The notes under the pieces were generated by a model. It saw only the letters and a program-made list of their open reading frames with translations. It searched no databases and was not told the DNA's origin. The position numbers were made by a program, and so were the translations under genes. This document shows positions 1-54,428 of a stretch of 54,428 bases of DNA, piece after piece. Position 1 is the stretch's first letter. Every line of letters begins with the position of its first letter. The stretch lies in the NCBI GenBank assembly GCA_030619925.1, contig JAUXAL010000019.1, positions 1-54,428 on the forward strand. Direction: 5' to 3'. Source of the stretch: Phycisphaerae bacterium. GTDB lineage: Bacteria; Planctomycetota; Phycisphaerae; Sedimentisphaerales; Anaerobacaceae.

Positions 1-136
<136 letters not shown>

Positions 137-184
137 TAGGACAATTGCCACGCCAACCAAGAGCTGGCTCGCAATGGTAATACT

Positions 185-1030
185 ATGAACTATAAGCCAA
201 GAACTAAATCTGGTCTTACATTGACCGAGATGGTGGTTGTTATCGCAACCATAGCGCTGCTTGTCACTCTCGGATTGCCGGCTGTCCGTGTGCTTCTCGA
301 CTCATTTGAATCTGGCGGTGTGGGGAAGAGTATGATAAGTGCAGCTTTATCTAGCGCCCGTGCCGTTGCCGCGAGAGAGCATCGCTGCGCCGGCATACGG
401 TTCCAGCAGGATTTGGCCGGCAACCAATATATGGTCTTCATAGTGCACGACTTTGAAAAAACAGGTTTGAGCCCGGGTTTTCGGGCGGTCGAGGGCCTAA
501 AGCCGATAAAGCTGCCTGAGAATTTGGGTGTAATGGATTTAATGGTCAGAACCAACCACGGTACGCATTGGACCGGTGCCGAAGACCCACGCGACGAGCC
601 GCTTAACGTGGACTACCTTGATGATACGAACCCGCTAAATTTGGGGCCGGACCGAAGGAATAAGTACATTACGGATGCATCCAGTTTTTCGATTGTTTTC
701 TCGCCAAGTGGCAAGCTGATGATGCGTAATGTTCGTGTGAGAAACAGAAACGGAATTTACCAGCCGGATAACGGGGTCTCCGGTAAGGTCTCGATGGATG
801 ATGTTTTTAATTCCCACTCCAATATCACAAGTTATGATGTGGGTTTGTTCGTTCAGGATGACTACGCCGAGCTTGGTTTGGGGGCCGAATCCAGCCGAAA
901 CAGGTTTATTATATATGATAAGACCGGGTTCGATAAATTAGATGCACGCAGAAGGTTCGATTATTTGAATAGCCTGGAACTGGTCTATATAAACCCGTAT
1001 ACGGGGACGATAATCTCGCCGGATAGATAA
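185..1030 (+). CDS. GspH/FimT-like type II pseudopilin
   Basis: This 281-residue protein begins with a short basic leader, a prepilin-peptidase site after Gly10, then LTLTEMVVV with the conserved Glu at +5 and a single hydrophobic helix to about residue 34. The rest is a soluble domain. That layout fits a minor pseudopilin of a type II secretion or type IV pilus-like machine, acting in the inner membrane and periplasm. The +1 residue is Leu rather than the usual Phe. It is the first of four consecutive pseudopilin genes; position and size suggest the GspH role, but the soluble domain was not recognised beyond that. The ATG at 185 gives the normal short leader; no strong ribosome binding site is visible before it. 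Confidence 0.8.
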   Translation: MNYKPRTKSGLTLTEMVVVIATIALLVTLGLPAVRVLLDSFESGGVGKSMISAALSSARAVAAREHRCAGIRFQQDLAGNQYMVFIVHDFEKTGLSPGFRAVEGLKPIKLPENLGVMDLMVRTNHGTHWTGAEDPRDEPLNVDYLDDTNPLNLGPDRRNKYITDASSFSIVFSPSGKLMMRNVRVRNRNGIYQPDNGVSGKVSMDDVFNSHSNITSYDVGLFVQDDYAELGLGAESSRNRFIIYDKTGFDKLDARRRFDYLNSLELVYINPYTGTIISPDR

Positions 1031-1034
1031 GCCT

Positions 1035-1754
1035 ATGAGAAAGAAGCGGCGATATAGAGGTTTTTCTCTTACCGAGGTTTTGTTGGCTGTCGGCACGCTC
1101 GCCATCGGGATGATTTTTATAGGCGGCACATTCCTCGTAGGTATTCATTTTACGACGATTGCCACTGAGCGGACCATCGCAGCGGTAGCAGCCGACGAGG
1201 CCTTTGCAAAGATTAGATTGTACGGCGTTAATCTGGCGGACCCGAATTTGGTGGTAAACGAGCTAACACCGTTTGAAGTGTTGAATCCCATTGCCGAGGA
1301 CGAATTTGCATATCCTTCAACAAAAAGCTCGGCTGCGAAGCAATACTACTGGTCTGCCCTGTGCAGGCCGGTGCACTCTGACTCAAATAGTCGGCTTGTA
1401 CAGGTGACAGTTTTTGTCGGCAGAAAAGTGGGCGGCGGAACTAAGTATCAAGGCAGGGTGGTAAACAGGCCTGTTCCGATGCGGGTTGCTGTCGCCGGGA
1501 CTCTTGGCAGCGATGTCCTTACGATAGAAGAGCCTGACAGGAGAACATGGATTAATGATGGCTGTACGGTAGTGGATAATCAGACAGGCCGGCTTTATCG
1601 AGTGCTGCGGCGCGATGTCGATGCGCCTAACATAATCGTACTCGACAGGGTTTGGGACAGTGGCCTGACCGGTTCAGTGTGGGTGGTTCCGCCGCCGATA
1701 GGCGGTGGCAGATATCCCTGCGTAGCGATATATCAGAAGGTAATCAGGTTTTAA
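1035..1754 (+). CDS. GspI/PilV-like type II pseudopilin
   Basis: A 239-residue protein with leader MRKKRRYRG, cleavage expected after Gly9, then FSLTEVLLAVGTLAIGM, giving Phe at +1 and Glu at +5. One N-terminal membrane helix is followed by a soluble domain. It starts four bases after the stop of the preceding pseudopilin, so the two are probably translationally coupled. The short size and second position in the cluster match GspI-type minor pseudopilins, which help start pseudopilus assembly together with GspJ and GspK. The soluble domain alone would not identify it; the assignment to the I position is inferred from gene order. Confidence 0.78.
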   Translation: MRKKRRYRGFSLTEVLLAVGTLAIGMIFIGGTFLVGIHFTTIATERTIAAVAADEAFAKIRLYGVNLADPNLVVNELTPFEVLNPIAEDEFAYPSTKSSAAKQYYWSALCRPVHSDSNSRLVQVTVFVGRKVGGGTKYQGRVVNRPVPMRVAVAGTLGSDVLTIEEPDRRTWINDGCTVVDNQTGRLYRVLRRDVDAPNIIVLDRVWDSGLTGSVWVVPPPIGGGRYPCVAIYQKVIRF

Positions 1755-1803
1755 CCACAGATTGCGCGGATGAATTTTAGTCACGAATACACAAGAGAAA
1801 TAA

Positions 1804-1884
1804 AAGTGAACTAAAGTGCCTAAAGTGAGCTAAAGTAGAAAAAATAATCCGTAACTTTAGGCACTCCAAACTTTAGGCACTTTA
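1804..1884. repeat. CTAAAGTG-type palindromic intergenic element, copy 1
   Basis: The left arm carries repeated CTAAAGTG words, the right arm carries the complementary ACTTTAGGCAC words, and they are joined by the loop AAAAAATAATCCGTAA. The same element with almost the same loop lies at 33112-33180 between acsE and acsD. This copy has one extra arm unit. It fills most of the gap between two pseudopilin genes and would form a hairpin in the mRNA. The bases just before it (about 1753-1795) resemble the degenerate ACCACAGATT words seen at 7406 and 7692. Confidence 0.85.
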
Positions 1885-1924
1885 CACTTTTTAATGTCTT
1901 TGTTTGTTGGTGGCAGCAAGAAAA

Positions 1925-2968
1925 ATGAAAAGAGCCTTCACTCTAATTGAGCTTGTGGTAGCTATTGGGGTTTTGGCTGTAGTTCTGTCCTTTGCGAGCG
2001 TAATTTTCAGAGTCAGCATTAATGCCTATCGCACCGCAATCGCAAACACTGAAATTATGCAGAAACTACGGGCCATTACCAACCAGCTCAACGCTGACTT
2101 CAAAGGCCTCCGCAAGGATGGGGAGATTTTCGTGGCCTGGACGGCAAGGCCGCAGGTTAGTGCTGACCCGAACGACCCCAGCGTGTATGAGAGATTTGAC
2201 CGGATAATGTTTTTCGCCGATGGTGATTTTCGGTCTTATGGCGTAAACCCGATGGTTCACGGCAATATTGCGAGGATATGTTATATGCTCGCGAAAAGCC
2301 CCCCCGAGGACGATCCGAAAAGAGCACCCCAGCAAGAACCGCAAGAGCGGATACTTGCAAGAACTCAGCACATATTGACGGCTGACTCTGCGCTTGCTGA
2401 TTTCCCGGACCCTAACAGCTTCACTGATAGGCAATGGTACACGTGGAACAACAGGTATGAGTACGACAAGATATCTTTGGATGCCTGGAAGAACATATCC
2501 TGGGAGCAAAAGGTAGATATGCTGTCCGTAATCAGTGATGTTACTGTTCAGCCGAGTGAAATCACCGAAGAGCGGAAATGCAGGGGGGCGATGGTTAGTT
2601 CGGCAGACCCGAATTCGATTCATATGCTTTTGTGCGAAGGTGTGGGCGGGTTCAAGATTCAGGGCTGGTACGACGTACTGCAGCGATGGGTGCCGCAGGT
2701 CGACCCCGATGGTGACGGGGATTTGGCAGATACGCATTTCTTCCTGGATGATCCTGAAAGTGTTCCTGGAGTGTTGTATCCTTATCCTCCTTTCGGAGGC
2801 ATAGCTATAAATAACATTAATTATCCGAGAGAACGGATAGATGAGGCGCATTTTAACATGATTCCCGGCCTTGGACGGGCGCTTAAGTTCACTTTTACGT
2901 TATATGATTCCAGAGGTATTATAAAACGAGGCAGAACTTTTACGCATATTGTTTATTTAGGCAATTAA
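1925..2968 (+). CDS. GspJ/PulJ-like type II pseudopilin
   Basis: From the ATG at 1925 this protein starts MKRA then FTLIELVVAIGVLAVVL: Ala at -1, Phe at +1, Glu at +5 of a prepilin-peptidase site, followed by one membrane helix and a soluble domain of about 320 residues. In-frame TTG (1904) and GTG (1910) starts exist upstream, but they would only add seven or five residues, and the ATG start gives the normal leader length. It is third in the pseudopilin cluster, separated from the second gene by a palindromic repeat, and its stop is followed directly by the GspK-like gene. Size and position suit GspJ; this is inferred from context. Confidence 0.8.
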   Translation: MKRAFTLIELVVAIGVLAVVLSFASVIFRVSINAYRTAIANTEIMQKLRAITNQLNADFKGLRKDGEIFVAWTARPQVSADPNDPSVYERFDRIMFFADGDFRSYGVNPMVHGNIARICYMLAKSPPEDDPKRAPQQEPQERILARTQHILTADSALADFPDPNSFTDRQWYTWNNRYEYDKISLDAWKNISWEQKVDMLSVISDVTVQPSEITEERKCRGAMVSSADPNSIHMLLCEGVGGFKIQGWYDVLQRWVPQVDPDGDGDLADTHFFLDDPESVPGVLYPYPPFGGIAINNINYPRERIDEAHFNMIPGLGRALKFTFTLYDSRGIIKRGRTFTHIVYLGN

Positions 2969-2969
2969 C

Positions 2970-5468
2970 TTGCTAAGAATGAAGACGGCGCACAAAAAAT
3001 TTCTTGAAGATACGTTTTCTGTCGGCTCAGCTCTTATTCTGGCAGTGGTCCTGACCAGCCTGTTGGCTATCGTTGGCGTGTTGTTTGTTATGGTTGCCCG
3101 TGTGGACAGGATAGCAACGTCAGCCATATCAGAGAATAAGGAGCTGAACTTCGCGGTCGAAACGGTTGTTGCGAAGATATCACAGGAATTGGTTTTAGAT
3201 GTCCCCGGCGTGGCAGCCGAATACCAGGACTATCCGGGCCCGGAGGATAGATGGCTGGCAAATCTGGAGCCTTATAAATCGGGTGGCGGTTATTACTGGC
3301 GGCAGATAAGCGATGTTACGGGACATTTAGCTGGCCGCAGCGGAGACGTACAGGCAAAGGTTATAGGTGAGTACGACGCGATAGCTGATTTCAATGCTCC
3401 GTTTGCAAATGCCGATGCCGACGGTGACGGAGTAGGCGATTCAAAGTGGATTAAACTTGATGAGGTAACCTCCGGCAAAGGCAGACCCATTTACGCAGCC
3501 ATCAGGATTATTGACGACGGCGGGAAGATAAACGTCAATACGGCTTACAAATTTGATCCGAGCGAGCCTGGCGTAACTGCCTTCGACATCGACGGTTCAA
3601 GTCAGTTGCAGATAGATCTTATGGCCTTGGTCGGCCGGCCGGGTGACCCTCCGACCCCGGCCAAAGAGGCAAGTTTGCTTGCAGCAAGAGCAAACTCCGG
3701 CTTTGGTGTTGACCCGCTGGATTTGCGCCGGTACGAGGAAAATGTTATTTGGCGTTATGGCGAGCCAAACGGACCTTACACACCCTTTGACATTTCTGAT
3801 GAGCTTGAGCTGCGTTACAGGTTCCTGTTGAATCACACTGACATAGATACGCGATTGGAAAATTGGGGTGATGAGTTCAGGGGGGCGACTTTGTCCACCC
3901 CTGTAACATCCGGTGGAATAGATGCCTGGTTAAAAAGAGCCTATGATGACGGCGGCTTTGATCCGAATTATGCGTATCGGCATATTGCTACGGCCTACAA
4001 TATGGACCGGATTATTAATCCCGCCGGCCTGACTTTGAATAATGGAAAGATGGTTAACGTCAATATCGCTGACAAGAATTTGTTGTATGCTGCGATAAGG
4101 GCGGGGCTTTTGGATACCGACCCCAACTTTGTCGGTGCTGACCGAATCGCTGCGCAAATAGCTGTTAACCTGATTGACTTCCGTGATGATAATGCGAATG
4201 TAACGACCTTTGATCTACCTCCGGCAGGTGGCCGGACGTATTACGGCTTCGAGCGTCCCTGTATTTATATTTCGGAGCTGGCCTGTAGATTAGTGCGTGC
4301 TCGGTCGGATACCTATAAGTCTTATGCAGTAGAGCTTTACAGGCCTTATTTTGAAGATGATGACCCCGACTTCAGCGCCTGGCAGCTTGTGATTGATGGC
4401 ACAACAATTCCTATCGCCTGGTCGGGCACAAGGCGGTTTCATGTAATACGGTTTGAAGACTCGAGAGCACTGACGCCGTTGTTGGATGTGAATTTTAATG
4501 ACCCGGAGGAGCCGGGCGGTCCGAATCGTTTTGGCTATAATCCGAGCAGTTACCCTCGTGCTCCTCAAGAGCCCGCTTATACTACTTTTGACGCTAACAG
4601 CACCATATCTTTGCAGCGTCAGGTGGGCGGCACACCTCTTGTGGTTGATTCTGTTAATGTTCCCGGCGGCTGGATAACTGTTGATGGGCAGGCTCGCAGT
4701 ATTCAGAGGGACATTACTCGGCACAAGTGCATACGGCGCTTATGGGCCGACGCCGGCCAGGCAAGCTCTCCGACACTTGGCCGGCACAATGATTTTGTGC
4801 ACCCCGACCTCAGTAAAGTGCAGGCTCATCCTGCAGACAGGCCTTTTACAAATGTAGGCGAAATAGGAATGGTTTTCTGCTCCGACGCCTATAACGTTCC
4901 TGCTGAGAGCACTGAGGTCGATTTACGGCTTAATTTACAGAATCCGGCCTTTGCGAATATTTTTCGATACTTGACAGTCATCGACCCGGCGGCTCACGGC
5001 CGGCCGGCGTACGAAACAAGAATAAAGGGCCGGATAAACGTCAACACGGCCCCGTGGTTTGTGATAGCGCAATTACCATGGATGACGTCTCCAATTGCCC
5101 GGGCGATAGTTGCGTATCGAGATACAGTGGCAGGAGGTTTCGAAAGTACCGGCGGGTTGATGCAGGTTGCCGAGATGGGCTACTATGCGTATGATCTTCC
5201 ATATGCTTCTATCGATTTAGATGGATTCCCCGATCTTACTCCGGGCGATGGAGCCGTCAGCGATTTTGAAGAGCGGGACGTGATTTTCTCACGGATTAGC
5301 AATCTTGTTACTGTAAGGAGTGATGTTTTTACCGCTTATATCCTCGTTCGCATTGGCGTCGATGGCCCGCAGAAAAGAGTGGTAGCCATACTCGACAGAA
5401 GCCAAGTCAGCTCTTCCAACGATAGAGTAAGAATCGTCGCACTGCACCCCGTTCCCGATCCGCGATAG
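2970..5468 (+). CDS. GspK-like large minor pseudopilin
   Basis: An 832-residue protein with an N-terminal hydrophobic helix (about residues 16-40) and no classic Glu+5 prepilin motif, as is usual for GspK. It contains INVNTA-type motifs near residues 186 and 687 and a related VNVN stretch near 358; this is the helix-hairpin-helix signature of the GspK family. At more than twice the usual GspK length it must carry large insertions or a duplicated body. GspK caps the pseudopilus tip with GspI and GspJ. The start may be TTG 2970 or ATG 2979; both lie immediately after the stop of the GspJ-like gene, implying coupling. It faces the convergent phosphatase gene with only 13 bases between stops. Confidence 0.8.
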   Translation: MLRMKTAHKKFLEDTFSVGSALILAVVLTSLLAIVGVLFVMVARVDRIATSAISENKELNFAVETVVAKISQELVLDVPGVAAEYQDYPGPEDRWLANLEPYKSGGGYYWRQISDVTGHLAGRSGDVQAKVIGEYDAIADFNAPFANADADGDGVGDSKWIKLDEVTSGKGRPIYAAIRIIDDGGKINVNTAYKFDPSEPGVTAFDIDGSSQLQIDLMALVGRPGDPPTPAKEASLLAARANSGFGVDPLDLRRYEENVIWRYGEPNGPYTPFDISDELELRYRFLLNHTDIDTRLENWGDEFRGATLSTPVTSGGIDAWLKRAYDDGGFDPNYAYRHIATAYNMDRIINPAGLTLNNGKMVNVNIADKNLLYAAIRAGLLDTDPNFVGADRIAAQIAVNLIDFRDDNANVTTFDLPPAGGRTYYGFERPCIYISELACRLVRARSDTYKSYAVELYRPYFEDDDPDFSAWQLVIDGTTIPIAWSGTRRFHVIRFEDSRALTPLLDVNFNDPEEPGGPNRFGYNPSSYPRAPQEPAYTTFDANSTISLQRQVGGTPLVVDSVNVPGGWITVDGQARSIQRDITRHKCIRRLWADAGQASSPTLGRHNDFVHPDLSKVQAHPADRPFTNVGEIGMVFCSDAYNVPAESTEVDLRLNLQNPAFANIFRYLTVIDPAAHGRPAYETRIKGRINVNTAPWFVIAQLPWMTSPIARAIVAYRDTVAGGFESTGGLMQVAEMGYYAYDLPYASIDLDGFPDLTPGDGAVSDFEERDVIFSRISNLVTVRSDVFTAYILVRIGVDGPQKRVVAILDRSQVSSSNDRVRIVALHPVPDPR

Positions 5469-5481
5469 GAAGCAGCATGGG

Positions 5482-6297
5482 CTAAGACTTCAGAAGCTTC
5501 AGGATTTCTGGGTGCACTTTTTTGTTGGCTGCTATTACCTGAAACATCTGGCCTTCGTAGCCGTCCAAATCGACAGGAAAGATTTTTCCGCCTTGCCAGT
5601 CGGTGACGATAGCTCCGGCAGCCTCAGCGATGACCGTCCCGGCTGTGATGTCCCATATTCTCGGATCAGAGGCGATGGTAGCTATAAGACCGCCCTTTGC
5701 CACGTATGCCAACTGCAGGGCGGTTGTGCCCAGGTTTCGGAATCTTGTCCGCTGCATAATTTCGCAGACCCAGCCGGGTACGCCATTATCAAAGTGACTG
5801 TCCAGACCAACGCTTGAAAATTCATCCATTTTTTCTTTGCCGGCGACTATCCGCCTGCTGCTCAATTGGGCCTCGCCGCCCTTGACAGCTGTGAACATTG
5901 AATCCGTAGCCGGCTCGAAAATCACACCTACAATCGGCTCGCCCTCGTATACTACTGCGACACTGATGGTAAATAAAAGCATACGATGTGCATAATTGTT
6001 CGTTCCGTCTATCGGGTCAATGGCCCACCAGAGCGGTTTGTCGCCGCGTGGGGGCTGCTTGAATATCTTACCTTCCTCACCTTCCTCGGCGATAAAGCCA
6101 TGGTCAGGATATGTCTCTTTGATTCGGTCGATGATTATCTTCTGGCACCGGGCATCGGCCTGGGTTACGAGTTCGGTGGCGTTCTTCACGGAAGCTTTGA
6201 TAAAATTGATTTCTTCCATTGCTCGTTGGCCGGCCAGCCGTGCTGCGACAATAGCTGTCTCCAGCATCCTGCTCAAATCTCTCTGCTCTAATATCAT
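5482..6297 (-). CDS. Inositol monophosphatase family phosphatase
   Basis: A 271-residue soluble enzyme with all three metal-binding signatures of the IMPase/FBPase/CysQ fold: the acidic pair in FIAEEGEEG, the core motif WAIDPIDGTNNYAHR, and the C-terminal WDITAGTVIAEAAGA. The family hydrolyses sugar or inositol monophosphates, or 3'-phosphoadenosine phosphate, with Mg2+. The sequence alone does not separate these substrates; a SuhB/IMPase role is the commonest outcome for proteins of this length. It is a single gene, convergent with the pseudopilin operon. Its upstream region holds a heptamer repeat (6301-6340). Confidence 0.9.
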   Translation of the reverse strand: MILEQRDLSRMLETAIVAARLAGQRAMEEINFIKASVKNATELVTQADARCQKIIIDRIKETYPDHGFIAEEGEEGKIFKQPPRGDKPLWWAIDPIDGTNNYAHRMLLFTISVAVVYEGEPIVGVIFEPATDSMFTAVKGGEAQLSSRRIVAGKEKMDEFSSVGLDSHFDNGVPGWVCEIMQRTRFRNLGTTALQLAYVAKGGLIATIASDPRIWDITAGTVIAEAAGAIVTDWQGGKIFPVDLDGYEGQMFQVIAANKKVHPEILKLLKS

Positions 6298-6300
6298 ATT

Positions 6301-6340
6301 TCGTAACTCGTGGTTCGTAACTCGCGGCTCGTGATTTGAG
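6301..6340. repeat. Degenerate heptamer repeat, CGTAACT word
   Basis: Consecutive 7-base units CGTAACT, CGTGGTT, CGTAACT, CGCGGCT, CGTGATT can be read in register. Only one arm is visible. It sits just upstream of the phosphatase start and between two divergent genes. It shares the 7-base period, but not the word, with the other intergenic repeats in this window. Confidence 0.8.
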
Positions 6341-6367
6341 CGACGGGCGGCGAACTCTGGTCCTTAC

Positions 6368-6396
6368 TTGACAGAACTACTACGTCTTTCTATTCT
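6368..6396 (+). promoter_or_regulatory. Sigma70-type promoter for the DUF2752 gene
   Basis: TTGACA at 6368-6373, a 17-base spacer, then TATTCT at 6391-6396. The start codon follows only nine bases after the -10 box, so the transcript would have almost no leader and no room for a ribosome binding site. The match to the consensus is strong by eye; no transcript evidence is available. Confidence 0.5.
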
Positions 6397-6405
6397 AACA
6401 TAGTT

Positions 6406-6861
6406 ATGCAAGTAAGCCAACAGGTAAATAAGCTAAAAGTTTTCGGCCGTGCATCGTCTCGCCAGCGACTTATAGCGGCGGTTGTTTGCTTGGTGGTGGT
6501 TACTTTCTTCGGGTTGTTCTGGTCGGTAGGACATTATAAAACCGATATGGGCCGGTGGCTCGGCTACTGCGGTTTCAAGCAAAAATACAACCTGCCGTGT
6601 CCAACCTGCGGAGTGACCACCGCGGTTCTCGCTTTCGCTCAGGGCCGAATCCTCGAAGCATTTTATATCCAGCCGGCTGCCGGTCTGTTGTGCTGCATAC
6701 TGGTTGCGGCAGCAGTTTTGGCTCTGCTTATAGCTGTTTTTGGTGTCTATTTCGGGTTTTTGGAGCGTTTTTTCACCCAGGTCAAAATAAGATACATAAT
6801 TCTGGCCGTGCTTATCATTATTGCCGCCGGCTGGGCGGTAACATTGGCTCGGGCGCTGTAG
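6406..6861 (+). CDS. DUF2752 family membrane protein
   Basis: A 151-residue integral membrane protein. It has a hydrophobic segment at about 20-45, the DUF2752 hallmark CPTCGVTTAVLAFAQGR with paired cysteines near residues 65-68, then membrane helices at about 85-115 and 122-148. The family function is unknown. The Cys pair at a membrane edge is conserved in the family and could bind metal or be redox active; that is inference. The gene stands alone and has a strong promoter with a near-leaderless start. Its 3' end runs straight into a tandem repeat on the opposite strand. Confidence 0.85.
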   Translation: MQVSQQVNKLKVFGRASSRQRLIAAVVCLVVVTFFGLFWSVGHYKTDMGRWLGYCGFKQKYNLPCPTCGVTTAVLAFAQGRILEAFYIQPAAGLLCCILVAAAVLALLIAVFGVYFGFLERFFTQVKIRYIILAVLIIIAAGWAVTLARAL

Positions 6862-6871
6862 GTGCCCCGTT

Positions 6872-7218
6872 TGAAATTGGCTTTGTTTGGGTTTGTTTTT
6901 TCGGAGCCCCAAGGCGGTTTTATTCTCATAATCCTTTTGTGAAAAAGCGTTTACGTTCATTTTGGGCTTTATGGAAATTGGGTTTGAATTGGGTTTGTTT
7001 TTTTGGACTGCGAAATCATCGTTTTTTCTGTAATCCTTTGTTGTAAGTGAGTTTACATTCATTTTGGCTCTTTTTAAATTGGCTTTGTTTGGCTTTGAAT
7101 TGGGTTTGTTTTCACCAGGTGTCCAATCGCTTTTATTTTCATAATCCGTTGTATTATATGGATTTACGTTCACTTGACTTTTTCGGAAATTGGCTTTGTT
7201 TTGCATAAAAGTAGTCAA
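6872..7218 (-). repeat. Protein-like tandem repeat, about 114-bp unit, three copies
   Basis: Read on the minus strand, three degenerate units of about 38 codons each contain the same peptide words: NKANF or NKANL, MNVN or VNVN, DYENK and ENKPNS. The reading frame is kept across all three units and into the antisense of the DUF2752 gene. There is no good start signal, the composition is extreme (Asn and Lys rich), and no known domain is visible. It may be a non-coding repeat that happens to be open, or a relic of a coding repeat. Treat as a repeat rather than a gene. Confidence 0.7.
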
Positions 7219-7327
7219 AACTTCGTAGGTTCTCCGCTATTTCGGACTGATATGACAAAAAAGCCCTGTTTTCCGGCGTTTTGTAAAACGATGGCCATTA
7301 GGAACCCCCTGATTTATGATTGACGAT

Positions 7328-7362
7328 TTGCTATCCAGTATCGAGTATCCAGTATTTAGATA
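7328..7362. repeat. Degenerate heptamer repeat, TATCCAG word
   Basis: Units TATCCAG, TATCGAG, TATCCAG, TATTTAG are in register with a 7-base period. The words overlap with the CTCGATA family seen at 14030-14080 and 40907-40968. The surrounding 7219-7405 contains no gene that I can support. Confidence 0.6.
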
Positions 7363-7405
7363 CATATTATACCATATTTCAAGCTTGATTTCAAGTAAAT
7401 TTAAA

Positions 7406-7449
7406 CCACGGATTACGCTCGTCACGGCGGAGCGTGCTGTAGCAGGACG
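7406..7449. repeat. 44-bp dispersed repeat with internal hairpin, copy 1
   Basis: This 44-base stretch starts CCACGGATTACGCTCGTCAC and ends TAGCAGGACG. A second copy is at 7692-7735 with a few substitutions. In copy 2 the core ACGGC-GAAGCGT-GCCGT folds as a hairpin; here one arm has a mismatch. No gene is visible between 7219 and 7947; short ORFs there read the repeat in the same frame and are not credible. Confidence 0.75.
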
Positions 7450-7691
7450 AATTGGCACGAAATTAAGCATGGCGAGGAGAGCTATGTAACCTTTCTCTAT
7501 ATATCCCGTTGGGTTACAGAGCTTGTTCGGCTCCTTTGGTGAAAACGGAGGCGGGTGCCTCGCCAGCACGCGTTTGGTTTGGCTACTTTGGGATAGCTTA
7601 GTGCGAGAGAGTTGCCGTTAAAATGAGGTTATGGATGATGTGAATTGCGTTTTTGGTCGAAAACTGACGGAAAATTTTACCTATCTTAACG

Positions 7692-7735
7692 CCACGGATT
7701 TCACTCGTCACGGCGAAGCGTGCCGTAGCAGGACA
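7692..7735. repeat. 44-bp dispersed repeat with internal hairpin, copy 2
   Basis: Second copy of the element at 7406-7449, in the same orientation. It is followed to about 7805 by a run of degenerate CACGGAC and CACGGATT words. The hairpin ACGGC/GCCGT is intact here. The rest of the gap up to the KAP gene is AT-rich without a recognisable gene. Confidence 0.75.
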
Positions 7736-7947
7736 GATTACACGGATTTTGTATGTTGGCACGGACTTACACAAACTGTTTAGGACACGGACTGACACGG
7801 ACTTTTGTATTTTATCTGTCGGATTTTGTAAAACACTTTTAAGTATTGGAATTAATGGGTAAAATGAATTCGCAAATTTGAGTGCGGGTTTGGGTAATTA
7901 TGGTTAAAAGGACGGTCGTTAAAATAGCTTGTTGGAGTTAAAGGAGA

Positions 7948-10662
7948 ATGGAGAAACGCCAGCGATTAATATTCGTTCACATTTTAGAAAGTTTGGCTAT
8001 CGCTGTCTTGGCTGGAGTGATTGTCGCTGTTCTCCAGTGGTTTTTGTCTGATGAATTCAGTTCTTTGGCCGATGGGCTTGCGAGTTTGGGGCAGCATTGG
8101 ATTGGCGGACTTATAATTTTCGTCTTAGCTTGTCTCGGAATTAGCTTTCCAAATGGTTTCATTTCAACTGTAAGGTCGCTCAAATGGTTGCTCAAATGTC
8201 CACCTGTACACTTTGGGATTCTGGCGAAAGTGGTAATAGGCGCAGTAGTGTACCTGCTTCTGATTTTGGCTCATCCCTCGACCACGTTGACTTTGGATGC
8301 TTATTCCATAGGATTTTTGGGCGGTTTCTGCGCATTGGGCTTGATAGCAGGACACATATTAGCCTGTTTAGTCAAGAAACTACGCAGACACGCAAAAACA
8401 ATTATTTCACTGCAAACAGAGAAGCAGAGGCTGGATGCTTGGCTGGCCGACGATCAACCTATAGAGAGTGAAACGGAGAGTCGGTTTCCGGCACAGTCAG
8501 CCGTTGCTCGGAGGATATTGACAAAACTTTTGTCACAGCCGATTCAGGAATCTGGCGTTTTACCGAGTATCGCATTAGTAGGGCCTTACGGTTCAGGAAA
8601 GACAAGTATCTGCAATCTGGTCGAAGATATTTACCACAAAGAGAAAAAGAAAGACAATTTGCCTGACTTGCTTCTCTGTCGATTTGAAGCCTGGCAGTTT
8701 TTGTCAGCGGAAGCTGCTGTGAAGAATCTGATTGAAGTTTCTGCAAACAGTATTCTTAAGTTGATAGATATTTCAGAACTGTGGAGGATTCCAGAGAAGT
8801 ATATTGAAGCAGTTAAGGCAAGCGGAAATTGGTGGAGTAGTATTTGTGCGGTTTTGTTTGGAGGAAGCGATGATCCAGAGGAAATCGCCTCGATTATCGG
8901 AGATACTCTGGTACGCCTAAATGTTCGCTTGATAATATTTGTTGATGATTTTGATCGAATTGAGGAGGATGCGTTTGCAACTCAACAAGCGGTAGCTAAA
9001 GCTCTTAATCAACTTCAAAATATTCCGAATATACAATATGTTATTTCGGTAGGGCCAACAATTGATATTGGGCGAAAAAGTGGAATTGCTAAGCGTTCAT
9101 GGGATTTGCTGAAACTCACGCGTTTCCAGGAACTTGTTCCTAAAATTGATCAAGAAAAGGTCATTTCACTTGTTAGAAGACATCGGGATGATGTGCTGAA
9201 CGATAGTTCATGTTATTTCCCATGGGCTGAAAGAAGTAAAGGAGAAGGCGACCCTCTTGTCTGGTATACGCAATTTCGACATTTACTTTCTTCTCTTGGC
9301 TTTTGTGGAAAACTGCTTGGACTTGTTCAGACACCACGAGTGCTCAAGTGTGTGCTCAGGGAATCACAAACCTCATGGAAGGGAGGGCTAAAGGGGGAAA
9401 TCGACTGGTACGATCTAATTCTGGCAAACGCCCTTAAGGCCGCAGAACCTGCTGTATTTGAATGGATTGCGAGGGACAGGTACGTCTTTATTGAGGAGCC
9501 GAACCCACGTATGAGAGAGCCGGAGTCCGAAGAAAATAAGAGATATGCTAAGGAGCTTGAACAGCAGTTGAAAGAGCGAGTTGAGGGTAAGGATCCGATA
9601 CGTTATGAAATTGTAAAGGAAGCTGTGTGTGGGCTTTTTCCTTTTTTTAAAGACAAGCTGGATGCAAGCATGATCAGTTATATGACGAATAGCCCGGTAT
9701 CTCAGTGGTCTCAAAAAATATCCCTTCGTCCTAATCATGGATCAGACTACTTAGAGCGGTTTTTTGCTGGAGAAGTACCCGAAGGTGATATTCCAGACCA
9801 ACCTACTCTTCAGTACATACGGCGAATAACACAGGAAGGGTTCAATGTGAATGCTTTTGAATCACTATATTTGGACTCTCAAGAGAAACTGAAAGGTTCC
9901 TTCAATAAGATGGTGCAATTTTCTGAACTTATTCCTCAACGTCTTGCATACAAGATTTGTGATACAATCCTTTATTGGATTGCTGATACCGAACATGCTG
10001 AGGTCTGGACTGAACCTGAGAGTTTTATAGGAGACATACTCCCTAAAGTATTTAATATAATAGATTACGCAGGCGGGAGACAAGGTACCTCCCGAAAAGA
10101 TGATGAAGTGGTAAATGAAAGAGAAGAATGGCTTATAAGAGCGGTGCAATTATATACATGCAAAGCGCCAATTTTGGCTGTAGCTATCGTGGAGGGAGCT
10201 AAGAAATATAAAGGAGCAGAAAAACTCCCTGATGTGTTCTTAAAGCGTTTCGAGGCGGAGTTCGTACAAAATAAAGTACAAGATAGACGGCGTCTCCTAC
10301 CCTCGCTAAGTATATCACGCTTTGCGTTAGCTTGGCTGATGGATGATATCAGAAAATATCCTGGATACAAAGATATTAAGGCGAGCTTTACACAAAAGAT
10401 TCTTGCTGAGGCTGAGAATGAATCTGGGGTTGATTTGAAAGAAAGGATAATATTTTCACTTGTTACCACAACCACTCCAGCAAGAAGTGGAGAAATCCGC
10501 CCTGAAGAGCACAAATTCTCAGTTGAGAAAGGAAAGAACGAACAGAAATATGATATTACTTCTATTACGGACGCCCTAAAAAGATGGTACGCTGTGAAGT
10601 GGTCTGACGAAATCGCCAAGAGAGCATTTTCGCGTCTCAAGCAAGCGTACAAGGTTGGTTAA
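7948..10662 (+). CDS. KAP-family P-loop NTPase with N-terminal membrane segments
   Basis: A 904-residue protein. Four hydrophobic segments lie at about 8-30, 47-68, 90-107 and 121-143, then a Walker A GPYGSGKT at 212-219 and a Walker B LIIFVDDFDRIEE near 329-341. The DDFDR form of Walker B and the membrane anchoring are typical of KAP NTPases; in many members the membrane helices sit between the Walker motifs, here they precede them. The long C-terminal half is unassigned. Some relatives (PifA) mediate phage exclusion, so a defence role is possible but unproven. Base composition and codon use look AT-richer than the neighbours, and repeats lie on both sides, which suggests acquisition. GGAG at 7934-7937 is a well-spaced ribosome binding site. 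Confidence 0.85.
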   Translation: MEKRQRLIFVHILESLAIAVLAGVIVAVLQWFLSDEFSSLADGLASLGQHWIGGLIIFVLACLGISFPNGFISTVRSLKWLLKCPPVHFGILAKVVIGAVVYLLLILAHPSTTLTLDAYSIGFLGGFCALGLIAGHILACLVKKLRRHAKTIISLQTEKQRLDAWLADDQPIESETESRFPAQSAVARRILTKLLSQPIQESGVLPSIALVGPYGSGKTSICNLVEDIYHKEKKKDNLPDLLLCRFEAWQFLSAEAAVKNLIEVSANSILKLIDISELWRIPEKYIEAVKASGNWWSSICAVLFGGSDDPEEIASIIGDTLVRLNVRLIIFVDDFDRIEEDAFATQQAVAKALNQLQNIPNIQYVISVGPTIDIGRKSGIAKRSWDLLKLTRFQELVPKIDQEKVISLVRRHRDDVLNDSSCYFPWAERSKGEGDPLVWYTQFRHLLSSLGFCGKLLGLVQTPRVLKCVLRESQTSWKGGLKGEIDWYDLILANALKAAEPAVFEWIARDRYVFIEEPNPRMREPESEENKRYAKELEQQLKERVEGKDPIRYEIVKEAVCGLFPFFKDKLDASMISYMTNSPVSQWSQKISLRPNHGSDYLERFFAGEVPEGDIPDQPTLQYIRRITQEGFNVNAFESLYLDSQEKLKGSFNKMVQFSELIPQRLAYKICDTILYWIADTEHAEVWTEPESFIGDILPKVFNIIDYAGGRQGTSRKDDEVVNEREEWLIRAVQLYTCKAPILAVAIVEGAKKYKGAEKLPDVFLKRFEAEFVQNKVQDRRRLLPSLSISRFALAWLMDDIRKYPGYKDIKASFTQKILAEAENESGVDLKERIIFSLVTTTTPARSGEIRPEEHKFSVEKGKNEQKYDITSITDALKRWYAVKWSDEIAKRAFSRLKQAYKVG

Positions 10663-10698
10663 AATGTTGATAGTATGCAAAGTACTTGAAGGGTAAAT

Positions 10699-10727
10699 GT
10701 GGATTCCGCATCAAGTGCGGAATGACC
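10699..10727. repeat. REP-like palindrome
   Basis: ATTCCGCA and TGCGGAAT flank a five-base loop (TCAAG), inside the wider GTGGATTCCGCATCAAG context. Palindromes of this GGATTCC-type are dispersed in many bacterial genomes. It lies 37 bases after the KAP stop codon and could also act as its terminator or mRNA end. Confidence 0.7.
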
Positions 10728-10755
10728 ACGGGAGAGATTGCCTCTTTTTTCAGCA

Positions 10756-10926
10756 GTCTTTAGTCTTTGAGTTTTCTCATCCATTGCGGCCAGTCGTCCG
10801 GCGCAGCGTTGCCGGCCTCGGTCCAGGGGCCGTTGGTGTCGAAATTGCGATGCCACTTCAGCTTCCACAATCGCTTTAGTCCGGTCTTCCTAACAGAGAG
10901 ATTCAAGAAAACGGCGTTAGTCTGGG
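10756..10926 (-). pseudogene. Duplicated 3' end of the pseudopilin gene at 11402-12199
   Basis: About 171 bases match 11398-11568 without gaps and with roughly ten differences by eye. The correct frame on the minus strand still reads the last 45-50 residues of the pseudopilin and ends at the same stop codon, preceded by WMRKLKD instead of WMRKFKD. There is no start codon, leader or helix. It is a partial duplicate that could be a dead fragment or a silent C-terminal cassette. Confidence 0.85.
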
Positions 10927-11070
10927 CTCGGTATGCTCGCAGACGGACTCACAGTATTGGAGGATGTGTGGATGATAATTTTGCCCAGAACCTATCATAG
11001 CCATATCTAACGACGAGGCTCGGAAAATTCGGTTATTGAAAAGCCTGTACAATCGTTGCGAGAGTTTTAG

Positions 11071-11112
11071 CACTAAGTAGCAATGCAAGGTACCTTGCAT
11101 TGCTACTTAGTG
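11071..11112. repeat. Perfect 42-bp palindrome
   Basis: CACTAAGTAGCAATGCAAGG is followed by TACC... such that the 21 bases on one side are the exact reverse complement of the 21 on the other, centred on GGTACC, with no loop. It would extrude as a cruciform or form a long hairpin in RNA. A weaker relative, ACCTTGCAGTGCGAGGT, follows at about 11138-11154. No gene lies between 10927 and 11397. Confidence 0.95.
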
Positions 11113-11241
11113 ATTATATTATACAACGTCGTATACCTTGCAGTGCGAGGTGTAGCTTGATCTTGGCCAGAGGTGGGTCTCCGCCGAAAATATTTGGAGT
11201 CGGATTGGGCGGCCACATTGGGCCGGGCCTACAATTTATTT

Positions 11242-11302
11242 GAGATTGCTTCGCCCCACAGCTTCGCTTTTGCGAAGCAAAACGTCGGGCCTCGCAATGA
11301 CC
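11242..11302. repeat. REP-like element with GCTTCGC hairpin
   Basis: Outer bases GAGATTGCTTCG and CCTCGCAATGACC are partly complementary. The core GCTTCGC-TTTT-GCGAAGC (11261-11278) is a perfect stem with a four-base loop. Elements of this TTGCTTCG to CGCAATGA type are dispersed in many genomes. The position 95 bases past the end of the convergent-side pseudopilin gene would also suit a transcript end. Confidence 0.7.
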
Positions 11303-11401
11303 GTAGGGAATACTGAATCTTGACTGTCGTCAGACAAGTATCGAACAAGGAATAATGAACGACGAAGTGAAGGGAAAAGGGGGGTCGTTTTTCGGTGGTC
11401 T

Positions 11402-12199
11402 TTAATCTTTGAATTTTCTCATCCATAACGGCCAGTCGTCCGGCGCAGCGTTGCCGGCCTCGGTCCAGGGGCCGTTGGTGTCGAAATTGCGATGCCACTT
11501 GAGCTTCCACAATCGCTTTAGTCCGGTCTTTTTGACAGAGAGATTCAAGAAAACGGCATTAGTCCGGCCCTGGTGCCGGGGGATGCAATAACGCGTAAGA
11601 CTGTTGGTCATGTAATCCATATAATCCGGAGGGCTATGCGTATGCCTTGGCCAGCCGTCCAGCCACATAGCATCCAAGAACAACGGTATATTAGCTGCAC
11701 CTTTAACGTTGATAGTCCTCCAGAAGTTGTCAGACCCGTAGGACGCGGCATGCTCTTCGGGCGGATTTGTGGCCCAGCTATTTACCGCGTAGCTGCCGCC
11801 GCTCCATCTTTCGCCCTGTCCCTGTCCCCAGGCATAAAAGGTCCCGCCGGCGACGTGTGCCCAGGAGCCGGACCCGGCTGAGCCGGCTGCGAGCTCTACG
11901 CGATTTCTCATGGCCCTCGGGCAGAAGGATATCTTTTTATCCGTATAGTACCGTTTAAGGGCCTTGTGCCACTGAGCGACGTGGCCGCCTTGATGATAAC
12001 CCGCCAGGAAATTACCGTCGTTGTCGTCGGTATACATTAGGAAGATGGAGCCCCATTGGTGCAGGTTCGACTGGCAGATGACTGTTTTTGCCTGGTCCCG
12101 TGCCCGGTTTAATGATGGTATCAATATCGCCATCAATAGTGCGATAATCGCGATGACCACCAGGAGTTCTATTAGCGTAAAGGCCCTTTGTTTATTCAT
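11402..12199 (-). CDS. Type II pseudopilin of the planctomycete type
   Basis: A 265-residue protein with leader MNKQRA, Ala at -1, then FTLIELLVVIAIIALLMAIL with Glu at +5. The helix runs into a coil containing SLNRARDQAKTVICQSNLHQW, a pattern typical of the many pseudopilin-like proteins in planctomycetes. The remaining 220 residues form an extracellular domain of unknown role. The ATG at 12199 is preferred over an upstream TTG (12244), which would give an atypically long leader. It is a single gene with its own likely promoter. Its last 170 bases are duplicated downstream at 10756-10926. Confidence 0.85.
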   Translation of the reverse strand: MNKQRAFTLIELLVVIAIIALLMAILIPSLNRARDQAKTVICQSNLHQWGSIFLMYTDDNDGNFLAGYHQGGHVAQWHKALKRYYTDKKISFCPRAMRNRVELAAGSAGSGSWAHVAGGTFYAWGQGQGERWSGGSYAVNSWATNPPEEHAASYGSDNFWRTINVKGAANIPLFLDAMWLDGWPRHTHSPPDYMDYMTNSLTRYCIPRHQGRTNAVFLNLSVKKTGLKRLWKLKWHRNFDTNGPWTEAGNAAPDDWPLWMRKFKD

Positions 12200-12262
12200 A
12201 ATAATATAATGCGTCCTTTTTCTGCCAATATTGCATTGTTCCAACGATGTCCTGCTAAGAAT

Positions 12263-12291
12263 AGTCTACCTCAAATCGCTTCTTTTTGCAA
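12263..12291 (-). promoter_or_regulatory. Possible sigma70 promoter for the pseudopilin gene
   Basis: On the minus strand TTGCAA (12291-12286), a 17-base spacer and TAGACT (12268-12263) precede the pseudopilin start at 12199 by about 60 bases. The match is moderate. Confidence 0.35.
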
Positions 12292-12308
12292 TATTAAAGG
12301 AAAGAAGA

Positions 12309-12337
12309 CCCCCAGGGTAAACCTGGGGGCTAAACAT
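12309..12337. repeat. REP-like hairpin ending GGGGCTAAACAT
   Basis: CCCCCAGG and CCTGGGGG pair perfectly around the loop GTAAA, followed by CTAAACAT. The GGGGCTAAACAT tail is shared with the 34-bp repeat array at 30065-30196, so both belong to one family. It lies between divergent genes. Confidence 0.8.
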
Positions 12338-12370
12338 TTTTGGGGGGTTATGTCCGTGAATTATCAACGC

Positions 12371-12399
12371 TTGCTATTCTTTAGAAGGCCGGCTACAAT
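12371..12399 (+). promoter_or_regulatory. Sigma70-type promoter for serA
   Basis: TTGCTA at 12371-12376, a 17-base spacer and TACAAT at 12394-12399 lie about 43 bases before the serA start codon, with GGGAG positioned as ribosome binding site near 12430. The -10 box is near consensus. Confidence 0.45.
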
Positions 12400-12441
12400 G
12401 CCGATAGAAGCTCGAGAAGTAGATTTTTTGGGAGATTTGCA

Positions 12442-14031
12442 ATGATTAAGGTTCTAATCACGGACAAACTTGCCCAGGAAGGAATTGACTTGCTCAATTC
12501 GACGGACGGCGTTGAGGCGGTTGTCAAAACCGGTATAGGCGAAGATGAGCTGGCTGAGATTATCGGTGAACATGACGGCTTAATCATCCGAAGCGGCACA
12601 AAGGTTACGGCGAACGTCTTGGCTAATCCCGGCAAACTAAAGGCAATCGCGCGGGCAGGCGTCGGCGTAGATAACATCGACGTCGCGGCGGCTACGAGAA
12701 AAGGAATCCTCGTTATGAATACGCCCGGCGGTAACACGCTCAGTGCCGCTGAACATACAATGGCGCTAATACTTGCGATGAGCCGAAACGTTGTCCCGGC
12801 CTGCAATAGCTTAAAGGGCGGTGCCTGGGACAGGAAAAAATATTTGGGTAACCAGCTGAATAACAAGGTGCTCGGCTTGATAGGCCTGGGCAGAATCGGT
12901 ATGGCTGTGGCAAAAATGGCAAGAGGCTTCAATATGAAAATCTTAGGCTATGACCCGCTTGCCGTACCGGCCAACGCGGAAAAGCTCGGTGTTGAAGTGA
13001 CCGATGGCCTCGAAAGAGTCTTCAAAGAGGCCGATTATATCAGCGTCCATGTGCCGAGAAATACGCAAACACTGAATATGATTGGCGCCGAACAGATCAA
13101 GATGATGAAACCGACCGTGCGATTAATCAACTGCGCACGGGGCGGAATTATTAACGAGGACGCACTTTATGACGCACTTGCTGAAAAACGTATCGCCGGT
13201 GCTGCTCTGGACGTTTATCCTACGGAGCCGCCGGAGAACACGCGCTTCAGTGGGTTTGAAAATTGCCTCGTCACGCCGCATTTAGGCGCCAGCACCAGCG
13301 AGGCTCAAATCGAAGTTGCTGTCGAAGCAGCTCAAATTCTTGTTGATGCCCTCAAAGGCGGCCCGGTCCGAAATGCCCTCAATGCTCCGTCTGTTACGGG
13401 AGCTGTGCCGCCGATTGTAAGCCGGTATGCCGAACTTGCTCAGCGAATCGGCACACTTGTCAGCACTATCGCGCCGGGGCATATTAAGGATGTTGACGTG
13501 CAATATCGCGGCTCGATTGCCGAGATGGCTGTCGAATCGGTTACTCTTAATTTCGCAATCGGCCTGCTGCAGAAGCATTTCGATATGCCGCTGAACGTGG
13601 TCAATGTTTCCGTCCTGGCTAAAGAGCGCGGCATAAGTATAGACGAGACCAAAAACACCGAGGCCAAGGACGTGGCCGCAAGTTTCACTGCCAAAGTTGT
13701 TACCGATAAGGTTACGCGCACCGTGACCGGCTCAGTCTTTGGCGGGACTCTGCTGCGAATCATTGAAATCGACGGGTTCAACATGGAAATGACGCCGCAG
13801 GGGGCGGTTCTGGTCATCTTTAACGACGATAAGCCCGGCGTTATCGGTTCGGTCGGGACTGTCTGCGGCAGGCATAACATAAACATCTGCACTATGGGCG
13901 TGGGACAAAAACCGGCGGAGCAAAAGGCTACTCTTGCCGTTAGTCTCGATAAGGAACCGGACGCAAAAGCTATTGAAGAGCTCGGCAAGCTCGAGTTCGT
14001 AAACGAGATTTATGTCTGCAAATTAGATTGA
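12442..14031 (+). CDS. serA: D-3-phosphoglycerate dehydrogenase
   Basis: A 529-residue enzyme catalysing the first step of serine synthesis, oxidation of 3-phosphoglycerate with NAD+. The NAD-binding motif GLIGLGRIG lies near residue 144, followed by INCARGGIINEDAL and the catalytic-His region in TPHLGASTSEAQIEV. The C-terminal third holds the intervening domain and an ACT domain (about 455-529, VLVIFNDDKPGVIGSVG) for allosteric control. Length and layout match the long type found in Bacillus and mycobacteria. Serine feeds glycine and one-carbon units into tetrahydrofolate, which ties it loosely to the C1 pathway encoded downstream. A heptamer repeat separates it from the next gene. Confidence 0.96.
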   Translation: MIKVLITDKLAQEGIDLLNSTDGVEAVVKTGIGEDELAEIIGEHDGLIIRSGTKVTANVLANPGKLKAIARAGVGVDNIDVAAATRKGILVMNTPGGNTLSAAEHTMALILAMSRNVVPACNSLKGGAWDRKKYLGNQLNNKVLGLIGLGRIGMAVAKMARGFNMKILGYDPLAVPANAEKLGVEVTDGLERVFKEADYISVHVPRNTQTLNMIGAEQIKMMKPTVRLINCARGGIINEDALYDALAEKRIAGAALDVYPTEPPENTRFSGFENCLVTPHLGASTSEAQIEVAVEAAQILVDALKGGPVRNALNAPSVTGAVPPIVSRYAELAQRIGTLVSTIAPGHIKDVDVQYRGSIAEMAVESVTLNFAIGLLQKHFDMPLNVVNVSVLAKERGISIDETKNTEAKDVAASFTAKVVTDKVTRTVTGSVFGGTLLRIIEIDGFNMEMTPQGAVLVIFNDDKPGVIGSVGTVCGRHNINICTMGVGQKPAEQKATLAVSLDKEPDAKAIEELGKLEFVNEIYVCKLD

Positions 14032-14080
14032 TGCTCGATGCTCGGTACTCGATGCTCGATACTCGATACTTGATGCTCAA
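14030..14080. repeat. Degenerate heptamer repeat, CTCGATG/CTCGATA word
   Basis: Units CTCGATG, CTCGGTA, CTCGATG, CTCGATA, CTCGATA, CTTGATG follow each other with a 7-base period. It begins within the last bases of serA and ends before the ribosome binding site of the next gene. Only one arm is present. The same word family forms a two-armed palindrome at 40907-40968. Confidence 0.85.
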
Positions 14081-14094
14081 ATGGAGTTTTTTGT

Positions 14095-15471
14095 ATGGCT
14101 GAGCAATTGATAATCAGCGTTAGCGGAGTCAGAGGCATCGTCGGGCAGAACCTTACTGCTTCGGTTGCCACTGACTACGGCTGTGCGTTCGGTACGTTTC
14201 TAAAAAACAAAGGTGCCGGCGAAAAAGAAAAATTGTCGGTTTGTATCGGCAGGGATTCTCGGCCCAGCGGCCAAATGCTGCAATCAGCCGTGACAGCGGG
14301 ATTGTGTGCTGTTGGAATTGAGGTGATTGATTTAGGGGTAGTAACCACACCCGGTGTGGGCATTATGGCAAGGCAGTTAGGCTGCGGCGGCGGGGCGGTT
14401 GTGACCGCTTCGCATAACCCGTCTCAGTACAATGGCATAAAATTATTACTCGGCAACGGCATTGCTCCGCCGGGCGACGCAGCGGAGCAAATCAAGCAAT
14501 ATTTTTTCGATAAACGCTTTGCCCTCGTAGATTCGCCTGACTACGGCGATGTAACTTCTGATGAACAGACCGATGCTACGCACATCGCTAAGGTATTGGC
14601 AATCATTGACAAAGAGGCGGTCGCTGCAAAAAATTTCAGGGTCGTTCTGGACAGCGTCAACGGGGCAGGGGGGCGGGTTACTAAAAAGTTGCTGGCTGAG
14701 CTTGGCTGTGTGGTCTCAGCGATAAACGATGAACCCACCGGCCAGTTCGCTCACGGGCCCGAACCGACCGCCGAGAACTCAGAAGGCCTTTGCGAAGTGG
14801 TAAAAACACAAACAGCCGAAATCGGGTTTGCACTGGACCCTGACGGCGACAGATTGGCAATTGTTGATGAAGCTGGCAACTACATCGGCGAAGAATATAC
14901 CCTTGCTCTGGCGGCAAAATATATTTTTGGTAAAAGAACGGGCATAGCGGCTACGAATCTTTCGACTTCGAGAATGATTGATGATATCGCCGAGAAGGCC
15001 GGCGGTCAGGTCATCCGTACTGCTGTCGGCGAGGCCAATGTCGCCGCGGCAATGCTCGAACACGATTGTATCATCGGAGGAGAAGGCAACGGTGGTGTGA
15101 TTGATTTGCGAGTTGGGCCGGTGCGAGACGGTCTTGTTGGTATTGCCCTTGTGCTGCAATTGATGGCCGAGACGGGGAAAACGATAAGCCAGTTGGTCGG
15201 TGAAATCGGCGGCTATTACATGAGCAAAGATAAATTCGCTGCGGGGCAAAACCAAGCATGGGAAATCCTTGATTCGGCAAAGAAAACCTTCACCGACGCA
15301 AAGCTCGACACGACCGACGGCTGCCGATTCGATTTCGGCGACGGCTGGCTGCACCTGCGAGCCAGTAATACCGAACCTGTAATGAGAGTTATCGTTGAGG
15401 CAGAAGACCAACGCACTGCTCAAAAATATATCGATGCGGTTTTGAAAATCCGCACCAAAGTATTGGGTTAA
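14095..15471 (+). CDS. Phosphohexomutase (phosphoglucosamine/phosphomannomutase family)
   Basis: A 458-residue alpha-D-phosphohexomutase. The N-terminus SVSGVRGIVGQNL is the substrate-entry region, the catalytic phosphoserine is in VTASHNPSQYNG near residue 105, the metal loop DPDGDRLAI is near 247, the sugar-specificity loop GEGNGG is near 327, and the phosphate-binding loop ASNTEPVMRV is near 422. The enzyme interconverts hexose 1- and 6-phosphates via a bisphosphate. The GEGNGG loop favours glucosamine or mannose over glucose, so a GlmM-type role in cell-envelope precursor supply is likely, but substrate cannot be fixed from sequence. It is followed four bases later by the CDF gene. Confidence 0.9.
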   Translation: MAEQLIISVSGVRGIVGQNLTASVATDYGCAFGTFLKNKGAGEKEKLSVCIGRDSRPSGQMLQSAVTAGLCAVGIEVIDLGVVTTPGVGIMARQLGCGGGAVVTASHNPSQYNGIKLLLGNGIAPPGDAAEQIKQYFFDKRFALVDSPDYGDVTSDEQTDATHIAKVLAIIDKEAVAAKNFRVVLDSVNGAGGRVTKKLLAELGCVVSAINDEPTGQFAHGPEPTAENSEGLCEVVKTQTAEIGFALDPDGDRLAIVDEAGNYIGEEYTLALAAKYIFGKRTGIAATNLSTSRMIDDIAEKAGGQVIRTAVGEANVAAAMLEHDCIIGGEGNGGVIDLRVGPVRDGLVGIALVLQLMAETGKTISQLVGEIGGYYMSKDKFAAGQNQAWEILDSAKKTFTDAKLDTTDGCRFDFGDGWLHLRASNTEPVMRVIVEAEDQRTAQKYIDAVLKIRTKVLG

Positions 15472-15475
15472 TGCA

Positions 15476-16375
15476 GTGATACACGAGAACAAACAAGAAA
15501 TTGCCAGCAGGCAAATAAAATCTGTCACATATCTTAGCATCGTGGTAAATATTGCTCTGTCCATTATCAAGGTCGTCATTGGTTCGCTGGCTGGCTCGCT
15601 GGCACTGATGGCCGATGGGATCCACTCACTTTCTGATGTAGCCACCGATGCGGCTGTACTACTGGGCCTTCGTCTGGGTTCGAAAGAGCCTGACCAGAGC
15701 CACCCCTACGGCCACGGGCGGGCCGAGACTTTCTCAGCGGGGTTAATTGCATTGGTCTTAGTTCTTGTGGGGGGGGCAATGATTTACTATGCCACTATGG
15801 CCATAGCCAGAGAGCAAGTTACCACGCCCCGGCTCGGTGTTCTCATAGTCGCAATGGTTTCAATTGCCGCTAAAGAGTGGCTCTACAGGGTCACGCAAAA
15901 AATCGCGATTCAATTTCATAGCCCCGCACTTTATGCCAATGCCTGGCATCACCGCAGCGATGCTTTAAGTTCGGTAGCGGTTGCGATAGGGTTTATATCG
16001 CTGGAATTCGGTTTCGGCCATGGCGACCAGGTTGCTGCAATTGCTGTTGGCCTGATGATTATCTGGGTGGGAGTCAGGGTAATTGGCGATTCCATGCGTG
16101 AGCTGACAGAAGGTGCCGTCGATTCAGACACGATCGAGCGCATAAGAGACGTGATCAACGCCAACTCTTCGATACGCCAATGGCATAAACTGCGAACCCG
16201 CACGGTGGGCAGAGAAGTTTTTCTCGACCTTCACATCCTTGTTGACCCGGATTTGAACATATCGGCCGCTCACAAAATATCCGAAAGTCTCGAAAGTGCT
16301 CTGAATGAGCAGATAACACGCCCGGTAAATATTACTGTTCACATCGAGCCGGATATACCGACCCTGAGAAAATGA
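15476..16375 (+). CDS. Cation diffusion facilitator (CDF) metal exporter
   Basis: A 299-residue inner-membrane transporter that exports divalent metals, typically Zn2+, Fe2+ or Mn2+, in exchange for protons. Membrane segments are visible at about 20-45, 50-65, 88-110, 120-140, 163-182 and 188-205. The metal site residues appear as HSLSD after ADG in helix 2 and as HHRSD in helix 5 (HxxxD pattern), and the SHPYGHGR loop is typical. A cytosolic C-terminal ferredoxin-like domain ends the protein. The start is GTG at 15476, four bases after the mutase stop, so translation is probably coupled. Confidence 0.93.
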   Translation: MIHENKQEIASRQIKSVTYLSIVVNIALSIIKVVIGSLAGSLALMADGIHSLSDVATDAAVLLGLRLGSKEPDQSHPYGHGRAETFSAGLIALVLVLVGGAMIYYATMAIAREQVTTPRLGVLIVAMVSIAAKEWLYRVTQKIAIQFHSPALYANAWHHRSDALSSVAVAIGFISLEFGFGHGDQVAAIAVGLMIIWVGVRVIGDSMRELTEGAVDSDTIERIRDVINANSSIRQWHKLRTRTVGREVFLDLHILVDPDLNISAAHKISESLESALNEQITRPVNITVHIEPDIPTLRK

Positions 16376-16572
16376 AAACACTGACAAAGAATTAGGAGGA
16401 GAATTTTGGGTCAGAGTGACATACTGTTGTCACACCATGGGGAAAAACGTGTGTTTTTACTAAGAAAAACCCCGAAATAGTGAAAGTAGATATAGGTATT
16501 CCATGCAGAAGAAATCTATGCCCAATAGGACCGAGATTGGCTGTTCTTGGTGTTATGTTGATTGGCGAGATT

Positions 16573-16764
16573 ATGAAAGAAACTTGCAAAAATTGCAAGT
16601 ATTTTGTGTCCAAAGGTATTAGCTATTTTTCTTCACCGAGGTGGGGTGACTGTATGAAACCAAGAAGGTGTAATGCCCAGGTGGATGTTGAGAAAGAACG
16701 TGGTGTGTTTGTGTGGGATGATAAAACTTGCAGTGATTTTGAGCCAAAGCAAAAACCCCAGTAA
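16573..16764 (+). CDS. Small Cys-rich protein, possible zinc or Fe-S knuckle
   Basis: A 63-residue protein starting MKETCKNCKYFVSKG with further cysteines in WGDCMKPRRCN and KTCSDFEPKQ. The CxxCxxF followed by two or three later Cys and a terminal CSDFE resembles small metal-binding proteins seen in many anaerobes; the function is unknown. An in-frame ATG at 16480 would add 31 residues of unrelated composition, and the start at 16573 is preferred because the Cys-rich part begins there. The upstream bases 16376-16572 contain short palindromes (GTGACA/TGTCAC near 16422) but no other gene. Confidence 0.55.
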   Translation: MKETCKNCKYFVSKGISYFSSPRWGDCMKPRRCNAQVDVEKERGVFVWDDKTCSDFEPKQKPQ

Positions 16765-16947
16765 GGGTCCGTGCTAAATCGGCAATTAATAAATAAAATT
16801 GGCATAACATACGATTTGACAAAAAATCAGCAGTAAGTTATCCATTGATATTTTGTAGTCGACAGCAAAAATCATTTCATGGCAAGTCTCCAGCTCAGCG
16901 CAACGACCAAATAGCTTGAAGTAATATCTGGTGACGTTATAATTCAT

Positions 16948-16980
16948 TGTGTGTAGTTCATAGTTCGCAGTTTGTAACAA
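16948..16980. repeat. Degenerate heptamer repeat, AGTTCAT word
   Basis: AGTTCAT, AGTTCGC and AGTTTGT follow with a 7-base period just upstream of the ribosome binding site of the deacetylase-family gene. The word is that of the palindrome at 37200-37260. Only one short arm is present. The remainder of 16765-16947 shows no gene. Confidence 0.6.
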
Positions 16981-16995
16981 GAAGGAAGATTTAGG

Positions 16996-18105
16996 ATGGC
17001 AGCCAGAAGAGCTGGTTTTATTTATTCGCCGGAGCTGGAGAAGTATAGTTATCCGCCGGAGCATCCCTTTACTACAATCCGGGCCAAAAGAACGCGGGAC
17101 ATTCTAAATTCTATGGGGCTTCTCTCAGGCAACGGCAGAAGCGAAGTAGCCCCGGTTCCCGCTGAAAGAATTGTGCTGAAGAAGTTCCATTCGGCCCGTT
17201 ATCTGCACGCATTGAAAACGGCCGCCAAAGGCCGTTGGGCTGCCGGAGCACTCGGTATGGGAATAGGAACAGGGGATTGTCCGGTCTTCGATGGATTATA
17301 TGAGTACGCGGTTCTGGCTACGGGGGGTACACTCATCGCTGCAAAACTCATTCTCTCAGGCGCTGCTGATGTGGCGTTCAATCCGTCAGGCGGGTTTCAT
17401 CACGCCGGTCCCGAACGCGCATCGGGCTTTTGCTACATCAATGACGTGGCCCTTGCCTGTATCATACTGGCCGAGCAGGGAAAACGCGTTGCGTATGTTG
17501 ATGTGGACGTTCATCACGGCGACGGCGTTGCATACGCATTTTACGACCGCTGCGACGTGATGACCATATCGTTCCACGAGAACCCCCGGATGCTGTTTCC
17601 CGGCACAGGATTTGAAGACGAAATCGGCACCGGGCGCGGAAAGGGCTACTGTGTGAATGTGCCTCTTCCGGTCGGCACTTATGACCAGGCGTATATGAAG
17701 GCATTCGAAGCTGTAGCTCTGCCGTTGATTACCGCTTATAATCCTGACGTGATTGTTTTTGAATTAGGGGCTGATGGGCTTGCGGGTGACCCTCTTGCAC
17801 ATCTGTATCTGACTAATAACGTTTATGTCGAAATCATCAACCATCTGTTAAGTTTCAAGAAACCCATTCTTGTAACCGGCGGCGGGGGGTACAATGTCGA
17901 CAACACCGTAAGGGCGTGGGCTCTGGCCTGGAGTATCTTTGCCGGCGCCGATAGCGACCGGGATACCAATCCCGCCGTCCGGCAGGGGGGCTTGCGGGAC
18001 AGGGAACTTGTTGTGAGCCAGCCACAGCGTGAAACGGTAACCCCTGCAATAGAGGCCGTGATAGAAGCGGTTAAAGCCAACGTTTTTTCTTTTCATGGCT
18101 GCTGA
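16996..18105 (+). CDS. Histone deacetylase/AcuC family amidohydrolase
   Basis: A 369-residue zinc hydrolase of the arginase/deacetylase superfamily. Catalytic features are visible: the paired His in GGFHHAGPE (about 132-139), the metal-binding DVDVHHGDG (about 168-176), the third metal ligand region in ELGADGLAGDP, and the glycine loop LVTGGGGYNV. These match bacterial class I-like enzymes such as AcuC, which removes acyl groups from lysine of target proteins, for example acetyl-CoA synthetase; others act on acetylpolyamines. The substrate is not deducible. Its place beside the acetyl-CoA pathway would fit control of acetyl-CoA enzymes by acetylation, which is speculative. A GAAGG ribosome binding site precedes ATG 16996. 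Confidence 0.88.
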   Translation: MAARRAGFIYSPELEKYSYPPEHPFTTIRAKRTRDILNSMGLLSGNGRSEVAPVPAERIVLKKFHSARYLHALKTAAKGRWAAGALGMGIGTGDCPVFDGLYEYAVLATGGTLIAAKLILSGAADVAFNPSGGFHHAGPERASGFCYINDVALACIILAEQGKRVAYVDVDVHHGDGVAYAFYDRCDVMTISFHENPRMLFPGTGFEDEIGTGRGKGYCVNVPLPVGTYDQAYMKAFEAVALPLITAYNPDVIVFELGADGLAGDPLAHLYLTNNVYVEIINHLLSFKKPILVTGGGGYNVDNTVRAWALAWSIFAGADSDRDTNPAVRQGGLRDRELVVSQPQRETVTPAIEAVIEAVKANVFSFHGC

Positions 18106-18218
18106 AGGCGGGTTTGATCATGGCCGGCCCGTCTTGGCTCGGGCAAGGCGAGACAGGCGTTGCCGGCCTATCCGGTTAAGTTGCGTATGCTCTATCGCCG
18201 GGCTTATACCGGTTTGTC

Positions 18219-18246
18219 TTGACTGAGCGTGGACCGAGGATACAAT
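18219..18246 (+). promoter_or_regulatory. Sigma70-type promoter for the formate dehydrogenase operon
   Basis: TTGACT at 18219-18224, a 16-base spacer and TACAAT at 18241-18246 lie about 55 bases before the first gene of the operon. Both boxes are near consensus. The rest of 18106-18300 holds a GC-rich partly self-complementary stretch (GGCCGGC ... GCCGGCC, about 18122-18169) that could end the upstream transcript. Confidence 0.5.
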
Positions 18247-18306
18247 ATGGCTCGCTTGAAATCAGAACAGTAAGCGTTTACGTGTGGTATCCTTAGGGAA
18301 GTGAAT

Positions 18307-18786
18307 ATGGACTTCGGCAAAGAGGGCTCTTTGAGTATAGAACCATTGGATAAGATTTTGGCATCGGTGCCGAACGCCGGTTTTGGCGACCTTATCCCCA
18401 TTCTGCAGAAGATTCAGGCAGCCTACGGTTACCTGCCGCCGAGTGTGCTAATGGCTGCGAGCAGCCGTACCGGCATCACTGCCAGCCGGATTTACGGAGT
18501 GGCAACCTTTTACGAGCAGTTTCATCTTGAGCCTCATGGTCGACATACGATTAAATGCTGCCGAGGGACAGCATGTCATGTAAGGGGCGGCAGAAACATA
18601 ATACGAGCTATTTCACGGACTCTGGGTGTAGAAGAAAGTGAAACTACCGAAGACATGCGGTTTACATTTGAGACAGTGGCATGTCTTGGGACGTGTTTTC
18701 TTGCTCCGGTGATGATGGTCAATAATGATTATTACGGCCACATGACGTCGAACAAGGTCAAGGACATACTCGAAAGGTACAGTTGA
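18307..18786 (+). CDS. NuoE/HydC-like 2Fe-2S subunit of formate dehydrogenase complex
   Basis: A 159-residue thioredoxin-fold ferredoxin of the 24-kDa Complex I type. A helical N-terminal part (PILQKIQAAYGYLPP) precedes IYGVATFYEQF, and four cysteines ligate a 2Fe-2S cluster: KCCRGTACHVRG and later VACLGTCFLAP. In soluble hydrogenases and formate dehydrogenases this subunit passes electrons between the flavin subunit and the rest of the complex. It is first in a three-gene operon with the flavin subunit and the catalytic subunit. GTG 18301 is an alternative start; ATG 18307 is better spaced from AGGGAA. Confidence 0.92.
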   Translation: MDFGKEGSLSIEPLDKILASVPNAGFGDLIPILQKIQAAYGYLPPSVLMAASSRTGITASRIYGVATFYEQFHLEPHGRHTIKCCRGTACHVRGGRNIIRAISRTLGVEESETTEDMRFTFETVACLGTCFLAPVMMVNNDYYGHMTSNKVKDILERYS

Positions 18787-18790
18787 ATAG

Positions 18791-21700
18791 ATGGTTTCCG
18801 TAAAGATAATATCATTGGGCGGCATCGAACGGTTCCGACAGGAGCTGTTGAGCAGACGGCGAGAATACAAAGCGAGGATTCTAATCTGCACGACAGGGTG
18901 CAGGGCGTTGGGAGCCCAGGGTGTTGCGGCAAAATTCAGGGAAAGATTGAGGAGTCTTTCTCTTGAAAAGGAAGTTTCGGTTGTCGAGACCGGCTGCATT
19001 GGGTTGTGCGCCCGCGCACCGGTTATGCTGATTGAGCCTTATGAGTATCTTTATGGGGGGGTCAGCGGCGAAGATATTGACGAGATAATTTCGACGACAA
19101 TACAAAATGGCCAGGCAGTTGAGCGTCTGGCGGTCGTTCAGGACGGCAAGCCGACGCCTCACATAAAGGATATTAATTTTTACAAGAAGCAAACGAGACT
19201 CGTACTGGGGAACTGCGGGCGAATTGACCCGAGGAGAATCGAAGACGCGATTGAACGCGGAGGATATATTGCGGCAGTACAGGCCATAACCCGGAAAAAA
19301 CCGCAGCAGATTATAGACGAGGTTACAGAGTCAGGTCTCAGAGGTCGCGGTGGGGCTGGCTTTCCGACGGGCGTGAAGTGGAATTTCTGTCGAAAGTCAG
19401 AGGGCCAGGAAAAATACCTTATCTGCAACGCCGACGAGGGTGACCCAGGGGCGTTTATGGACAGGGCACTGTTGGAAGGTGACCCACACAGAGTTATCGA
19501 GGGAATGATTGTGGCTGCTTATGCCATCGGTTCGGGCCAGGGATTCATATATGTTCGGGCTGAGTACCCCATCGCGGTTGAGCATATTAATATCGCACTC
19601 GAGCAGGCACGTACTCTTGGACTTTTGGGTGACGATATAGCAGGGTCGGGCTTTGGCTTTGACATACAAGTCCGTATGGGCGCCGGGGCGTTTGTCTGCG
19701 GTGAGGAAACCGCTCTTATAGCATCGCTTGAAGGCAAGCGTGGAATACCAAACTCTCGGCCACCATTTCCCGCACAAAGGGGCTACATAGGCAAACCGAC
19801 AACTATCAATAATGTCGAGACCTTGGCCAATGTTCTACTTATCATAAGGAACGGTGCGGAGTGGTACAATAAGATAGGTACTGAGAAAAGCAAAGGAACC
19901 AAAATATTTGCTCTTGCAGGCAGGGTAAACAATACCGGTCTGGTGGAAGTGCCGATGGGGGCCACGCTCCGTGAAATCATCTTTGATATCGGCGGCGGTA
20001 TACCGAAGGGGCGCAAGTTCAAAGCTGCTCAGTTAGGCGGGCCCTCCGGTGGTTGTATTCCGGCCAGGTACCTCGACAATGAGATAGACTACGACAGCGT
20101 GCAGGCCCTTGGAGCAATAATGGGCTCTGGCGGGCTTATCGTCATGGATGAAAATACCTGTATGGTGGACATCGCGCGGTATTTCCTCGAATTCGTTCAG
20201 GCCGAATCGTGCGGTAAGTGTACTCCGTGCAGGGTCGGCACGAAAAAGATGCTTCAAATGCTTCAGGACGTCAGCCGGGGTGAGGCTAAAATAGAAGATC
20301 TTGATTACCTTCAGCATTTGGCAGAACATATCAAGAAGGCGTCACTTTGCGGCCTTGGACAGACAGCCCCGAATCCTGTCCTTTCCACACTACGCCATTT
20401 CCGGGACGAGTACGAGGAGCACATTGCTTTGAAGACGTGCCGGGCGGCAGTTTGCGAAGGCTTGGTAAGGGCATCGTGCCAGCATGCGTGTCCTGCGGGT
20501 GTGAATGTTCCGGAATATCTGGCACTTGCCGCTGAGGGCAAACTCAATGAAGCGGCAAATATAATCCGGCGGCGCAATCCTTTCATTTCTGTCTGTGGTC
20601 GCGTTTGCGACCATCCGTGTGAGCAAAGGTGCCGTCGGAGTGAAATCGACCATCCCCTTGCGATACGTGCTTTGAAGCGTTATATCGCCGACAATATGGA
20701 CGACTATGTGAGTCTGATGTCCCGTCGTGTTGACAAGCCCGCTGAAGTGGCGATTGTCGGCAGCGGGCCTGCAGGTCTTAGCTGCGGGTACTTTTTGGCC
20801 CTTATGCAAAGGTCGTCAGTCATATTCGAAGCCCAGCCAATTCCCGGGGGGATGCTTGCTCTGGGGATACCGGAATTCAGACTGCCGAAGGAAACACTCA
20901 AAAAGGAGATAGATTTCATCCTCTCGCACGGTATTGAACTGCGGACAAATTCAAAAATTGAAAACGCCAAAGAACTGATTGACCAAGGATTCAAGGCGGT
21001 ATTTGTGGCGACGGGGGCACAACTTGGCAAGGCAATTAATATTGAAGGTATCGAGCTTGATGGTGTGCATGATGCTCTTGAATTTCTGCGTGAGAGGGCT
21101 TTGGGTAAGGGGCAGAACTGCGAGGGTAAAGCGATAGTAGTACTGGGCGGCGGTAACGTGGCTGTGGACGCGGCCAGGTCGGCTGTTCGTTTGGGTGCGA
21201 AGAAGGTGACGATCCTTTATAGAAGAACCCGGGAAGAAATGCCGGCCTACACAGAAGAAATCGAAGAGGCCATACAGGAGGGGATTGAGATTATAACTCT
21301 CGGCATTCCGAGACGGATTCTAAGCAGAAACGGTGTTGTAACCGGTATTGAATTTATTCGCGCCGAACTTGGCAAGGCTGAAGCTGACGGTAGACGTAGG
21401 CCAATAGCTGTAGAGGGTAGTGAAAGTGTAGTTGAATGCGACATGGTGATACCGGCTATCGGCCAGGTCGCGTCCGCGGAGGTTGTAGATTTTAGTGGCG
21501 GCCCTGAATTGACTGACTGGGGCACGATAAAAGTTGATCCCGTCAGTCGTAATACTACAGTTAGTGAAATCTTTTCCGGAGGGGACTGCGTCAGTGGTCC
21601 TTCAAGCGTAATAGCAGCGGTTGCAAGCAGCCAACAAGCCGCTGTTCATATCGACAGGCTGCTTGGGGGAAGCGGAGAGCTTCCAGCCGACACGGGATTT

Positions 21701-21874
21701 GCGTTTGTCAAGCCCGACGAAGAGACATTGGCGAAATCACCTCCGAGAGCTGAAGAAAAGATTATTGCGCTCGACATACGCAAACGTTGTTTTGCAGAGG
21801 TAGTGCTCGGCCTTGACCGAGAGCAGGCGGTCTGCGAGGCAAGTAGATGTCTGAGATGTGACCTTGAAAAATAA
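18791..21874 (+). CDS. NuoF-GltD fusion, diaphorase subunit of formate dehydrogenase complex
   Basis: A 1027-residue fusion. Residues 1-120 form a thioredoxin-like 2Fe-2S domain with Cys33, 37, 69 and 73. The NuoF core follows, with the FMN/NADH motif GLRGRGGAGFPTGVKW at 182-197, ICNADEGDPGAF and the 4Fe-4S motif CGKCTPCRVGT. From about 540 there is a GltD-type module: a Cys-rich bis-4Fe-4S region (SCQHACPAGVNV, CGRVCDHPCEQRC), an FAD site IVGSGPAGLSCGYF and an NADP-type site VVLGGGNVAVDAAR followed by YRRTREEMPA. The C-terminus ends CLRCD. NuoF oxidises or reduces NAD(H) with FMN; GltD/NfnB modules handle NADP(H) with FAD. One chain holding both suggests an enzyme that links formate to both nucleotide pools, perhaps by flavin-based bifurcation. 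Four bases separate it from the NuoE-like gene. Confidence 0.9.
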   Translation: MVSVKIISLGGIERFRQELLSRRREYKARILICTTGCRALGAQGVAAKFRERLRSLSLEKEVSVVETGCIGLCARAPVMLIEPYEYLYGGVSGEDIDEIISTTIQNGQAVERLAVVQDGKPTPHIKDINFYKKQTRLVLGNCGRIDPRRIEDAIERGGYIAAVQAITRKKPQQIIDEVTESGLRGRGGAGFPTGVKWNFCRKSEGQEKYLICNADEGDPGAFMDRALLEGDPHRVIEGMIVAAYAIGSGQGFIYVRAEYPIAVEHINIALEQARTLGLLGDDIAGSGFGFDIQVRMGAGAFVCGEETALIASLEGKRGIPNSRPPFPAQRGYIGKPTTINNVETLANVLLIIRNGAEWYNKIGTEKSKGTKIFALAGRVNNTGLVEVPMGATLREIIFDIGGGIPKGRKFKAAQLGGPSGGCIPARYLDNEIDYDSVQALGAIMGSGGLIVMDENTCMVDIARYFLEFVQAESCGKCTPCRVGTKKMLQMLQDVSRGEAKIEDLDYLQHLAEHIKKASLCGLGQTAPNPVLSTLRHFRDEYEEHIALKTCRAAVCEGLVRASCQHACPAGVNVPEYLALAAEGKLNEAANIIRRRNPFISVCGRVCDHPCEQRCRRSEIDHPLAIRALKRYIADNMDDYVSLMSRRVDKPAEVAIVGSGPAGLSCGYFLALMQRSSVIFEAQPIPGGMLALGIPEFRLPKETLKKEIDFILSHGIELRTNSKIENAKELIDQGFKAVFVATGAQLGKAINIEGIELDGVHDALEFLRERALGKGQNCEGKAIVVLGGGNVAVDAARSAVRLGAKKVTILYRRTREEMPAYTEEIEEAIQEGIEIITLGIPRRILSRNGVVTGIEFIRAELGKAEADGRRRPIAVEGSESVVECDMVIPAIGQVASAEVVDFSGGPELTDWGTIKVDPVSRNTTVSEIFSGGDCVSGPSSVIAAVASSQQAAVHIDRLLGGSGELPADTGFAFVKPDEETLAKSPPRAEEKIIALDIRKRCFAEVVLGLDREQAVCEASRCLRCDLEK

Positions 21875-21888
21875 CAGCAGTCAAAATT

Positions 21889-24603
21889 ATGTCTGAAATA
21901 CAAGTAACAATAAACGGCAAAGAGTTAACCAGCAAGGCCGGACAGAACATCCTTGAACTGGCTCTTGCAAACGACATTGAAATACCGAACCTCTGCTACG
22001 ATCCAAGACTGAGGCCCAGCGGTTCGTGCCGGCTTTGTGTGGTGGAAGTACAGGGCCAGGCAGAACCGGTTGCCGCGTGCACTTTCCAGATACAGCCTGG
22101 AATGGTTGTGCAAACGCAGACGGAAGAAATCCGGGCGATAAGGAAAACCGTTCTCGAGCTTTTATTTTACGAGCATCGTGGGTCCTGCACCACGTGCGAT
22201 GAAAACGGCGACTGCAAGCTGCAAAGGTATGCGTACGAGTATCAGCTCAGTGATGATGTTTTTGAGCCGCCTGCCGGGGAAGGGCGGCGTGAAAATTACA
22301 CTACCGGCAATGAGGCGCTGGAGTACGACCTGGGCAAATGTATCCGCTGCGGCAGGTGTATACAAATTTGTGAGGAAGTTCAAGCCGACAGTGCACTTAC
22401 GTTCAAGTCAAGGGCGGCGAGCGTCGAGGTTAGCACTGCCTTTGACATGCCTTTAAACGATTCGACCTGCGAACTGTGCGGCCAGTGCATCTCAAGCTGT
22501 CCCACGGGGGCTTTATATGAGCGAGCGGCGAAAGGCAAGGGTCAGTGCAAGGACCTTGTGCGAACAAGAACGACCTGTCCATATTGTGGGGTTGGTTGTC
22601 AAATTGACCTGAACGTAAACCCAAAAGCAAGTGAGATTGTCCGTGTAACCAGCGAGGTCGGCTGCATTCCCAACAACGGCAACTTGTGCGTCAAGGGAAG
22701 ATTCGGCATGGATTTCATCGCCAGTGATAAAAGGTTGACAGAGCCGCTTATCAAGAGAAACGGCAAATTTGAGAAAGCGACGTGGGATGAGGCAATTACG
22801 TTTATTGCCGAACGTCTCAAGCGAACGCGTTCGCAGTTCGGTGCCGATAGTATCGCCGGGCTTTCATCAGCCAAGTGCACTAACGAAGACAACTATGTGT
22901 TCCAGAAATTCATACGTGCGTGCATCGGGACCAATAACGTGGACCACTGCGCAAGGCTGTGTCATGCATCCACGGTAGCCGGTCTTGCGCGAGCATTCGG
23001 CAGCGGGGCTATGACCAATTCAATAGATGAGCTAAAAAATGCGGCCTGCATATTTGTCATCGGCTCAAACACGACCGAAGCCCATCCGGTGATCGGTCTT
23101 TATATAAAAAAAGCAGTGATGAAAAATGGAGCTGAATTAGTAGTGGCCGATCCCCGTGCGATTGACCTGACCCGATTTGCCAGGCTGTATATTGCCCAAA
23201 AGCCCGGCACGGACGTAGCGCTTATTAATGCGATGATGAACGTAATTATAAATGAAGAATTGCACGACAAAGCCTTTATCAAAGAGCGGACCGAGGATTT
23301 TGAAAAGCTTGAAACTATACTAAAAGACTTTACTCCCGAAAAAGCCGAAGGCATTACGACAATTCCGGCGGATAAAATTCGCGCAGCAGCGAGGCTTTAC
23401 GCCAACGCCAAAACCGCCAGCATTGTTTATAGTATGGGCATCACTCAGCATACGACGGGCACTGATAACGTGCTGTCGCTGGCCAATCTGGCAATGCTTA
23501 CGGGCAATGTGGGCGCCGAATCGACGGGCGTCAATCCCTTGCGTGGACAGAACAATGTGCAGGGCGCCTGCGATCTTGGAGCGCTGCCTAACGTCTACCC
23601 CGGCTATCAATCCGTTGAAGATTCGCAGATACAGGCCAATTTCGAGTCAGCGTGGGGCGGGAAGCTCTCCGGCCGAAAGGGGCTTACGGTTGTCGAGATG
23701 ATGCACGCGATAGAAGAGGGAAAAGTCAAAGCTCTGTACGTAATGGGAGAGAACCCCGCACTTTCGGACCCGAACCTGAACAGAACCAGAAGAGCCCTGG
23801 AGAAAGTGGATTTTCTGGTAGTACAGGATATTTTCCTTTCAGAGACGGCTGAGTACGCCGATGTTGTATTGCCCTCGGTCTGCTTTGCGGAGAAGGACGG
23901 CACATTCACGAATACCGAACGCCGGGTTCAGCGGGTTCGAAAGGCCGTCGCGCCGCCGGGACAGGCCCGAAGTGACTGGAAAATCATCTGTGAGGTCGCG
24001 ACGAAGATGGCCTATCCGATGAGCTACGAAGGCGCCGACAAAATAATGGGTGAAATCGCGTCGGTCACCCCAATATATGGCGGTATTTCGTTCGACAGGA
24101 TAGATTCGGTTGGGCTGCAGTGGCCCTGCCTGGACAAGGGGCATCCAGGCACCAGGTTCCTGCACGAGGGAACATTCAAGAGGGGCAAAGGTAAATTCCA
24201 CGCGGTCGAATTTATTGAGGCTGACGAGCTTCCCGATGAGGACTATCCTTTTGTACTGACGACCGGCAGGCAGCTATATCAATTCCATACCGGCACGATG
24301 ACAAGAAAGTCACCGGCGATCAATCAGGTTTCGCCGACGGGGTACGTAGAGATACATCCCGATGATGCCCGGCGGCTTGAAATCAGCAGCGGCGAGAATG
24401 TTGAGGTAATCACCCGGCGCGGAAGGGTAACCACGCCGGCAAGGGTTACCAGCAAGATTGAAAAAGGCTGGCTGTTTATGCCGTTTCATTTCCGGGAAAG
24501 CCCAGCCAATATGCTGACTAATGACGCATTAGACCCAACGGCCAAGATACCGGAATACAAGGTCTGTGCAGCAGCGGTTAACAAGACCAAGCAGCCAAAG
24601 TAG
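21889..24603 (+). CDS. fdhA: Formate dehydrogenase catalytic subunit, cysteine form
   Basis: A 904-residue molybdo- or tungsto-enzyme of the DMSO reductase family. The N-terminus is NuoG-like: 2Fe-2S (Cys36, 47, 50, 64), His-Cys 4Fe-4S (His96, Cys100, 103, 109), and two 4Fe-4S sites (Cys151-161 and Cys194-204). The catalytic part begins with CPYCGVGC at 230-237 and Cys267 for another 4Fe-4S. The active-site residue is Cys358 in DHCARLCHA, followed by His359, where some homologues carry selenocysteine. The family reaction is formate to CO2; in an acetogenic setting CO2 reduction is expected. The arrangement with NuoE and NuoF partners is that of NAD(P)-dependent soluble enzymes. Fourteen bases separate it from the fusion gene. 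It converges on metF. Confidence 0.95.
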   Translation: MSEIQVTINGKELTSKAGQNILELALANDIEIPNLCYDPRLRPSGSCRLCVVEVQGQAEPVAACTFQIQPGMVVQTQTEEIRAIRKTVLELLFYEHRGSCTTCDENGDCKLQRYAYEYQLSDDVFEPPAGEGRRENYTTGNEALEYDLGKCIRCGRCIQICEEVQADSALTFKSRAASVEVSTAFDMPLNDSTCELCGQCISSCPTGALYERAAKGKGQCKDLVRTRTTCPYCGVGCQIDLNVNPKASEIVRVTSEVGCIPNNGNLCVKGRFGMDFIASDKRLTEPLIKRNGKFEKATWDEAITFIAERLKRTRSQFGADSIAGLSSAKCTNEDNYVFQKFIRACIGTNNVDHCARLCHASTVAGLARAFGSGAMTNSIDELKNAACIFVIGSNTTEAHPVIGLYIKKAVMKNGAELVVADPRAIDLTRFARLYIAQKPGTDVALINAMMNVIINEELHDKAFIKERTEDFEKLETILKDFTPEKAEGITTIPADKIRAAARLYANAKTASIVYSMGITQHTTGTDNVLSLANLAMLTGNVGAESTGVNPLRGQNNVQGACDLGALPNVYPGYQSVEDSQIQANFESAWGGKLSGRKGLTVVEMMHAIEEGKVKALYVMGENPALSDPNLNRTRRALEKVDFLVVQDIFLSETAEYADVVLPSVCFAEKDGTFTNTERRVQRVRKAVAPPGQARSDWKIICEVATKMAYPMSYEGADKIMGEIASVTPIYGGISFDRIDSVGLQWPCLDKGHPGTRFLHEGTFKRGKGKFHAVEFIEADELPDEDYPFVLTTGRQLYQFHTGTMTRKSPAINQVSPTGYVEIHPDDARRLEISSGENVEVITRRGRVTTPARVTSKIEKGWLFMPFHFRESPANMLTNDALDPTAKIPEYKVCAAAVNKTKQPK

Positions 24604-24634
24604 CCGGTGACTTAACTACGTTATTGGATAGTTT

Positions 24635-24654
24635 TGGCCATTATAATTTGGCCA
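24635..24654. terminator. Possible bidirectional hairpin between fdhA and metF
   Basis: TGGCCA-TTATAATT-TGGCCA lies in the 37-base gap and over the metF stop codon, with T runs on the left and A runs on the right. It is a short stem; it would serve both converging transcripts. Confidence 0.3.
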
Positions 24655-25516
24655 TTTCCAAAACGGTGGATACGTGCCGCTCCCACCCCAAAGACATAAT
24701 GTGAACTCCCTGACATAAGTCCTTTAGTTCTGTAATCAGACGGGCGGAGATTTCCAGGCTTTTTTCGACTCTTTTTTCTTTCCCCACGCCGGCCAGCTCG
24801 TTAATAAGCTCATCGGGAACGTGAATTCCTGCGACATTTGCATTCATAAACTTAGCCATGCCGGGTGATTTCAAAAATATGATTCCGGCCATAACCGGCA
24901 CTTTGAGATGCTTTACTTTTTTCATAAAGCGAGCGAACTTATCCACTTCATAAACTGCCTGGGTCTGGAAGAACTCTGCCCCAGCCTGAATCTTTTTCTC
25001 CATCTTGATAATCTGTGGTTCCAGCGGCTCGGCGCCCGGATTCACCACTGCCCCCAAGCAAAATTGCGGCGGACGGCCTTCCAAATCATTACCCGCCATA
25101 TCTTTGCCGCCCATTAACCCCTTGACTGCCGAGAGCAGCTGTACCGAATCCAAATCGAAGACGGGCATCGCCTGAGGGTGGTCACCCATTGTTGGATGGT
25201 CCCCGGTGAGGCACAATAGATTATCAATACCTAATACTGCGGCGCTTAAGACATCCGACTGCAAACCGAGACGATTGCGGTCCCGGCAGGTAAGCTGCAT
25301 AATGGGTTCGAGGTCTCTGTCCTTCAAAAGACGACAGGTCGCCAGTGAGCCGACCCTCATTACAGAGCTTTGCAAATCAGTAACATTGAAAGCATCAATT
25401 TTGTCGCGCAGCGGCTCCAGCTCGCTCATCATCTGTTCCATCTCTATGCCCTTGGGCGGCCCGGCTTCACAGGTGATTACAAACTTGCCCTGTTTGAAAC
25501 GCTCAATAAGTTTCAT
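24641..25516 (-). CDS. metF: Methylenetetrahydrofolate reductase, MetF
   Basis: A 291-residue TIM-barrel flavoprotein reducing 5,10-methylene-THF to 5-methyl-THF. Visible are CEAGPPKG near residues 16-23 with the catalytic-acid region, the NVTDLQS strand, QLTCRDRNR, and the folate-binding LCLTGDHPTMGDHPQA (about 101-116). It is the last gene of the Wood-Ljungdahl operon and is preceded by metV, the partner needed in acetogens that lack an NADH-dependent MetF. GGAGG lies ten bases before the ATG. Between metV and metF the 153-base gap is filled by a palindromic heptamer repeat. Confidence 0.95.
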   Translation of the reverse strand: MKLIERFKQGKFVITCEAGPPKGIEMEQMMSELEPLRDKIDAFNVTDLQSSVMRVGSLATCRLLKDRDLEPIMQLTCRDRNRLGLQSDVLSAAVLGIDNLLCLTGDHPTMGDHPQAMPVFDLDSVQLLSAVKGLMGGKDMAGNDLEGRPPQFCLGAVVNPGAEPLEPQIIKMEKKIQAGAEFFQTQAVYEVDKFARFMKKVKHLKVPVMAGIIFLKSPGMAKFMNANVAGIHVPDELINELAGVGKEKRVEKSLEISARLITELKDLCQGVHIMSLGWERHVSTVLEMAKL

Positions 25517-25537
25517 GTCTTAAACGCCTCCATATCT

Positions 25538-25667
25538 CAGAAGTCAGAAGACAGAAGTCGGATGTCAGAAATCAGATGTCAGAAGTCAGATTTTTCTGCT
25601 TTCTGTCGTCTGTCCTCTGCTTTCTGTGCTCTGTCTTCTGTTTTCTGTCTTCTGTCCTCTGTTTTCA
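25538..25667. repeat. Palindromic heptamer element, CAGAAGT word, no insert
   Basis: Left arm: eight 7-base units of the type CAGAAGT, CAGAAGA, CGGATGT, CAGAAAT. Right arm: about ten units of the complementary type TTCTGTC, CTCTGTC, TTCTGTT. The loop is only a few bases. It fills the metV-metF gap. The left arm shares CAGAAGACAGAAGTCGGATG with the left arm of the element at 28734, where a gene lies between the arms. Confidence 0.92.
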
Positions 25668-25669
25668 GC

Positions 25670-26335
25670 TCAGACCTCTATGTCATAAAAAGATGTCTTA
25701 CGCAGCTCGCTTGACGGCAGCATTTTGCTGTGGTCGCGCGGTGTGCGGATTTTCTTGAAGTTTTCCAATCGTCCGACCTTCTCCAGCCGTTCATAAATCA
25801 ACTGCCAGCCGCAATCTTTCTCAGAGTCAACTTCACATTTTCCGTCCTGAGCCCCACCACAAGGCCCATTAAGCAGACTTTTTGCACAAAAAGTGATTGG
25901 ACAGATACCCCCGGTATAATCCAACGCGCAGTCTCCGCACGCCTGGCAGCGCTCATCCGACGGCCAAAGCCCCTGCAACCCGCCCAGGGATACCGTGTTC
26001 GCTGCGGGGTGTACAACCTTATCGACAACCTTCGAGACCGCCTGGACGCCGACTCCACAACTCAGCACCAGGATAGAATCGGTTTGTTTGATATTGTCGG
26101 TCTCCCTGGCGAGCCTCGTTGCCACCAGCACTTTGTTGCAGAGAAAATCCACCAGAGTTGTACTTGTCACGTTCTTGCCCGCTTTTTCCAGCTCGGCTTT
26201 TATTGTCGAAAGTGCTTTTTCTCCGCCGGTCTCACAGGCCTCGGCGCAACCATTGCAGCCGAGCAGGAAGATATTCTTTTCGGCGCCAAGCGACTCCAGC
26301 ACTTCGGCTGTTGGCTTATTCTGCGTGAATAGCAT
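25670..26335 (-). CDS. metV: MetV, zinc/Fe-S subunit of methylene-THF reductase
   Basis: A 221-residue protein of the MetV (methylene-THF reductase C-terminal-like) family. The N-terminal half has FLLGCNGCAEACETGG; the C-terminal half has CQACGDCALDYTGGICPITFCAKSLLNGPCGG with Fe-S ligands followed by CEVD and DCGW. In acetogens MetV binds MetF and brings a Fe-S electron path to its flavin. Here it sits between the [NiFe] hydrogenase and metF. ATG 26335 is preferred, eight bases after AAAGGA; an in-frame TTG at 26341 is too close to it. Its stop codon lies at the edge of the heptamer palindrome. Confidence 0.93.
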   Translation of the reverse strand: MLFTQNKPTAEVLESLGAEKNIFLLGCNGCAEACETGGEKALSTIKAELEKAGKNVTSTTLVDFLCNKVLVATRLARETDNIKQTDSILVLSCGVGVQAVSKVVDKVVHPAANTVSLGGLQGLWPSDERCQACGDCALDYTGGICPITFCAKSLLNGPCGGAQDGKCEVDSEKDCGWQLIYERLEKVGRLENFKKIRTPRDHSKMLPSSELRKTSFYDIEV

Positions 26336-26380
26336 CTTCAATTTCCTTTAGCACTGTACTAATGATTTCAGGAACTCTCT

Positions 26381-27865
26381 TCAAACGACTCTAAATACGC
26401 CTAAGACATTTGCCTTGGCGTCAAGCAGGTGAACCGAGCAGGCAAGGCAAGGGTCAAATGCGCGCACAATCCGGACGAGCTCAAAGGGATTGTCCTTGTC
26501 CTTGACTTTGGTACCTATTATCGCCTGTTCCACCGCTCCGGGTTGGCCTTTATCATCTTTCGGTGAAGCATTCCAGGCCGTGGGCGTAATTACCTGGTAC
26601 CGCTCAATTTTCTTGTCCTTGATAGTCATCCAGTGTCCCACTGCACCTCGTGGAGCTTCGGTTAAACCGGTACCTTCGCCGGCGTCGGGGATATGGCTCT
26701 CGACGATAGCCGGCTCATCGGGCTTTAGGCTTGTGAGCCAGTCAACCATAGCATCGCCAACGAGTTTAGCTTCCACGGCCCTGGCCGCGTGTCGGCCAAG
26801 AACCGAATACAAGGCGTCAACGCCGGCATTGAATTCGCCGAGGACCGAGTCAACTAACTGTTTTGTTATCGCGTCGCCTTGCACATAGTTGCTCACCATC
26901 CGTGCCAGAGGCCCAAGCTCGCAAACCTGGCCTTTATACCGCGGAGACTTAAGGAATGAATAGGCTTCTTTCTTTTTAAGGTCCGGCTTCGTTTGGCCTT
27001 GAGCCGGGTTTTTGCCCGAGCTGGAATCGGCGTACCAGGAATGCTTAACGTCCTCGGTGATATTTTCCTTGGTGAACGGCTCAAGCTGCAAATCCGGGGA
27101 GACGACCCCTGCCTTAAACAGCAGGCCGGTCGGCACATCAAAACCGCCATAAGCAAGAAGCCTTTGGCAGCCTTTTCCAATCTCAAAATAGTCACTATAG
27201 GCCTTTGCTACAGCTATGACGTCCGGTATGTAGACATTGTCAACAAAATCCCTTATCTCATTTAATCGCCATAAGAAATTGGTTATCTTATCTTCGGTGG
27301 GTTTTTCGGTAACGCCACCGGGCACAGTGCCCACATTATGCGGCATCTTCCCGCCGAAGATTGCAAGCATCTCCTGACATTTGCGTCTGATATCCAGCGC
27401 CATTAAATAATGGTTCACCAATTCGGCATTTTGCTGACCGGTTACCCGATAATCGCCTTGGTAGCGCGGCACAAAAGGCGCCACATCACCGACCACACTG
27501 ACTGCGTCCACATAATCCAGCGCCGCAAGATGATAAAAATGAAGAACATGCGACTGTAAGAAGTTAGAACCAAGAATGAGGGCGCGGATCAGCTTGGCGT
27601 TATCCGGAATTTTATCTGTCAAACCAAACGCATCGTCAAGACACAGCGCCGATGCCGTTGCGTGGGCGGTCGGACAGACGCCACATATCCGTTGGGTCAG
27701 ACGATTAGCATCACGAGGGTCCCTTCCCTGCAGGATTATCTCGAAACCACGAAAGAGCGTCCCGGCGCTCTTGGCCTCTTTGACGACGCCATCGTCTATC
27801 ACTGCCTCGATAGCGAGGTGGCCCTCAATCCTCGTTATCGGGTCAATTTTTACTTTTGTGACCAT
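26381..27865 (-). CDS. [NiFe] hydrogenase large subunit
   Basis: A 494-residue catalytic subunit. The nickel ligands are present: L1 motif RICGVCP (Cys61, Cys64) and L2 motif DPCLACSVH (Cys473, Cys476). The 15 residues after His479 form the C-terminal tail that a maturation endopeptidase removes once nickel is inserted. No membrane segment is visible. ATG 27865 follows a GAGG site and gives the canonical N-terminus with DPITRIEGH; an upstream extension would add 40 unrelated residues. It overlaps the small-subunit gene by 16 bases. It splits or makes H2; with metV-metF directly downstream it may feed electrons to methylene-THF reduction. No hydrogenase maturation gene is in this window. Confidence 0.95.
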   Translation of the reverse strand: MVTKVKIDPITRIEGHLAIEAVIDDGVVKEAKSAGTLFRGFEIILQGRDPRDANRLTQRICGVCPTAHATASALCLDDAFGLTDKIPDNAKLIRALILGSNFLQSHVLHFYHLAALDYVDAVSVVGDVAPFVPRYQGDYRVTGQQNAELVNHYLMALDIRRKCQEMLAIFGGKMPHNVGTVPGGVTEKPTEDKITNFLWRLNEIRDFVDNVYIPDVIAVAKAYSDYFEIGKGCQRLLAYGGFDVPTGLLFKAGVVSPDLQLEPFTKENITEDVKHSWYADSSSGKNPAQGQTKPDLKKKEAYSFLKSPRYKGQVCELGPLARMVSNYVQGDAITKQLVDSVLGEFNAGVDALYSVLGRHAARAVEAKLVGDAMVDWLTSLKPDEPAIVESHIPDAGEGTGLTEAPRGAVGHWMTIKDKKIERYQVITPTAWNASPKDDKGQPGAVEQAIIGTKVKDKDNPFELVRIVRAFDPCLACSVHLLDAKANVLGVFRVV

Positions 27866-28716
27866 GTTAGTTCCTCGAAAGTGATCTTCTCGTACATTGG
27901 CGACGTGCCATCTGGAAATTCCGGCTCGACACAACCCAGACACGGCGAACCGGCCTTGACGCACCAGCTCACGCCGTTGTTCCACTGCCTTAAAGGACAG
28001 TCCGCATTGGTGTAATGCCCTTTACAACCCAGTTGATAAAGGCAGCCCGGGTCGCCCAGCTTCTCGGCGAATTTACCCTTATCGAAGTCCGCCCGCCTGG
28101 GGCAATTCTCGTGAATCAGCTGCCCGTAGAAAAGCTTTGGCCGAGCCAGCTCGTCCAGGTCAAGTGCGCCGGCACCTGAGAATAGTATCACGGATATCGT
28201 ACCCACGAGCCAATCCGGATGCGGTGGACAGCCCGATATGTTGACGACCGGAGTCTGAATTTGCTTCTTATCAAAAACCGCCTTGACGGACTGGCAGCCG
28301 GTTGGATTGGGTTTCGCTGCGGGGATTCCGCCAAAGGCAGCACAGGTGCCAAGGGCAACCGTCAGCAGGGCATTGCGGCCGAGCTCCTCGACACTCTGCT
28401 GAACGGTCAAATGCTTGCCGGCTTTCTCGCCAATGCTGCCGTAGGCGCCGCCCTCTGCTGTAGGAATCGCTCCTTCCACAATCAATATGTAGCCGCCCTT
28501 GCGGTTCTTTTCGGTGTCCTTCAAAACCTCGATTACCGGCTCTCCCTGACCAGCCATTATTGTTGCATGGAACATCAAATTAAGCTGATGGCCAGGTACC
28601 AGCTCGTCGAGCAAAAGGTTCTGGATTTTTGGACTCACCGCGTTCAAGACCGATACGGAACAACCCGTACAGCCCGCCCCCTGTAACCAAATTACCGGAT
28701 ATATTTTGGTAGCCAC
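27850..28716 (-). CDS. [NiFe] hydrogenase small subunit, no Tat signal
   Basis: A 288-residue Fe-S subunit. The proximal cluster uses GAGCTGCS (Cys16, Cys19) with later GTCAAFGG and SGCPPHPDW; the medial and distal clusters use the Cys-rich C-terminus (CLYQLGCKGHYTNADCP and SPCLGCVEPEFPDGTSP). The C-terminus resembles group 1 uptake enzymes, yet the protein starts directly with IYPVIWLQG and has no twin-arginine leader and no membrane anchor, so the enzyme is predicted to be cytosolic. The start is GTG 28716 with AAAGGAG six bases upstream. Between it and folD lies the four-helix ORF bracketed by heptamer arms. Confidence 0.94.
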   Translation of the reverse strand: MATKIYPVIWLQGAGCTGCSVSVLNAVSPKIQNLLLDELVPGHQLNLMFHATIMAGQGEPVIEVLKDTEKNRKGGYILIVEGAIPTAEGGAYGSIGEKAGKHLTVQQSVEELGRNALLTVALGTCAAFGGIPAAKPNPTGCQSVKAVFDKKQIQTPVVNISGCPPHPDWLVGTISVILFSGAGALDLDELARPKLFYGQLIHENCPRRADFDKGKFAEKLGDPGCLYQLGCKGHYTNADCPLRQWNNGVSWCVKAGSPCLGCVEPEFPDGTSPMYEKITFEELTWSQK

Positions 28717-28733
28717 TTGTGCTCCTTTCTATG

Positions 28734-28775
28734 TCAGAAGTCAGATGACAGAAGACAGAAGTCGGATGTCAGAAT
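28734..28775. repeat. Left heptamer arm bracketing the four-helix ORF
   Basis: Units CAGAAGT, CAGATGA, CAGAAGA, CAGAAGT, CGGATGT. About 24 of 28 positions can pair with the arm at 29134-29172, enclosing the four-helix ORF in the loop. The last ten codons of that ORF, including its stop, are encoded by this arm. Confidence 0.9.
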
Positions 28776-29133
28776 AATTCTTCCAGTTGTTCATTAAACG
28801 ATAAAGCATAGTATTGACTTCGTCATACCCATCATCCAACTTCTTATGCTCATCCTTCGTAATATACATACAATCTTTTGCAAAGTCCAACCATCCTCTT
28901 GTTTCTTCAGACGATCCTAAAGAATCATTTAGATGTCTAATGAATACCTGCTCACATTTTTTTTTAGCATATCCTTCGCGTATATTTATAGCAACCGATC
29001 TCGATGATCGCCTCATCTGATCTGTTAATGAATATGTTTCTTCTTTAGGAAACTTCTTGGTTATCTCAAATATCTCCATAGCAAGCTGATAAGCCATCTG
29101 ATATACTTTCAAATCTTTTACACTTTTAATCAC
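28741..29133 (-). CDS. S23/23S rRNA intervening-sequence-type four-helix bundle protein
   Basis: A 130-residue helical protein with the family signature [20 protein letters not shown] at the N-terminus, [19 protein letters not shown] in the middle and [18 protein letters not shown] near the end. Members are found as ORFs inside 23S rRNA intervening sequences and as Avd-like helpers in diversity-generating retroelements; a general biochemical role is not known. The start is GTG 29133; the preceding heptamer arm supplies an AGAGGG that acts as ribosome binding site. The C-terminus (DIRLLSSVI) is read from the opposite arm. It interrupts the Wood-Ljungdahl operon between folD and the hydrogenase, is AT-richer than its neighbours, and overlaps folD by eight bases. 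Confidence 0.88.
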
Positions 29134-30040
29134 TGTTTTCCCTCTGTCTTCTGTCCTCTGTCTTCTGTTTTCTTTTGGCAGATTCGACCGTGTTATAGAG
29201 CAGCATAGTTATTGTCATTGGGCCTACCCCGCCGGGCACAGGGGTAATAAATGAGGCCTTCTCCTTCACCGCTTCAAAATCCACGTCGCCGACAAGGCGG
29301 TAGCCTCTCTTTTTTGTTGCATCCTCTACCCGGTTAACGCCGACATCAATCACTACCGCACCTTCTTTTATCATATCTGCCGTAATCGTATTGGGCCGAC
29401 CGGCGGCAGCAATAACGATGTCTGCCTGCCTCGTCTGGTGAGCAAGGTCTTTTGTTCGCGTATGGCAGACTGTAACGGTAGCGTTTCGGTTTGGCTGTTT
29501 TTGAATAAGCATATTTGCCAGGGGCTTGCCCACGATATTACTCCGGCCGACAATTACTACGTTAGCTCCTTCAATGGTTACGCCGCTGCGAATTAGCAGT
29601 TGAATAACGCCGTGCGGTGTGCACGGCAGAAAGCCCTTTTCACCTACCACCATTTTGCCCACATTCATCGGGTGAAATCCATCGACGTCTTTGGCAGGGT
29701 CGATTGCCAGCAGGACCTCAGCCTCATTAAGGTGTTTGGGCAAGGGCAGCTGAACCAGAATGCCGTTGATTTTCGGGTTGTTGTTCATCTTTTCAACCAG
29801 TGCCATCAGCTCTTCCTGCGAGGTTTCAGCAGGCAGGCGGTTATCATCGGAATAAATCCCTATTTCCTCACACGTACGCTCTTTGGCAGTAACATAGGAT
29901 TTTGAGGCGGGGTCTTCACCGACCAAGATGACTCCCAGTCCGGGTACAATGCCCTGCTCTTTTAGTTTGGCCACCTCGGCCTTTAATTCTGCCCGCATAT
30001 CGGCTGCTACTTGTTTTCCGTCGATGATTTGTGCTGTCAT
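29126..30040 (-). CDS. folD: Bifunctional methylene-THF dehydrogenase/methenyl-THF cyclohydrolase
   Basis: A 304-residue enzyme converting 10-formyl-THF through methenyl-THF to methylene-THF using NAD(P)H. Family motifs are clear: the catalytic [25 protein letters not shown], the [11 protein letters not shown] loop, [11 protein letters not shown], the Rossmann [12 protein letters not shown] and [15 protein letters not shown] 30040 with GAGG nine bases upstream is preferred over ATG 30055. The last 14 or so residues, rich in Lys, Arg, Glu and Gln, are encoded by the heptamer arm at 29134-29172, so the normal stop has been lost and the protein carries a repeat-derived tail. It is preceded by fhs. 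Confidence 0.95.
29134..29172. repeat. Right heptamer arm bracketing the four-helix ORF
   Basis: Units TTCTGTC, CTCTGTC and TTCTGTT, complementary in type to the arm at 28734-28775. It simultaneously codes for the C-terminal tail of FolD and provides the ribosome binding site of the four-helix ORF. Confidence 0.9.
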
Positions 30041-30064
30041 TGAACTTTTCCTCATTTATTATTA

Positions 30065-30196
30065 CCCCGGCCACAGGTGCCGGGGCTAACCGTTGATAAC
30101 CCGGCCGCAGGGATCGGGGCTAACCGTTGATAACCCGACCGCAAGTGCCGGGGCTAACCGTTGATACCCCGGCCGCAGGGGTCGGGGCTAAACATG
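30065..30196. repeat. 34-bp hairpin repeat array, four copies
   Basis: Four direct copies of a 34-base unit, of the type CCCCGGCC(N)6GTGCCGGGG followed by CTAACCGTTGATA. Each unit is itself a hairpin (CCCCGGC/GCCGGGG). The last unit ends GGGGCTAAACAT, the tail seen in the hairpin at 12309-12337. The array fills the gap between fhs and folD and could slow or stop transcription or shield the 3' end of the fhs message. Confidence 0.93.
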
Positions 30197-30202
30197 TATT
30201 GA

Positions 30203-31966
30203 TTAAAATAAACCCTGAACCTTTCCGGTTTTTACGTCCACATCAACCTTTCTGAAGGCGGGGTTAGACGAAGTTCCCGGCATAAGGCTGATGATACCGG
30301 CGCAGGGGCAGAGGAATTTGGCGCCTGAATAGATCAATATGTCTCGGATAGGTAGTGTCCATCCCTTGGGCACACCCTTTAGAGCCGGGTCATGGGTGAG
30401 ACTGAGATGGGTCTTCACCATCATAGTAGCATAGTCATCATATTTGGGGTCAGACTCAAGATTATTGGCCTTGGCCTCCGCATCAGGCGTCCAGCTAACA
30501 CCGTCGGCACCATAAACTACCTTCGCGATTTTTTCGACCCTCTCTCTGAGCTTCATCTTCATGGGATAAAGGAAATCAAATTTAGTCTTCTCTTCACAAG
30601 CTTCCTTCACGACATCAGCCAGCTCCAGAGCACCATCACCGCCGTCAGCCCAGTGACTGGAAACGGCACATCGTGCTCCTGCACCCTCGGCAGCCTTTCG
30701 AACCAAGGCAATCTCTTCTTTGGTATCAGTATGGAAGCTGTTAATGCACACCACGGGATTAACGCCTGATGTTCGAACAGTATTGATGTGATGCAGCATG
30801 TTGGGCAGACCTTTCTCGACGAGTCCCAGATTCTCCTGTTTATATTCATCAGGCAGGTCTATACCGGCGACCACCCTCGGCCCACCACCGTGCATCTTTA
30901 ATGCCCGGATAGTTGTGGTGAGTACTGATACATGCGGTTTGAGCCCACTATAGCGGGACTTTACATTCCAGAACTTCTCGAAGCCGATGTCGGCCCCAAA
31001 TCCACTCTCAGTAACGTGATAGTCGAATAGCTTCAGTCCGACTCGGTCACCAATTATGGAGGACTGACCCACAGCAATATTGGCGAATGGCCCGGCATGC
31101 ACCATGCACGGCTGATACTCCACCGTGCAGCAGAGAGTCGGATTGATGGTGTTGCGCATCCAGGCAGTCATGGCACCACCGACCTCCAGGTCACCGGTGG
31201 TAATGGCATTACCCTTTTTATCGAAAGCAAGGGTAATTTCATCCATTCTTTTGCGCAGGTCTTGCAGGTCAGTGACGATGGACAGCATAGCCATAAGCTC
31301 TGAGCTAACGGCGATACCGAATTTGGACTGCATCGTAAATCCATCCCTACGTCCGCCAAGGCCGATGATAATGTTCCTAAGGCTCTGGGCGCAGAAGTCC
31401 ATGATCCAGCCCATCTCCACCCGGGTGGGGTCGATATTCAGGCGTCGCATTCCGGTCAGCCTGTCCAGTTGAGCATCATCGTAGTTGCGCTCGTGCTGCA
31501 TTCTGGCAGTAAGGGCAACCATCGCCAGGTTGTGGGCGTTCATGATGTCGTTAATGTCTCCGGTGAGCCCCATGGAGAATTCGGTCATCGGGATGAGTAA
31601 TGCGTTGCCGCCACCGGCAGCGGTGCCCTTGATATTCATAGTAGGCCCACCTGAGGGCTGGCGGATGCAACCGCCCACATTCAGTCCCCGCTTACCCATG
31701 CCTTCGAGGATACCCATGGTTGTGGTGGTCTTGCCTTCGCCCAGTGGGGTAGGAGTTATGGCAGTGACTTCTATGTACTTGCCATCAGGCTTGTCCTTGA
31801 GACGGTCGATGATTTTCAAGAAATCCAGCTTAGCTATTCTTCCAGAGGCAAGCATTTCATCTTTTTCCAAGCCCAGCTTCTCTCGCCATTCTTGCGGAGC
31901 TGGCATGTTTTCTTCAGCAGCTTCGGCAATCTGCCAATCCTTCATTTTTGTCGGGTCAAGCTTCAT
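30203..31966 (-). CDS. fhs: Formate-tetrahydrofolate ligase
   Basis: A 587-residue ATP-dependent ligase forming 10-formyl-THF from formate, the second step of the methyl branch. The P-loop region [15 protein letters not shown] is near residues 71-85 and is followed by the family block [20 protein letters not shown]; further family blocks include [19 protein letters not shown] and [11 protein letters not shown]. It is somewhat longer than the usual 555-560 residues; the extra length is at the N-terminus and near the C-terminus. AAGGAGG sits five bases before the ATG, the strongest ribosome binding site of the operon. A one-armed heptamer repeat separates it from acsE. Confidence 0.96.
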
Positions 31967-31978
31967 TGGTCCTCCTTG

Positions 31979-32063
31979 ATATTGGTAATTGGTTATTGGT
32001 AATTGGTTATTGGTAATTGGTTATTGGTAATTGGTTATTGGTTATTGGTAATTGGTTATTGAT
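31979..32063. repeat. Heptamer tandem repeat, ATTGGTA/ATTGGTT word
   Basis: Alternating ATTGGTA and ATTGGTT units run for about 12 copies with a strict 7-base period. There is no complementary arm, so it does not fold like the other members. The bases from 32064 to 32208 show no further gene. Confidence 0.93.
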
Positions 32064-32208
32064 TAAATCTTTCGCACGGCCTTTTACGCTCGGCCCTGTG
32101 GGAACAAGGGTTTTTACAGAAACCACGCATTATCTTCAAAAACTGCCGAAACAGGTATAACGGCAGAGCTTTTCTTTTGCACTATCTTGCTATTTGGCCT
32201 CTCTTATA

Positions 32209-33036
32209 TCAAGCTTTGTTTGCTGAGCTGTACACCTTGAGAAAGGAATCTGAATATATTTGCTTGTTCATCAGCATCTCAGCGGTAGCCAGTACATTCA
32301 TCAGGTCCTGGTCGAGCACATCGGCAATTGCCGAATCCAAGCCGCGTGAGATAGCCATCGCCAGGAATACGCGGTTTATCAGGCTTCTTTCTGTTGCTCC
32401 CTGAGAAAGATTCGACAGACCTACTGTCATATGCGGAGCCGGGTCTGCAAGATATTTTATCTGGTCCATTGCAGTTAAGATGTTGCCGGACTGGACCTGA
32501 GCGTTTGGCACTTTGACCGGCAGAAGGATGGTGTCAATGAACAGACGCCGGGAGTCAAACCCTTTTTCCATCGTCTTTGACACGATTTCCGCAGCTATGG
32601 CTACGCGGGTGTCGATGTCCTGAGGTACGCCGTTTTTGTCCATAGTAAGGGCGATGATACTTGCTTTTGGTCCTGCCTGCTCGGCCATTTCTATGTGTTT
32701 GTCCAATATTTCTTCATCGTTTTTCTTATTCAACGGCGTCGAGTTCAGGATGACACCGTTGTCGGCATTAACGACCTTTAACCCTGCCGCGATAACACCG
32801 GGTTTTTGGGAATCAAGGCATAAGGGCGTGGAGCACGTTTCCTGGATGGTCTCAACCAGCCACTGCATCGCTGCCTCCTGGTCTGCCGCGGCGGTCCCGA
32901 CATTCACATCCAGATATGTAGCACCTGCTTCGGTTTGTTTCTTGGCCAGCTCTTGAATGACTTGCTTATTTTTTTCTGCGATGGCCTCTTTAACGTTCGT
33001 GAACATCCCATTGATTCGTTCTGCAATTATTATCAT
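32209..33036 (-). CDS. acsE: 5-methyltetrahydrofolate:corrinoid/iron-sulfur protein methyltransferase
   Basis: A 275-residue TIM-barrel pterin-binding protein that moves the methyl group from methyl-THF to Co(I) of the corrinoid Fe-S protein. It begins IIIAERINGMF, and shows the pterin-site blocks ATYLDVNVGTAA, LCLDSQKPGVI and TVGLSNLSQGA. Slightly longer than the 262 residues of the Moorella enzyme. It lies between acsD and fhs, joining the methyl and carbonyl branches. GAAAGG precedes the ATG. Confidence 0.95.
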   Translation of the reverse strand: MIIIAERINGMFTNVKEAIAEKNKQVIQELAKKQTEAGATYLDVNVGTAAADQEAAMQWLVETIQETCSTPLCLDSQKPGVIAAGLKVVNADNGVILNSTPLNKKNDEEILDKHIEMAEQAGPKASIIALTMDKNGVPQDIDTRVAIAAEIVSKTMEKGFDSRRLFIDTILLPVKVPNAQVQSGNILTAMDQIKYLADPAPHMTVGLSNLSQGATERSLINRVFLAMAISRGLDSAIADVLDQDLMNVLATAEMLMNKQIYSDSFLKVYSSANKA

Positions 33037-33111
33037 AGTAAATACCTTTCTTTCCTATTTGCAATCTGCCAAAGTGGATTTTCTATAAATTTCGAAATCC
33101 GAAACAATATC

Positions 33112-33180
33112 AAGTGAACTAAAGTGAGCTAAAGTAAAAAATAATCCATAACTTTAGGCACTTTTAACTTTAGGCACTTT
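33112..33180. repeat. CTAAAGTG-type palindromic intergenic element, copy 2
   Basis: Same structure as 1804-1884: arms of CTAAAGTG and ACTTTAGGCAC words around an almost identical loop AAAAAATAATCCATAA. One arm unit shorter. It occupies the acsE-acsD gap. Confidence 0.88.
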
Positions 33181-33194
33181 CTAACTAATTTCCT

Positions 33195-34151
33195 TCAAGT
33201 CCATATCTGACTGATGAAGTTTTTAACGGTAGCCACCGCTCTGGGATGACGCATACGAATTATATCGACGCCGGCCTGCAGCAGACAAATCGCAGTAGCA
33301 ACTTCCCACATCGGCCCCCGGTCGGCAGGGTCACCCCAGCCTGGTGCGTCGGTGAGCTTGGCCTCTTTGGCTCGCCAGGATTCATAACCTACGTCACAGA
33401 TGACCGGCATAGCCATCATTTTATCACCGGTAAGAGCGGCCAGGCGCTGGCGCTCCTGGATCGAATAGGCATACTCTATTCCATATCCGAGCGCTCCGGT
33501 GGCCTGAAACGTTACTATCCGCTCCAGCGGAAAGCCCATGTCAGAAGTTAAAATATTGACCTGCTTGGCGATGTTGATGTCCAGAGGCGCGTGGGTGATG
33601 AGATAATGGCCGTCGGCCAAAGCGATAGCGGTCAGGGATTTGTAATTGTCCTCTGTAACGGTTCCGATAAGGCATTTTTCTCCTTTTGCGGCACCGCTCA
33701 CCTTGGGCATAACCTCGTTGTCTTTTTCGTCGTTTCCACAGCCCCAGAGTACAAGAGGTACACCAACTGCTTTTAACACTTCCTCGGTAACCTTGACGGC
33801 GTGAGCGGCATCTCTATCATTCTTGTCGGGGTGAATGCCGTCGAATTTCACACAGATTAACTCAGCCCCGAACTCTTCGACGCACTTTTTGGCCCAGTCG
33901 CCGGGACTGTCGAGCACATCTTTATAAGGTTCGACCAGGACGTCAGGCCAATCTTCCGGCTTGCTGTCGAGGACGTCCATAGCGATGACCGGTTTTTCAC
34001 CGGTATCGGCTGCGGAGCCGCCATAGACGACATTACGTGCTCCGCCCACGGTTACTGTGGCGCTTCGGGTGCCGCCGTCTTCTTTGGTCGCCCCAAGCGT
34101 AAGGCGGTTTACCGAGCCGGTAAATCTTTCTGCAACTTTAGGAACTGGCAT
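33195..34151 (-). CDS. acsD: Corrinoid/iron-sulfur protein small subunit
   Basis: A 318-residue TIM-barrel subunit that, with AcsC, holds the corrinoid cofactor carrying the methyl group. Family stretches include KVAERFTGSVNRLTLG at the N-terminus, VLVEPYKDVLDSPGDWAKKC, ELICVKFDGIHPDKNDRD and a C-terminal MRHPRAVATVKNFI. ATG 34151 is chosen because GGGAGG lies seven bases upstream and the family N-terminus begins here; an upstream ORF extension of 50 codons is non-homologous and reads through the intergenic region. The bases 34152-34335 hold no gene, only short CGTATCT-type words. Confidence 0.94.
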   Translation of the reverse strand: MPVPKVAERFTGSVNRLTLGATKEDGGTRSATVTVGGARNVVYGGSAADTGEKPVIAMDVLDSKPEDWPDVLVEPYKDVLDSPGDWAKKCVEEFGAELICVKFDGIHPDKNDRDAAHAVKVTEEVLKAVGVPLVLWGCGNDEKDNEVMPKVSGAAKGEKCLIGTVTEDNYKSLTAIALADGHYLITHAPLDINIAKQVNILTSDMGFPLERIVTFQATGALGYGIEYAYSIQERQRLAALTGDKMMAMPVICDVGYESWRAKEAKLTDAPGWGDPADRGPMWEVATAICLLQAGVDIIRMRHPRAVATVKNFISQIWT

Positions 34152-34335
34152 CTTAAATCCTCCCAAAAAAATTCGTATCTCGTATTTAGTGGTCTGTAAC
34201 ACGATAAGTGCGTGGTGGTTACCTATAGTTGCCCCAAGCCATCCCCAAGCTCGTCCCAATTTCCGGAGACTCGCTTGAGGCTGCCACTCCCTTGGGGACA
34301 CCTTACGGCGCCATCAAATCAGATGTTACAGAATA

Positions 34336-35115
34336 CTAAGATCTTGTATCTCGTTTCATGGCCGAGATACTCTTGTCGTCCTTAAGGTTTAGTTTATGTT
34401 CGAGTATTTTACATACCGCCAAAAATGCCGGACTATCCTCAGCAAGATCGAAGATTGTCTTGCCCTGCATCGAGGCGTCAGACACGGCCTTGTCATAAGG
34501 TACGTACCCAAAGGTTTCTATAGCGTTTAGTTTTTTGCTATCCGCTGCTTTATTCCATATAATACCGATTTGTTCTACAGCTATCGGTAGTTGCCTGGCA
34601 AGCTCGCAAATTCTTTGAGCGGTAAGGGCACCGAGAGAGGTTGGCTCTGCTACGATACACAGCAAATCAACATTATTGGTGGTTCGCCGGGACAGGTGCT
34701 CCATTCCTGCTTCATTGTCCATAATCACAAACTGGTACTGCGAGCTCAGCTCATCCAGAAAGTTTCGCAGCATATTATTCACCGCACAGTAGCAGTCCGG
34801 GCCTTCCGGCCGACCCATAGTAAGCAAATCGAACCCAGCGGCTTCGGTAATTGCCTGCTGGATGCCGTACTCGACGGACCGCAGCCGGTCGATACCGGCA
34901 TTACTGGGTGGTTGTGCGCGGGCTTGCTCGCGAATTTCCGCAATGGTGGCGGCCGATTCAACTCCTAAGGTCAAGGCCAGGCAGGAGTTGGGGTCAGCGT
35001 CTACCGCGAGTACGGCCCTGCTGTCGGCGCGGGCCAGCAGAAACCTGATAATCATGGCAGCCAGAGTCGTCTTGCCCGACCCGCCTTTTCCACTTATCGC
35101 GATAGTTGTTGCCAT
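34336..35115 (-). CDS. CooC-type nickel-insertion ATPase, copy 1
   Basis: A 259-residue MinD-like ATPase of the CooC/AcsF type that loads nickel into CO dehydrogenase or acetyl-CoA synthase. The deviant P-loop GKGGSGKTT is at 9-17, VDADPN at 38-43, and the nickel-binding CxC motif is Cys108 and Cys110 in GPDCYCAV. VIMDNEAGMEHLSRR is the switch II region. It is one of two such ATPases in this operon; the other is at 42961-43770. The sequence alone does not say which serves AcsA and which AcsB. Confidence 0.92.
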   Translation of the reverse strand: MATTIAISGKGGSGKTTLAAMIIRFLLARADSRAVLAVDADPNSCLALTLGVESAATIAEIREQARAQPPSNAGIDRLRSVEYGIQQAITEAAGFDLLTMGRPEGPDCYCAVNNMLRNFLDELSSQYQFVIMDNEAGMEHLSRRTTNNVDLLCIVAEPTSLGALTAQRICELARQLPIAVEQIGIIWNKAADSKKLNAIETFGYVPYDKAVSDASMQGKTIFDLAEDSPAFLAVCKILEHKLNLKDDKSISAMKRDTRS

Positions 35116-35144
35116 GTTTCGTATCTTGTATAAATCATCCAGTA

Positions 35145-35248
35145 TGTCATTCTGAGCGGAACGAAGTGGAGCGAAGAATCTCTTGCCTTATGCAATGGCA
35201 GCTTGTTCCGATTCTCTGGCCAGATCCTTCGCTTCGCTCAGGATGACA
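35145..35248. repeat. Long imperfect inverted repeat, TGTCATTCTGAGCG type
   Basis: The left arm TGTCATTCTGAGCGGAACGA (35145 onward) and the right arm ending GCTTCGCTCAGGATGACA (to 35248) are imperfect reverse complements over about 27-35 bases with a loop of about 40. Elements with these ends are dispersed in many bacterial genomes. It lies between acsV and cooC1. Confidence 0.85.
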
Positions 35249-35268
35249 AAATATCATAATTTCACGCT

Positions 35269-37197
35269 TTACGTTTCACACTTTAGTGCTGATACCGAAG
35301 GGAACAGCGATAAATCCGTATGCGGCAAGAAATTAGCTCTCGTAAATTCATCCATGTAACCCGAATGGCTCATCAAATCAAAATATGTCATACTTTTGGC
35401 GATTTTCTCGGTTGCTTCCAGAGCTTTTCGGCTCAGCATTACGGTCTTGGCCCCTGCGATTGAGGTGTTTCCTACAAATTGAATCTTCTCCAAAGGCACA
35501 TCAGGTAACATCCCGATAGTAACGGCCTGGCGAACGTTCAGGAAGTTTCCGAATCCCCCGGCCAGATAAATCGCATCCAGGTCTTCGAGCTTTGTCTGGG
35601 TCGACTCCATAAGGACCCTGATGGCGGCGAAGACCCCTGCTTTGGAACGAACCAAGTTGTCAATGTCTGCCTGGGTGATTAGTATTTCGCGGTGTTCATT
35701 ATGTGCCGGGGCTAATTGGAATTGCCGGCCCTCGTCACCTTCGGTCAATCTTGAGCCTGCAGCCGGCGGAGTCGTTTTGAATCGCCCCGTTCGGTCTATG
35801 ATGCCGTTGGTAAATAATTCGGCAAGTGTGTCCAGAAGACCTGAGCCGCAAATGCCGACAGGATGGGTATCGGCGATTGTCTTAAGTTCGATAGAACCAT
35901 CGTCGAGAATGGTCAGTTTTTCGATAGCGCCGGCACCGGCCCTCATGCCGTGCTTGACTCCACTTCCTTCGAATGCAGGACCCGCTGAGCTTGAGGCGCA
36001 AACCAGCCAGTCTCGATTGCCGAGAACCACCTCGCCGTTTGTTCCAATATCAGCGAAAAGTGAGATGCCTTTTTTTGTAAAGATTCGCGTAGTCAACACG
36101 CCTGCTACTATATCGCTGCCCACATAAGCAGCGACGCTGGGCAGGCAGTATAATAGACCTCGCTTGTTGACCTGGACGCCTGCCTCTGCCGCCCGGATTG
36201 GGGGCACAAAGCCGGCTGAGGCGATATACGGCTCTCTGCGTATTCGTGTAGGGTCTAAGTTCAGCAAGAAATGCACCATTGCAGTGTTGCCGGCACATAT
36301 TACTGCGGTTATGTCATGCAAATCGATTTTTTGCCTCGTTGCCAGTGTTACAATCAGATTGTTCACATCGTGTACGATGCGATTCTGCATCTCATCAAAA
36401 GCGTTATTCTCTTCTGCGTAGATGATTCGGCGAATGTAGTCCTCGCCAAAGTTAATCTGGCTGTTATATGTAGCCTCTGTGTCTATAGTCTTGGCATTCG
36501 TCAGGTCAACAAGATGGGCCACGACCGTCGTAGTGCCCAGGTCGACCGCCACGGCAAAGTTTGTCTTACAGCGTTTGATCGGCTCAACCTCTATGACCTC
36601 CGTTGTTCCACTACGCCGACCAATAGTGACTGCAACCTTGTAATTCGTCACACGAAGCACCTTTGAAAGTCCCTGCAGAATGCGAAAGCCGGTCTGCATT
36701 ATAGGAGCATCAATTTGCTCGCGTATCGCAACATATAGGCGCTCGTGGTCCGCGGTATGGTCGTGTACGGTTGGTGGTGACATCTCCAGAGCAAGTTTGC
36801 GGACCAAAGCGTCAAGCTCAAACACTCCTGCCCGCACCTCGCCGGCAAGCTCGCTGAATCTTTGGGCGTCCGTGTCCATAAGAATTTGACTTGTTTCCAG
36901 AGTATGAGACTTTGGGACAGTTATGGTCATATCGGAAAGGACTTTGGTCTGGCAGGCAAGAACGACATTTTCGCGTGTTTCGTCCGGTGTAAGTAAAGTG
37001 GTGGGCTTGCTTTGAAATTGTCCTTCATCAATTATTACTTTGCATTTTCCACAATATCCATCGCCGCCGCAGATGCTGCTTAAATAGATGCCGGCTTTGT
37101 GGGCGGCATCGAGCAGAACGGTGCCGGCCGGCACTTTTATCTTAAGGCCGCTCGGTTCAAAACGGACTGTGAATTTTTTCTTCTTGCTCTCTTTCAT
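35269..37197 (-). CDS. acsV: Reductive activator of corrinoid/iron-sulfur protein (RACo)
   Basis: A 642-residue protein with an N-terminal 2Fe-2S ferredoxin domain (Cys43, 49, 52, 82 in CGGDGYCGKC and LACQTK) and a C-terminal ASKHA ATPase domain from about residue 210 (FAVAVDLGTTTVVAHLVDL, later DIGTNGEVVLG and IYLAGGFGNF). It uses ATP to re-reduce Co(II) corrinoid that has dropped out of the methyl cycle. It lies between acsC and cooC1, as in other acs clusters. No strong ribosome binding site is visible before the ATG, and a heptamer palindrome separates it from acsC. Confidence 0.94.
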   Translation of the reverse strand: MKESKKKKFTVRFEPSGLKIKVPAGTVLLDAAHKAGIYLSSICGGDGYCGKCKVIIDEGQFQSKPTTLLTPDETRENVVLACQTKVLSDMTITVPKSHTLETSQILMDTDAQRFSELAGEVRAGVFELDALVRKLALEMSPPTVHDHTADHERLYVAIREQIDAPIMQTGFRILQGLSKVLRVTNYKVAVTIGRRSGTTEVIEVEPIKRCKTNFAVAVDLGTTTVVAHLVDLTNAKTIDTEATYNSQINFGEDYIRRIIYAEENNAFDEMQNRIVHDVNNLIVTLATRQKIDLHDITAVICAGNTAMVHFLLNLDPTRIRREPYIASAGFVPPIRAAEAGVQVNKRGLLYCLPSVAAYVGSDIVAGVLTTRIFTKKGISLFADIGTNGEVVLGNRDWLVCASSSAGPAFEGSGVKHGMRAGAGAIEKLTILDDGSIELKTIADTHPVGICGSGLLDTLAELFTNGIIDRTGRFKTTPPAAGSRLTEGDEGRQFQLAPAHNEHREILITQADIDNLVRSKAGVFAAIRVLMESTQTKLEDLDAIYLAGGFGNFLNVRQAVTIGMLPDVPLEKIQFVGNTSIAGAKTVMLSRKALEATEKIAKSMTYFDLMSHSGYMDEFTRANFLPHTDLSLFPSVSALKCET

Positions 37198-37199
37198 TC

Positions 37200-37260
37200 T
37201 TGTTCATTGTTCATAGTTCATTGTTCATTGTCTATGAACTATGAACTCATAACTATGAAC
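37200..37260. repeat. Palindromic heptamer element, GTTCATA word
   Basis: Left arm GTTCATT, GTTCATA, GTTCATT, GTTCATT; right arm CTATGAA, CTATGAA, CTCATAA, CTATGAA. The arms pair around a very short loop. It fills the whole acsV-acsC gap and touches the acsC stop codon. Confidence 0.92.
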
Positions 37261-38598
37261 TTACTTCCAGACCTCCTGCAGGTATTTGGGCAGCATCGAG
37301 CACTCTCTCGGCCCAACCATAACCTCCCAGTTTGTGGCTTCTTCGAGTTTGCCGCTCATTACAGCGACGTAGCCGGGGATTATTAGTTTGCGGTGTTTAA
37401 CCAGGTCTTCCACGCTGTGTTTGGTCATAGCATCAGCTACCGTTTTTTCATTGAGCTTGTCTCCGGAATAAGCTGTCAGCACACTTGTGCCTTCGGTATC
37501 GACCACGAGGATATAGCTCGGTATTCTGCTGGCCTCGACGTCCGATTCCACGGTGTAGTATGTCAGTGAAAAGTTCGTCGTGAACATCATCGGTGAATTC
37601 TCATTAGGTTCGCCGATAGGATACACTTTCGGCTCTACCTGGACAGGCTTCTGTGGGTCGGCAAAGACATTCATCACGGCGGTCAGCATAGGCAAGAGCG
37701 CATACGGTTCGACAGTGTCGAGCACTACGATGCCGGAATACTTGCAAATTAGACTTATGGCGGAAGCTGCCTGCGTATCGGCACTATCATCAGTTACAAA
37801 AGATATTGTCGGATAACCTAACGGCCTGAAGACCTTTTTCAGCGCCAAGGCCCGCATCTTCGACAGATTATACAACTGGTCCCGCAAGCTCGGGGCCACA
37901 AGGTTTAATACAATGTCCTCAACTCCCTGGGCTTCGATTTTTTCGGTAAGGTCGGAAAGGGCCTCAATTGATTCGGCTTGTGCGGCGAGCGGGCAGCCGT
38001 TTTCCTTGGCGATTTGCGCCATTGCTTCAGCCGTATCGGGCGTGGCCGAGGCAAGTAAAGGTATAGATTCTTTAGTTTTGGCCAGGGCCGCGGCCATTGC
38101 CTCAGGTGATTGGGTCACTAAGATTAAGGCAAGGTCGCCGGCGTCTTTTACCGCCGCCGCAGCCTGGGCGAAGGAATCGGGTGAGCCGCTGTCGTTGATA
38201 ACAGCTACGGCCCTGGCTCCAATCTTGGTCCCGATTCGCTCAAATTGCAGCGAGTTTACGGACTCGATGCGCTTCTTTAAGTCGTCGCCGGTAAGTTTGT
38301 CTGAGACGGTTACGGCCAGAACGGTCGGATTATAAAATTTTTCCTCGTGCCGGAACATCACCGTTTCCTGTCCAATCTGGACCTGATTATCTCCGCTGCC
38401 GAACACAACTTTTCGCATCGGCGGTGCGGCGGCAGCGGCGAGCTTCTCCTTGGCCTCTTGTGAAACGTCGGGGCAGTCATCAAGTTTGACGCGTTTCTGA
38501 GCAAGCGCCATAGCAAAGGCCAGACACGTAGGCATGCCACACTTTTTACAGTTGGTTTTTGGTAGGAGTTTGAATATGTCTAATCCTGTCAGTGCCAT
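37261..38598 (-). CDS. acsC: Corrinoid/iron-sulfur protein large subunit
   Basis: A 445-residue subunit. The N-terminal 4Fe-4S domain uses Cys17, Cys20, Cys25 and Cys42 (NCKKCGMPTC and DDCPDV). A TIM barrel and a C-terminal corrinoid-binding domain follow. The Fe-S cluster helps reduce the cobalt, and the protein delivers the methyl group to AcsB. GGAG precedes ATG 38598. It lies between acsB and acsV, with palindromic heptamer elements in both gaps. Confidence 0.95.
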   Translation of the reverse strand: MALTGLDIFKLLPKTNCKKCGMPTCLAFAMALAQKRVKLDDCPDVSQEAKEKLAAAAAPPMRKVVFGSGDNQVQIGQETVMFRHEEKFYNPTVLAVTVSDKLTGDDLKKRIESVNSLQFERIGTKIGARAVAVINDSGSPDSFAQAAAAVKDAGDLALILVTQSPEAMAAALAKTKESIPLLASATPDTAEAMAQIAKENGCPLAAQAESIEALSDLTEKIEAQGVEDIVLNLVAPSLRDQLYNLSKMRALALKKVFRPLGYPTISFVTDDSADTQAASAISLICKYSGIVVLDTVEPYALLPMLTAVMNVFADPQKPVQVEPKVYPIGEPNENSPMMFTTNFSLTYYTVESDVEASRIPSYILVVDTEGTSVLTAYSGDKLNEKTVADAMTKHSVEDLVKHRKLIIPGYVAVMSGKLEEATNWEVMVGPRECSMLPKYLQEVWK

Positions 38599-38615
38599 AA
38601 TACTTCTCCTTATGT

Positions 38616-38707
38616 CAGAGGTCAGAAGTCAGAGGTCAGAAGTCAGAAATCAGAAGTCAGATTATCTGTTTTCTGTCTTCTGTTCTCTGTCCTCTGTTCT
38701 CTGTCTT
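38616..38707. repeat. Palindromic heptamer element, CAGAAGT/CAGAGGT word
   Basis: Left arm: CAGAGGT, CAGAAGT, CAGAGGT, CAGAAGT, CAGAAAT, CAGAAGT, CAGATTA. Right arm: TCTGTTT, TCTGTCT, TCTGTTC, TCTGTCC and so on. The loop is a few bases. It fills the acsB-acsC gap and reaches the acsB stop. Same family as 25538 and 28734 but without an inserted gene. Confidence 0.93.
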
Positions 38708-40893
38708 TAGAACATAGGTTCCAAAGTGGTTACCGGATGACCGGCTTTGGTAATAAACTCTAAAACCTCTTCTTCCGTCGTGGCGGTGGTCTCATCAGCG
38801 ATTTTGGCCAGAAATTCTTCCGGGTCCAGTTCAAGCTCCTTGGCTCTTTCGATGAAGGTATCTTTAATATCTTCTTTGAGCATCTTAGGCATCCACACTA
38901 TCCGCTTGATTCCGCCTTCGGCGGCTATGAATTTTCTTGAGTTGATGTAGTGCTTCGAATGCCCGATGAACCCCGGCGTCTGCTGTCCGCCGCCGACGGT
39001 GCCGGCAAGCGTCGAGAACTTCATGCCACAAGGCGTCATCTCAGGAAACTCCCTGTTGACAATCATTATGCCACCGGTTGACGGCAGGACCGCAGCGATA
39101 CATTCGAAGCAGCCGCAGGAGGTCATCGGGTCGGTAATCATACTGTACTGGCTCATTCGCTCGACGTTACCGCCGCTGGTCTTTAGAACGAATGCGTTTA
39201 TCTTGTCCCACTGGCCAATGGTCGGCTCGATGCAATTGCCTTTCGAGATAGGCTGGTTCGGCCCTGACGGAGTTATCTCGTATGCCGCCCGGCAGTCCAG
39301 CCAGCTGTAAGCACCGCACAAACCCGGCCGTTCCGGCGAGACCACACATAGATGGTTCGGAGCAAAACTCTGACACAGTGTGCAGGAGTAAAACGTCTCT
39401 ATGTCTTCGTCCTGCATACCCGCCAATCGTGCATCACGCTCGGCGTACACAGCCCGTCCCTGCTCACGCAGCGCTTCAACCTGCTTTTGGTCTGTGAATA
39501 TCTTTACCTGCACCTTATCTATAATACTCGAATACTGGTCATGCATCTTAGCGTGCAGCAGCTTGCCGATATGTTCAAGCTTGAATCCTGCCTTTGCAGC
39601 GTCATTGCTGATTCGTATCCAGTTCATATCTCGCTGACCCATGTGCCATAGTCCCTGTGCCTCGTTCATAAATGTATGTATCTGCCGCTCCAGCACCGGT
39701 TCAAAATCGGCCTGCATTTTTCTTCCCGCCACTTCAACTATAATACCCAGTGGCATTTTTCCGCCTGCTTCAACCGAATCGACGTCCGAACCCTCCAGTT
39801 CCACGCTGCCGTCTTCAACCTCACTGATATCCCGCATTCGAAGCCATTCAAACGCTGGCGTTCTCTGGCCGCCGAACTCACAGTGCATTTCTTCCTTGCG
39901 GATACGTTCACCTTCAAACGCGGGACTGACGGAGACCGGGATTGGTATTTCGGTGATTTTTATTTTCAGGCCGCGGACTTCGATAGCTTTTTCTACGATC
40001 TGGTCGTGAGGAATATTCGAGACAACATGCTCATACGTGCATACGCCGGTAGGCAGAATTTCCGGGATGTCCGAATCGGCGATGACAGGGAAACCATAAT
40101 TGATTGCGCCGGCAGCGGTGGCATACCATTCGTCTGTAACCTCGCCCAGGGGCATAACGAAGGCGAAGATTCTGTTTTTGTTGTAGAGCAGGTTTCGCCG
40201 GAAATCGCCGGGTTGAACGCCGCCGAAAGTAAGCGCCGCCCGGCTGGCAAAGCCGAGTGCGTATATTGCTGAGGTGATTTCCCGGCCGAAGGGTACCAGC
40301 CGCGTTTCCCAGCCTAACTGCACGCCGCCTTCGACGAGCTGCTCGGCAAAAGTGGCGCCGTTATGGTGCGAGCACATAAAAACGTACAGGTAACGCTCCT
40401 GGAGTTTACGGGCGATGTCGACGGCTGTTTCCACGTCCGGTGCAGCGCCGACTACTGCTGCAAATCCGGGCGCCGTGCCGTCTACAAACTGGATGCCGCG
40501 CTCGCGGAGGATTACGTCGTCCGCCGCTCCGAGCCAAATGCCGTCCACCGGATTAGGGCCGATCAGATACTTGCAGGCCTCGATAATCTCCTCTGCAAAA
40601 AGCGTTGCCATACCGGCATCGAGGGTCTGGCCCAGATAAGGGAGCCACAAATCATCATCGACCGGCGGCGGCAATAGGCCTTTTACCTCCTGCATTACTT
40701 CTTCGAAGTCGGCCAGTTTTTCTACCGCTTTGCCGGTCATAGAGTAAATAATCGGCATGTAATAACCGGTGTTCGGGAACTCGACCCGGCAATCTTCGCC
40801 CTTTTCCTTGACGGCCTGCATTAATATGTCTTCGGCCTGTTTGGCTATCTTATGAGCGCCACGTATGGCTGCTGATGCGATGATTTTTGACAT
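38707..40893 (-). CDS. acsB: CO-methylating acetyl-CoA synthase
   Basis: A 728-residue enzyme that condenses CO, the corrinoid methyl group and CoA to acetyl-CoA. The A-cluster ligands are visible: SCTLCQSFAPNHLC and PGLCGAY (about 503-527) for the 4Fe-4S, and CGCFEC near 594 with the CGC motif for the nickel site. ATG 40893, preceded by AGGAAAGG, gives the family N-terminus MSKIIASAAIRGAH. A longer ORF to 40953 reads through a heptamer repeat and is not part of the gene. It is the bacterial form lacking a fused CODH. Confidence 0.96.
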   Translation of the reverse strand: MSKIIASAAIRGAHKIAKQAEDILMQAVKEKGEDCRVEFPNTGYYMPIIYSMTGKAVEKLADFEEVMQEVKGLLPPPVDDDLWLPYLGQTLDAGMATLFAEEIIEACKYLIGPNPVDGIWLGAADDVILRERGIQFVDGTAPGFAAVVGAAPDVETAVDIARKLQERYLYVFMCSHHNGATFAEQLVEGGVQLGWETRLVPFGREITSAIYALGFASRAALTFGGVQPGDFRRNLLYNKNRIFAFVMPLGEVTDEWYATAAGAINYGFPVIADSDIPEILPTGVCTYEHVVSNIPHDQIVEKAIEVRGLKIKITEIPIPVSVSPAFEGERIRKEEMHCEFGGQRTPAFEWLRMRDISEVEDGSVELEGSDVDSVEAGGKMPLGIIVEVAGRKMQADFEPVLERQIHTFMNEAQGLWHMGQRDMNWIRISNDAAKAGFKLEHIGKLLHAKMHDQYSSIIDKVQVKIFTDQKQVEALREQGRAVYAERDARLAGMQDEDIETFYSCTLCQSFAPNHLCVVSPERPGLCGAYSWLDCRAAYEITPSGPNQPISKGNCIEPTIGQWDKINAFVLKTSGGNVERMSQYSMITDPMTSCGCFECIAAVLPSTGGIMIVNREFPEMTPCGMKFSTLAGTVGGGQQTPGFIGHSKHYINSRKFIAAEGGIKRIVWMPKMLKEDIKDTFIERAKELELDPEEFLAKIADETTATTEEEVLEFITKAGHPVTTLEPMF

Positions 40894-40906
40894 AGAATAA
40901 CCTTTC

Positions 40907-40968
40907 CTCGATTCTCGATACTCGATGCTCGATTCTCGACGAGTATTTAGCATCCAGCATCGAGCATC
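40907..40968. repeat. Palindromic heptamer element, CTCGATA word
   Basis: Left arm TCTCGATACTCGATGCTCGA and right arm CATCCAGCATCGAGCATC type words pair at about 23 of 29 positions around CGACGAG. It lies in the acsA-acsB gap. The one-armed repeat at 14030 uses the same word. Confidence 0.9.
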
Positions 40969-40975
40969 AAAACTT

Positions 40976-42913
40976 TTACTCTATAGATAAAGCTCTGCGG
41001 TCGGCCATATCGTAAAGCTTGCGTTCTGTTTCTTTGTTGATACCCAGTGCATCTCGTTTGCTTTCGATATGTTGGATCATCATTTCGGCAGCCTTGATGG
41101 GGTCTCGTTCAAAGGCCCATTTGCCGCCTACGTCCCTTTCAATCTCGTCAGTCAAATAACGGGTTAGATTTGGAGCACCGAGGACAGGCAGCGGCTCGGC
41201 AATAACGGTATACACACCTGAAGCAACGAAATACATTCCGATTGAAACGGCCTTTTCCGACATCCATTCGGGGGCGGCGCCAGCGACAGGTAAATCTGAG
41301 ATATCATCGCCGAGCCCACCTTCGGCAACTACGTTTGCCAAAATTGTCAAGATCCTGCTGTTATCCACGCAAGAACCAACGTGAAGGACTGGCGGTATAC
41401 CCACAGTCTCACAGACCTCATGCAGCCCTTTGCCGCAATACTTGGCCGCTGCCTCCGGTCTCATCAGGCCAGCTTTTCCCGCTGCGATCGCGCTGCAGCC
41501 CGTGCTTACTACTAAAACATCATTCTTGATAAGTTCTTTTATCATTGTGAGGTGACCGTAATCATGCACCTGCTTCGGATTATTGCAGCCGACAACCCCC
41601 GCCGCTCCGCGCAGTCGTCCTGAAATAATACCATCATTCAATGGCCGATAGCTGCCGCGAAATCGCCCACCAAGATGGTAAAAAATATTTTCTGTTGTAA
41701 AGCCGGCAATCCCGCGCTCCATCACTTTGGGAATCTTGGCTTTACCGTTCCTATTCGCAAAATTCTCAATAGCGAGCTTGACGATTTGGCGTGCAATTTC
41801 TGCTGCCCTATCTTCCTCGAATTCAATATGCTCTGCACCGGCGATTTTACATTTGGGTGAGGTGGTAATCAGCTTGGTATGGAAGCAGTTGGATAGCGAC
41901 CCGAGTGCGGGCATAATGCACTGCACATCCACGAGCATAATCTCCACCACACCGGTCATCATCGCCAATTCCTGCTGGAGAAAGTTGCCTGCAACCGGTA
42001 TCCCGTGGCGCATCAATATCTCATTGGCTGTGCAGCATATACCCGCAATGTTAATGCCTTTAGCCCCTTTCTCCTCCGCCATTTTCATAAGTTCAGGTTC
42101 CTGCGAGACTGCCACGATTATATCTGACAAGGTCGGCTCGTGACCGTGTACAATTATATTGACTTGTTTCTCATCAAGCACACCGAGATTAGCTCCAAAG
42201 CGAATTGGCCAGGGGCTTCCAAACAAGATATCCGAAAGCTCGGTTGCTATTAAGGACCCGCCCCATCCATCAGCTAAAGACGCTCTAATGCCCTGTTTTA
42301 TGAGATTCTTATAGTCCGAACCTACCCCCATATGTGTTCTGTGCATAATCTCAACGATTTCACGGTCAATCGAACGAGGAGTTACACCGAATTCCTGCCA
42401 AACCTTTTGCCTGGCCAGTGGCGGATAGGCTGCCGCACTGACAAGGGTTCCCTCCTGTTTGCCAAACTCCGACAGCGCCGCGTCAGCCAGGTCGCTGGCT
42501 ATCTCCTTTGTTTGTCTGCCTTCTACTTTAATGCCGTATCTTGCTGCAACTTCCCTCAATTTCAACTCGTCCTTGACCATATAATCACCATTGTCGCTCT
42601 CAAGCGCCATCTTGAATGTGTGCGCAACGTCACGGCCATGGTCGGAATGTGCCGCAGCGCCGCTGGCAATCATTCGCAGCAGATTTCTCGCCGCAATCGT
42701 ATCTGCGTCAGCACCGCAGATACCCACCGGCGTTTTTTTGGAGATTCGACACGGCCCCATCGTGCAAATCCGGCAGCAGATACCCTGTTTTCCGAAGCCG
42801 CACTGCGGCGATTGTGCTTCAAGCCTGTCCCAGGCGTTCTGCTGGCCTGCTTCGGCCATGTGACCTATCATTTCCTGCGCGGCTTTGTCGGTACTACGTT
42901 CTTTTGGTTCCAT
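40976..42913 (-). CDS. acsA: Carbon monoxide dehydrogenase catalytic subunit
   Basis: A 645-residue Ni-Fe-S enzyme reducing CO2 to CO for AcsB. The N-terminus carries the D- and B-cluster cysteines in CGFGKQGICCRICTMGPC; the C-cluster ligands appear in GVVGCNNPK, VVSTGCSAIAAGKAG and HVGSCVDNSRI. ATG 42913 (MEPKERS) is preferred, with GGGA eight bases upstream; the ORF could extend to 42955. It follows cooC2 and precedes acsB in transcription. As both acsA and acsB are adjacent, the bifunctional CODH/ACS complex is expected. Confidence 0.96.
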   Translation of the reverse strand: MEPKERSTDKAAQEMIGHMAEAGQQNAWDRLEAQSPQCGFGKQGICCRICTMGPCRISKKTPVGICGADADTIAARNLLRMIASGAAAHSDHGRDVAHTFKMALESDNGDYMVKDELKLREVAARYGIKVEGRQTKEIASDLADAALSEFGKQEGTLVSAAAYPPLARQKVWQEFGVTPRSIDREIVEIMHRTHMGVGSDYKNLIKQGIRASLADGWGGSLIATELSDILFGSPWPIRFGANLGVLDEKQVNIIVHGHEPTLSDIIVAVSQEPELMKMAEEKGAKGINIAGICCTANEILMRHGIPVAGNFLQQELAMMTGVVEIMLVDVQCIMPALGSLSNCFHTKLITTSPKCKIAGAEHIEFEEDRAAEIARQIVKLAIENFANRNGKAKIPKVMERGIAGFTTENIFYHLGGRFRGSYRPLNDGIISGRLRGAAGVVGCNNPKQVHDYGHLTMIKELIKNDVLVVSTGCSAIAAGKAGLMRPEAAAKYCGKGLHEVCETVGIPPVLHVGSCVDNSRILTILANVVAEGGLGDDISDLPVAGAAPEWMSEKAVSIGMYFVASGVYTVIAEPLPVLGAPNLTRYLTDEIERDVGGKWAFERDPIKAAEMMIQHIESKRDALGINKETERKLYDMADRRALSIE

Positions 42914-42960
42914 AAAAGTTTCCCACTCTAAAGTTTTAACACTTACATAAGGCAAATCCG

Positions 42961-43770
42961 CTACGTTGTCAATTGTCGGTTCTTGACATTTGAAAAAACG
43001 AGGTCTATCAATTGATTCTTTGCCTGTTTCAATTGCTCTACAAGTTCTGCGTCGGCTCCGAACACTGGAGCACGTCTAAGGTCTGCTTCCTGCAGAGACC
43101 GGCTGTACTTAAGGGTCCCTAACAGGACCACATCGTCCAATTGAGATTCTATAACATCTGTTTGGGCTGGTTCGGTAATCTTGTTGGCAATTGCTCCGAC
43201 GCATCCAATCCCCAATTCCTTGGCCATCTTCGCTATATTGTTGGCTGTTTCAATGCTCCTGCCCCCTGGTTCAACTACCACTACAAGCGCATCGATACCT
43301 TGAACGCTTGCTCTGCCCATAAACTCGACGCCGGCAGCCAAATCGACTAAGACGACCTCTTGCCGCTGCAATATGGTATGTGTAAGCAGTGCCTTCAAAA
43401 ACGCCCCTTCCGGACAGGCGCAGCCCGCACCCGCCCGGGTAATAGCCCCCAAGACCAGCAGTTTTAACTTCCCAACTTCAAGCCAGTATTTTTCCGGCAA
43501 ATCGCTGACTTTAGGGTTTAACTTAAAGTATGCACCGACAGCTTCTTTTGCGGTGCCGGTACGCTCGGTGATTAGCTCTTTGAGCTTGATAAGCGGCTCC
43601 GGGCTTTGCTGCGAAGGTATGCCAAAAGCCAGAGCGAGGTTGGTGTTTGGGTCGGCGTCGATTGCCAGAACGTCAAACCCACCTTCGGCAAATAGCTGTG
43701 CCCAGACAGCACAAACCGTTGTTTTTCCCACACCCCCTTTGCCGCCAATTGCTATTTTTACTCCCTGCAT
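42961..43770 (-). CDS. CooC-type nickel-insertion ATPase, copy 2
   Basis: A 269-residue MinD-like ATPase, first gene of the Wood-Ljungdahl operon. P-loop GKGGVGKTT at 10-18, IDADPN at 37-42, CxC nickel motif at Cys117 and Cys119 (GCACPEG), and LVDLAAGVEFMGR as switch II. It is well diverged from copy 1 at 34336-35115, so the two probably serve different nickel sites. It lies directly upstream of acsA, which favours CODH as its client. Confidence 0.92.
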   Translation of the reverse strand: MQGVKIAIGGKGGVGKTTVCAVWAQLFAEGGFDVLAIDADPNTNLALAFGIPSQQSPEPLIKLKELITERTGTAKEAVGAYFKLNPKVSDLPEKYWLEVGKLKLLVLGAITRAGAGCACPEGAFLKALLTHTILQRQEVVLVDLAAGVEFMGRASVQGIDALVVVVEPGGRSIETANNIAKMAKELGIGCVGAIANKITEPAQTDVIESQLDDVVLLGTLKYSRSLQEADLRRAPVFGADAELVEQLKQAKNQLIDLVFSNVKNRQLTT

Positions 43771-43856
43771 TACAGATATAATAACGGCCTGTTATGTCAG
43801 CCGCGTGTGCTCCTAAATCTAAATGGTGTAGAATTAAGCCAAACCGGAAATCCAGC

Positions 43857-43885
43857 ACTTTAACGCCTTTCTGTCGCGCTGTCAA
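43857..43885 (-). promoter_or_regulatory. Possible sigma70 promoter for the Wood-Ljungdahl operon
   Basis: On the minus strand TTGACA (43885-43880), a 17-base spacer and TAAAGT (43862-43857) lie about 87 bases before the first operon gene. The -35 is consensus, the -10 is moderate. The remaining part of the gap, up to 44068, shows no gene and no clear terminator. Confidence 0.4.
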
Positions 43886-44068
43886 ACACTCTTCTGCGCA
43901 TTAAGAAACTTTTTTTTAATAGTATCAAGCTATCCGGTTCGCTAATCTATACGCAAACAGCTAACAAGTGTTCACCGTCACAACAGGGTCCTGACCGCCC
44001 GGCCGGATACACCACAACCCCCATTACAAACAGTGTATGCTCGGGAGCTTTGGCGATAACAGAGCAGT

Positions 44069-44677
44069 TTAACTGCTCCCTGCGGCGGCTTTTATCAATG
44101 CCTCCACGGTCAGATTCGCGGCAGCTAACAAGGCATCCAATGGTAGCTGAGCAGCGGCGGTTTCGTCGAATAGTATTGACGCTCGGGCCTCGAATTCCTC
44201 ACACCGGCGCCAAATCACTATCGTCAATGGCACCCGCGGCAGTACACACAACTCAATTGAAGCATCGCCGTATTCACATCGTTTAGCGTCGAACTGCACC
44301 GAAATCCGGTGTAATGCTTCGGGACAGTCACCAAAAGCTTCCGCTAATTTTTCGGTGGGGAGGCTGTGCAGGCCGCGGAAGAAAAACTGCCCGCCCGGTA
44401 AAGCTTGCGCCCTGACAAGTTTACTGCTGAGCGGCAGGTCCTGAGCGTTTATCAGGTACGCAAGAGTGCAGAGCTGTTCAAGAAACTCCGCCGGTCTCTG
44501 TGGTGAACCCGGCTGGACAAAAGAAATCTGCCTGTCCGAAAGACTAACTGTATATTCGGCGTTCAGCAGGGTAATAACGTAACGCTCCGGGTTGCTTCGG
44601 AATTGACATTTCGCCCGTTGTGCTGTTTCGGTGCCGTCAAGCTTGTCAAGTTGTTCCCAAAGACCTTCATGGGCCAT
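44069..44677 (-). CDS. DUF3786 domain protein
   Basis: A 202-residue protein of the DUF3786 family, recognised by the pattern PLSSKLVRAQALPGGQFFF in the middle and GDASIELCVLPRVPLTIVIW followed by ILFDETAAAQLPLDALL at the end. Function unknown. The family is often found near CO dehydrogenase and corrinoid genes in anaerobes, and here it lies just upstream of the Wood-Ljungdahl operon, so a link to that pathway is likely. It follows the MobA fusion by 15 bases and is probably co-transcribed with it. Confidence 0.8.
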   Translation of the reverse strand: MAHEGLWEQLDKLDGTETAQRAKCQFRSNPERYVITLLNAEYTVSLSDRQISFVQPGSPQRPAEFLEQLCTLAYLINAQDLPLSSKLVRAQALPGGQFFFRGLHSLPTEKLAEAFGDCPEALHRISVQFDAKRCEYGDASIELCVLPRVPLTIVIWRRCEEFEARASILFDETAAAQLPLDALLAAANLTVEALIKAAAGSS

Positions 44678-44692
44678 TACGCTTTGTGCCCT

Positions 44693-45856
44693 CTATTGGC
44701 ATTTCGTTTCTCGTTGCTCGCACTTTTTCCGAAATTCTTCATATTCGGCCATAGTATTGATGTTCACAAGCCACTGAGCACTCTCCAGCTTCACATACTT
44801 GACCTTACATAGAGCAAACACGTCACTTATTTTATGTCGCCCTGACGACAGCACCTTGTTCATTGCTTCAAGTGCATTTTTGCGGTACACCGCAAAGAGC
44901 GGCTCGTAGTAGCGCGTATCGCGTTTTTCGGTTGTGGTTGGGATGACTATGTCTGCCTGGCTTTCACGGGCTTGGGCAAGCATCTTTCTTACGCAGCCGA
45001 TGTCTATATCCGGAATATCGCAGGCCACCACAAAATTAAGCTCGTTGGCCGAGGCCTCCAGGGCCGAAGCTATACCCATCAAAGGTCCCTGCTCCGGCAC
45101 TTTGTCCGGGACAACCTCGAAGCCAAGAAACGTAAACTTGTTGGCTTCATCGGCACTTATAAGTATCTGGTCGAAACAGCCTCGAAGCTGCTCGCAGATT
45201 CTCGCAATCATAAACCTGCCATTGATCGGCAACATGCTTTTATCTGTCCCCATCCTGCTGCTGCCTCCACCTGCCATGATTACCGCTGTTGCCTGTGCCT
45301 GCATTGTCCATTTGCCGTCTATAAGCTTTATCCGGTCGAGGTCGAAATCAAAGCCGCTGCCGTCGGAAACAACAATTCTATCCGCATATTTTTTTACCTC
45401 CTGGGCCGAGCTTTTCCAGGCTTTCGAGTCATTGCTCCTGGCCATAAGAAATAGTCCCGGCTCGACCACCTGACGCAGTGAGTTTGATTCGCAAATCGAA
45501 ACCGCATCAGGGCCGATTACATCCAGCAGGGCGGTTGCACCGGCCGGAAGGTGCTCTTTTAGAACGCGAAGCCAGAAAACCCGGCTCGCGCCTGCAGCCA
45601 GAAGTCTGGCCGTATCTTTGTCTGAACTGTTGTCGGTCTCTTCTGTAATGCAATATACTCCGTCCAGCGAGGAGCAAACCCCGCAGCCCTCACCGCCGCG
45701 AGGGCACTGCCCGTTTTTTTCTTTTATGGTAGTAACTTTTATCCCTGTGATATTACCACTCTTGCTGAATTTCCTGATAAGCGCGCAAGCCAGCTCAGTT
45801 TTACCCACGTTGGTCCGGGCAGAACCTATCATTAACATTGCATCAAGCTTGATCAT
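44693..45856 (-). CDS. P-loop (MobB-like) and MobA-like molybdenum cofactor guanylyltransferase fusion
   Basis: A 387-residue two-domain protein. The N-terminal domain has a P-loop IGSARTNVGKTELA (about 8-21) and a Cys-rich stretch CPRGGEGCGVC (about 50-60). The C-terminal domain starts near 187 with the nucleotidyltransferase motif AVIMAGGGSSRMGTDKS and includes EQGPLMGIASAL and VACDIPDID, as in MobA. MobA attaches GMP to molybdopterin to make bis-MGD, the cofactor of the formate dehydrogenase encoded at 21889. The N-terminal domain resembles MobB but is not certain. ATG 45856 with GAGGGA is the likely start. Confidence 0.82.
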   Translation of the reverse strand: MIKLDAMLMIGSARTNVGKTELACALIRKFSKSGNITGIKVTTIKEKNGQCPRGGEGCGVCSSLDGVYCITEETDNSSDKDTARLLAAGASRVFWLRVLKEHLPAGATALLDVIGPDAVSICESNSLRQVVEPGLFLMARSNDSKAWKSSAQEVKKYADRIVVSDGSGFDFDLDRIKLIDGKWTMQAQATAVIMAGGGSSRMGTDKSMLPINGRFMIARICEQLRGCFDQILISADEANKFTFLGFEVVPDKVPEQGPLMGIASALEASANELNFVVACDIPDIDIGCVRKMLAQARESQADIVIPTTTEKRDTRYYEPLFAVYRKNALEAMNKVLSSGRHKISDVFALCKVKYVKLESAQWLVNINTMAEYEEFRKKCEQRETKCQ

Positions 45857-45864
45857 CTTATCCC

Positions 45865-46410
45865 TCAAGGCAACCGGCGGCGGTCCCTGAGCACAGTTAA
45901 ACCATCGTCGATGGAACCTGGCTCAGTTGCGGCAAGCTCCCGGCAGGGGGTATGTGCGTATAACCGCCGAACTTCGCCAGCCAGTTCCCGCCGGACGACA
46001 AGTAATATGACTGCGTCGCTCGAAGCCAATAATGAATCTACATTCTTGCGCCAGCCTTGGCCGTTTAGTTCCAAAGGGCCGAATTCATCAACGATAATAA
46101 GGTCGGCAGATTTCGTGGCCTCTGCGCTCAGGGCGGCATTGCCGAATTTTAGTCCATCGGTGGCCAAAGCGAACCGACCGCTTTCGCCTGGGTTTGTTTG
46201 ACGTCGTGCCAGAGGCGTGCGTTTTTCATTTCCCAGGTCAAGCGCATCAAATCCTATCAATCTGCCGTTACAGTACAAAGAAGGCGCCAACAGTCCGGCG
46301 ACGTTAAATCCTTCGTCGCGAGCGGTCCGGGCAAAATTGGCGGCGCTGGTGGTTTTGCCGGAGTGTTTCTCGCCCACCCACAGAATAAGCTTGTTTCGTA
46401 TTGATACCAT
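45865..46410 (-). CDS. P-loop nucleoside-triphosphatase (THEP1/DUF2478-like)
   Basis: A 181-residue P-loop protein with Walker A GEKHSGKTT at 13-21 and Walker B LIIVDEFGPLELNGQGW near 104-120. The DEFGPLEL pattern is typical of the THEP1 and DUF2478 NTPases, small NTP hydrolases sometimes tied to molybdate or cofactor genes. The substrate is unknown. The MobA fusion gene starts nine bases past its stop, with the ribosome binding site overlapping its 3' end, so the two are coupled. Confidence 0.8.
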   Translation of the reverse strand: MVSIRNKLILWVGEKHSGKTTSAANFARTARDEGFNVAGLLAPSLYCNGRLIGFDALDLGNEKRTPLARRQTNPGESGRFALATDGLKFGNAALSAEATKSADLIIVDEFGPLELNGQGWRKNVDSLLASSDAVILLVVRRELAGEVRRLYAHTPCRELAATEPGSIDDGLTVLRDRRRLP

Positions 46411-46451
46411 CTGCTGTTTTCTTCGTTATTCCAGCAAATCTACCGGCGCGG

Positions 46452-47075
46452 TCAGTAATTCAGGAAATATACCGCTATGCTGAAGACCCACAATCCGATG
46501 GTGACCGCTGAGACACTACCCGGGGCTAATTGCAATCGCAATCTGAAAGGCGTGGCAAAATGTGCCTTGAGCTGTTCGGCCAGGCGAAAGCTTAACGGCA
46601 CCAAAACGGCGCATCCCAAAGCGGCTATACTGCCGCTGATTCCGATATGACGCAGCACCACGGTAAATCCTGCCTGTACCCAGTAATCATACCGGAAGGC
46701 ATAAGTAATCATCAGAGCAAACGAAGCGTAGCTCAGATAGGTAGCCGCCGCTGCAGAAAGCGACCGGTTCCTTACCACAAATACACTGAAAAACAAATCA
46801 TAGCAAACACCCGTCAGAAAAATACCCAGAAGATGGCAGGCAAAAAATGGGGCGTTTAAAAACTTGTACAACATCGCGCAGGCCGCAATGACAGTCGCGG
46901 TGCCTTTTTGTGGGAAATATACCGTGGCAAAACTCATTACGACAAAACCTATAACGGTTAAAGGAACCGACGCATAAGGCACATCTGCACGATACAGAGC
47001 ATCGCCCAGAACAGCTTCCGAAATACCCCACAGTCCACTAAAAAACAATATTCCCAGAATATGCTCTTTTTTCAT
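46452..47075 (-). CDS. Integral membrane protein of unknown function
   Basis: A 207-residue protein with about six hydrophobic segments (near 7-27, 36-55, 60-80, 83-100, 112-130, 145-165 and 180-204) and a conserved-looking LWGISEAVLGDALYR start. I do not recognise the family with certainty. Size and topology would fit a substrate-binding (S) subunit of an ECF transporter; with the NTPase and MobA genes downstream it may be tied to metal or cofactor supply. It has a strong promoter and is first in its transcription unit. Confidence 0.6.
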   Translation of the reverse strand: MKKEHILGILFFSGLWGISEAVLGDALYRADVPYASVPLTVIGFVVMSFATVYFPQKGTATVIAACAMLYKFLNAPFFACHLLGIFLTGVCYDLFFSVFVVRNRSLSAAAATYLSYASFALMITYAFRYDYWVQAGFTVVLRHIGISGSIAALGCAVLVPLSFRLAEQLKAHFATPFRLRLQLAPGSVSAVTIGLWVFSIAVYFLNY

Positions 47076-47122
47076 TTGAATCTTTCCTTGAATTAAACCC
47101 TTGTCATTTCTTTCAGACTTAT

Positions 47123-47151
47123 ATTATAGCTCTTACTTGCCTTCGAGCCAA
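47123..47151 (-). promoter_or_regulatory. Sigma70-type promoter for the membrane protein/NTPase/MobA/DUF3786 unit
   Basis: On the minus strand TTGGCT (47151-47146), a 17-base spacer and a perfect TATAAT (47128-47123) lie about 48 bases before the membrane protein start. The -35 box overlaps the 3' end of the upstream gene. Confidence 0.5.
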
Positions 47152-48113
47152 TGCTGAGCGAATTTTAATAAATCGAAGGTATCTACAATTCCGTTTGGCT
47201 GGTCTTTCGTGAGGTCGGCTCGGCCACACCAATCCGGCTCGTTGCATCCGTCTTGCCGCCAATGTCCGGCGAAAGTGCTAAAATCGACAAAGTCAACGTC
47301 ACAATCGTCGTCGAAATCAGCGGTCTGGTGGATAGTGAAATTTTCGGTGCCGGTTGTGAGCAACTGGTAATAATCGTAATAAATACCGTATTTCTCTGCG
47401 GTATATTGTTCCAGGACTCCCGCTACGCCGCAGAAATTCTGGCCTATCTCTATATAAGGGTGATAAATTCCATCTCTGTCGTCATTCATATAGTCGGAGG
47501 CCCAACAGGCGAGGTTTGGGTCGACGTTGCTTTCAAGTATGTAGTTGTCGTAAGCCTTTCCGTAACCCGTGTCCTTTACATAAACGTCTATGACTTTAAT
47601 CAGCATTCCCTCATATTTTTCGGCGTGGTGGTCGGCCACGAGCCACGCGTCGAAGCCCTCGACAGGTGCGGCAATTTCGTCAACTGTTACGGCCAGGGGC
47701 TTCGGCAGAGGGTTGTTCGTACTGACTATAGTGAAGTTAGGGTCGTTTTCGCTTTTGTACTGCAGAAACGTGGTGCCCCCAAAATCTTCAACTTCGACAT
47801 TGGTAAAAGAAACCCAATCGCCGACGTTTACCTCAGCGAAAGCTCCCACTCCATAACGGTCCTTTGCCATGATACCGCCCCAGGCATCGGGGTGATTGGG
47901 GTCGTATAGCGTCAGCTTGGTTCTGGAACCGGAAGACTTGTATACGACTATTCCGCCGCGGCAATCAACCACATTGCCGTGTTGGCCGCTGGTGCCGTTA
48001 GCATCGGTCGTGTACTGGATTTCATAGATTGAAAGTGCAGATGCCTGCACCAATCCGACCGGTCCAAGTATGGTCACAATAATCATAATCATTAACTTCG
48101 TTCCTTTCATCAT
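47133..48113 (-). CDS. Secreted protein with OB-fold-like domain and C-terminal dockerin-like repeats
   Basis: A 326-residue exported protein. Residues 1-25 form a signal peptide (IMIIVTILGPVGLVQASA). The middle, with VVDCRGGIVVYKSSGSRTKL and VNVGDWVSFTNVEVEDFGG, looks like a beta-rich OB-type domain. The C-terminus has two calcium-binding repeats, DFDDDCDVDFVDFSTFAGHW and DLTKDQPNGIVDTFDLLKF ending HW, of the dockerin-like type common in planctomycete secreted proteins. The ligand is unknown; a role as surface-attached binding protein is inferred. AAAAGGAGC precedes the start; two adjacent ATG codons are possible. Confidence 0.8.
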   Translation of the reverse strand: MMKGTKLMIMIIVTILGPVGLVQASALSIYEIQYTTDANGTSGQHGNVVDCRGGIVVYKSSGSRTKLTLYDPNHPDAWGGIMAKDRYGVGAFAEVNVGDWVSFTNVEVEDFGGTTFLQYKSENDPNFTIVSTNNPLPKPLAVTVDEIAAPVEGFDAWLVADHHAEKYEGMLIKVIDVYVKDTGYGKAYDNYILESNVDPNLACWASDYMNDDRDGIYHPYIEIGQNFCGVAGVLEQYTAEKYGIYYDYYQLLTTGTENFTIHQTADFDDDCDVDFVDFSTFAGHWRQDGCNEPDWCGRADLTKDQPNGIVDTFDLLKFAQHWLEGK

Positions 48114-48173
48114 CTGCTCCTTTTAAATTTGTAACATCATAAAGAGTATTTTCTACATTAACTCTTTTAATGC

Positions 48174-49091
48174 TCAAGGGTACCAGTCGGGGTCGCCGAG
48201 CGGTGGCACCTCCAAATTTTCTGGCCAATCTGATTTCCATACCGAGGCTTTCCATTCCACGTGGTAGTCGCAGTAGAGAACCAAGCCGCCTAATGAGTCA
48301 CCTGATTTGGCGTGGCGGGCGCTAAACGCCTTAGGGTAGCTGCCGCAATATTTTCCCGCCGTGGGATTATATTTCTTGCCGCCGTAACCCTTTTTAGGGT
48401 CGAGCAGCTGATCGAAGAGAAGGATTAGACGAGCGGGATTGCTTATGGATGTTGTTTTCAAAAAGCTGGGCATATGCCAGTTTGCACCTTTGTGTCCATA
48501 AGGCGGCCAGCAGTTTTCGTCAAGTTCGAGGCACGAGTTCATAGCATAAGAAAAATAACCGCTCCTTCTCGGCCTGTATTTGTAACTCTTGTCCGTCGCA
48601 AGCCTGGCGGAGGGGCACTGAAATATAGTATTTATGCCGGGGCGTTGCCAATAATCGTGTTCACGCCAGGGTTTTTCTCCCATCAGCGGTGGAAGCACAT
48701 CGACCCAGCCGAAATAATAGTCTGCTCGCTCGGGGTCTGTTTGCGGATTACTTGGCGTGCGGTCGCGGCCGTCAATATGAGGGTAAAAACCATCGTTTTG
48801 TCCGGCATAGATATCAAAGGCCAATCCCCACTGTCGTAATTTACTTTGGCAAACTGTTTGTTTAGCTATAGACCTGGCCCGGCTCAGTGCCGGCAAAACA
48901 AGACCAATCAGCAAAGCTATCACAGAGATAACGACCAGCAGCTCGACAAGGCTAACCCCGTTAGAAATTTTCCCCAAGCGTAAAGCATAACTCAAATTTT
49001 GTATGATGTTATCCTGTCTTACAGAATTTCTAACGGGGCTAAAGGCCGAACCGAGAGCAGACCGAGATGTAACCTTCACCGTTTTGTTCAT
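48174..49091 (-). CDS. Type II pseudopilin with an element inserted in its leader
   Basis: A 305-residue pseudopilin. The helix VSLVELLVVISVIALLIGLV starts at residue 46, far later than normal. Residues 19-47 are encoded by an inserted 83-bp palindrome plus a 4-bp duplication. Without those 29 codons the protein would read SALGSAFSLVELL, a normal prepilin site with Ala at -1 and Phe at +1. With the insert the site reads ISNG-VSLVE, Gly at -1, still cleavable. After the helix come SRARSIAKQTVCQSKLRQWG and a long extracellular domain, as in the pseudopilin at 11402. The start codon overlaps the stop of a decayed upstream frame. Confidence 0.85.
   Translation of the reverse strand: MNKTVKVTSRSALGSAFSPVRNSVRQDNIIQNLSYALRLGKISNGVSLVELLVVISVIALLIGLVLPALSRARSIAKQTVCQSKLRQWGLAFDIYAGQNDGFYPHIDGRDRTPSNPQTDPERADYYFGWVDVLPPLMGEKPWREHDYWQRPGINTIFQCPSARLATDKSYKYRPRRSGYFSYAMNSCLELDENCWPPYGHKGANWHMPSFLKTTSISNPARLILLFDQLLDPKKGYGGKKYNPTAGKYCGSYPKAFSARHAKSGDSLGGLVLYCDYHVEWKASVWKSDWPENLEVPPLGDPDWYP
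48952..49042. mobile_element. REP-like palindromic insertion with 4-bp direct repeats
   Basis: CCCCGTTAGAAATT (48956-48969) and its exact reverse complement AATTTCTAACGGGG (49025-49038) bound an 83-base element. CTAA flanks it on both sides (48952-48955 and 49039-49042), the mark of a target duplication. Removing element plus one CTAA deletes 87 bases, exactly 29 codons, and restores a standard prepilin motif in the host gene. The end GGGGCTAA resembles the tail GGGGCTAAACAT of the repeats at 12309 and 30065. Confidence 0.9.
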
Positions 49092-49222
49092 TTTAGAAGT
49101 TCTTTAATATGTTTTTCATAGGCCTTTTCTACTGCTTTTTCGATATCGCCGCGGAATCTCGTGTAAGCTTTAACCCATTTTCTACCTTCGCTGGTTAGAG
49201 CAGCAGCGCTGTGCGGTTATGC
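49090..49222 (-). pseudogene. Decayed 3' end of a gene, possibly a winged-helix regulator
   Basis: On the minus strand an open frame without start codon follows a stop near 49222 and reads ALTSEGRKWVKAYTRF and further charged helical residues to a TGA that overlaps the ATG of the pseudopilin gene (ATGA). The LTSEGRKWVKAYTRF pattern is like the end of a LysR/ModE-type winged-helix DNA-binding domain. A ModE relative would fit the molybdenum genes nearby, but the match is by eye only. The rest of the gap to 49384 shows nothing. Confidence 0.4.
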
Positions 49223-49384
49223 ACGGCTCGACATATCGGAAACCAGAGAATTCGAACATCTGATTACTCTGGTGTCAATTCAAATTTTTTTCTCGGAACG
49301 CTCTATTTTTGAAGTGATTTTCGTAGTAGGGCGGGGATTTAGAACCGGTTACGGCACTGGGGCATTGCGTCTAAACGGTCATCT

Positions 49385-52174
49385 TCAACAAGCAATGTTG
49401 GCTTTAAGTTTCGCATCTGTAATCTCTTGTTCCTGCTTTGGTAACGTAAAGAAGAATGTGCTTCCTTCGCCAACTGTTGATTCTACCCAAATTTTGCCAT
49501 CGTATAATTCCACAATTTTCTTTATTATGGTAAGGCCAACGCCGGTGCTTTGGGAATCATCACGCGGCGAAAGTGTCTGGAATATCTTGAAAATCTTTTT
49601 AAAATACTTCTCTTCAATCCCGGGCCCATTATCGGCGACACTGAATTTCCAGAAGCCGTCTTCTTCGACACAGCCGATTCTTATCTGGCCTTGTGGTTTA
49701 TCTAAATATTTCACGGCGTTGCTCAGCAGATTCTGAAAAACCTGAATAATGTGGGTTTCTTCACACTCGATTACAGGCAGTTGGTTTTCGGTCGTAATCG
49801 CAATGTTCCGGGGCGGAGCAACCATATCAATAATTGCTGGAACAAGCTCGTTGAGGTTTACTTGAACGTGTTTTTCTTTTTCACGTCCGATTCTCGAATA
49901 GTACAAGATAGCTTCAATCAAGTTGTGCATTCGCTTCACCCGGTCCGTAAGCAGCTTCATTTGCTCTCTGCCGTCCTCGTCAAACTTATCTGCATAGTCC
50001 GTTGATATCCAATGGGCCAAAGCTCCGATTGCGCGCAGCGGCGACTTTAAGTCGTGGGCTGTTATGTAGGCAAAATCCTGAAGCTCCTTGTTTGACCGGT
50101 TTAGCTCCCGGACGGCTGATTCCAAATCTTCGTTCAGCCTTTCCAGAACCTCCTCTGCCTTCTTGCGCTCCGTGATATCCAGACAATATTCTATCATCTG
50201 AACAACATTTCCTTCTTTATCGAAAATGGGGTAGCCGCGGACTTCCACATTCCTGGCATTGCCATCCTTATCATAATGAATATGTTCTACTGCTACAGGC
50301 TTTTTGGTTTTCTTCACTTCTTGGAGCGGACAAGTATGTCCGTCTCTGCACGGCTTGTCTCGTTTATGAGTGAGGGCATAGCAGGTTGTTTTTTCCGGCA
50401 GGTCACCCAGGCCGGCAGCCGAATTCGCTATTTTAATCGTATAATCATTGGCATCTATAACATAGAAAGGATGCGTGAGAGATTCTAATATATTGTTCAA
50501 GAATTCATTTTGCTGTCGGATTTCCTCGTTGGCCTTCTTGCGATCGGTGATGTCCGTAAAAGATTCTATTCCACCGATTATCTCTCCTTCTTCTCCCAAT
50601 AGATAAGTCAAATTCTTTGAAGCTAAAAACTGTTTTCCATTGGGCAGTGTAATCTGACATTTTTTACTAAAAATCGGTTTCTCCACATTGTTAGCATACA
50701 ACCCGCATTTTTCAAGGCATGTAGGACAGTTCCAGATTTCAGTGCATTTTTTTCCGATCACATCTTCCATTTTAAGTCCCGAGATGGATTCAGCCATCCG
50801 ATTCCATGATGTGACTGTTTTATCCAAATCAACTGTGAACAGTCCCGAAGGAATAGTCTGAAGCACAGATTTTAGCTGTGCTTGTGTTTTCAACATCCGC
50901 TCCTCTGCCTTTTTGCGCTCGGTGATTTCTCGGTTGAGGTTATCTATGGATGTAGTGGTCTGTTTTAGATCCTCGGCCATCTTATCAAATGCCCGTGCGA
51001 GCTGGCCGATTTCATCTTTTGACTTAATTTCTATATTGGTGTCAAAATTGCCCGCGCCTATTTCAGCCGCTGTATCCTTTAGTTTTGTGATGGGTGTGGA
51101 GATAAAATGAGAAATAAAAAGGGCAAGCACGAAAGCAAGAATTGTCGCCCCAAACGGGACAAGTAATAGGGTCTTTCTTAATTTGGCAACAGGGGCAAAT
51201 ATCTCTTGTGTCTCATGCTCTACTACTAAGATCCAGCCTAACCCCTTGAAATCTCTATAACCCTTTGAATAAGCGTGGACAAATAAATGTTCTTCGGCGC
51301 CAGGTTCGTCAGCTTTTCCTATGAAATAACATTTATGTCCTGCTTCTTCGGCTTGTCCAAAACAGGAGAATAAATCAGCAGCTATGTTCTCGAGAATTTG
51401 AAAGCCTGGTTTTGTCGAATAAATAATTTTGCCGTCTTTAGTGAGCAATTTAAAATGTATTGTTTTGTGCCATTTATGCCCTCTTGTCAGCACCTTTTCG
51501 CTTACGACATTAATTGCTTCCTGAATATTCAAAACAACTTTCATTACTCCGATAAAATTTCCAGCTTCATCCTCGATTCTTACTCCAATATCAGTAGAAT
51601 AAACATTTGCACTTTCATCGTATCCGATGTCTGTTACGTATAAACCATCTGTCTTTGCATTTTGCCACCATTGTTCATCATCCTGCCTGTAGTCGGTTGT
51701 CTTTCCTGTTTGGGCAACGTTTGCTCCATATTTGTTTGTCACGAAAACTTCACCAAAAACTGCATAGCCATATTCTTCTTCATAGAATTTCAGTCGGCTC
51801 CTTAACTCATCTGATAGTCTATTATTTATCAATTCCTGCATAAAGGCAGTCACAGTTTCTTTCGGCACAGAAGTCCATTCTTTATCTTTTTGCTCAATAT
51901 AACTTTGGATGTCATCTAAGCTTTCAAACTTCTTATTTGATTTCTCAGTAACTTTTTGCAGTGTTAAATCTGTGGAATAAGTTTGAAATTCTTCAATTCT
52001 ACTATAAATGCCCCTATCGATTCTATCCAAGGTTGCAGCAGCTAAAGATGCGGAGCTTTCTCCAATGGATTCCTGCAGTGCCTTTTGACTTGCATTGAGG
52101 CAAATATACCCTACAATTTCGATCAGTAAGGCAATGCTTACAAGTCCCAAAATCAACTTTTGTCCTATTTTCAT
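49385..52174 (-). CDS. Membrane-bound PAS sensor histidine kinase
   Basis: A 929-residue sensor. Membrane helices near 7-28 and 335-355 enclose a Cache-like extracytoplasmic domain. A HAMP domain (about 356-408, ITKLKDTAAEIGAGNFDT) leads to two PAS domains. PAS1 holds CTEIWNCPTCLEKCGLY and PAS2 holds CYALTHKRDKPCRDGHTCPL; such Cys patterns occur in PAS domains of anaerobes and could bind a metal or sense redox. HisKA has the phosphoacceptor His near 706 (TAHDLKSPLRAIG). The HATPase domain has NLLSNAVKYL, DNGPGI and STGVGLTI, all intact. It is the last gene of the sensory cluster and lies 139 bases past the preceding gene. Confidence 0.92.
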   Translation of the reverse strand: MKIGQKLILGLVSIALLIEIVGYICLNASQKALQESIGESSASLAAATLDRIDRGIYSRIEEFQTYSTDLTLQKVTEKSNKKFESLDDIQSYIEQKDKEWTSVPKETVTAFMQELINNRLSDELRSRLKFYEEEYGYAVFGEVFVTNKYGANVAQTGKTTDYRQDDEQWWQNAKTDGLYVTDIGYDESANVYSTDIGVRIEDEAGNFIGVMKVVLNIQEAINVVSEKVLTRGHKWHKTIHFKLLTKDGKIIYSTKPGFQILENIAADLFSCFGQAEEAGHKCYFIGKADEPGAEEHLFVHAYSKGYRDFKGLGWILVVEHETQEIFAPVAKLRKTLLLVPFGATILAFVLALFISHFISTPITKLKDTAAEIGAGNFDTNIEIKSKDEIGQLARAFDKMAEDLKQTTTSIDNLNREITERKKAEERMLKTQAQLKSVLQTIPSGLFTVDLDKTVTSWNRMAESISGLKMEDVIGKKCTEIWNCPTCLEKCGLYANNVEKPIFSKKCQITLPNGKQFLASKNLTYLLGEEGEIIGGIESFTDITDRKKANEEIRQQNEFLNNILESLTHPFYVIDANDYTIKIANSAAGLGDLPEKTTCYALTHKRDKPCRDGHTCPLQEVKKTKKPVAVEHIHYDKDGNARNVEVRGYPIFDKEGNVVQMIEYCLDITERKKAEEVLERLNEDLESAVRELNRSNKELQDFAYITAHDLKSPLRAIGALAHWISTDYADKFDEDGREQMKLLTDRVKRMHNLIEAILYYSRIGREKEKHVQVNLNELVPAIIDMVAPPRNIAITTENQLPVIECEETHIIQVFQNLLSNAVKYLDKPQGQIRIGCVEEDGFWKFSVADNGPGIEEKYFKKIFKIFQTLSPRDDSQSTGVGLTIIKKIVELYDGKIWVESTVGEGSTFFFTLPKQEQEITDAKLKANIAC

Positions 52175-52313
52175 TTTGGGCCCGTTCTCTTTTTCATAAT
52201 CGTTTTCTCAGGGGAACATTAGCTACATGGAGCGATTTGTCCGGTAGGCTCGCTGCCATGTTCAGTTTCGCTAATTTTTTTCTGCTGCTTTTGCAAAAAG
52301 CCCCCCAAGCGGG

Positions 52314-53753
52314 CTAATTTGCGTTTGCCGAAGCGGCCCCCATAGAAACATCCTGGCGTACATCTAACTTTGGCACGGTGAAGCAGAGCTTGTTTTCTTT
52401 CCCGTTTGAAGTTTCAGCCCATAGACGTCCACCGTGCATTTCCACTAATTTTTTAGCTATCGGCAGGCCCAGAGCCAGGTCTTCTCGTCCTGCGTGAAAC
52501 TGTTCTTTAATCCATTCAGTGCGATTGGCAATCTTGTTTATCTCGTTACGTTCGACGGGCGGGCCGGCGTCTTCTATCTCCACTGCGAGCTCTTTGCCGG
52601 CATCTTTCACGTGCACGCTGATATGACTGTTTGCAGAAGAGAACTTTATCGCTCTGCTGAGAAGATTAGTCAGCACCTGTGCTATCCTGTGCGAATCGGC
52701 ATTGGCAACGGGTTCGGAATCAGGCATAAAGCTTTTCAGCTCAATGTTCTTTTCAGCCGCAAGCGGCGACAGAGCTTCTACAACTTGCGAGACTACCGAA
52801 CTGAAACCAAACTGCTCGCGCTGGAGCTCCATTTTACCGGCGTCGATTTTTGAAATATCAAGATAATCGCAGACAATCCTCTTGGCTTTGTCGATGTTCT
52901 CGTCAGCCAAAAGTTTCTGCAGTGTCTCTGTTACCATAATAGCCACTTCGTCCTTTAGCTGATTTCTTTTCTCCAATTTCAGATTTGCAGTTTTAAATTC
53001 ATCCTCTATAAGGATCTGTTCCGAGATGTCGCGAGCCACTGCAACAATTGCAACGTCGTGTCCGTTTGAATCTTTAATAGTTGATCTGGAAAGAGAGACC
53101 GGAAATATGCTGTCGTCCTTTCGTTTATGGTAAAACCCGACTTCCCAGGTGCTTCCAACAGTTCGGGTTTGGAAAACGCTTCTTGTATTCTTAGTTTGAT
53201 TTTTTCCTATCCAAAGGACATTACTGTCTTTTCCAACAATCTCTTCCTTCTTGTACCTGTAAGTTTTGCAGAATGCCTTATTAACGAAGATAATCTTGCT
53301 CTGCATGTCGGTAATATAGACACTGTCGTTTGTGCTCATAATAGCGCCTGAGAGCAATTGGAGTTTCTCTTCGGTCATCTTGAGTCTGACGGCGTTTTCG
53401 ACCGTTATTGGAACAGCTTTGAGATAGTTTTGGTCAAGGTCTTTTATCAGATAATCATAAGCGCCGGCCTTCCAGAGTTTGATAGCTGTTTCCTCATCAC
53501 CGGCTCCGGTGATAACTATAACGGGGGTGTCCTTCACCGAATCCAGGGTGTCAAATGCTGTGCCGTCCTTGAGTGAATGGTCGGAAATTACAATATCAAA
53601 CCGGTCGCAAGCCAATACGCTCCGAGCTTCTGAAATGGACCCGGCTATAACGTAATCGTATGGAATGGCGTTATTTTCCACAAAACGCTTAAAGGCCGCC
53701 TGATCCAGCTCACTGTCTTCGACGTATAAGATTTTGTATCTTGCATTTTCCAT
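52314..53753 (-). CDS. REC-PAS protein with degenerate histidine kinase domain
   Basis: A 479-residue protein. The receiver domain (about 1-118) is intact: EDSE at the start, the phospho-Asp in IVISDHSLKDG and the Lys in YLIKDL. A PAS domain follows (about 135-245). The kinase part is eroded: the HisKA helix LKDEVAIMVTETLQKLL has no His where the phosphoacceptor should be, the N box reads NLLSRAIKFS with Arg replacing the Mg-binding Asn, and the G1 box reads EDAGPP instead of DxGxG. The G2 box DLALGLPIAKKL is kept. It is therefore probably a pseudokinase or scaffold. ATG 53753 has GGAGG upstream, within the end of the preceding gene. Confidence 0.85.
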   Translation of the reverse strand: MENARYKILYVEDSELDQAAFKRFVENNAIPYDYVIAGSISEARSVLACDRFDIVISDHSLKDGTAFDTLDSVKDTPVIVITGAGDEETAIKLWKAGAYDYLIKDLDQNYLKAVPITVENAVRLKMTEEKLQLLSGAIMSTNDSVYITDMQSKIIFVNKAFCKTYRYKKEEIVGKDSNVLWIGKNQTKNTRSVFQTRTVGSTWEVGFYHKRKDDSIFPVSLSRSTIKDSNGHDVAIVAVARDISEQILIEDEFKTANLKLEKRNQLKDEVAIMVTETLQKLLADENIDKAKRIVCDYLDISKIDAGKMELQREQFGFSSVVSQVVEALSPLAAEKNIELKSFMPDSEPVANADSHRIAQVLTNLLSRAIKFSSANSHISVHVKDAGKELAVEIEDAGPPVERNEINKIANRTEWIKEQFHAGREDLALGLPIAKKLVEMHGGRLWAETSNGKENKLCFTVPKLDVRQDVSMGAASANAN

Positions 53754-53757
53754 AATC

Positions 53758-54177
53758 TTAGCCTCCATTTGGCAATTCGCTTAGAGTCCAGTACAGGTCG
53801 ATAGTCCTGACTGTCTCCACAAACTTTCCATAATCAACAGACTTGACCATATAACCGGCAGCACCAAGTTTAAAGCTTTCGACTACATCCCGTGCTGTCT
53901 TGGATGTAGTCAGCACTACAACAGGAATACTTTTTAGTGCCTCATCTGCTTTTGCGATTTTCAGAAATTCGATGCCGTTCATCTTCGGCATATTCAAATC
54001 CAAAAGAATAATACATGGCTTTTCATTACCCTCGCTTCTTAAATGCTTAAATGCTTCTTTACCATTCATCGAAGAGACTAACGGATTTGTAACCTTCAAC
54101 TCTTTAAATGCCCGCCTAACCGTCATTGCATCTACACGATCATCTTCGAGAAGCAATATTGGCTTCGAGTTTCGCAT
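53758..54177 (-). CDS. Single-domain response regulator (Rcp1/CheY-like)
   Basis: A 139-residue receiver domain: acidic pocket LLLEDDRVDA, phospho-Asp in IILLDLNMPKMNG, Thr in VVVLTTSKT and Lys in GYMVKSVDYG. It has no output domain and must signal by protein contact. The extended N-terminal pattern is that of Rcp1-type regulators, which pair with PAS/phytochrome kinases. GAGGGGG lies before ATG 54177. It overlaps the start region of the REC-PAS gene and follows the STAS gene by 28 bases, so all four genes likely form one operon. Confidence 0.93.
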   Translation of the reverse strand: MRNSKPILLLEDDRVDAMTVRRAFKELKVTNPLVSSMNGKEAFKHLRSEGNEKPCIILLDLNMPKMNGIEFLKIAKADEALKSIPVVVLTTSKTARDVVESFKLGAAGYMVKSVDYGKFVETVRTIDLYWTLSELPNGG

Positions 54178-54205
54178 TTGCAACCCCCTCGGTCAGCTTC
54201 GCTGG

Positions 54206-54428
54206 CTAACCGACCATCTGCAGACTTGCCAAGGCAACGAACTTGTCATCAACAAGTTCGAAAATTCCATCAAGACCCGTTACTGTAAAGATGCCTTTGG
54301 TTGCAGCGGCGACGCTGCAAAAAACAAGCCTGCGCCCACAATCGGCCAATAACTTGTGCAACTTCAGTAGCTTCGAGAGGCTTGAAGAGGTCACAATATC
54401 GACGCGGGAAAAATCAACTACCACGTCG
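54206..54428 (-). CDS. STAS-domain anti-sigma factor antagonist, 5' end cut by window
   Basis: The C-terminal 74 residues of a STAS protein. VVDFSRVDIVTSSSLSKLL holds the usual Asp-Ser-Ser phosphoacceptor pattern, followed by LVFCSVAAATKGIF and a short helix. Such proteins of the SpoIIAA type bind an anti-sigma kinase and release a sigma factor, or act in a stress module. The start lies beyond the window. It is the first visible gene of the four-gene sensory operon. Confidence 0.85.
   Translation of the reverse strand, partial: DVVVDFSRVDIVTSSSLSKLLKLHKLLADCGRRLVFCSVAAATKGIFTVTGLDGIFELVDDKFVALASLQMVG

Follow-up and report, generated by a model that had tools for sequence, protein, structure and literature searches.

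The window is a stretch of 54,428 nucleotides from a Phycisphaerae bacterium (contig JAUXAL010000019.1), and on its minus strand an open reading frame for a pseudopilin-like protein carries a short palindromic element within the predicted leader. The features of the locus are:

48174..49091, minus strand: host open reading frame, pseudopilin-like, 305 aa, with a class III (prepilin-type) N-terminus (a GspG match below the cut-off and 13 close relatives).
48957..49091, minus strand: predicted leader of 45 residues ending in ...KISNG, 16 residues without the insert (translation; cleavage inferred).
48956..48957, minus strand: predicted prepilin peptidase cut between Gly(-1) and Val(+1), with Glu at +5 (inferred from the Gly-1/Glu5 rule).
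48956..49038, minus strand: palindromic MITE-like element, 83 bp (inverted ends, duplication, fold and family membership).
48956..48969, no strand assigned: terminal inverted repeat CCCCGTTAGAAATT, matching the other end at 14 of 14 positions.
49025..49038, no strand assigned: terminal inverted repeat AATTTCTAACGGGG, matching the other end at 14 of 14 positions.
48952..48955, no strand assigned: target duplication CTAA (YNNR), first copy, read from the sequence.
49039..49042, no strand assigned: target duplication CTAA, second copy, read from the sequence.

The initial annotation had described an element of 83 bp with perfect inverted ends of 14 bp and CTAA repeats that adds 29 codons, and all of this is found in the window: element and duplication together (83 + 4 = 87 bp) add 29 codons to the pseudopilin leader. 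The open reading frame starts with MNKTVKVTSRSALGSAF, runs through the inserted codons and then enters SLVELLVVISVIALLIGL, a typical prepilin helix; across the leader the translation is MNKTVKVTSRSALGSAF-SPVRNSVRQDNIIQNLSYALRLGKISNGV-SLVELLVV. As single-stranded DNA, positions 48945-49050 fold far more stably than shuffled sequences (z -4.5; 0 of 200 shuffles). An Rfam match to the CRISPR repeat CRISPR-DR54 within the element (48998-49034) scored 21 bits against a cut-off of 39, with E-values of 0.39 for a 2-kb query and 0.024 for 121 bases, and is taken as probably due to chance.

A Pfam search with the host protein gave no match, and the NCBIfam GspG model matched it with an E-value of 2.6e-8, under its curated cut-off, which places it only weakly near GspG; for the protein that the initial annotation had named a pseudopilin, pseudopilin-like is therefore the safe name. 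The class III signal, as given in the excerpt of PMC4471445, requires Gly at -1, Glu at 5 and a leader of 6-26 aa. Gly-1, Glu5 and the hydrophobic stretch are present in the window protein (NG/VSLVELLVVISVIALLIGL), and its leader exceeds this range with the insert (45 aa) and falls within it without (16 aa).

The mature protein was used as a query, and 14 matches, the window included, stand apart from the paralogues; the other 13 are close orthologues (62-85% identity) in other genomes of the host family. The initial annotation had proposed a comparison with orthologues and would have been refuted by a long leader in all of them; the leader is without the element in 12 of the 13. The remaining one (L166, genome G010) carries a separate insert, read in the other frame, GF[APLE...SLTG]FTLVEML. 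In the nearest orthologue, L154 (85% identity), the empty site reads MSKTAKSASDSAFSLIELL, the DNA aligns through it and the start codon of the host frame is conserved. Judged from these alignments, the window insertion is precise and lineage-specific. The insert-free site would be A/FSLVE, with the Ala at -1 that is common to several orthologues, and the claim that excision restores a textbook Gly-1 site thus fails; the companion claim, that Gly-1 and Glu+5 are recreated by the end of the element, agrees with the window, which reads SNG/VSLVE. Ahead of the start codon (49092-49110) the window has AAGAA where L154 has AGGAG, and the ribosome-binding site may be weakened.

A BLAST search of the window's genome with the whole element returned only the element itself, but a family is visible through its ends (CCCCGTTAGAA...TTCTAACGGGG), since the cores are very diverse. 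The other refuting condition of the initial annotation, a palindrome found nowhere else in the genome, does not hold either, as the ends recur throughout it: CCCCGTTAGAAATT is matched 133 times at up to 2 mismatches, while the reversed pattern used as a control is matched 30 times. Exact paired ends are also present, with zero in the controls, and exact pairs of one length range were found in 12 of 61 genomes (its own and relatives), with a maximum of 34 per genome. A scan of 84,980 genomes, one per species, found at least 115 stretches, and among the 80 matches listed the records are labelled Phycisphaerae, other Planctomycetota, Omnitrophota, many Patescibacteria groups, Syntrophaceae, Deltaproteobacteria, Nitrospirota, Nitrospinota, Elusimicrobia and Riflebacteria. 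These labels come from metagenome bins, and some may be incorrect: a cluster of pilins in the Riflebacteria record L258 has a close counterpart in the Omnitrophota-labelled L356 (78% identity).

The main set consists of 156 elements defined by exact 11-bp ends and chosen regardless of duplication. A perfect 4-bp duplication flanks 99 of them, compared with 40 of 8576 in a shifted-flank control, and identity of the flanks over 3, 5 or 6 bases was seen in only 3, 3 and 0 of the 156, respectively. Each of the 99 perfect duplications has a pyrimidine first and a purine last (YNNR). An earlier count of 72 of 102 had used element borders chosen partly by the duplication, and the count from the 156 elements is used instead. 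A larger set of 179 elements combines 103 earlier ones with 76 of 81 further ones, 5 identical in sequence having been dropped. The fixed 4-bp duplication is the mark that a transposase leaves when it makes a staggered cut of 4 bp, and it indicates present or past movement of the family with duplication of a 4-bp YNNR target. With terminal inverted repeats, a duplication of fixed length, short size, many copies and no transposase, the family has the traits of a MITE and is, on its sequence features, one of non-autonomous, MITE-like transposable elements. The sharing of the ends across records labelled as many phyla suggests a widely travelling transposition system.

An exact duplication of 4 bp would suggest a transposase of the DDE type. 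Four matches to Y1_Tnp in the window's genome were barely above the cut-off and were set aside given this duplication. PF13701 (IS1380-type) was chosen as a candidate on our assumption that its CC ends and short duplications suit the family; it matched at 14 loci in 6 of 10 genomes, and end pairs were found at 0 of the 14 loci, with isolated 2-mismatch matches at 3. Long end pairs with matching duplications, 0.3-6 kb apart, were found in eight cases, and the six that were read by eye enclose ordinary host genes and nothing transposase-like. Also by eye, 11 candidates from a looser search gave ordinary host genes with nothing transposase-like, and no transposase was seen at ten unpaired-end loci in the window's own genome.

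The ends of the element contain a stop in one frame and leave two frames open, which give either PVR...SNG or PLE...LTG. With a 4-bp duplication, an insertion keeps the reading frame only if the length of the element is 2 mod 3, as it is in 125 of the 156 exact-end elements. All 35 elements with both flanks open over 90 codons or more have this length (the best flank frames join in 31 and fail to join in 4), whereas only 12 of the 23 elements with no open reading frame of at least 50 codons touching either edge have such a length (Fisher p 6e-6). These lengths indicate that frame selection acts on the copies inside genes. By place, 86 of the 179 elements lie in no open reading frame of 130 codons and 46 are internal; the rest are at most 45 codons from an edge of the frame, 38 from its start and 9 from its end.

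Diverged insertions share the same site in three records of a SelD-like gene (L062, L099, L229) and in two genomes of a LipA-like gene (L106, L121), both names being presumed from the look of the sequences, and such common-site copies suggest that some are old and long tolerated. Longer copies at L029, L015 and L060 look like elements nested in elements, and those at L149 and L151 seem to have an additional insert of about 72 bp, with the frame still kept. At L024 (about 1437-1514) the reading frame of a dxs-like gene can begin at an ATG within the element, ISNGVD stands in frame ahead of an ABC ATPase-like gene at L061 (near 1579), and in several AT-rich copies a G-rich stretch and an ATG lie close to the right end, so that some may supply a translation start. 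Copies at L014, L029, L045, L066, L286, L287 and L290 stand immediately before or after seeming Tat, lipoprotein or Sec signal peptides, and there may be a preference for cleaved N-termini in general.

Among the hosts of the first 57 elements in open reading frames, six were pilin leaders. A right-junction pattern, the element end followed by F-T-L-x-E, gave 38 cases in 12 of 90 host-family genomes and 15 cases in 10 of 50 genomes selected for carrying the ends, with 0 for the reversed-pattern controls in both; a stricter pattern had 7 matches in 4 of the 90 genomes and the looser one was used for the counts. The records that led to the ten positive genomes of the second group carry the labels Omnitrophota (5), Patescibacteria (2), Riflebacteria, Thermodesulfovibrionales and Planctomycetota. 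The suggestion of the initial annotation that such elements could enter prepilin leaders selectively, through an end that rebuilds the site, fits these 38 and 15 junctions. Only 11 of the 156 exact-end elements, the window included, are at prepilin leaders; since most copies lie elsewhere, the element counts as a generalist that has in the leader a favoured refuge, one home among others.

Besides the window's own, 53 distinct pilin open reading frames with the junction were read, in records labelled as five phyla. The hosts include types that we take, by their look, to be GspG-like (L209), GspI/PilV-like (L150), GspJ-like (L191) and a common planctomycete type. A left end is recognisable in 50 of the 53, and all 50 copies are free of stops through the element in the frame used; 49 are of length 2 mod 3, the exception being L344 (55 bp), in which the leader is read in another frame. 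The duplication is perfect in 42 of the 50 (36 TTTA and 6 TTCA). Leader copies are 35-146 bp long with differing cores, and leaders measured from the first Met in 46 other cases, where the true starts are uncertain, are 19-75 aa long (median 32), in many cases longer than the 6-26 aa of the class III signal. Adjacent pilin genes of one cluster may each hold a copy (L195, L247, L348, L355), and in L258 and L356 two different elements stand in tandem within one pilin leader. The window's own genome has at least two further pilins with leader elements, L054 (G000:C53) and L022 (G000:C3), the latter decayed and compound, and L054_3 (...PVRRKLSSEAG/FTLIELL), which was labelled uninserted throughout, may be a decayed insert.

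The usual junction converts GF/TLIE into GF[TPLE...LTG]FTLIE, in which Gly-1 and Glu+5 are rebuilt. The duplicated TTTA or TTCA consists of the codon for Phe(+1) and the base that opens the Thr(+2) codon. Insertion there yields this arrangement, and the right end of the element supplies a new Gly(-1) ahead of an untouched mature pilin. As the ends mirror each other, either orientation should rebuild the site. The PLE frame is open in all 49 leader copies of regular length, the other permitted frame in 15 of the 49. The window insertion is a variant one base off: its duplication on the coding strand is TTAG instead of TTTA, the frame is PVR...SNG and Val replaces Phe at +1 (SNG/VSLVE), and among the leader copies read it alone ends in SNG (1 of 52). 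Of the 48 pilins with a left-end-like leader, 46 have Gly and 2 have Ala at residue -1, compared with Gly in 52, Ala in 24 and Ser in 1 of the 77 pilins labelled uninserted, which include at least two decayed inserts. The conservation of Gly-1 is partly built in because the junction patterns demand an intact right end, and the count by left ends answers this bias only partly, many of its loci having been fetched via the right end.

The host prepilin peptidase would then cut at the rebuilt site, and with such a cut the translated insert would be lost with the leader and the mature protein would be the same, with a change in the window at +1 only. Peptidase_A24 was matched in 20 of the 23 genomes with such junctions or pilins, the three without a match being 74-86% complete; in the window's genome there is one partial match (model positions 41-103 of 104, E 8.4e-6). 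It is probably the cell's own peptidase that trims the element off. Prepilin leaders would thus offer the element a refuge where selection hardly sees it, and this would account for its independent accumulation in several phyla.

Such accumulation could instead be apparent, if element-bearing pilin genes were duplicated or gene-converted without repeated transposition. Pilins form large paralogous families, one 53-bp subfamily (TPLEIKIPNR...RFLTG) accounts for many leader copies, and eight groups bring together inserted pilins that share 45% identity or more over at least 110 aa. By the same threshold, however, the 52 inserted pilins of our sample, the window included, are spread over 38 groups, and an uninserted relative is far nearer than the inserted ones in cases such as L208 (92%), L001 (84%) and L209 (79%); cores, lengths (35-146 bp), pilin types and phyla all differ as well. 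A quick tree built from 129 pilins requires at least 34 changes of insert state, as a raw count, and 11 independent pairs are separated by supported branches; relabelling L022 and L356 as decayed inserts had moved the changes from 33 to 34 and the supported pairs from 12 to 11. We regard duplication or conversion as an improbable account of the leader copies, and the similar 53-bp copies may in part reflect movement between paralogous pilins by recombination.

The concentration at leaders could also be a matter of pure target preference, the transposase favouring TTTA or TTCA and the GF-T codons of pilins offering it, with selection merely keeping the frame. TTTA and TAAA are indeed the commonest duplications (24 and 21 of the 179), outside genes too, and target choice contributes to the leader excess, with 39 of the 156 exact-end elements having TTTA or TAAA duplications. 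Yet 9 of these 39, and 9 of the 45 in the larger set, are at prepilin sites, when a 4-Mb genome would have about 35,000 such sites (from a window density of 8.7 per kb) and about 10-115 pilin candidates; the binomial probability of 9 in 45 at 100 in 35,000, a rough estimate, is 1e-14. The mature pilin region, by comparison, holds 0 of the 156 and 0 of the 179 elements, the larger set having 12 at leaders, and the other copies in genes are at many other YNNR sites. Target preference as the whole explanation is therefore unlikely.

If the long leader were useful to the host, for regulation, as a chaperone or in supplying a start codon, the element could have been domesticated. Prepilin leaders tend to be basic, 47 of the 50 leader copies are net positive, and some AT-rich copies lie at gene starts with a start codon near the right end. 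Domestication is nevertheless very unlikely: the insert is absent from 12 of the 13 orthologues, the cores are unconserved, and the unused frame, where open (15 copies), is equally basic (0.149 vs 0.116 net charge per residue). Bypassed inserts are known in other systems, and the palindromic ends are precise enough for splicing, bypass or excision ahead of translation to be conceived, but the kept frame, stop-free in all 50 left-ended leader copies, would then be needless, and this explanation is hardly credible.

We therefore favour, with a probability of about 0.8, the reading that the family is a generalist protein-coding MITE, similar in behaviour to the Rickettsia palindromic elements, and that it persists in prepilin leaders since the host peptidase would remove the insert. 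A further proposal, which we consider tentative and slightly short of an even chance, is that the erasure of the translated product by a host protease makes leaders a renewable safe harbour that aids spread across phyla. One frame of the ends would encode both halves of the site (FT-PLE at the left, LTG-FT at the right), and each landing at GF/T would break and rebuild it, leaving the mature pilin intact and recreating the target, as in the tandem copies of L258 and L356. Such a harbour would be the protein-level counterpart of hiding in an intron.

By the description in the excerpt of PMC10969869, the Rickettsia palindromic elements are small and palindromic, and a good share of them sit in frame within protein genes unrelated to each other and are translated. 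The same in-frame coding insertion is seen here, and the likeness, compared by description, is one of behaviour: those elements are about 150 bp long and from Rickettsia (PMC10969869), whereas the present family is mostly 30-146 bp, occurs in several phyla and has a 4-bp YNNR duplication, very diverse cores and a recurrent, exact prepilin-site target. Bacterial MITEs such as QMITE of Coxiella have terminal inverted repeats, direct repeats and some in-frame fusions with open reading frames, but they are mostly intergenic and the excerpt of PMC5896051 names no prepilin hot spot, where the present family recurs. The short palindromic ends and many copies also recall the REP/REPIN elements moved by RAYT. 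REP/RAYT elements are not known to make a target duplication, and the present family, with its 4-bp duplication, is for this reason not of that kind. A search of the open-access PMC literature found no description of the element family or of prepilin-leader insertions, and the papers listed there as matching the end sequences as text were, judged by title, on other matters.

Transposons in needed genes are usually spliced out, as introns or inteins, or tolerated as extra loops. Inteins are removed at the protein level and leave the mature protein unharmed, but they self-splice; the present elements are without self-splicing and would be cut off by the host peptidase, only as the insert sits in the leader, and the analogy is functional only. 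If this is true, the maturation protease of the host does the erasing and the element needs no machinery of its own, which yields a testable rule on where coding insertions persist. The element would also be a source of unusually long prepilin leaders, which can confuse annotation, and its copies would form a natural experiment on the amount of additional leader that the prepilin peptidase tolerates.
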